A stretch of DNA of 23,166 nt from a virus, in the IMG/VR virus record IMGVR_UViG_3300048930_000244, positions 1-23,166 of that record. One strand, 5' to 3'. The translations under genes and the position numbers were made by a program. The notes below the pieces were generated by a model that saw only the letters and a list, made by a program, of their open reading frames with translations, made no database searches and was not told the DNA's origin. Numbering within the stretch: the stretch's first letter is position 1; the number at the start of each line of letters is the position of its first letter. This document shows positions 1 through 23,166 of the stretch, piece after piece.

Positions 1-1
1 C

Positions 2-397
2 TACAAACAGACCCCGACGACCCCGGACGCCACGCCCCGCACTGTTCGACGGAAGACCAGACCGACCCACACGGGGCATATCGAGGCATCCGCGTACACG
101 TCCGAAGACGGCGGTCCCCGACTCATGCGATCGGTGCAGTACGTCCGATCCGAACACGGCCGCGCGATCAACGAGACGCAGAAGCCCGAGGGCATCGTGC
201 GGCCTTTGATCGAGTACAGCGTCCCACCCGGCGGGCTCGTGGTTGACATCTTCGCCGGATCCGCCACGACCGCTGTCGTCGCCCGCCAACTCGGAAGACG
301 TTGCATCGCATTCGAGAAGCGCGCCGACCAAGCGAAGCGTGCTGCTCAACGCCTCGCGCAGCAGACCTTCGTCTTCCCGGAAGGGGACGCCGCATGA
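2..397 (+). CDS. DNA methyltransferase, C-terminal part (5' end outside window)
   Basis: The reading frame is open from the first bases, so the gene starts upstream of the window and only about 131 C-terminal codons are visible. The segment TQKPEGIVRPLIEYSVPPGG followed by DIFAGSATTAVVARQLGRR is the SAM-binding motif I region of amino (N6-adenine or N4-cytosine) DNA methyltransferases. These usually read TxKP...DPFxGSGTT, with a closing GRRxIAxE strand, seen here as GRRCIAFEK. Motif I carries Ala where the second Gly is usual (GSATT for GSGTT). The catalytic (D/N)PPY motif lies N-terminal in this permuted class and cannot be checked. An internal ATG at 125 gives a 90-residue ORF, but the matching sequence upstream (YTSEDGGPRLMRSV) shows the gene is longer. 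The stop overlaps the next start as ATGA. In phages such enzymes usually act as orphan methylases protecting against host restriction; that role is inferred. Confidence 0.85.
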   Translation, partial: YKQTPTTPDATPRTVRRKTRPTHTGHIEASAYTSEDGGPRLMRSVQYVRSEHGRAINETQKPEGIVRPLIEYSVPPGGLVVDIFAGSATTAVVARQLGRRCIAFEKRADQAKRAAQRLAQQTFVFPEGDAA

Positions 398-705
398 CTC
401 GAAACCGGAAGTCAGCGAAGAAGGCGGGCTCCGCCCGTGAGCAGCAGGTAGCCGACTACCTCGCCGTCGCACTCGACGATGACCGCATCGAACGACGCAC
501 CAAGAACGGTGCGAAGGACCGAGGCGACTTACACAGTATCGAGCAGAGTTCTTCGCCCTGCGGCTCTACCCCGCGGCGGGCACCTGATGGTCTCGCTTTC
601 GCGGGGCGCGCGGGGCACTACGAAGACGCGGCTCGTTCACCACCTCGTGCTCGAAGCATTTGTCGGCCCCCGCCCGGACGGCCAGGTCGGGTGCCACTTC
701 GATGA
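394..705 (+). CDS. Resolvase/endonuclease-like protein, truncated by loss of its nuclease core
   Basis: The start ATG at 394 overlaps the methyltransferase stop (ATGA). The first ~46 residues (MTRNRKSAKKAGSAREQQ..., then RIERRTKNGAKDRGDL) match, from memory, the N-terminus of actinophage Holliday-junction-resolvase or endonuclease-like proteins. In those the helix with the conserved Glu is followed by an RxKxGAKDxGDI segment and then a strand bearing the ExK nuclease residues. Here the similarity stops at GDL. The remaining ~57 residues are Pro/Arg/Ser-rich and come from reading the downstream HNH-coding DNA in the wrong frame. The expected E-x-K core is absent, so this product is probably inactive and the locus is a deletion or rearrangement scar. 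The ORF is open and coupled, so a peptide may still be made. I am fairly sure of the gene start and less sure of family and status. Confidence 0.5.
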   Translation: MTRNRKSAKKAGSAREQQVADYLAVALDDDRIERRTKNGAKDRGDLHSIEQSSSPCGSTPRRAPDGLAFAGRAGHYEDAARSPPRARSICRPPPGRPGRVPLR

Positions 706-814
706 CGACCCGAGGAACAACCGTGTCGAGAACCTCCGGTGGGACACGTCAAGCGCGAACGCACTCGATCGCGTTCGCAATGCGGCCCTTCTAGAGAACG
801 GTAGGAGCGAGTGA
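479..814 (+). CDS. HNH endonuclease, N-terminally truncated (HNH_3/NUMOD4-like)
   Basis: In the frame starting at ATG 479, residues from about 27 onward read RVLRPAALPRGGHLMVSLSR, then LVHHLVLEAFVGPRPDGQ and CHFDDDPRNNRVENLRWDT. This is the classic phage/homing HNH signature: HHLVLEAFVG, CHxDxxPxNNRxENLRWDT. It includes the first His, the central Asn (NNRxENL) and the terminal W-D-T segment. Full-length members start with a NUMOD4-like part (Y-x-VSSxGRVRS...GRxLRP). Here YTVSS runs straight into RVLRP, so about 25-30 residues appear deleted and the ORF is only 111 aa. No good SD precedes ATG 479, which lies inside the truncated resolvase gene in another frame; expression could depend on coupling or may be lost. 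The stop overlaps the next start (TGATG). The HNH assignment is strong; whether it is functional is doubtful. Confidence 0.65.
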   Translation: MTASNDAPRTVRRTEATYTVSSRVLRPAALPRGGHLMVSLSRGARGTTKTRLVHHLVLEAFVGPRPDGQVGCHFDDDPRNNRVENLRWDTSSANALDRVRNAALLENGRSE

Positions 815-1317
815 TGCCTGACCTGCTCGACGCCCTCGCCGACGTGTGGACGGACGCTCCCAAGTGGGTGCCGATCTACGCGACGCGCGGCGAGCCGGAC
901 AAGTACTGCCGTGACTGCGGGGCGCGAACGTCGTACAACCGTGGTGTATGCGGGCCTGACCTGCCGGGGAGCTTCACCGTCTGCGACGAGTGCGCGAAGC
1001 TCGACGGCGCACGTATCCGCTCGTGTGAGCCGGTCGCTGAGCGTCGGCCGGCGCGGCTGGGCCACGAGCAGTGGGAGTGCGCGCATTGCGATTGCGGATG
1101 GTGGTCGTTCGACACGTACTGGCACGACGAGGGCGAGCACCGGGCGTTCACTGCTGAGGAAGTCGCCGACATGCTCGCGGATCACGCGCTGCCCCGGTAC
1201 GTGTCTCGGTGGGGCGTCGCGCCGTATCCGATCGAAGACCACGACCGGCTCGTGAAGGCGCAAGCGCAGCGCCGCGCGAGCTGGGTCTCCAGCCACACGG
1301 ATGGGAGCTCGACGTGA
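814..1317 (+). CDS. Hypothetical Cys-rich (zinc-ribbon-like) protein
   Basis: ATG 814 overlaps the preceding stop (TGATG) and has GGTAGGAG six bases upstream; a GTG at 811 would leave too short a gap. The 167-residue product carries several potential metal-binding pairs. CRDC and CDEC flank a loop in the first half. CAHCDCGWW then precedes an acidic, His-containing stretch (WHDEGEHRAFTAEEVADMLADH) that resembles a small helical cap. No catalytic motif is recognised. This layout suggests one or two zinc ribbons and possible nucleic-acid or protein binding, but that is inferred only from the cysteine pattern. It is the first and largest of a string of coupled Cys/His-rich genes running to 2271. 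The next gene starts in a GTGA overlap with its stop. Confidence 0.75.
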   Translation: MPDLLDALADVWTDAPKWVPIYATRGEPDKYCRDCGARTSYNRGVCGPDLPGSFTVCDECAKLDGARIRSCEPVAERRPARLGHEQWECAHCDCGWWSFDTYWHDEGEHRAFTAEEVADMLADHALPRYVSRWGVAPYPIEDHDRLVKAQAQRRASWVSSHTDGSST

Positions 1318-1571
1318 CCGATTACCCCACGCTCAGATACGTCGCACTATCCGAGCAGATCACGAAGGCGCTCGGATCAGACGACTGGCTGATCGTCCAC
1401 AACGGCCACGACCTCGTAACCGCCGAGGATCTCGACAAGAAGATGGGCTGGGTGGGCGGGCACTGTCGATTCCGGGGCCGCAGCCACGCAGACTGCCCCG
1501 GTTCGTCGTTCGGACGACCGTGCGTCTGCCCGTGTCACAAACCGGCCGAACGGGAGGACGACCGTGGCTGA
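1314..1571 (+). CDS. Small hypothetical Cys-rich protein
   Basis: GTG 1314 overlaps the previous stop as GTGA and follows GGGAG. The product has 85 residues. The N-terminal two thirds (TDYPTLRYVALSEQITKALG, then DDWLIVHNGHDLVTAEDLDK) look globular and mixed alpha/beta. The C-terminal third contains C, H and paired C residues (GGHCRFRGRSHADCPG, PCVCPCHK) consistent with one metal-binding knuckle. The CDS ends in PAEREDDRG, whose codons form part of a 27-bp cassette repeated at the end of the next gene. It overlaps that gene by eight bases. Family unknown; the tight coupling and good coding character make a real gene likely. Confidence 0.7.
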   Translation: MTDYPTLRYVALSEQITKALGSDDWLIVHNGHDLVTAEDLDKKMGWVGGHCRFRGRSHADCPGSSFGRPCVCPCHKPAEREDDRG

Positions 1572-1786
1572 GCCTGTCGATCCCTGGGACGAGACGCTGC
1601 TCGAGCTCGGCTACATCAACTGCCGACCGTGCAAGGAGTGGCATCGTTCACCGGAGTGCGCAATCGACACCGAGGGGTTTGCGTTGCAGTCGTGTGGATG
1701 CCGCTGGTCTGACAACGGCGACCACAGATCTGAGTGCCCGCTGTCCGAGGTACCGGAATCGGCTGAACGGGAGGACGACCGTGGCT
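1543..1786 (+). repeat. Duplicated 27-bp gene-junction cassette (1543-1569 and 1760-1786)
   Basis: Two copies, 217 bp apart, match at 26 of 27 bases; the one mismatch is C/T. Each copy holds the last codons of one gene (AEREDDRG), an embedded GGGAGGA SD, and the GTG start plus first codon of the next gene. It therefore acts as a portable stop/SD/start coupling unit. The flanking coding sequences do not match. Confidence 0.85.
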
Positions 1787-1788
1787 AG
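1564..1788 (+). CDS. Small hypothetical Cys/His-rich protein
   Basis: GTG 1564 lies inside the end of the preceding gene, five bases after a GGGAGGA SD. The 74-residue product contains CRPC, a further C, CGC, and an H...C arrangement (NCRPCKEWHRSPEC, SCGCRWSDNGDHRSECPL) with the density expected of a structural zinc-binding miniprotein. It ends in SAEREDDRG, nearly identical to the end of its upstream neighbour, because both gene ends carry the same 27-bp repeat. The bodies of the two proteins are not obviously similar, so the repeat covers only the junction. Function unknown. Confidence 0.68.
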   Translation: MAEPVDPWDETLLELGYINCRPCKEWHRSPECAIDTEGFALQSCGCRWSDNGDHRSECPLSEVPESAEREDDRG

Positions 1789-2035
1789 GTTCGCACCTCC
1801 CGAGGGGATTCTGATCCCCGAGTGTGCCAGGTGCCCGATCGCGGCGGGTCACAGTCTCGTGGGTTGCAGTGACTACGACGAGCCGGATTGCGCGTTCGGC
1901 ACCGCCCTGACCGGCATGCTCGAGCCGACTGACCCGCAGCCGATTGTTTTCGATCCGCCACTGACCGAAGCGGAGTCCGACGCATACTGGGACGCGATCA
2001 GTGAACCGACTGATCCGTCGTCTGGGGAGTCATGA
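1781..2035 (+). CDS. Small hypothetical Cys-containing acidic protein
   Basis: GTG 1781 sits in the second copy of the repeated junction cassette, behind GGGAGGA. The 84-residue product opens ARFAPPEGILIPECARCPIA and continues GCSDYDEPDCAFG, giving four Cys in two spaced groups. The second half is acidic and proline-rich with WDAI near the end, possibly a short helix. The stop overlaps the next start (ATGA). No family recognised. It belongs to the same coupled run of Cys-rich genes and may share a small metal-knuckle fold. Confidence 0.68.
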   Translation: MARFAPPEGILIPECARCPIAAGHSLVGCSDYDEPDCAFGTALTGMLEPTDPQPIVFDPPLTEAESDAYWDAISEPTDPSSGES

Positions 2036-2271
2036 CCACCGCGATCTGCGCGCGATGCGCTCAGCACCTGCACCCTGGCGACCAGGTCGTCGACGTCCGG
2101 CAGGTCACGAGGATCTACGACGACGGGACGATCGCCACAGACCGCATCGACGAGAACGGCACCGCGCACCTCGACTGCGAGCGGGCTGACCCACTGGAGT
2201 ACCGTCACGAGGACGCCTGCCGGTGCGGTGTCGTGGGATCTGCGTCACTCCCGTGCAACGTGGACACATGA
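2032..2271 (+). CDS. Small hypothetical zinc-finger-like protein
   Basis: ATG 2032 overlaps the upstream stop (ATGA), and GGGGAG lies just upstream. The 79-residue product begins TTAICARCAQHLHPGDQV, a CxxC pair with His two residues later. It then has a beta-rich middle (VVDVRQVTRIYDDGTIATDR), followed by AHLDCE. This resembles a treble-clef or zinc-ribbon half-site pattern (CxxC...HxxC) often seen in small actinophage proteins. It ends with CRCG and another Cys. Its stop overlaps the start of the helix-turn-helix gene. Function unknown. Confidence 0.7.
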   Translation: MTTAICARCAQHLHPGDQVVDVRQVTRIYDDGTIATDRIDENGTAHLDCERADPLEYRHEDACRCGVVGSASLPCNVDT

Positions 2272-2537
2272 ACCCTGAACCGGCATCACGTCTGAAGTAC
2301 AAGGCGCCCCGCATGCTGACCTACCGGCAGGCAGCCGCCGAGACAGATCGGTCGCTGCGCGCAATCCACCGGTGGAGGCGAGCCGGGATGCCAATGGGGT
2401 GGCGGATCAAGGACGGGCAGAAGGTCCGTGTCGTTCGTGAGGACGTGCTCATGGCGTGGAAGCGGGACCGGCTGCGGAACAATCCCGCGCACCAGTACCG
2501 GATGAGGAAGCTGATGAAGGAGCAGGACACCGAATGA
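2268..2537 (+). CDS. Helix-turn-helix DNA-binding protein (excisionase/MerR-like)
   Basis: ATG 2268 overlaps the previous stop (ATGA); the 89-residue product is basic. Residues ~16-43 (MLTYRQAAAETDRSLRAIHR then WRRAGMPM) give the usual winged-helix pattern of excisionase/MerR-type HTH_17 domains: L-T-x-x-Q-A-A, a turn, then a recognition helix ending in W-x-x-x-G-M-P. The segment VREDVLMAWKRDRL fits the following wing and helix. The tail is Arg/Lys-rich and may contact DNA. It could be a transcriptional regulator, an excisionase-like accessory factor, or a packaging or late-gene activator, since it sits directly before the terminase block. No integrase is visible here, so excisionase is only one option. 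Confidence 0.75.
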   Translation: MNPEPASRLKYKAPRMLTYRQAAAETDRSLRAIHRWRRAGMPMGWRIKDGQKVRVVREDVLMAWKRDRLRNNPAHQYRMRKLMKEQDTE

Positions 2538-2575
2538 ACACGAAGGTCACCCTGGGCGCGACACGCCGCAATTGA
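2534..2575 (+). CDS. Possible 13-residue peptide or gene remnant
   Basis: An ATGA overlap with the helix-turn-helix gene opens a 13-codon frame (MNTKVTLGATRRN) that stops at 2575. It follows the coupling style of the operon, but nothing supports a function. It may be the remnant of a gene whose body was lost where the noncoding stretch begins. Confidence 0.2.
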   Translation: MNTKVTLGATRRN

Positions 2576-2593
2576 CCATGATGCTTGCATAGA

Positions 2594-2626
2594 GAGTGTT
2601 GTCACTCCCCTAATGGGACGTAGAGC
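2594..2626 (+). promoter_or_regulatory. Weak candidate promoter with overlapping palindrome
   Basis: TTGTCA (2599-2604) is one base from the -35 consensus and is followed after 16 bases by TAGAGC (2621-2626), a poor -10. The 5-bp inverted repeat GAGTG/CACTC (2594-2607) overlaps the -35 box and could be an operator half-site pair. It lies at the boundary where a new transcript would be needed. Sequence evidence is weak. Confidence 0.2.
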
Positions 2627-2799
2627 AAAAGGTCGGAAGGCCCAGAACGCTCCTGGCCGGTCGGCTGACATCCCGGAACCTCTCATCCCGGTGTCGTGTA
2701 GACCGGCCCACCCTCACTCCCGGCGTAGCGGATTCGGGCCGCCCGGTCGGTGAGAAGACGCCACTGCTGGCGTCGAACCGCGCCCACGGGTAGCGCGGA

Positions 2800-2849
2800 A
2801 CGGGCCGGGGCGGGTCCGCACCCCAGAGGAATGACCCGCCCCCGCCCGT
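2800..2849 (+). terminator. Large GC hairpin, 17-bp stem with one mismatch
   Basis: ACGGGCCGGGGCGGGTC (2800-2816) pairs with GACCCGCCCCCGCCCGT (2833-2849) with one mismatch across a 16-base loop. It lies just upstream of the SD of the next gene. There is no T-tract, so it may be a GC-type terminator or attenuator, or a packaging-protein site rather than a classical intrinsic terminator. Confidence 0.5.
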
Positions 2850-2868
2850 GCACACCAGGGAGGACCGC

Positions 2869-3036
2869 ATGCTCGGGGCAACCTGGACCCGCACCCTCGA
2901 CGGCGCCCTCGACCACATCAGCCAGCTCACCACCGAACGTGACAACGCGCTCGACGAGATCACCACATTCCTCCGCGAACACCCCGAACACGAGGATGAC
3001 GAACACCTCACCCTCGCCAGACTCGCACTCCTATGA
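2869..3036 (+). CDS. Small acidic hypothetical protein
   Basis: ATG 2869 has an excellent SD, AGGGAGGA, four bases upstream; the GTG at 2848 lies inside the hairpin and has none. The 55-residue product is almost entirely helical and acidic (LDGALDHISQLTTERDNALD, then EHPEHEDDEHLTLARLALL) and looks like a short coiled coil. It opens a four-gene coupled block that ends with the HNH gene; its stop overlaps the next ATG (ATGA). Similar short helical proteins are common in actinophages without known function. Confidence 0.65.
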   Translation: MLGATWTRTLDGALDHISQLTTERDNALDEITTFLREHPEHEDDEHLTLARLALL

Positions 3037-3152
3037 AGCCCCGCTTCTCATGGCTGTGCATCATCGGCTTCCACCGGTGGACGCACACGATCGGGCCGGG
3101 CGTGTTCGCTCAGGCGTGCGCACGATGCCACGAACCGAGGAGGCCACGGTGA
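3033..3152 (+). CDS. 39-residue hypothetical protein with CxxC-H motif
   Basis: ATG 3033 overlaps the previous stop (ATGA), and its own stop overlaps the next GTG (GTGA). The product begins MKPRFSWLCIIGFHRWTHT and ends with CARCHEPRRPR. One CxxC plus His could bind a metal, and the first half resembles the short LCxxGxHxW motif seen in small phage zinc proteins. Support comes mainly from precise coupling on both sides. Function unknown. Confidence 0.5.
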   Translation: MKPRFSWLCIIGFHRWTHTIGPGVFAQACARCHEPRRPR

Positions 3153-3268
3153 GCAGGCAGCACGAGTGTCCTGGCTGCGGTGAACTCGTCCCGTCGATCT
3201 GGGCGTCGATCGTGCATTGCGACCCTGTCGCGTACATCGACGACGACGACACCCGCGGATACGACTGA
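3149..3268 (+). CDS. 39-residue zinc-knuckle-like hypothetical protein
   Basis: GTG 3149 follows an AGGAGG-like stretch (GAGGAGGCC) and overlaps the previous stop (GTGA). The product starts SRQHECPGCGELVP, a CxxCG zinc-knuckle motif with a preceding His. A second Cys follows (SIVHCDP), then an acidic tail (YIDDDDTRGYD). The stop shares one base with the next start (TGATG). It may be a very small metal-binding protein. Coding status rests on coupling and motif. Confidence 0.5.
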   Translation: MSRQHECPGCGELVPSIWASIVHCDPVAYIDDDDTRGYD

Positions 3269-3573
3269 TGTCCGCCATCCATCACGACCCGCGGCAGGCT
3301 GCAGCGCTCACAGAGCTCCGCGCACGCGGCGAGATCCAGCCCTGCTGGTCCTGCGGCAAGGAACTGCGAGCCTCAGCCCGCAAGCCCCACCCGCAAGCCA
3401 TCACCGTCGGCCACTACGTCGACGTCGACCTTGGCCTCACCAACCCGTTCGACCCGTCCTCCTACGGCCCACAGTGCGCCACCTGCAACTCCGCAGGCGG
3501 CGCGAGGCGCACGAACGCCAAGCGCCGCGGCGAAACAGGCCGCGAACTCACCATCTCGCCCGATTGGCGCTGA
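3268..3573 (+). CDS. HNH endonuclease adjacent to terminase
   Basis: ATG 3268 overlaps the previous stop (TGATG). The 101-residue product has a zinc-finger pair C26-WS-C29-GKEL, a central strand ITVGHYVDVDLG with H49, and YGPQCATCN (C70, C73, N74). This is the CxxC...xHx...CxxCN layout of the small HNH proteins next to phage terminase genes. The usual DH pair before the helix reads GH, so the catalytic details differ. In HK97-like phages such HNH proteins work with the terminase in cos cleavage; that role is inferred here from position directly before terS. A terminator-like hairpin overlaps the stop codon. It could instead be a zinc-binding protein without nuclease activity. Confidence 0.72.
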   Translation: MSAIHHDPRQAAALTELRARGEIQPCWSCGKELRASARKPHPQAITVGHYVDVDLGLTNPFDPSSYGPQCATCNSAGGARRTNAKRRGETGRELTISPDWR

Positions 3574-3589
3574 GAGCGAGCCAGTTTTT
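3565..3589 (+). terminator. Intrinsic-terminator-like hairpin with T5 tract
   Basis: TGGCGCT (3565-3571) pairs with AGC..GCCA (3575-3583) around a GAG loop, with a two-base bulge (GA). It is followed one base later by TTTTT (3585-3589), rare in this GC-rich DNA. It overlaps the stop codon of the HNH gene and would separate it from terS. Confidence 0.5.
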
Positions 3590-3609
3590 AGGACCGGCCC
3601 ACCCCCCGA

Positions 3610-3637
3610 AAGACCGCGTGGTCTTCCATTTCTCTCT
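3610..3637 (+). terminator. Second hairpin before terS with pyrimidine tract
   Basis: AAGACC (3610-3615) and GGTCTT (3620-3625) form a perfect 6-bp stem with a GCGT tetraloop. A T/C-rich run (CCATTTCTCTCTC) follows. It lies 20 bases after the first hairpin and upstream of the terS SD. It could be a tandem terminator or part of a packaging (cos) site. Confidence 0.4.
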
Positions 3638-3656
3638 CTCCGACTGAGGAGGGCCG

Positions 3657-4187
3657 ATGTCGTCACGGCAGAAGCTGCCCCCTCACGGGACGCCCGAGCG
3701 GTACCGGCTCGAGCGCAAGGAGGGCAGCACGTGCGCGAAGTGCAGGGGCCGGATGGCCAGTCTCCGCAAGGAACAGCGGGCCAACGCGGCCGCCGCCACC
3801 GCCCGCTCGAAGATGCACATCGTCGAGCCGCCGGCAGACGACACGGTTAACGACACGAAGCCTGCGCGATCGACCTCGAGCCGCTCGTCGAGCAAGGCCC
3901 GCATCGTCGGCACGATGGAGGAGTCCGTCGAGGCTGACATCGCCGAGATCGACGAGAAGCTGCAGGTCCCCTTTCACCGATCCCTGAGTGTGCTCGCCAT
4001 CGAGCTCGCCCGCGAGATCGACGAGCCCGCCACTACCGCCACCGCTCGTCGCGACGCCCGCAAGCAGCTCTTCGAAGTGCTCAGGTCACTGCGCACGCAG
4101 AAGGAGGGCGACGATGGCACGGCGCTCACGGTCCTCCTCGAGCAAGCAGGCTTTGGGACTCCCCTCGTACCTGGACGTCGCTCCTAG
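3657..4187 (+). CDS. terS: Terminase small subunit
   Basis: ATG 3657 follows GAGGAGGG by a few bases and gives a 176-residue basic protein. It ends inside the terminase large subunit gene, the usual position of TerS, which recognises the packaging site and recruits TerL to DNA. Residues 10-32 carry an HGTPERY...C26-AKC29-R motif (HGTxxRY-CxxCR) that I recall from small actinobacterial phage proteins; its cysteine pair may be structural. A Ser/Arg-rich linker (~65-85) follows. The helical part VEADIAEIDEKLQ...RSLSVLAIELAREID then fits a TerS oligomerisation core with D-A-R-K-Q-L-FE near its end. The identification leans on position plus helical, basic character; sequence similarity alone is modest. 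Confidence 0.75.
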   Translation: MSSRQKLPPHGTPERYRLERKEGSTCAKCRGRMASLRKEQRANAAAATARSKMHIVEPPADDTVNDTKPARSTSSRSSSKARIVGTMEESVEADIAEIDEKLQVPFHRSLSVLAIELAREIDEPATTATARRDARKQLFEVLRSLRTQKEGDDGTALTVLLEQAGFGTPLVPGRRS

Positions 4188-5664
4188 GTACGGCACCCTC
4201 CGCAACTTCGACAACCCGACATTCGGCGATCGCCTGGCTCTCACGTCGCGGCTGCTCAACCGGCCCTATATCCCGTGGCAGCAGTACGTCGCCGACGTGA
4301 TGGGCGAGGTCGACGCGAACACCGGCATCCGGGTGTTCCGCGAGGGGCTCGTCACCCTGATGCGCCAGGGCGGGAAGACGTCGTTCGTCGTCAGCTTCAA
4401 GTCGCACCGGGCGATCGACTGCACGCGGCCGCAGGTGATCCAGTTCGCCGCGCAGGACGGCATCGAGGCGAAGAAGAAGTGGCTGCAGCACGCGAAGCTC
4501 ATCAAGCGCACCGCGCTCGGCACGAGGCTCATCGACGGGACGCCGATCACTTCGAACGGCAAGGAGATCCTCGAGTGGGACACCGGGTCGACTGAGGTCC
4601 CTCTCTCCGGCTCCGAGGGGTCCGGCCACGGTGACACTCTCGACCTCGGCGTGATCACCGAGGCGTTCGCGCACAAGGACTCCCGGTACATCGACACGAT
4701 GCTGCCGGCCATGAACAACAACCCCGACGGGCAGCTGCTCATCGAGTCCACCCAGGGCACCGCCGCGTCGATCTACCTCAACGACCTGACCCAGGAGTAC
4801 CGGGCCCGGATGGAGGCAGACCCCGCCGAGCTCCGCGCCTCCCGCATCGCGTTCTTCGAGTGGTCCTTCGCGGACGACGACGACATCGGCTCCGTCGACA
4901 CGTGGCGCCGGCGCATCCCGCAGCTCGGCCACCTCATGCGCGTCGAGGAGGTCGAGCACGCCTGGCGGAACGCGACCACGCCCAAGAAGATCCGCGCGTT
5001 CAAGCGCGGCTTCGGGAACGTCGCCGACCTCGGCGCCGGCGAAGGCTCCGTCTTCGACGAGACGATGTGGGAGCAGTCGCAGACCACCGAGCAGATCGTC
5101 GGGGCGAGGGCCCTCACCGTCGACGCGACTCCCGAACGCAGCTGGGCGAGCATCGCGTGGGCCGGGATCAACACCGTCGGCGACATGCAATCCGAGCTGA
5201 TCAAGCACGAACGCGGCATGCACTGGGTCGTTCCCGAGGTCGGCGGCATCCTCGACCGCAACCCGAAGATGCCGCGCCGCGTGTACTGCGTGCCCGGCGG
5301 TCAGGCGGTCACGCTCGAAGCGGAGTTCACCCGTGCCGGGATCGAGCTGATCATCCTCACCCGCTCCGACTACGCCGGCGCGGCCGGCCAGTACTACGCC
5401 GGATGCGGAGACGCCGACGAGCTCACCCAGGACGAGGACGAGCGCTCGCCCAAGATCTACCACACCGCCGCGGCCGGCCAAGCTCCGCTGCACGTCGCGA
5501 TCGGCGGCGCCGTGTGGACAAAGACCGCAGCCCCGAAGGTCTGGGACTCTCTCCGGTCGACCACCGTCATATCGCCGCTCGTCGCCTGCTCGATCGCCCC
5601 GTGGGCGTTCGAGCTCGAGGTCGACCGCCAGCCGGTCAGCGACATCCTCCAGACGATCGGCTGA
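4114..5664 (+). CDS. terL: Terminase large subunit (packaging ATPase/nuclease)
   Basis: ATG 4114 has AAGGAGGG six bases upstream and overlaps terS by 74 bases; in-frame starts further upstream lack an SD. The 516-residue product packages DNA into the prohead using ATP and cuts it. Visible motifs: the adenine-side segment FNNP-like YIPWQQYV (~52-59), Walker A RQGGKTS (84-90), Walker B TLDLGVITEAF (175-185; TEA replaces the usual DEA, E183 catalytic), and coupling motif LLIESTQG (208-215). The nuclease half begins with a strand bearing D337 (ALTVDATP). Further acidic segments follow (AGCGDADELTQDED) and the HTAAAGQAPLHVAI stretch common to HK97-type TerL proteins of siphoviruses. Length is typical for the family. 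The identification is firm. Confidence 0.95.
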   Translation: MARRSRSSSSKQALGLPSYLDVAPRYGTLRNFDNPTFGDRLALTSRLLNRPYIPWQQYVADVMGEVDANTGIRVFREGLVTLMRQGGKTSFVVSFKSHRAIDCTRPQVIQFAAQDGIEAKKKWLQHAKLIKRTALGTRLIDGTPITSNGKEILEWDTGSTEVPLSGSEGSGHGDTLDLGVITEAFAHKDSRYIDTMLPAMNNNPDGQLLIESTQGTAASIYLNDLTQEYRARMEADPAELRASRIAFFEWSFADDDDIGSVDTWRRRIPQLGHLMRVEEVEHAWRNATTPKKIRAFKRGFGNVADLGAGEGSVFDETMWEQSQTTEQIVGARALTVDATPERSWASIAWAGINTVGDMQSELIKHERGMHWVVPEVGGILDRNPKMPRRVYCVPGGQAVTLEAEFTRAGIELIILTRSDYAGAAGQYYAGCGDADELTQDEDERSPKIYHTAAAGQAPLHVAIGGAVWTKTAAPKVWDSLRSTTVISPLVACSIAPWAFELEVDRQPVSDILQTIG

Positions 5665-5684
5665 CCCTGAAGGAGAACCCCGCC

Positions 5685-5837
5685 ATGCGAGCTGTCACCA
5701 CCCTCCTCGAGATCGTCGGCCTGCTGCTGATCGTCGCCGGCATCTACCTCGCCTTCGGCCTCGCGGTCGCTCTGGTCGTCGCCGGCGTGCTCGTGATCGC
5801 GTCGTCGTTCCTGCTCGTCCGTGGGGGTCTCAAGTGA
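5685..5837 (+). CDS. Small membrane protein between terL and portal
   Basis: ATG 5685 lies behind GAAGGAGA in a leader (TGACCCTGAAGGAGA) that is also found word for word before the capsid gene. The 50-residue product is almost wholly hydrophobic. It has two predicted membrane helices (about residues 5-24 and 26-46) separated by a short G/A turn, ending in RGGLK at the likely cytoplasmic face. Its stop overlaps the portal GTG (GTGA). Short two-helix proteins at this place are common in actinophages and have no assigned role. A holin or superinfection role is conceivable but not shown by the sequence. Confidence 0.75.
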   Translation: MRAVTTLLEIVGLLLIVAGIYLAFGLAVALVVAGVLVIASSFLLVRGGLK

Positions 5838-6991
5838 GCTTCATGTTCAAGCGGGACGCGAACGTCTCGTCGCTGATCCCCTCCCGTGTGGGCTGGCGGC
5901 GTTCGTCGACGAAGAAGTCCGCGCTCGCCCACGACGCCGCGTGGGCGTGCGTCCGGCTCCGCGGCGACCTGATCTCCACCCTCCCGATCGACACCTACCG
6001 GAAGTCCCCGTTCGGTCAGATCGAGGTCCCGAAGCCGCCCGTTCTCGTCGAGCCGGGCGGATCGCAGGTCCGCATCATCGAGTGGCTGTACTCCTCACAG
6101 ACCGACCTCGACACCGTCGGGAACACGTTCGGGAAGATCATCGAGGTCGACGCGCTCGGCAAGCCCGCACGCATCGACCTCGTGCCCCGCGAAGAGGTGA
6201 CGGTCCAGTCCGTCAAGGGCGAGATCACCTACTACTTCGGGGGGAAGAAGCAGGACCCCGACAAGGTCTGGCACGAGCGACAGTTCACTACCTCCGGTGT
6301 CGTCGTCGGGCTCTCGCCAGTGGCGTACGCGGCGCTTGCGATGCAGCAGCACACCGCGGCGCAGGAGTTCGCCTCGGCCTGGTACGGCGGCGGCCTCGTG
6401 CCGCTGAGCCACCTGAAGTACTCGGCAGAAAAGGTCCCGCCCAAGGAGTCCGAAGCGATCAAGGCCCGCCACCTGCTCGCGATCGAGAACGGCGAACCGT
6501 TCGTCACGGGCAAGGACTGGGAATACAAGCCCATCGACGTGGCCGCCGCGCAGGCGAACTTCATCACCGCGATGCAGTTCAGCGACATCCAGATGTGTCG
6601 CTTCTACGGCGTGCCCGGCGACCTGATCGACGCGAACGTGTCGGGCGGGTCGATCACCTACGCGAACATCACCCAGCGGAACCTGCAGCTGCTCGTGATG
6701 AACCTCGGACCAGCGATCATCCGCCGCGAGGACTCGCTTTCCGCGATCCTCGCGAGGCCCCGATTCGTCAAGCTCAACAGCGACGCGCTGCTGCGCATGG
6801 ACCCCGAGACCGTCGCGAAGATGCTCGGCCAGCAGGTCAAGGACCGCATCATCGCCCCCTCGGAGGCACGCGCGCTCCTCAACCGTGCACCGTTCACCCC
6901 GGAGCAGATCGACGAGTTCGCCGTCCTGTTCCCCGCCCAGTACGCCAAGAACACCGCCGAGCGCCAGCTCGAATACACGATCGGACCCTGA
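5834..6991 (+). CDS. Portal protein
   Basis: GTG 5834 overlaps the upstream stop (GTGA). The 385-residue product matches the HK97-type portal family (Phage_portal, PF04860). It has the N-terminal AWACVRLRGDLISTLPIDTYR strand-helix, the clip/stem-region pattern, and the C-terminal VSGGSITYANITQRN...LQLLVMNLGP segment that is highly typical. It continues with KLNSDALLRMDPETVAKMLG and the APSEARALLNRAPFTPEQID tail that binds the head vertex region. Portal forms the dodecameric ring through which DNA is packaged and to which the connector proteins dock. The order terL-portal-protease-capsid is as expected. The length is slightly short of the ~400-430 usual but no domain is visibly missing. Confidence 0.93.
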   Translation: MSFMFKRDANVSSLIPSRVGWRRSSTKKSALAHDAAWACVRLRGDLISTLPIDTYRKSPFGQIEVPKPPVLVEPGGSQVRIIEWLYSSQTDLDTVGNTFGKIIEVDALGKPARIDLVPREEVTVQSVKGEITYYFGGKKQDPDKVWHERQFTTSGVVVGLSPVAYAALAMQQHTAAQEFASAWYGGGLVPLSHLKYSAEKVPPKESEAIKARHLLAIENGEPFVTGKDWEYKPIDVAAAQANFITAMQFSDIQMCRFYGVPGDLIDANVSGGSITYANITQRNLQLLVMNLGPAIIRREDSLSAILARPRFVKLNSDALLRMDPETVAKMLGQQVKDRIIAPSEARALLNRAPFTPEQIDEFAVLFPAQYAKNTAERQLEYTIGP

Positions 6992-6992
6992 C

Positions 6993-7763
6993 ATGCTCAC
7001 CATCGCAGCAGACGTCGCCGGCCGCCGCGCGGCGTGCACCGCCAACCCCTCCGTCATCCCCTCCGGTGATGCACGCTCGCAGGACAACGGCATCAGCTTC
7101 CGCGCGGACTTCCGCGCTCAGCTCGTCGAGCACGACGGGAAGAACTTCCACGAGCTCACCGGGTACGCGTCCACCGTCGAGCAGCCCTACGAGATGTACG
7201 ACATGTTCGGGCCCTACACCGAGGTCATCGACCGCGGCGCGTTCGACAAGACCCTCGCGGCCGCGCCCGACGTGTCGTTCCTCGTGAACCACCGTGGCCT
7301 GTCGATGGCGCGCACCAAGTCCGGCACGCTCACCCTCTCCGCGGACGACACCGGCCTGCTGTCGAGGTCGCTGCTCAACCCGGAGCGCACCGACGTCCGC
7401 GACCTGGTGCTCGCCATCGAGGACCGCACGATCGACGAGATGTCGTTCGCGTTCCGCATCGTCCGCGGGCAGTGGTCCCCGGACTACATGGAGTACCGGA
7501 TCCTCGAGGTCAACCTCGAGCGCGGTGACGTGTCGGCCGTGAACTACGGGGCCAACCCGTTCACGTCGATCAGCGCCCGCGCGAAGAGCGCGATCGCCGC
7601 GGTCGAGGATCTGCCGATGCCCATCCTCCGGGCGCTTGTCGCCCGCGGAGAGGAGCGGCTCCTCGGCGTCGGAGACAACACCGCCGACACCACCATCGTC
7701 GAGGACACGCCCGACGGCATGAGCTACGCCGAGGCGGCGCTCATGCTCGAGCTGCAGTCCTGA
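6993..7763 (+). CDS. HK97-type prohead protease (peptidase family S78)
   Basis: ATG 6993 starts one base after the portal stop and yields 256 residues. The core FRADF...HELTGYASTVEQPYEMYDMFG...EVIDRGAFDKTL is a strong S78 (PF04586) match. The catalytic His is H100 in FLVNHRG and the Ser is S151 in RTIDEMSFAFR. The ERGDVSAVNYGANPFTS strand follows, as in family members. The enzyme cleaves the capsid protein's N-terminal delta domain and itself during maturation. Residues 1-30 look disordered and ~205-256 form an acidic tail, possibly the self-cleaved or scaffold-binding segments. The capsid gene directly downstream carries an N-terminal coiled coil that would be its substrate. Confidence 0.93.
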   Translation: MLTIAADVAGRRAACTANPSVIPSGDARSQDNGISFRADFRAQLVEHDGKNFHELTGYASTVEQPYEMYDMFGPYTEVIDRGAFDKTLAAAPDVSFLVNHRGLSMARTKSGTLTLSADDTGLLSRSLLNPERTDVRDLVLAIEDRTIDEMSFAFRIVRGQWSPDYMEYRILEVNLERGDVSAVNYGANPFTSISARAKSAIAAVEDLPMPILRALVARGEERLLGVGDNTADTTIVEDTPDGMSYAEAALMLELQS

Positions 7764-7774
7764 CCCCCTGAACC

Positions 7775-7797
7775 CCTCCCGCCGTCCGGCAGGGAGG
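7775..7797 (+). terminator. Hairpin after the protease gene
   Basis: CCTCCC-GCC (7775-7783) pairs with GGC-A-GGGAGG (7788-7797) across GTCC, with one bulged A. It lies in the 127-bp gap between protease and capsid genes. No T-tract follows. It may be a partial terminator, an mRNA-processing site or a stabilising stem helping set the higher capsid expression. Confidence 0.4.
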
Positions 7798-7890
7798 TCC
7801 ACCGCGCACGCTCGACCCGACGCAGAAGACTGACGGTCGATCGCCAGATGAGCGACGCAACGCGCACCCACGTGACCCTGAAGGAGAGTC

Positions 7891-9291
7891 ATGAACTTCG
7901 ACCAGCTCATCGCCCAGCTCAACGCGCGGCGAGCATCCATCCAGGCGCAGATCGCCGAGCTCGGCACGGAGGGCGAGGGTATCCTCGCCGCCGCCCGCGC
8001 CGACAACCAGCGCGCCCTCACCGACCAGGAGCAGGCCCGCTCGCTCGAGATCGTCGGCCAGCGGGGCTCGCTGCGTGAGCAGCTCGCCACCGTCGACACC
8101 GACCTGGCGGCCGTGAACGCCGAGCGCGCCGCCGACGCGGCCGCCACCGCGGCCGCCGAGCAGCGCACCGTGATCCAGCAGGCCGACGCCGGCCGAGTGA
8201 TCAGCGAGGCGCGCACGTACAACGTGGGCAACGACCGTCGCGGTCGCAACTTCGCGCTCGACGTCGCCCGCCAGTTCCTGTTCAACGACATGCAGGCCGC
8301 CGAGCGGCTGCAGCGTCACATGCAGGAGGAGCGCGTCGAGCGCGGCGGCGAGATCCAGGAGCGTGCCGCTGGCACGGGTGCCTTCACTGGCCTCGTCGTC
8401 CCGCAGTACCTCGTGGACCAGTTCGCGCCGCTCGCACGCGCCGGCCGCCCGTTCGCGGACGCGGCACGTCACCACGACCTGCCCGACCAGGGCATGACCG
8501 TGTACCTCGGCAAGGCGACCACCGGGACGACCTCGGGGAACCAGTCGTCGGAGAACGCGGCCGTGTCGGAGCAGGACTTCGACGACACCCTGCTGACCAT
8601 CCCGGTCCGCACGGGTGCCGGCTCGCAGACGCTGTCGCGCCAGTCGGTCGAGCGTGGCGTCGGTGTCGAGGACACCGTCGTCGAGGACCTCATCGGCGCG
8701 TACAACGTGAACATCGACTCCACGATGCTCAACGTCTCGACGAACGGCCTCACCAACGTCGCCACGGCGATCGCCTACACCGACGCCTCGCCGACGGCAG
8801 CCGAGCTGTACCCGAAGCTGCTTGCCGGTCCGGCCGCCGTCGAGGCGGCGCTGCTCGCGGCGGCGCTCGGCGACACCATCGTCGTGATGCACTCGCGTCG
8901 CTGGTACTGGCTGCAGTCGCAGCTCACGTCCACCTGGCCGCTGTTCGGCCAGCCGGGCGCGGCCGCGCAGCAGGCGGGCGTGAACTACGGCGAGCGGTAC
9001 GGCGCCGGGTTCCGCGGCATCCTGCCCTCGGGCACGCCGGTCATCGTCGACAACAACATCGCGACGAACCTCGGCGCCGGCACCAACGAGGACGAGATCT
9101 ACTTCGTGGCTCAGTCGGAGGCCCACCTGTGGGAGGACCCGGACGCGCCGGTGCTGATCCGTGCGGAGCAGCCCGCCGCGAAGAACCTCGGGGTCAACCT
9201 CGTGGTCTACGGGTACTACGCGTTCGAGCTGACGCGTCGCGCCCACGCCCAGAAGGTGGGCGGCACCGGCCTGGTGACGCCGACGTTCTGA
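7891..9291 (+). CDS. Major capsid protein (HK97 fold) with fused N-terminal delta domain
   Basis: ATG 7891 has AAGGAGAG close upstream. The 466-residue product begins with ~90 residues of coiled coil (LIAQLNARRASIQAQIAELG...REQLATVDTDLAAVNAERAA), the scaffold-like delta domain. A basic linker and an N-arm follow (~120-160). The HK97 core starts around GTGAFTGLVVPQYLVDQFAP, with P-domain and A-domain features (TDASPTAAELYPKLL, VVMHSRRWYWLQSQL, GFRGILPSGTPVIVDNNI, EDEIYFVAQSEAHLWEDP). Protease cleavage in HK97-like phages removes the delta domain; the site here is probably in the 140-165 linker. Shells of 5-fold pentamers and hexamers are assembled from it. The gene is followed by a perfect hairpin. 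Confidence 0.93.
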   Translation: MNFDQLIAQLNARRASIQAQIAELGTEGEGILAAARADNQRALTDQEQARSLEIVGQRGSLREQLATVDTDLAAVNAERAADAAATAAAEQRTVIQQADAGRVISEARTYNVGNDRRGRNFALDVARQFLFNDMQAAERLQRHMQEERVERGGEIQERAAGTGAFTGLVVPQYLVDQFAPLARAGRPFADAARHHDLPDQGMTVYLGKATTGTTSGNQSSENAAVSEQDFDDTLLTIPVRTGAGSQTLSRQSVERGVGVEDTVVEDLIGAYNVNIDSTMLNVSTNGLTNVATAIAYTDASPTAAELYPKLLAGPAAVEAALLAAALGDTIVVMHSRRWYWLQSQLTSTWPLFGQPGAAAQQAGVNYGERYGAGFRGILPSGTPVIVDNNIATNLGAGTNEDEIYFVAQSEAHLWEDPDAPVLIRAEQPAAKNLGVNLVVYGYYAFELTRRAHAQKVGGTGLVTPTF

Positions 9292-9301
9292 CCCGCTGAA
9301 C

Positions 9302-9341
9302 CGATCGGGGGCGAGTAGCCCCGCGCGCTCGCCCCCGATCG
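9302..9341 (+). terminator. Perfect 14-bp inverted repeat after capsid gene
   Basis: CGATCGGGGGCGAG (9302-9315) and CTCGCCCCCGATCG (9328-9341) are exact reverse complements with a 12-base loop, ten bases after the capsid stop. No T-tract follows, but such GC-rich stems often end or attenuate transcription, or protect upstream mRNA from 3' decay. This is where high capsid expression would be separated from lower connector expression. Confidence 0.65.
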
Positions 9342-9366
9342 CCAGCCCGACCCGAAGGAGAGTGTC

Positions 9367-9594
9367 GTGACCGACGCCAAGCAGTACATCGAGGCGCTCG
9401 AGATCGAGCGCGAAGGCTACGTCCTCCGCGGCCTGCACGACCGCGTGAAGCAGGTCGACGAGCAGATCAAGGTCTGGGAGAAGCGCGCGGCCGCCGACAA
9501 GCGCAAGGCCGCCGAATCCGACGCCCCCGCGGACGCAGCCGCCACCCCGGACCAGACGGACACCGCAGAGCGCAAGCCGCGCTCCCGCCGGTAG
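9367..9594 (+). CDS. Small Lys/Glu-rich coiled-coil protein
   Basis: GTG 9367 follows GAAGGAGAG. The 75-residue product is charged and helical in its first half (AKQYIEALEIEREGYVLRGL, then DRVKQVDEQIKVWEKRAAAD). It ends in an Ala/Pro/Asp- then Arg-rich tail (KPRSRR). Small proteins like this commonly sit directly after the capsid gene in actinophages, where they are usually annotated as hypothetical or as a head-associated protein. The sequence gives no direct evidence for decoration or DNA binding. The next gene starts 15 bases downstream behind an AGGAGGA SD. Confidence 0.75.
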   Translation: MTDAKQYIEALEIEREGYVLRGLHDRVKQVDEQIKVWEKRAAADKRKAAESDAPADAAATPDQTDTAERKPRSRR

Positions 9595-9609
9595 CAGGAG
9601 GAGGACGGT

Positions 9610-10410
9610 ATGCCCATCGATCTCGGCACGACCACCACCGTCGAGTGGAACCGCGGCGCAGACGCCACCGGGCATACCGTCACCCTCACCGTCACCCGCC
9701 CGGACGGCACCACCAGCACCCCCACGGTCGCCGGGGCCGCGGGCGTGTTCACCGCCGACGTGCCTGGCTCGCTGCCCGGCCGCTACCTGCTCACCTGGAC
9801 GGACACCAGCGACACCGTCAAGGCGACCGACACGCTCGAGGTGTGGCCCGCCGACCCGCGCTTCATCATCAGCGGCGCCGACGCGATCGCTGCCCTCGGA
9901 TGGAACGCCGCCACCACCGCCGCCAAGGGCGACAGCCTCCGCCTGTACATCGCCACCGCCACGGCCGTCATCGAGGACATCGTCGGCGCCGTGCTCATCC
10001 GCACCGTCGAGCAGTACGCCGACGGCGGCCGCACGGGCGTCGCCCTCTGGGAGCGGCCATCCGAGATCACCTCGGTGGTCGTCGACGGCACCGCCTGGGC
10101 CGACTACGTCGCGAACCTGAACGCCGGCATCGTGTACGCCAGCAAGCACGGCGCACAGTTCCCGTCCGGCCGCCAGAACATCGTCATCACATACCAGGCC
10201 GGCGCCGCGGAGATCCCACCGAACATTCAGCTCGCCGCGCGCGAGCTCGTCCGCCACCTTTGGCAGGTCGGCCAGCAGGTGCCCGCTCAGCCAGGCCCGA
10301 CGGGCGACTACTCGCAGCAGCCGATGGGCATGACCCCGTCCGGGTTCGCCGTCCCCAAGCGGGTGCTCGAGCTCTGCCGCCCCAACCACGCCCTCCCCGG
10401 GATCGCCTGA
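9610..10410 (+). CDS. Head-to-tail adaptor with N-terminal Ig-like domain
   Basis: ATG 9610 has AGGAGGA upstream. The 266-residue product has two parts. Residues ~1-75 form a beta-rich Ig-like domain (GHTVTLTVTRPDGTTSTPTV, GRYLLTWTDTSD). Residues ~85-266 are helical and match the phage head-tail adaptor pattern of gp6/gp15-like connectors: a bundle with LGWNAATT...LRLYIATATAVIEDIVGAVL, a beta hairpin with YADGGRTGVALWERPSEITSVVVDG, then IVITYQAGAAEIPPNIQLAARELVRHLWQ. The final helix pair (VPKRVLELCRP) and length fit. It docks under the portal. The Ig-like fusion is an addition to the compact adaptor core. Its stop and the next start share a base (TGATG). Confidence 0.82.
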   Translation: MPIDLGTTTTVEWNRGADATGHTVTLTVTRPDGTTSTPTVAGAAGVFTADVPGSLPGRYLLTWTDTSDTVKATDTLEVWPADPRFIISGADAIAALGWNAATTAAKGDSLRLYIATATAVIEDIVGAVLIRTVEQYADGGRTGVALWERPSEITSVVVDGTAWADYVANLNAGIVYASKHGAQFPSGRQNIVITYQAGAAEIPPNIQLAARELVRHLWQVGQQVPAQPGPTGDYSQQPMGMTPSGFAVPKRVLELCRPNHALPGIA

Positions 10411-10877
10411 TGGCCGGCATTCGAGACCGCACCGCGGTCTATGCCCTCAAGAAGGGCCTCTTCGACCTGGCATCCGAGCTCTGGGCGACCTCGAACCCCG
10501 AGTTCGTGCAGTCGTGGGGGCCGCTCGCCAACCGGCCCGACGAGTTCGCGCAGTGGCTCGACGGGTCCAGCGAGCAGGCCGCAGCCGCCCTCGGCACGAA
10601 CCGATCCCGCGACGAGGACGTCACCGTCGCCGTCGAGATGTACTGCATCCGCCGCGGCGAGGTCGACACCGCCCGCGAAGCCGAGGAGTACGTGTTCGAC
10701 CGGCTCGGCGAGCTCGAACGCCACATCCGGGTCGACCACCCCACCGTGGGCGGCGTCGCACTGTGGTGCTTCATGTCCCGCGTCGCGAACGACACCGTCG
10801 ACGCCCGACCCCGCTACGACGGCCACCTCGCCGGCGTCCGCGCCGAGTTCACCGCCCGCATCCGCATCACCGGCTGA
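10410..10877 (+). CDS. Tail terminator / connector protein (probable)
   Basis: ATG 10410 overlaps the previous stop (TGATG). The 155-residue product places a helix (AVYALKKGLFDLASELWA), then a strand-rich segment with DVTVAVEMYCIRRG, a helix EAEEYVFDRLGELERHIRVD, and VGGVALWCFMSRV. It closes with LAGVRAEFTARIRITG, the edge-strand motif common in lambda gpU-like tail terminators. The position between adaptor and tail tube also fits; terminators cap the growing tail tube and bind the head-side connector. An alternative is a head-tail stopper, which has a different beta-barrel. I favour the terminator with moderate certainty. Confidence 0.62.
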   Translation: MAGIRDRTAVYALKKGLFDLASELWATSNPEFVQSWGPLANRPDEFAQWLDGSSEQAAAALGTNRSRDEDVTVAVEMYCIRRGEVDTAREAEEYVFDRLGELERHIRVDHPTVGGVALWCFMSRVANDTVDARPRYDGHLAGVRAEFTARIRITG

Positions 10878-10888
10878 AGGAGCCCCCG

Positions 10889-11056
10889 ATGACGAAGAAG
10901 CTCATCCACCGCTCGCCGCTCGGCGCGCTCGAGATCCCCGAGGTCCTCGGCGCACCGCTGCCCGGTGAGCCGTTCGACGTCCCCGACGACATCGCGGCCT
11001 CCCTGCTCGAGCAGGACGACCTCTACCAGCTGGCACCCAAGGAGACGAAGAAGTGA
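10889..11056 (+). CDS. Small hypothetical protein before tail tube gene
   Basis: ATG 10889 follows GAAGGAGCC. The 55-residue product, KKLIHRSPLGALEIPEVLG then PGEPFDVPDDIAASLLEQDD and LYQLAPKETKK, has a beta-hairpin followed by a short helix. This resembles the tiny N-terminal-like domain (G-x-x-F-x-V-P-x-x-x-A-x-x-L) found at this site in other phage tail operons. It ends in a GTGA overlap with the tail tube gene, so it is translationally tied to it. No function is established; a small tail-tube accessory or completion role is possible. Confidence 0.7.
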   Translation: MTKKLIHRSPLGALEIPEVLGAPLPGEPFDVPDDIAASLLEQDDLYQLAPKETKK

Positions 11057-12078
11057 CGATCCAGGCAGACTGCAGCATCGGCTTCAAGAAGGAGACCACC
11101 TACGGCACTGCTGTCACGGTGGACCGCTTCCTCGAGTTCACGAGCGAGACGCTGAACTACGACCGCGAGTACTACCAGGGCGCCGGCCTCCGCCCCGGCT
11201 CACGCCTCGCCCGCTCCGGTCGCCGCGTCCTGGTCAAGGATGGCGGCGCCGGCGACATCGAGCTCGAGGTCCCCGCGAAGGGACTCGGCACCTTCCTCGA
11301 GGCGCTGCTCGGCACCGCCGGATCCGCGAACGTCTCGGGCGCGCTGTACCAGCAGCTGTTCACCCTGCAGAAGACCGACTACCTGCCGAGCCTCACGATC
11401 CAGAAGGGCATCCCCAGGCTCGGCGCAGACACCGTCGACCCGATCACGTTCAAGGGCTGCACGAACACCAGCTTCGAGATCTCCGCGTCGAACAACGACG
11501 TGCTCAAGCTGAAGACGTCGTGGCACGCCCGCGAGGTCGACACCTCGGTCGCCTACGCCACCCCGTCCTACGCCGCTGCTCCGGTCGAGCTGTTCAGCTT
11601 CATCGGTGCGTCGCTCGTCGTCGGCGGCAGCGTCACCGTCCCCACCACCACGGCGCTGGCCTCCGGTGGCACCGCGGTCGCGAACGTGCGCGACTTCTCG
11701 GTCGCGGTCGACCAGGGCGGCGACGACAACGGGTGGAACATCGGCGGCGCCGGCAAGCGTTCGCGGCGCGCCGCGGTCGGGCTCGCCGAGGTCACCGGCA
11801 AGCTCACCGCCGAGTACGACGCCACCTCGTTCCGCGACGCAGTCCGCGACAACAGTGCGCTCGCGCTCGTCGCGACGTTCGCCGCGGCGACGGACATCAC
11901 GGCCAGCAACAAGCCCACGTTCCAGATCGTCATCCCCGACATCCGGTTCGAGGGCGAGCTGCCCAAGTCCAACGGCGGCGACGTCATCACCCAGTCGATG
12001 GAGTTCACCGGCTTCGACGGCCTCGTCGCCGCACACGCCCTGTACATCGCGACCCGCACCGCAGACACGGCGCTCTGA
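11053..12078 (+). CDS. Major tail (tube) protein
   Basis: GTG 11053 overlaps the previous stop. The 341-residue product opens ADCSIGFKKETTYGTAVTVD, the usual start of Gram-positive siphovirus tail tube proteins. A beta-rich core follows: GAGDIELEVPAKGLGTFLEALLG, LPSLTIQKGIPR, FKGCTNTSFEISASNNDVLKL, DVDQGG-like DFSVAVDQGGDD. The latter half repeats this pattern (NKPTFQIVIPDIRFEGELP, VITQSMEFTGFDG), consistent with the tandem beta sandwiches of tube proteins that hexamerise into rings. Length is long for a single-domain tube protein, compatible with a two-domain form. Position before gp10-like and chaperone genes is typical. Confidence 0.88.
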   Translation: MTIQADCSIGFKKETTYGTAVTVDRFLEFTSETLNYDREYYQGAGLRPGSRLARSGRRVLVKDGGAGDIELEVPAKGLGTFLEALLGTAGSANVSGALYQQLFTLQKTDYLPSLTIQKGIPRLGADTVDPITFKGCTNTSFEISASNNDVLKLKTSWHAREVDTSVAYATPSYAAAPVELFSFIGASLVVGGSVTVPTTTALASGGTAVANVRDFSVAVDQGGDDNGWNIGGAGKRSRRAAVGLAEVTGKLTAEYDATSFRDAVRDNSALALVATFAAATDITASNKPTFQIVIPDIRFEGELPKSNGGDVITQSMEFTGFDGLVAAHALYIATRTADTAL

Positions 12079-12518
12079 TGGCCGAGGGCTTCGACATCGA
12101 GGCCCCCGACCTGCGCTCGCTCATCACCGACGTCAAGGCCTTCGACCCCAAGATGGCAACCGCGCTCCGGCGCGAGCTGCGCCGATCGGGCGACGAGATC
12201 ATCAGCGACCAGAAGGACGAGCTCGGCACCGGCGACCTGCACTCGCAGATCGCCGCAGGGCTGCGCACGAGGATCACCGCGGGGACCACCCGGCAGGGGA
12301 TCAGCATCGTCACGAACGGGCCCCGCTCCGGCGGCGCCAGCCTCGCGAAGGTGTTCGAGCGGGACACGTTCCGGCACCCGGTGTTCGGGTCGGGGGACTG
12401 GGTCGACCAGGAGGGCACGCCCTACTTCAACAAGCCGGCGCAGGCCGGGTACGAACGCATGCGAGAGCGGATCGAAACCGCTGTCGACGACATCCTCAGG
12501 AGCATCGCCACATCATGA
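12078..12518 (+). CDS. HK97 gp10-like tail/connector protein
   Basis: ATG 12078 overlaps the tail tube stop (TGATG). The 146-residue product has a long N-terminal helical section (LRSLITDVKAFDPKMATALR, RELRRSGDEIISDQKDELG), a beta hairpin IAAGLRTRITAGTTRQGISI, a Gly-rich turn, and FGSGDWVDQEGTPYFNKPAQ before the final helix (YERMRERIETAVDDILRSI). This order (helix, sheet, WxxQ....PF, helix) is the HK97 gp10-like family pattern. Such proteins act at the head-tail joint or in tail completion. Here it is placed after rather than before the tail tube gene. Its stop overlaps the next ATG (ATGA). Confidence 0.72.
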   Translation: MAEGFDIEAPDLRSLITDVKAFDPKMATALRRELRRSGDEIISDQKDELGTGDLHSQIAAGLRTRITAGTTRQGISIVTNGPRSGGASLAKVFERDTFRHPVFGSGDWVDQEGTPYFNKPAQAGYERMRERIETAVDDILRSIATS

Positions 12519-12892
12519 AGGTCATCATCAAGGGCAACACGCTGAAGGTGGTGAAGACCACCCGCGTGCTCGTCGAGTGGCAGAACCAGTCCGGCAAGAC
12601 CATGCCGTGGCTCGGCACCGACGAGGGCAAAGCATACGGCCTCGCGTTCATGGCGTTCTGCGCGATGCAGAACGCCGGCATGGAACCGAACTGGGACAAG
12701 CTCCTCGACGTCGACACCGACGAGTGGAAGTTCATCAAGGAGCCGTCCGACGACCGCCGGGCAGGTGAGGAGCCGGTCCCTCCCAGCTCCCTCGCGGCTT
12801 CCGAGGAGGGCGCCGACGAGGGAGCGAGCACGCCGGCTCCGCCCGCATCCAAGCCTTCGAAGAAGCCGAAGGGTGGGTCGAAGAGCAAGTAG
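12515..12892 (+). CDS. Tail assembly chaperone, zero-frame product (lambda G-like)
   Basis: ATG 12515 overlaps the upstream stop (ATGA). The 125-residue product has an N-terminal structured part: KVIIKGNTLKVVKTTRVLVE, then GTDEGKAYGLAFMAFCAMQN, and WDKLLDVDTDEWKFI. A low-complexity, Pro/Ser/Lys-rich tail (KPSKKPKGGSKSK) ends it. It lies directly before the tape measure gene. In siphoviruses the first chaperone binds the tape measure during tail assembly and is made in excess over its frameshifted extension. A slippery-type heptamer lies close to the 3' end, and a second frame continues without a start of its own. That is the classic G/GT arrangement, so this is the first of two overlapping products. 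Confidence 0.85.
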   Translation: MKVIIKGNTLKVVKTTRVLVEWQNQSGKTMPWLGTDEGKAYGLAFMAFCAMQNAGMEPNWDKLLDVDTDEWKFIKEPSDDRRAGEEPVPPSSLAASEEGADEGASTPAPPASKPSKKPKGGSKSK

Positions 12893-13044
12893 CTCGCCGA
12901 CTCGCCGGCGTCGGGCACGTCTTCCCCGGCTACAGCTACGAGGTCATCCTCGATCTCCCGTACGACGTGTGGCTGCTGCTCGCGTTGGCGTACGACGACT
13001 ATGCCGAGCGGATGAAGGAATCCAACCGACGACGCCGAAGGTAG
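12515..13044 (+). CDS. Tail assembly chaperone, -1 frameshift product (lambda GT-like)
   Basis: The frame one base back is open from 12769 to a TAG at 13042-13044 and lacks a plausible start codon. It encodes VEEQVARRLAGVGHVFPGYS then YEVILDLPYDVWLLLALAYD, and ends in MKESNRRRRR. The PYDVWLLLA(x)AYDDY piece is typical of the second tail chaperone open frame. Slippage of -1 at 12871-12877 would join 121 zero-frame residues to 55 more, giving about 176 residues. The stop lies seven bases before the tape measure ATG. The slip site and product are inferred from synteny and frame; the exact junction could be a nearby site. Confidence 0.78.
12871..12877 (+). promoter_or_regulatory. Candidate -1 ribosomal slippery site GGGTGGG
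   Basis: In the zero frame the heptamer reads G GGT GGG, so a -1 slip re-pairs as GGG TGG. It is followed by GTC GAA GAG in the new frame. It lies 15 bases before the zero-frame stop codon and inside the window where the -1 frame is open. It is not the canonical A/T-rich heptamer, but GGG-type sites are plausible in GC-rich phages. Confidence 0.55.
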
Positions 13045-13051
13045 GCCCCGC

Positions 13052-14662
13052 ATGGCAACCACCCGTGATCTCGCCATCAAGATCACCGGCGACTCGAAGG
13101 GCGCAGTCCGCGCGTTCGACGACGTCGGCGACGCCGCAGAGCGGCAGAAGAGCAAGTTCACCGCGCTCAAGGCCGGTGCGACCATCGCGTCCGCCGCGAT
13201 CGTCGCCGGAGTCGCGAAGCTCGCCGGCGACTCGATCGCCGCCTATGCGGCCGCGGAGCAGTCGCAGGCCGCGCTCGTCGAGGCCTACGAGAAGTTCCCG
13301 GCCGTCGCCGACGTCTCGATCGAGGCGCTCCGCGAGCTCAACAGCGAGATCCAGGCGAAGACCGGATTCGACGACGACGCGCTCGCCGCGTCGCAGGCCA
13401 CCCTCGCCCAGTTCGGGCTCACCGGTGAGCAGATCAAGCAGCTCACCCCGCTCATGGCGGACTACGCCGCGAAGACCGGCAAGGACATCGAGACCGCCGC
13501 GACCGACATGGGCAAGGCGATCCTCGGCCAGGGCAGGGCGCTCAAGAACGTCGGCATCGAGTTCTCCGACACAGGCTCCGCCGCGGGCAACTTCGAGCAG
13601 CTCATCTCCGGCCTCGATGGCACCGTCGGCGGGTTCGCCGAGACGATGGGCGACACCGCCGCAGGCAAGGCACTCATCCTCGAGCAGTCGTTCGGCGACC
13701 TGCAGGAGATGATCGGCGAGATGCTGATCCCCGCGCTCGAGGTGATCGTCGAGGTCGGCACCGCCGTCACCCAGTGGCTCGCCGACAACCCCTCGGTTGT
13801 GCAGGCGCTCGCGATCGCCATCGGTGTCCTCACCGTCGCGATCATCGCCGCGAACGTCGCCATGTGGGCCCTCGCGATGAACCCGATCGTGCTGATCATC
13901 ATGGCGATCATCGTCGCCGTCGGCCTCTGGGTCGCCGCGATCTGGTGGCTCGTCGCCAACTGGGATCAGGTGTGGGCGTGGCTCGTCGAGTCCGCCGCTG
14001 CCGTCATCACCTGGCTCGTCGGCGTGTTCGCGAACTTCATGGCCTGGTGGAACGACCTCTGGTCGTCGATCGGCCTGTTCCTCGTCAACGCCTGGCAGAA
14101 CTGGATCGTCAACCCCATCCAGGCCGCGGTCCTCTGGATCTGGAACACCGTCAACGGGTTCCTCCTCAACCTCCGCCGAGGATGGGAGGGCATGTGGACC
14201 GGCATCGGCAACTTCGTCAAGGGCATCTGGAACAACATCATCGGGTGGATCGAAGGCGGAGTGAACACCGCGATCGACCTGATCAACGCGTTCACCGGCG
14301 GGATCCGCGACGTCGCCGGCACCGTCTTCGGTGTCGAGATCGGCGCGATCGCTCACGTGCGCATGCCACGTCTCGCATCCGGTGGCCTCACCTCCGGCCC
14401 GATGGCCGCGGTCATCGGCGACAACCCCGGCGGGCGTGAGCTCGTCCAGCCCCTCGACCGCACCGAGGCGATGCTCGAACGCGTCGCGCTTGCAGCTGCA
14501 GACTCGCGCGGCGGCGGGGGAGACCGGCCCATCTACGCCGACGGGATCGGCCTCATCGGGTGGATCCGGGACCTCGCCAACGGTGAAGCGCAGCTCGTGT
14601 GGAACCAGGCGGAGGCCGCGTCGCTCCGATCCTCGAAGCAAGGAAGGCTCGCCACGCCATGA
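13052..14662 (+). CDS. Tape measure protein (short)
   Basis: ATG 13052 starts seven bases after the chaperone frameshift stop. The 536-residue protein has a long helical N-terminal part (~1-245) with Ala-rich repeats. A strongly hydrophobic, Trp-rich block follows at ~249-345 (QALAIAIGVLTVAIIAANVA...MAIIVAVGLWVAAIWWLV) and a Trp/Asn-rich amphipathic stretch to ~400. The C-terminal motif RLASGGLTSGPMAAVIGD, then GGRELVQPLDR, is the G-E-x-G-P-E-like end seen in many siphovirus tape measures. It sets tail length and is ejected early in DNA delivery. At about 0.15 nm per residue, tail length would be near 80 nm, on the short side for actinophage siphoviruses. Confidence 0.92.
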   Translation: MATTRDLAIKITGDSKGAVRAFDDVGDAAERQKSKFTALKAGATIASAAIVAGVAKLAGDSIAAYAAAEQSQAALVEAYEKFPAVADVSIEALRELNSEIQAKTGFDDDALAASQATLAQFGLTGEQIKQLTPLMADYAAKTGKDIETAATDMGKAILGQGRALKNVGIEFSDTGSAAGNFEQLISGLDGTVGGFAETMGDTAAGKALILEQSFGDLQEMIGEMLIPALEVIVEVGTAVTQWLADNPSVVQALAIAIGVLTVAIIAANVAMWALAMNPIVLIIMAIIVAVGLWVAAIWWLVANWDQVWAWLVESAAAVITWLVGVFANFMAWWNDLWSSIGLFLVNAWQNWIVNPIQAAVLWIWNTVNGFLLNLRRGWEGMWTGIGNFVKGIWNNIIGWIEGGVNTAIDLINAFTGGIRDVAGTVFGVEIGAIAHVRMPRLASGGLTSGPMAAVIGDNPGGRELVQPLDRTEAMLERVALAAADSRGGGGDRPIYADGIGLIGWIRDLANGEAQLVWNQAEAASLRSSKQGRLATP

Positions 14663-16065
14663 GCCAGACCACCCAGTACGACAAGAACCCGTCCGCGCAG
14701 GGCGCGGCCGCCCGTGTGAACCGCACCGGTGCGACCGCGTCCCTGTCGACGGACACGTTCACGTCGTGGCCCCCACTGGGAACCCAGTCGCACAAGCTCG
14801 TCGCCTCTGGCACGGCGATCGCCACGATCGGCCTCCCGAACGCCGACCGCCCTGCAGCATCGTCGGGGCAGGTGTGGTCCGCGGCCGCGCAGGTCCGCGC
14901 GTCCCAGGCCCGCAACGTCGCCCTCTCGATCGTGTTCTACGACACCGCCGGCGCCACCCTCGGCACCGCGCTCGCGACCACGTCGGACACCGACGCGTTC
15001 ACCGCGGGGGAGATCCGCAGCATGCAGGTCACCGCCACCGCCCCGGCGTCGACCGCGTCCGTCGACGTGCAGGTCTCCCGCAACGCCGGCGGCGGCGCGG
15101 CAACGTCCGACGCGGTCCACGTCGACATGGTCACCCTGACCCAGACGGCGTCACCGATCGCGTACCGCGACCCGTCGACGAACGTGTTCGCGACCTGGAC
15201 GGGCACCGCCGACGCGTCGACCCAGACGTACTGGGACCCGGTGATCACCCTCACCGCGGAACCCTCGAACCTGCCCGCACCGTGCATCACGGCGCTCGTC
15301 GACGACCTGCCTCCGGCGATCACCACGATCACCATGTACCGGACGGCCGGCGGCCGCACGATGAAGGTGCGCGGCGCCGTCGAGATCCCCGTGTCGTCGG
15401 GCTTCTCCACCCAGGACATCGAGGCGCCGTTCCAGGTGCAGTGCGACTACAAGGCGGAGATGTTCGCCTCCGGGGTCAGCGCCGGGTGGATCGCCGTCGT
15501 CTCTGAGACGCTCGACGTCGACGAGGTGTGGGTGCACAACCCGCTCGACCCTGCCGGCGCGACCGCGATCGACCTGGCCGACACGTCCGCCCGGCTGCTC
15601 CGGCGCCCCATCCGCGGGAAGAAGTACCAGCCGCAGAGCCGCACCCTCGGAGTCCTCATCACCGGCCGCCGAGGCGGGCTCGAGGGCGTGGACCTGTTCT
15701 TCGAGACCGACGACGCCACCGTCGCGGAGAAGTTCGAGGCCATGTTCGGCGGGTACGAGGACGACGACCAGCTGCCCCCGATCCTCTGCGTCCGCGGCAT
15801 CCCCTACCTCGACCTGCCCGCCCCGTTCTTCGCCGGCGTGCTCGACCCGAAGAAGAGGCCGATCAACGTCCACATGGGCGGCACGCTGCGCGCCTGGGAC
15901 GTCAACGCGGACGAGGTCGAACCCCCGTTCCCCGGGATCATCGTCGCCCTGCTTCGACGCATGGACATCGACTACTTCTACTCGACCCGCAACGCCCGCG
16001 ACGCGGCGTACGCCAGCCGTCTCGCGAACGACCGCGACTACTCCAAGGCGGGCATCGCGCCCTGA
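14659..16065 (+). CDS. Minor tail protein (distal-tail type) with N-terminal beta-sandwich
   Basis: ATG 14659 overlaps the tape measure stop (ATGA). In the 468-residue product the first ~175 residues form a carbohydrate-binding-module-like beta sandwich (WSAAAQVRASQARNVALSIV...STASVDVQVSRNAGGG...VHVDMVTLTQTA). The rest (~185-468) holds segments such as TTITMYRTAGGRTMKVRGAV, DYKAEMFASGVSAGWIAVVS, ETDDATVAEKFEAMFGGYED and PFFAGVLDPKKRPINVHMGG. These fit a distal tail (Dit-like) or minor tail platform protein directly after the tape measure. A surface-sugar-binding role for the N-terminal part is inferred from its resemblance to CBM_4/9 domains, common in actinophage tails. Precise fold not confirmed. 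Confidence 0.75.
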   Translation: MSQTTQYDKNPSAQGAAARVNRTGATASLSTDTFTSWPPLGTQSHKLVASGTAIATIGLPNADRPAASSGQVWSAAAQVRASQARNVALSIVFYDTAGATLGTALATTSDTDAFTAGEIRSMQVTATAPASTASVDVQVSRNAGGGAATSDAVHVDMVTLTQTASPIAYRDPSTNVFATWTGTADASTQTYWDPVITLTAEPSNLPAPCITALVDDLPPAITTITMYRTAGGRTMKVRGAVEIPVSSGFSTQDIEAPFQVQCDYKAEMFASGVSAGWIAVVSETLDVDEVWVHNPLDPAGATAIDLADTSARLLRRPIRGKKYQPQSRTLGVLITGRRGGLEGVDLFFETDDATVAEKFEAMFGGYEDDDQLPPILCVRGIPYLDLPAPFFAGVLDPKKRPINVHMGGTLRAWDVNADEVEPPFPGIIVALLRRMDIDYFYSTRNARDAAYASRLANDRDYSKAGIAP

Positions 16066-16083
16066 CCGGGAAGGCAACCCAGG

Positions 16084-17211
16084 ATGCGCACGTCCACGGA
16101 GATGCTCGGCAAGGTGCTCCGCGGCGGGTCGTTCCGTGTCGACGTCAGCTTCGACGTCGAGTACGGCGGCGAGCGGGTGCTACAGAACGTGCCCGTCACG
16201 GCCTGGTCGTTCAACGGCGACCAGGCCGCGGAGATCCCCCACGCCGGCGAGCTCACCATCGCCTACCAGGACGACTTCGCACGGTCCTTCACACCCCGCG
16301 ACGTCGCCGACGTGTTCGCCCCGTTCGGCCAGAAGGTGCTCCCCACCGTCACGATCAGCCTCGGCCCGTTCATCGAACGCATTCCCCTCGGCGTGTACCG
16401 CATCGACGAGACCCCCGACGGGCGCGACGAGCACCTCACCCTCGGCGCCCGCCGACTCGTGACCGGGTCGGTCGTGCGGGTGTCGCTGCTGGACCTGTTT
16501 CACCAGGTGAAGCGGGCCCAGTTCCGGTCGCTCGAGCAGCCCGCCACGACATCCGCGTGGGCGGAGATCGCGCGCCTCACCGGCCTCCCCGTGACCCGCA
16601 CCGTCCCCGACGCGACCATCCCCCTCACCGTCACCTACGACCGCAGCCGCCTCGCCGCCGTGCAGACCCTCGCGACCGTCCTCGGCGGCCGCGCAATCAT
16701 GCTCTCCGACGGGAGCATCGGCGTCATCCCCACCACCCCCGGCGCCGCAGTCTTCGACCTCCCCATCGGCGACGAAGGCGTCCTCATCGACGTCGGCTAC
16801 AGCCTCAGCTCCGACGAACGCCCCAACGTCGTCATCGGCGACTTCGAAGACACCGCCGGCAACGCGATCCACGTCGAGTCGCAGATCGAATCCGGGGCGC
16901 TCGCGTTCGACGGCCCCTACGGCGAATACGTGGTCGAGTTCCCCGACGAGCTCAAGGCGCTCTACAAGACGAAGGCCGCCTGTCAGGCAGCCGTCGACGC
17001 GTACCTCGCGCAGTTGTCCGCCGGTCCCCGCCCCGAAGCGCCCGTGACGACCGTGTTCGACCCGCGCCTCGAGCTCGGCGACGTCGGCACCCTGCAACGC
17101 CCCGACCGTGAGATCACCGCCCGCATCCGCAAGTACTCGATGGCCGGCGACAACACCGGAAAGGCCGACCTGAGTCTCGACGTGGAGGTCCTCGCCGATG
17201 AGCCTCTCTAG
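16084..17211 (+). CDS. Minor tail protein (tail hub / DUF5047-like)
   Basis: ATG 16084 follows GGGAAGG. The 375-residue product starts MRTSTEMLGKVLRGGSFRVD and proceeds through VTAWSFNGDQAAEIPHAGEL with IPLGVYRIDETP, ARRLVTGSVVRVSLLDLF, LAAVQTLATVLGGRAIMLSD and RPNVVIGDFEDTAGN. It has alternating beta-rich domains in the style of gp27-like tail hub proteins and of the DUF5047-type minor tail proteins common in actinophages. The last ~60 residues (FDPRLELGDVGTLQ...ITARIRKYSM) form another beta domain. It overlaps the next gene by 14 bases. Position between Dit-like and OB-fold-containing tip proteins supports a hub role. Confidence 0.7.
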   Translation: MRTSTEMLGKVLRGGSFRVDVSFDVEYGGERVLQNVPVTAWSFNGDQAAEIPHAGELTIAYQDDFARSFTPRDVADVFAPFGQKVLPTVTISLGPFIERIPLGVYRIDETPDGRDEHLTLGARRLVTGSVVRVSLLDLFHQVKRAQFRSLEQPATTSAWAEIARLTGLPVTRTVPDATIPLTVTYDRSRLAAVQTLATVLGGRAIMLSDGSIGVIPTTPGAAVFDLPIGDEGVLIDVGYSLSSDERPNVVIGDFEDTAGNAIHVESQIESGALAFDGPYGEYVVEFPDELKALYKTKAACQAAVDAYLAQLSAGPRPEAPVTTVFDPRLELGDVGTLQRPDREITARIRKYSMAGDNTGKADLSLDVEVLADEPL

Positions 17212-18076
17212 CGCCGAACGCACCCAGGCTGCGCTCGCGAAGCTCCCCGCCCAGCAGTCCCTCACCGCCACGTTCGTGTCCCAGTCCGGCGCGGTCGCCG
17301 TCGTCAACCAGGGCAACACGCAGCTGCAGGTCAAGAGCGCTGCCGACGGGATCGTCGCCGGCGACCCGGTGCGGCTCGAGCGGCGCCGCGGCGACCTGGT
17401 GCTCATCGGCCCGGTCGCGGCCCGTGCGAAGATCGGCAGGGTCACCGCGACCGGCACACCCACCACCGTCGAGTACCCCGACGGGTCCGGTGTGACCGCG
17501 CAGCTGCGTCGCAACAACGCCTACACCCCCGCAGTCAACGACATCGTCCTGATCGACTGGGGCACCGACGGGGGAGTGATCGTCGGGAAGCTCGACGCCG
17601 CCCCCTCCACCACCCCTCCGGCAGCGCCGGGCGCCGCCCCGGTCAAGTCGTACGACGTGACGTTCCGGGCGCTGGACTCCGGCGCCTACCAGTCCGGCTA
17701 CGGGTGGCGCACCAACGACGTCTGGTCGTCCGCGTCGAACATCGGCGCCTGGTTCTACGGGTCGAAGATCCGCGACACCATCCCCGACGCGGCCACCATC
17801 ACATCCGCGCAGATCTTCCTCCCGCTGCGCTCCCGGCTCGGCGCGGCCCCGTTCGGCCGGCACGGCAACGACACGAAGCCTGCCGGCGCCGTGACCTTCT
17901 CGGCGACGTCGACGCTCACCTCGCTCGACGGGTGGGTGTCGATCCCGACATCCCTCCTCGATCACCTCAAGGCCAACCCCGGCGGGCTCGGATTCGATCT
18001 CGGCGGCCTCAACATCTGGGACGGCACCCAGCTCGACAAGTACTCCGGCGCCCTCCGCGTCAAGTACAAGGCATAG
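17198..18076 (+). CDS. Minor tail tip protein with OB-like domain
   Basis: ATG 17198 lies inside the end of the previous gene behind GTGGAGG. The 292-residue product has a helical start. Residues ~22-130 are beta-rich (LQVKSAADGIVAGDPVRLER, VNDIVLIDWGTDGGVIVGKL), the typical pattern of an OB-fold or gp5-like tail-spike hub domain. A Pro/Ala-rich linker follows (~135-148, APSTTPPAAPGAAP). Residues ~150-292 are another beta domain (VKSYDVTFRALDSGAYQSG, FLPLRSRLGAAPFG, GGLGFDLGGLNIWDGTQLDK). The linker suggests a flexible C-terminal ligand- or receptor-associated module. Host-binding is plausible but not provable from sequence. Confidence 0.7.
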   Translation: MSLSSAERTQAALAKLPAQQSLTATFVSQSGAVAVVNQGNTQLQVKSAADGIVAGDPVRLERRRGDLVLIGPVAARAKIGRVTATGTPTTVEYPDGSGVTAQLRRNNAYTPAVNDIVLIDWGTDGGVIVGKLDAAPSTTPPAAPGAAPVKSYDVTFRALDSGAYQSGYGWRTNDVWSSASNIGAWFYGSKIRDTIPDAATITSAQIFLPLRSRLGAAPFGRHGNDTKPAGAVTFSATSTLTSLDGWVSIPTSLLDHLKANPGGLGFDLGGLNIWDGTQLDKYSGALRVKYKA

Positions 18077-18086
18077 GAGCAACGCA

Positions 18087-18746
18087 ATGGCACGCGACTC
18101 GTCCGGCACAAAGAACCAACCCCAGTACCTCGGCACCGGGGCGCCCGCAACAGCGGCCGATAAGAACGAGATCGCGAACTACGCCGCCGACGTCGGCAAC
18201 CGCAAGGTCAAGACCGCCGCGGAACGGGCCGCGCTCTCCGGCGCGGACGTGTGGGACGGGCTCGAGGTGTTCGAGTCCGACACCGGCCGCGCCTACCTCC
18301 GCATCAGCGGCGGGTGGAAGCGCACCGCCGACAAGTTGTCGCTGTGCGTGGTGGAGAAGGACATCGCGCAGAACACCAGCGCCGGCACCGTCACGGTGAC
18401 GTGGAACAGCACGGGCGCGGCGATCGACACGGACTCGTACTACTCGACGGGCACGAACACTCGGGTGACGGTCCCGTTCACCGGGATCTACGAGGTCACC
18501 TACAAGGCACGCATCGCGTCGACGCAGGCGCTGACCAGTGATCTGAAGATCAACGGCGTCTCAGCGCCGAGGGGCGCGTCGTCTGATGTCGGCGCGTCCG
18601 GCGCGGCGTCGTGTGTCGCTGCGACCGTGCTGCTCTCGCTCGCCGCAGGCGACTACCTCACGCTCGACATCACCGCGACGGGCGCGTCAGCGCTGGCAAC
18701 GACGGGCGGAACGTTCATGTCCGCGGAGTACCTGGGCCAAGTCTGA
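18087..18746 (+). CDS. C1q/TNF-like minor tail protein, likely receptor-binding
   Basis: ATG 18087 has AGGAGC upstream. The 219-residue product has an N-terminal part (DSSGTKNQPQYLGTGAPATA through KTAAERAALSGADVWDGLEV, FESDTGRAYLRISGGW) that looks like a tail-attachment segment. A C-terminal ~110-residue beta sandwich follows: VTVTWNSTGAAIDTDSYYS, TRVTVPFTGIYEVTYKARI, CVAATVLLSLAAGDYLTLDI, GTFMSAEYLG. The VTVPFTGIYEVTYKARI and GDYLTLDI...FMSAEYL pieces are characteristic of C1q-like jelly rolls, which trimerise at phage tail tips and bind host glycans or proteins. It sits last in the first tail cluster, directly before endolysin. The stop shares a base with the endolysin ATG. Confidence 0.75.
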   Translation: MARDSSGTKNQPQYLGTGAPATAADKNEIANYAADVGNRKVKTAAERAALSGADVWDGLEVFESDTGRAYLRISGGWKRTADKLSLCVVEKDIAQNTSAGTVTVTWNSTGAAIDTDSYYSTGTNTRVTVPFTGIYEVTYKARIASTQALTSDLKINGVSAPRGASSDVGASGAASCVAATVLLSLAAGDYLTLDITATGASALATTGGTFMSAEYLGQV

Positions 18747-19489
18747 TGTCCGGCTATCTCCGCCCCGTTGGCGACGTGTACGTCCCCTCGGACTGGCAGG
18801 ACCACCGGGACCGCACACCTCCGTCGACGGAGCCGGGCACAGACTACGCCGTCCCGGTCGGCACGGAGGTGCTGGCGCCGGCGGAAGGGTTCGTCGTCGG
18901 GGTGAAGCCGTCGAACACCCGCCCGTCCGGGCGGGCCCTGATGCTCAACACGTCCGGGGACTACCACCGGGCACTGCACCTGCAGTCGCTGTCGGTGGTG
19001 TTCGGGCAGCGGTTCCGTCGCGGTCAGCGCCTCGGGATCTCGGGGGCGTCGGCGAACGGGTCCGATCACGGTGTCGGCGCGCATCTGCACTGGTCGTTCT
19101 GGCGTCAGCCGGGATTCGTTCCCACACCGGGCGTGACCCCGACCAACGACTTCGAGCTGTACGTGCAGGGGGACGCTCCTGCAGGCGGGGGCGGAGAGGT
19201 TCCGTTCCCGCTCCCAGACAACTCATTGGAGGAGTTCGACATGGATCAGACGCGAGTGATCTTCGATGAGAAAGGCAGACGGTGGGCGCTGGTCGGCGCG
19301 ACCGTCCCACCACTCGGGACCTCGAAGCCGGGCGCGTGGATCACCCGTGACGGGCTCGTCGCGAACGGGTGGGCTGTAGTGCACGGCAACGGTGTGCCGC
19401 GCACCCCGGAGCAGTTCGACGTCGACGTGCGCGAGCACCAGAAGCTCGCCGCGGCGTGGGTGAGCCAGCAGAAGGCGATCCACGCCTGA
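18746..19489 (+). CDS. Endolysin, M23-like peptidase plus C-terminal domain
   Basis: ATG 18746 overlaps the previous stop (TGATG). Residues ~15-120 of the 247-residue product form an M23/lysostaphin-type domain: PGTDYAVPVGTEVLAPAEG (D33 zinc-ligand candidate), YHRALHLQS (H78) and GVGAHLHWSF with H113/H115. The standard HxGxD first His is missing (EPGTD); H20 in DWQDHRDRTPP, conserved from memory in actinophage relatives, may substitute as ligand. The domain cuts peptide cross-links in peptidoglycan. A linker rich in Gly/Pro (~142-160) leads to a C-terminal ~80-residue domain, probably wall binding (TRVIFDEKGRRWALVGATVP...GLVANGWAVVHGNGV). An SD plus in-frame ATG at 19241 may also make this domain alone. 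Firm as endolysin. Confidence 0.88.
   Translation: MSGYLRPVGDVYVPSDWQDHRDRTPPSTEPGTDYAVPVGTEVLAPAEGFVVGVKPSNTRPSGRALMLNTSGDYHRALHLQSLSVVFGQRFRRGQRLGISGASANGSDHGVGAHLHWSFWRQPGFVPTPGVTPTNDFELYVQGDAPAGGGGEVPFPLPDNSLEEFDMDQTRVIFDEKGRRWALVGATVPPLGTSKPGAWITRDGLVANGWAVVHGNGVPRTPEQFDVDVREHQKLAAAWVSQQKAIHA
19228..19489 (+). CDS. Candidate internal translation start within endolysin (C-terminal domain alone)
   Basis: GGAGGAG (19228-19234) lies six bases before an in-frame ATG at 19241, exactly at the linker/C-terminal domain boundary (residue 166). The alternative product, 19241-19489, would be about 82 residues and consist only of the C-terminal domain. The interval annotated here begins at the SD. 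Several endolysins (for example clostridial CTP1L and enterococcal LysIME-EF1) make such a binding-domain product from an internal start and assemble it with full-length enzyme. Such a strong SD inside a coding region at a domain border is unlikely to be chance, although Glu-Glu-Phe codons explain part of it. Confidence 0.5.
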
Positions 19490-19860
19490 TGACTCCCGTG
19501 TTCGAGCCCTGGATGGTCAACGTCCTCATCGCGGCGATCGCAGCATCCGGGGGTTTCTTCGCCGCGTACGCAGCCCTGCGGAAGTCGCAGCGCGACGACA
19601 GGCAGTTGCTCATCGACCAGATACAGGAGGAACGGAACTGGCAGGCGGCTGAACGGCGCAAGGAGCGCGAGGAGTTCGCCGCTGAGCTGCTGAAGGAACG
19701 TGAGCAGATCGCCGCTGAGCGTGCCGCCGCTGAGATCGCCGCGGACAGGTACTGGTCCGACAAGGCGAAGTCTCGTGAGTACGTGGCGATGCTCCGCGCA
19801 CACATCAACAACCGTCAGCCGCCGCCTCCGCCTCACGCGCCGGCGGGCTACCTCGAGTAG
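19489..19860 (+). CDS. Membrane-anchored coiled-coil protein of lysis cassette
   Basis: ATG 19489 overlaps the endolysin stop (TGATGA). The 123-residue product has one hydrophobic segment near residues 9-29 (MVNVLIAAIAASGGFFAAYA), preceded by a short N-terminus. A long, highly charged helical region follows (~30-105: QRDDRQLLIDQIQEERNWQ, ERRKEREEFAAELLKEREQI). A PPPPP stretch near 110 precedes the C-terminus. This topology (one N-terminal TM, then coiled coil and Pro tail) resembles membrane proteins found beside holins in actinophages and is spanin-like in outline. No spanin lipobox is visible. It is coupled to the endolysin and holin genes, so a lysis-timing or helper role is likely but unproven. 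Confidence 0.7.
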   Translation: MTPVFEPWMVNVLIAAIAASGGFFAAYAALRKSQRDDRQLLIDQIQEERNWQAAERRKEREEFAAELLKEREQIAAERAAAEIAADRYWSDKAKSREYVAMLRAHINNRQPPPPPHAPAGYLE

Positions 19861-19868
19861 GAGAACCC

Positions 19869-20081
19869 ATGAGCAAGTACGCGAACAAGCAGTTCTGGAT
19901 CGACACCGTCGACCGGGCGGTCGCGACGGTCGCGCAGACCGCGGTCGCGACGCTCACCGCCGGAGTGACGGGCATCCTGCAGATCGACTGGGCGCAGGTC
20001 GCGTCGGTCGCCGGGCTCGCGGGCGCCGTGTCGGTGCTGACCTCTGTCGCATTCCGCGGCAACGACAAGAAGGAGATCTGA
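19869..20081 (+). CDS. Holin, r1t-like
   Basis: ATG 19869 follows TAGGAG. The 70-residue product starts KYANKQFWIDTVDRAVATVA, then has a hydrophobic Ala/Val/Thr-rich run (QTAVATLTAGVTGILQ), the IDWAQVASVAGLAGAVSVLT segment with a second membrane helix, and a charged tail (SVAFRGNDKKEI). This is the recognisable pattern of r1t-like holins (Phage_r1t_holin, PF16945): FW...R...AQT...DW..V......A....LTS. It would form membrane lesions that let the M23 endolysin reach the wall and set lysis time. The gene sits one base before the next start, closing the lysis cassette. Confidence 0.85.
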   Translation: MSKYANKQFWIDTVDRAVATVAQTAVATLTAGVTGILQIDWAQVASVAGLAGAVSVLTSVAFRGNDKKEI

Positions 20082-20082
20082 C

Positions 20083-20517
20083 ATGGCCGGCACCTGGAAG
20101 TGGTACGGGCAGGGGATGCTGAAGGTCCTCGGCGGGTCGATCGACCTTGACACGGACACGTTCAAGATCATGCTCACGACGTCGTCGTACACGCCGAACC
20201 AGGACACGCACGACTTCCGCGACGATGTCACGAACGAGATCAGCGGCACGGGGTACACCGCGGGCGGTGCGACGCTCGCCGGGGTGGCGCTGACGTATGA
20301 CTCGGCCACCAACGAGGTGAGGGTCGCGTGGACCGATCCGACGTGGACGACGGCGACGTTCACGGCCCGGACCGCGGTCATCTACAAGTCCCGCGGAGGC
20401 GCCGCGTCCGCAGACGAGCTCGTCGCGTACTGCACCGAGTCCGCTGATGTGCCGGTCACCGGCGCGACGTTCACCGTGGACCTGTCGTCGCCGACGCTGA
20501 AGGTCACTGTCTCCTAA
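20083..20517 (+). CDS. Virion structural protein (beta-rich, widespread phage family)
   Basis: ATG 20083 has AAGGAGAT a few bases upstream, inside the end of the holin gene. The 144-residue product includes DLDTDTFKIMLTTSSYTPNQ, DTHDFRDDVTNEISGTGYTA then GGATLAGVALTYDSA, and ARTAVIYKSRGG. The YTPNQDTHDF...NEISGTGYTAGG signature belongs, from memory, to a phage structural protein family seen widely near tail genes. The fold looks all-beta. It opens the second virion-gene block, beyond the lysis cassette, and its stop shares a base with the next ATG (TAATG). Exact position in the virion unknown; tail tip or head decoration are both possible. Confidence 0.72.
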   Translation: MAGTWKWYGQGMLKVLGGSIDLDTDTFKIMLTTSSYTPNQDTHDFRDDVTNEISGTGYTAGGATLAGVALTYDSATNEVRVAWTDPTWTTATFTARTAVIYKSRGGAASADELVAYCTESADVPVTGATFTVDLSSPTLKVTVS

Positions 20518-21578
20518 TGGGCGTGTTCGACGAGGCGGTCACCGCCGGGCAAGATGCCGCACGCGGTGTCGTCGAGCGGGCGCTCGCAGCCAAGGACGCC
20601 GCCCTCGAGTCCGCAGTCGAACAGCTCGAGGTCGTCACCGCTGACCGCGACCTGATCGCGGCGGCGCTCGCGTCGTCGGAGGACGACCTGAAAGCGACCC
20701 AGTCCGCGCTCGCCGACGCGGTCGCGGAGCGGGACCGTTTTGCGGTGGACTTGGCTGCAGCGCTTGCGCGGATCGCCGAGCTCGAGCAGGGCGTCGTCGT
20801 GCCGCAGAAGCCGCGAACGATCCTGGGTGCGTGCCCGCTGTCCGGTGGGATGTCCACGCAGGGTGTCGGGAACGTCGTCGCCCGGTGGGGTGAGGGTGTC
20901 GCAGTCCGCCTGTTCGCTGACGAGGGTGACGGCTGGCTCGCCGCGCCTCCGCTGGGTTCAGCGGGTCGCCTGCTGCTGTCGTGGAAACCATCCCTTACTC
21001 GCCCCGTCGACGAGGCCGCTACGCTCGCCGCGCTCGCAGGGCTCCCGGCCGGGTCGAAGGTGTGTGTCTGGCATGAGCCGGATGTGAAGGCCCGCAAGGG
21101 CGCCGCGGTCGCGCCGATGAAGGCCCGCGCGGCGGAGTTCGCGGCGATCGTCCGACGGCACCGTCCCGACCTTGACGTCATGGCGGTGCTGTCGGGGTGG
21201 ACGTTCGACCCATCCACGTCGTTCGACCCGCTCGCGTACGTCGATCTCGGGTCGTTCGACGTGCTAGCGCTCGACCTCGACGGACTCGACGGCCCGAAGG
21301 ACTACCGCCCGGTGGTCGCGAAGGCGCAGGACTGGATGCGCCGCAACGGCGTGACCCGGTGGACGGTCGCCGAGTACGGCGTGAAGCTCACCACGTCGTT
21401 CACCGCGACGCACCGGGTCGGCTGGTTGAACGAGCAGACGACCGCGCTGCTCGAGCTGGACTGGCCGCCGGAGGATGTCTGCCTGTTCGAGGTCGACACG
21501 ACCGCCGCCCGCTCGTACATCCTGGCCACCCCTGCCGAGCAGAACGCGTGGCGGACTCTCATCACCTCCGCACGCTGA
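20517..21578 (+). CDS. Coiled-coil protein with glycosidase-like TIM-barrel domain
   Basis: ATG 20517 shares a base with the previous stop (TAATG). In the 353-residue product residues ~10-92 form a long heptad-like coiled coil (AVEQLEVVTADRDLIAAALA, SEDDLKATQSALADAVAERD), likely trimerising. Residues ~100-353 look like a (beta/alpha)8 glycosidase domain. There is an H186-E187 pair in KVCVWHEPDVKAR, the beta4 HEP/HEM-type acid/base motif of GH26-like proteins. LDVMAVLSGWTFDP and FDVLALDLDGLD follow, then E286 in TRWTVAEYGVK, the beta7 nucleophile-like position. These two Glu at E187/E286 are as expected for a retaining enzyme. A tail-borne polysaccharide depolymerase is inferred. It could instead be a non-catalytic binder, but both Glu are present. 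Confidence 0.75.
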   Translation: MGVFDEAVTAGQDAARGVVERALAAKDAALESAVEQLEVVTADRDLIAAALASSEDDLKATQSALADAVAERDRFAVDLAAALARIAELEQGVVVPQKPRTILGACPLSGGMSTQGVGNVVARWGEGVAVRLFADEGDGWLAAPPLGSAGRLLLSWKPSLTRPVDEAATLAALAGLPAGSKVCVWHEPDVKARKGAAVAPMKARAAEFAAIVRRHRPDLDVMAVLSGWTFDPSTSFDPLAYVDLGSFDVLALDLDGLDGPKDYRPVVAKAQDWMRRNGVTRWTVAEYGVKLTTSFTATHRVGWLNEQTTALLELDWPPEDVCLFEVDTTAARSYILATPAEQNAWRTLITSAR

Positions 21579-21606
21579 CCGATCCCAGCTTGACGGAGGT
21601 TCGCCC

Positions 21607-23166
21607 GTGGTCTCCTACGTCGCCAAAGGCACCAACGCGCTCGGCACCACATCCTGCGCACCCGGCTACCCAGCGGGACTCTCGGCGAACGACCTGATCC
21701 TCTGCGCAGTCCAAGCCCGTGAGGCGGCATCAGCCGTCGCGACAATGCCCGCCGGGTGGACGCTGCTCGCCGAGGTCGCCGGTACGTTCGGCACGGTCGG
21801 CGTCGACACAGGCCCGACGCGGATGTGGTGGTTCACCAAGGACACCGTATCCGGCTCCGAATCAGGGACGGTCACGGTCACCGTGACCAGCGGCACCGTC
21901 TGCATCGCGGCAATGTTCGCGTTCCAGTCGGCGACGGGCGCATTCGACATCGCCTGGGCATCCGGCGAGGACACATCCGCCGGCACCACCATCAGCGCCG
22001 TGTGTTCCCCGGACGGCGGGCTCGGCGCCGGGTGGATCGCCGCGGGCGACTTCCTGTTCGGTCACATCGGCAAGCCGACCGACGCGGGTACCTGTAGCGC
22101 ACAGAACTTCGCGTCCACGGGGTTGACTATCGGCGCTCGCACCGAGGTCTGGGAGTACTCCTCCACCAACGGCAACGACCTCGAGTCGACGGCCTACTGG
22201 GCGGATGTGTCGTCCGGCACCCAGTCGGTGTCGACGGTCACCGCATCCGCATCGGTCGGAACGTCAACCTACGGGCCAGCCCTCGTGCTCCGCCTCCGCG
22301 ACGCCGCGGCCGGTGACGTCACATTCACGACCCTCGTCGGCGACGCGACCGCAGACGGCGGCAGTACCGCCTTCACCGCAGACGCGACCTTCACCACGTC
22401 GACCGGCGCCGCGACCGCTGACGGCGCCGTCACATCGTTCACCGCAGATGCCGTGTTCGCCACGACGGCCGCCGACGCGACCGCGGATGGCTCGACGGCA
22501 TCGTTCACCGCGGACGCAGTCTTCGCCACCAGCGAAGGCGCCGCGACCGCGGACGGTGGCACGAGCTCGTTCACCACCAGCTCCGGGGTCACGTTCGCCA
22601 CCCTCCCCGGTGAGGCAACAGCAGACGGCGGCACGGGCACGTTCCGCGCTGATGCGACGTTCGCGACCACCGCCGGCGGCGCCACAGCTGACGGCACCGT
22701 TACGACGTTCACCGCGGCCGCGACGTTCACTACGACCGCAGCCGAAGCGACCGCCGACGGCGGGCAGGCGGCGTTCACCGCGTCAGCCACCTTCACCACC
22801 ACGGAAGGCGCGGCCACCGCAGACGGCGGGACAGGCACGTTCACCGGCGCCGCACTGTTCACCACCACCGTCGGCGACGCGACCGCGGACGGCGGCGAGG
22901 GGACGTTCCGCGCTGACGGACTGTTCGCGTCGCTCGTCGGCGTCGCGCTCGCCGACGGCGGGACGGGCACGTTCACGATTGCTCCGACGCTCGCACGGGT
23001 CCCGAAGGTCGTTGAGACGGTCGGAGGTGCTGAACAGTCCCGCACGATCCGGCCCGGCCCGGCGCCCAGCGCCACGCTCGCGGCCGATCCGGGCGCGGCG
23101 ATCCTCTGGGCCCATACCGCCCATGAAACCCTCTCAGGCGTTCCCGCGCCGCGCCGCACCCTCTGA
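21607..23166 (+). CDS. Tail/fibre-like protein with tandem 22-residue repeats
   Basis: GTG 21607 follows ACGGAGG at good distance; the stop TGA is the last triplet of the window. The 519-residue product has three zones. Residues ~1-235 form a beta-rich, Gly/Ser/Thr-containing domain (PAGLSANDLILCAVQARE, MPAGWTLLAEVAG, VWEYSSTNGNDLESTAYW, YGPALVLRLRD), a fold type common in phage tail proteins. Residues 240-461 are ten copies of a 22-residue repeat (the fourth is 24). Residues ~462-519 are a Pro/Arg/Ala-rich tail. The repeats suggest a beta-strand stalk or solenoid fibre. It follows a glycosidase-like gene and may be exposed on the virion. Function otherwise unknown. Confidence 0.78.
   Translation: MVSYVAKGTNALGTTSCAPGYPAGLSANDLILCAVQAREAASAVATMPAGWTLLAEVAGTFGTVGVDTGPTRMWWFTKDTVSGSESGTVTVTVTSGTVCIAAMFAFQSATGAFDIAWASGEDTSAGTTISAVCSPDGGLGAGWIAAGDFLFGHIGKPTDAGTCSAQNFASTGLTIGARTEVWEYSSTNGNDLESTAYWADVSSGTQSVSTVTASASVGTSTYGPALVLRLRDAAAGDVTFTTLVGDATADGGSTAFTADATFTTSTGAATADGAVTSFTADAVFATTAADATADGSTASFTADAVFATSEGAATADGGTSSFTTSSGVTFATLPGEATADGGTGTFRADATFATTAGGATADGTVTTFTAAATFTTTAAEATADGGQAAFTASATFTTTEGAATADGGTGTFTGAALFTTTVGDATADGGEGTFRADGLFASLVGVALADGGTGTFTIAPTLARVPKVVETVGGAEQSRTIRPGPAPSATLAADPGAAILWAHTAHETLSGVPAPRRTL
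22324..22989 (+). repeat. Ten tandem 66-bp repeats encoding a 22-residue unit
   Basis: The unit is F-(T/A)-T-x-x-x-x-A-T-A-D-G-x-x-x-x-F-x-A-D-A-x; nine units are 66 bp and the fourth is 72 bp. ATADG occurs in nine and ALADG in the last. At the DNA level the core gcgaccgc(a/g)gacgg is well kept while the rest differs between units, showing old, diverged duplication. The alternating small/aromatic pattern is typical of beta strands. Confidence 0.9.

Follow-up and report, generated by a model that had tools for sequence, protein, structure and literature searches.

Does the endolysin gene of an actinophage encode one lytic enzyme, or does a ribosome-binding signal inside its coding sequence direct the synthesis of a second, shorter product? 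The question is raised by a stretch of 23,166 bases from an IMG/VR virus record, the whole of which is referred to here as the window. Its endolysin (computed pI, 6.1) is recognizable as the M23 enzyme of a lysis cassette by its match to PF01551, by the accompanying PF16945 holin, and by relatives that are annotated as lysin A. The r1t-type holin, encoded by the second gene downstream of the endolysin gene, supports the lysis role of the cassette; the product of the gene directly after the endolysin gene has weak similarity to Rz-like spanin and hol-like families (Table 1). The M23 domain is 37 to 47% identical to those of annotated lysin A/endolysin proteins of Microbacterium phages, which makes Microbacterium or a close relative very likely the host. 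At its 5' end, the endolysin gene has a TGATG overlap with the stop codon of the upstream tail-region gene, and its own start is preceded by a weak Shine-Dalgarno (SD) sequence (-2.5 kcal/mol). That upstream gene (18087 to 18746) codes for a protein whose C-terminal domain is BclA_C/C1q-like, by a match (E = 2.3e-8) that falls narrowly short of the Pfam cut-off. Near the other end of the window, the last long ORF codes for a repetitive Ala/Thr/Asp/Gly-rich protein and contains about eight copies of a degenerate 66-bp tandem repeat (22338 to 22976).

Table 1. Features of the endolysin gene and the adjoining lysis genes (coordinates are those of the window)
Feature	Coordinates	Strand	Basis or remark
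Endolysin gene, full-length product (247 aa, 26.7 kDa)	18746..19489	+	ORF and translation
Peptidase M23 catalytic domain, residues 29-121	18830..19108	+	Pfam PF01551, E = 2.2e-13
Remaining catalytic region plus Gly/Pro-rich linker (final residues SLEEFD), with the internal SD	19109..19240	+	
Internal Shine-Dalgarno sequence GGAGGAG	19228..19234	+	Anti-SD pairing -9.3 kcal/mol; equivalent site in relatives
Internal ATG start, coding for Met166 of the full-length enzyme and for the first residue of the predicted short product	19241..19243	+	In frame
Predicted short product, C-terminal module (82 aa, 9.0 kDa [8,997 Da], pI 9.5)	19241..19489	+	Putative wall-binding subunit
Downstream lysis-cassette gene, one apparent N-terminal hydrophobic stretch	19489..19860	+	PHROGs, E about 1e-4
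Holin, r1t type	19869..20081	+	Pfam PF16945, E = 6e-21

A sequence-only reading of the window had pointed to a GGAGGAG motif followed six bases later by an in-frame ATG where the linker ends and the C-terminal module begins. The arrangement is present as described (19220 to 19249, aactcattGGAGGAGttcgacATGgatcag), with TTCGAC as the spacer and Met166 directly after the Gly/Pro-rich linker. Of the 54 in-frame ATGs that lie inside genes of the window, this one has the best SD, in a comparison for which a few of the gene starts are approximate. The local mRNA fold around the start codon (-15.9 kcal/mol, compared with -22.9 on average for the gene) falls within the weakest 8% of the gene; most of the SD itself is predicted to be base-paired locally, with a mean unpaired probability of 0.16. 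Taken alone, the site is suggestive only. When the codons of the endolysin gene are shuffled, an equally strong SD with an ATG arises anywhere in the gene with P = 0.11 and in the linker with P = 0.017, and a synonymous-codon test confined to this site gives no significant result (P about 0.48) because Glu-Glu is usually encoded as GAGGAG here. The pattern GGAGG-N4-10-ATG is also not very rare, with nine matches in the window against 4.3 expected. Since the shuffle and synonymous results are modest, the case rests on conservation across relatives rather than on the single site.

We found only two relatives of the 82-aa C-module, in the lysins L003 (42% identity) and L009 (39%), and both possess the signal at the same residue as Met166, as GAGGAG-N9-ATG in L003 and AAGGAG-N9-ATG in L009 (border sequences ctcGAGGAGttgacggatATGgataag and ctcAAGGAGttggaagacATGgataag, respectively). 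Their N-terminal parts have no Pfam match, M23 included, and by eye appear to carry M15-like motifs. The C-module is a separate unit, present also behind N-terminal domains unlike M23. Searches with the short product against annotated phages retrieved nothing at E 0.01 and chance-level matches only at E 10. Neither two scans of genome contigs nor a P0001 query against viral contigs recovered relatives, and a degenerate SD/ATG DNA pattern gave 61 scattered matches in viral contigs, among which we noticed the contig of L009 and no other known lysin contig.

The border signal itself extends beyond this module to most related actinophage lysins whose short C-modules belong to other families. A scan with an M23 alignment yielded the lysins L011 to L039, and most of those with short C-modules display a strong SD and an in-frame ATG or GTG at the end of the linker (strong in L011, L012, L016, L023, L024, L025, L028, L029, and L034 to L038; weaker in L030 to L032). 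The BlueRugrat/Burro/Wesak-type lysins, with long C termini, are without it. Homology of the C-terminal modules recovered further lysins from Isperia, Wyvern, Cinna, Damascus, Ixel, and ISF9, as well as L111 and L113 to L117, whose catalytic domains include M23, amidase_2, and VanY-like versions. Across 29 non-redundant lysins, the border start codon is ATG in 27 and GTG in 2 (L011 and L023), and in 24 its SD outranks that of every other internal in-frame start, where 3.1 would be expected. These border SDs average -9.1 kcal/mol, with 83% at -7 kcal/mol or better, against -8.4 and 77% for true gene starts, and they exceed in strength what synonymous recoding produces (z = -2.9); lysins with a weak or poorly spaced SD are L114 (-4.4), ISF9 (-5.6), L117 (-6.4), and L030. 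Near the border, SD-bearing starts account for 26 of 72 in frame versus 5 of 70 out of frame (P = 2e-5). In the M23 set (L011 to L038), the border was chosen by visual inspection while the SD could be seen, and this tilts the counts from that set towards the claim. The subset of 14 selected by module homology is cleaner but small, with a mild bias from some queries that included the Met: all 14 have an ATG at the first residue of the module, and 11 have an SD of -7 or better, as opposed to 11 of 143 internal ATGs (7.7%) in 61 control genes, a difference with a binomial P of about 2e-10 if the lysins are treated as independent, which phage lysins are not. The sequence-only reading had asked whether the SD/ATG pair is conserved among homologs, and its proposal of internal initiation is well supported, because the pair is kept in both C-module relatives and at the same border in most of the related lysins.

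Two of these lysins have further peculiarities. The predicted internal product of L011 (3409 to 3792), which begins at a GTG, terminates in an apparent transmembrane helix; such a short form would be a membrane protein, with a possible role in the control of lysis. Ixel gp23 (L101, 2003 to 2959), an M23 lysin annotated only as a hypothetical protein, has a second strong internal SD-ATG (residue 278, -11.4 kcal/mol) in its tail region, downstream of the border site.

On the basis of these patterns, we propose, with a probability of roughly 0.75, that the gene has a functional internal translation start and yields both the full enzyme and a C-terminal subunit, making it a "type II iTSS" endolysin; actual initiation at ATG 19241 in the host appears equally probable. 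The gene has the layout of that class, in that a single gene encodes an N-terminal peptidoglycan-cutting domain and a separate C-terminal module, with a conserved in-frame internal start and its ribosome-binding site between them. A type I assignment does not fit, in that the short product matches no catalytic family in Pfam or PHROGs. The gene would thus comprise two nested in-frame reading frames with a common stop codon. Ribosomes starting at 18746, probably coupled to the upstream gene via the TGATG overlap, would produce the M23 enzyme, and GGAGGAG would recruit ribosomes directly for the synthesis of the C-terminal module, whose much stronger SD probably makes it at least as abundant as the full enzyme. 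By analogy with characterized endolysins, we regard it as likely that the free module binds the wall in the manner of the enzyme's C terminus; it would also join the full-length chain in an assembly of one catalytic domain and several binding modules; for such a hetero-oligomer we see about even odds.

It is conceivable that the internal start is used but that the free module acts alone, for instance, by competing for wall sites or by influencing the timing of lysis. The isoforms of LysJavan488 did not interact (PMC9430671), those of Ms6 affect the timing and completeness of lysis (PMC3111421), and the contrast between the pI values of the short product and the whole enzyme does not require assembly. 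We nevertheless consider a lone module unlikely, since in the published type II cases for which interaction was tested and reported, the C-terminal product joins the full-length chain (PMC9430671, PMC12203907).

More improbable is that the signal is an unused by-product of an Asp/Glu-rich linker kept, together with its final Asp-Met, for protein reasons, with GC-rich codon usage turning Glu-Glu into GAGGAG. Many relatives indeed read EEDDM or EEEEDDM at this point, and in most of them the SD is no better than synonymous recoding, a test that is weak on its own, as most of these genes encode Glu predominantly by GAG. However, the linker residues vary (LEEFD, LEELTD, LKELED, LEDE, EGET, LGEFE, LGDN, IGDT, QEAGN, and LKGKK), and a purine-rich SD is kept despite this variation, with its GGAG core in different codon phases. 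It persists even in linkers that have no acidic run, namely, CAGGAGGCAGGAAACATG (L034), TTAGGAGAGTTCGAAATG (L115), CTAGGAGATAACATG (L116), and GGAGACACCATG (L117). An acidic linker also leaves unexplained the start codon at the same point, its replacement by GTG, and the loss of the signal in extra module copies: neither the second copies of one module type in ISF9 and L037 nor the membrane-anchored copy of another type in MementoMori gp79 has an SD-start at the equivalent place. As linkers vary, SD phases differ, GTG is used, and extra copies are without the signal, we favor selection on the start signal rather than on the linker.

Least probable is a scar of the in-frame fusion of a formerly separate downstream gene, which would have left an unused SD/ATG: in L019 a small module-like ORF (62 aa) does form a gene of its own, which immediately follows the M23 gene and overlaps it at TAATG, and gene fusion has been raised as a possible origin (PMC12203907), but a dead signal should decay, and yet this one is kept in modules only 39 to 46% identical and beside different catalytic domains. 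Fusion may still be the origin of the arrangement, which is compatible with present use of the signal.

The module family of the window's enzyme is not represented in Pfam or PHROGs and lacks a convincing counterpart in the PDB; its AlphaFold model, built from three sequences, is poor (pLDDT 56) and gave no signal with Foldseek. Family and fold comparisons thus returned nothing in favor of wall binding by the module. The model of the type B module is better (pLDDT 76) and again has no PDB match, its only good match being MementoMori gp79. With the first strand at residues 5 to 12 in type B and at residues 3 to 8 in the poorer model of the 82-aa module, a start at the Met appears to remove no part of the module fold. 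Profile comparison detected no mutual homology among module types A, B, and C, and a single superfamily of C-modules is accordingly not claimed. MementoMori gp79 (L119, 15963 to 16361) has 132 aa, with an apparent membrane helix at the N terminus and, behind it, a type B lysin C-module that is 35% identical to the C terminus of the phage's own endolysin; its gene lies far from the lysis genes, and the protein is possibly a membrane- or wall-tethered version of the module. In L019, the M23 lysin gene and the separate 62-aa gene occupy 3001 to 3793, and the same M23 gene begins again at the contig end, as either a tandem repeat or an assembly artefact; the 62-aa ORF is weakly similar to the L032 C-module (28%, E = 1e-4). 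Together, the separate cistron of L019 and gp79 indicate that modules can live outside the enzyme chain.

More broadly, M23, amidase_2, VanY-like, and other catalytic domains and several C-module families without detectable mutual homology meet at an SD and start codon. We tentatively suggest, at slightly less than even odds, that in phages of Microbacterium and its relatives, the border signal is a conserved element that survives exchange of the domains on either side of it, with the two-polypeptide layout being ancestral and a constraint on module shuffling. If true, this would help explain the frequency of such starts in endolysins and suggest a rule for the recombination of lysin modules. 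There is also a practical side: annotation treats each of the lysins considered here as one protein, and an enzyme produced recombinantly without the short subunit could lose some or all of its activity, as shown for LysP7951. Damascus, Cinna, Wyvern, Isperia, and Ixel are cultured Microbacterium phages and offer direct tests of a two-subunit actinophage endolysin.

Internal starts are well represented in the published record. A screen of 3,780 endolysins predicted them in about half, versus 15% of portal genes, and four were confirmed by expression, one of these from the mycobacteriophage Pollywog (PMC9430671). The type I and type II iTSS classes were defined in PMC12203907, with the M23-containing staphylococcal Ply2638A placed in type I. 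The sequence-only reading had regarded internal starts as known in a few endolysins and as poorly documented for actinophage M23 enzymes. The former view is too strong, given the predictions for about half of Gram-positive phage endolysins (PMC9430671), Ms6 LysA (PMC3111421), and Ply2638A (PMC12203907). The latter stands to the extent that we found no description of a type II site in an M23 enzyme from an actinophage, and no paper on internal starts in Microbacterium phage lysins, in the literature searched, although the survey of PMC9430671 may include such phages.

Among actinophages, the internal start of Ms6 LysA (Lysin384/Lysin241) has been proven since 2011, in infection; like the window gene, it is in frame and has an SD (TGGAGGT) six bases upstream (PMC3111421). 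Proven actinophage cases such as Ms6 (PMC3111421) and Pollywog (PMC9430671) are of type I, and the GTG-started short form of Ms6 LysA keeps the amidase domain, whereas the predicted short form in the window is without a catalytic domain. Ply2638A shares with the window gene an N-terminal M23 domain and an internal start (PMC12203907) but is not from an actinophage and, as a type I enzyme, has a short form with amidase and SH3b domains. Related M23 domains are found in most of the Microbacterium phage lysins of BlueRugrat, Lifes, Wyvern, Cinna, Damascus, and Ixel, all of which are annotated as single proteins and have C-modules of families other than that of the window; those of Lifes, Wyvern, Cinna, Ixel, and Damascus (the last with a VanY-like catalytic domain) have a border SD and ATG like the window gene. 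The type II endolysins Lys170, LysIME-EF1, CTP1L, CD27L, CS74L, and LysP7951 likewise consist of one catalytic domain followed by a C-module, with an SD and start at the border; they come from enterococcal, clostridial, and streptococcal phages, and their short products and stoichiometries are proven (PMC9430671 and PMC12203907). The window gene differs from them in its M23 catalysis, its unclassified C-module, its actinophage origin, and a short product that is predicted from the sequence. The two-product endolysin design is thus already known, and the window gene is a predicted type II member of it that would combine this design with an M23 enzyme in an actinophage.
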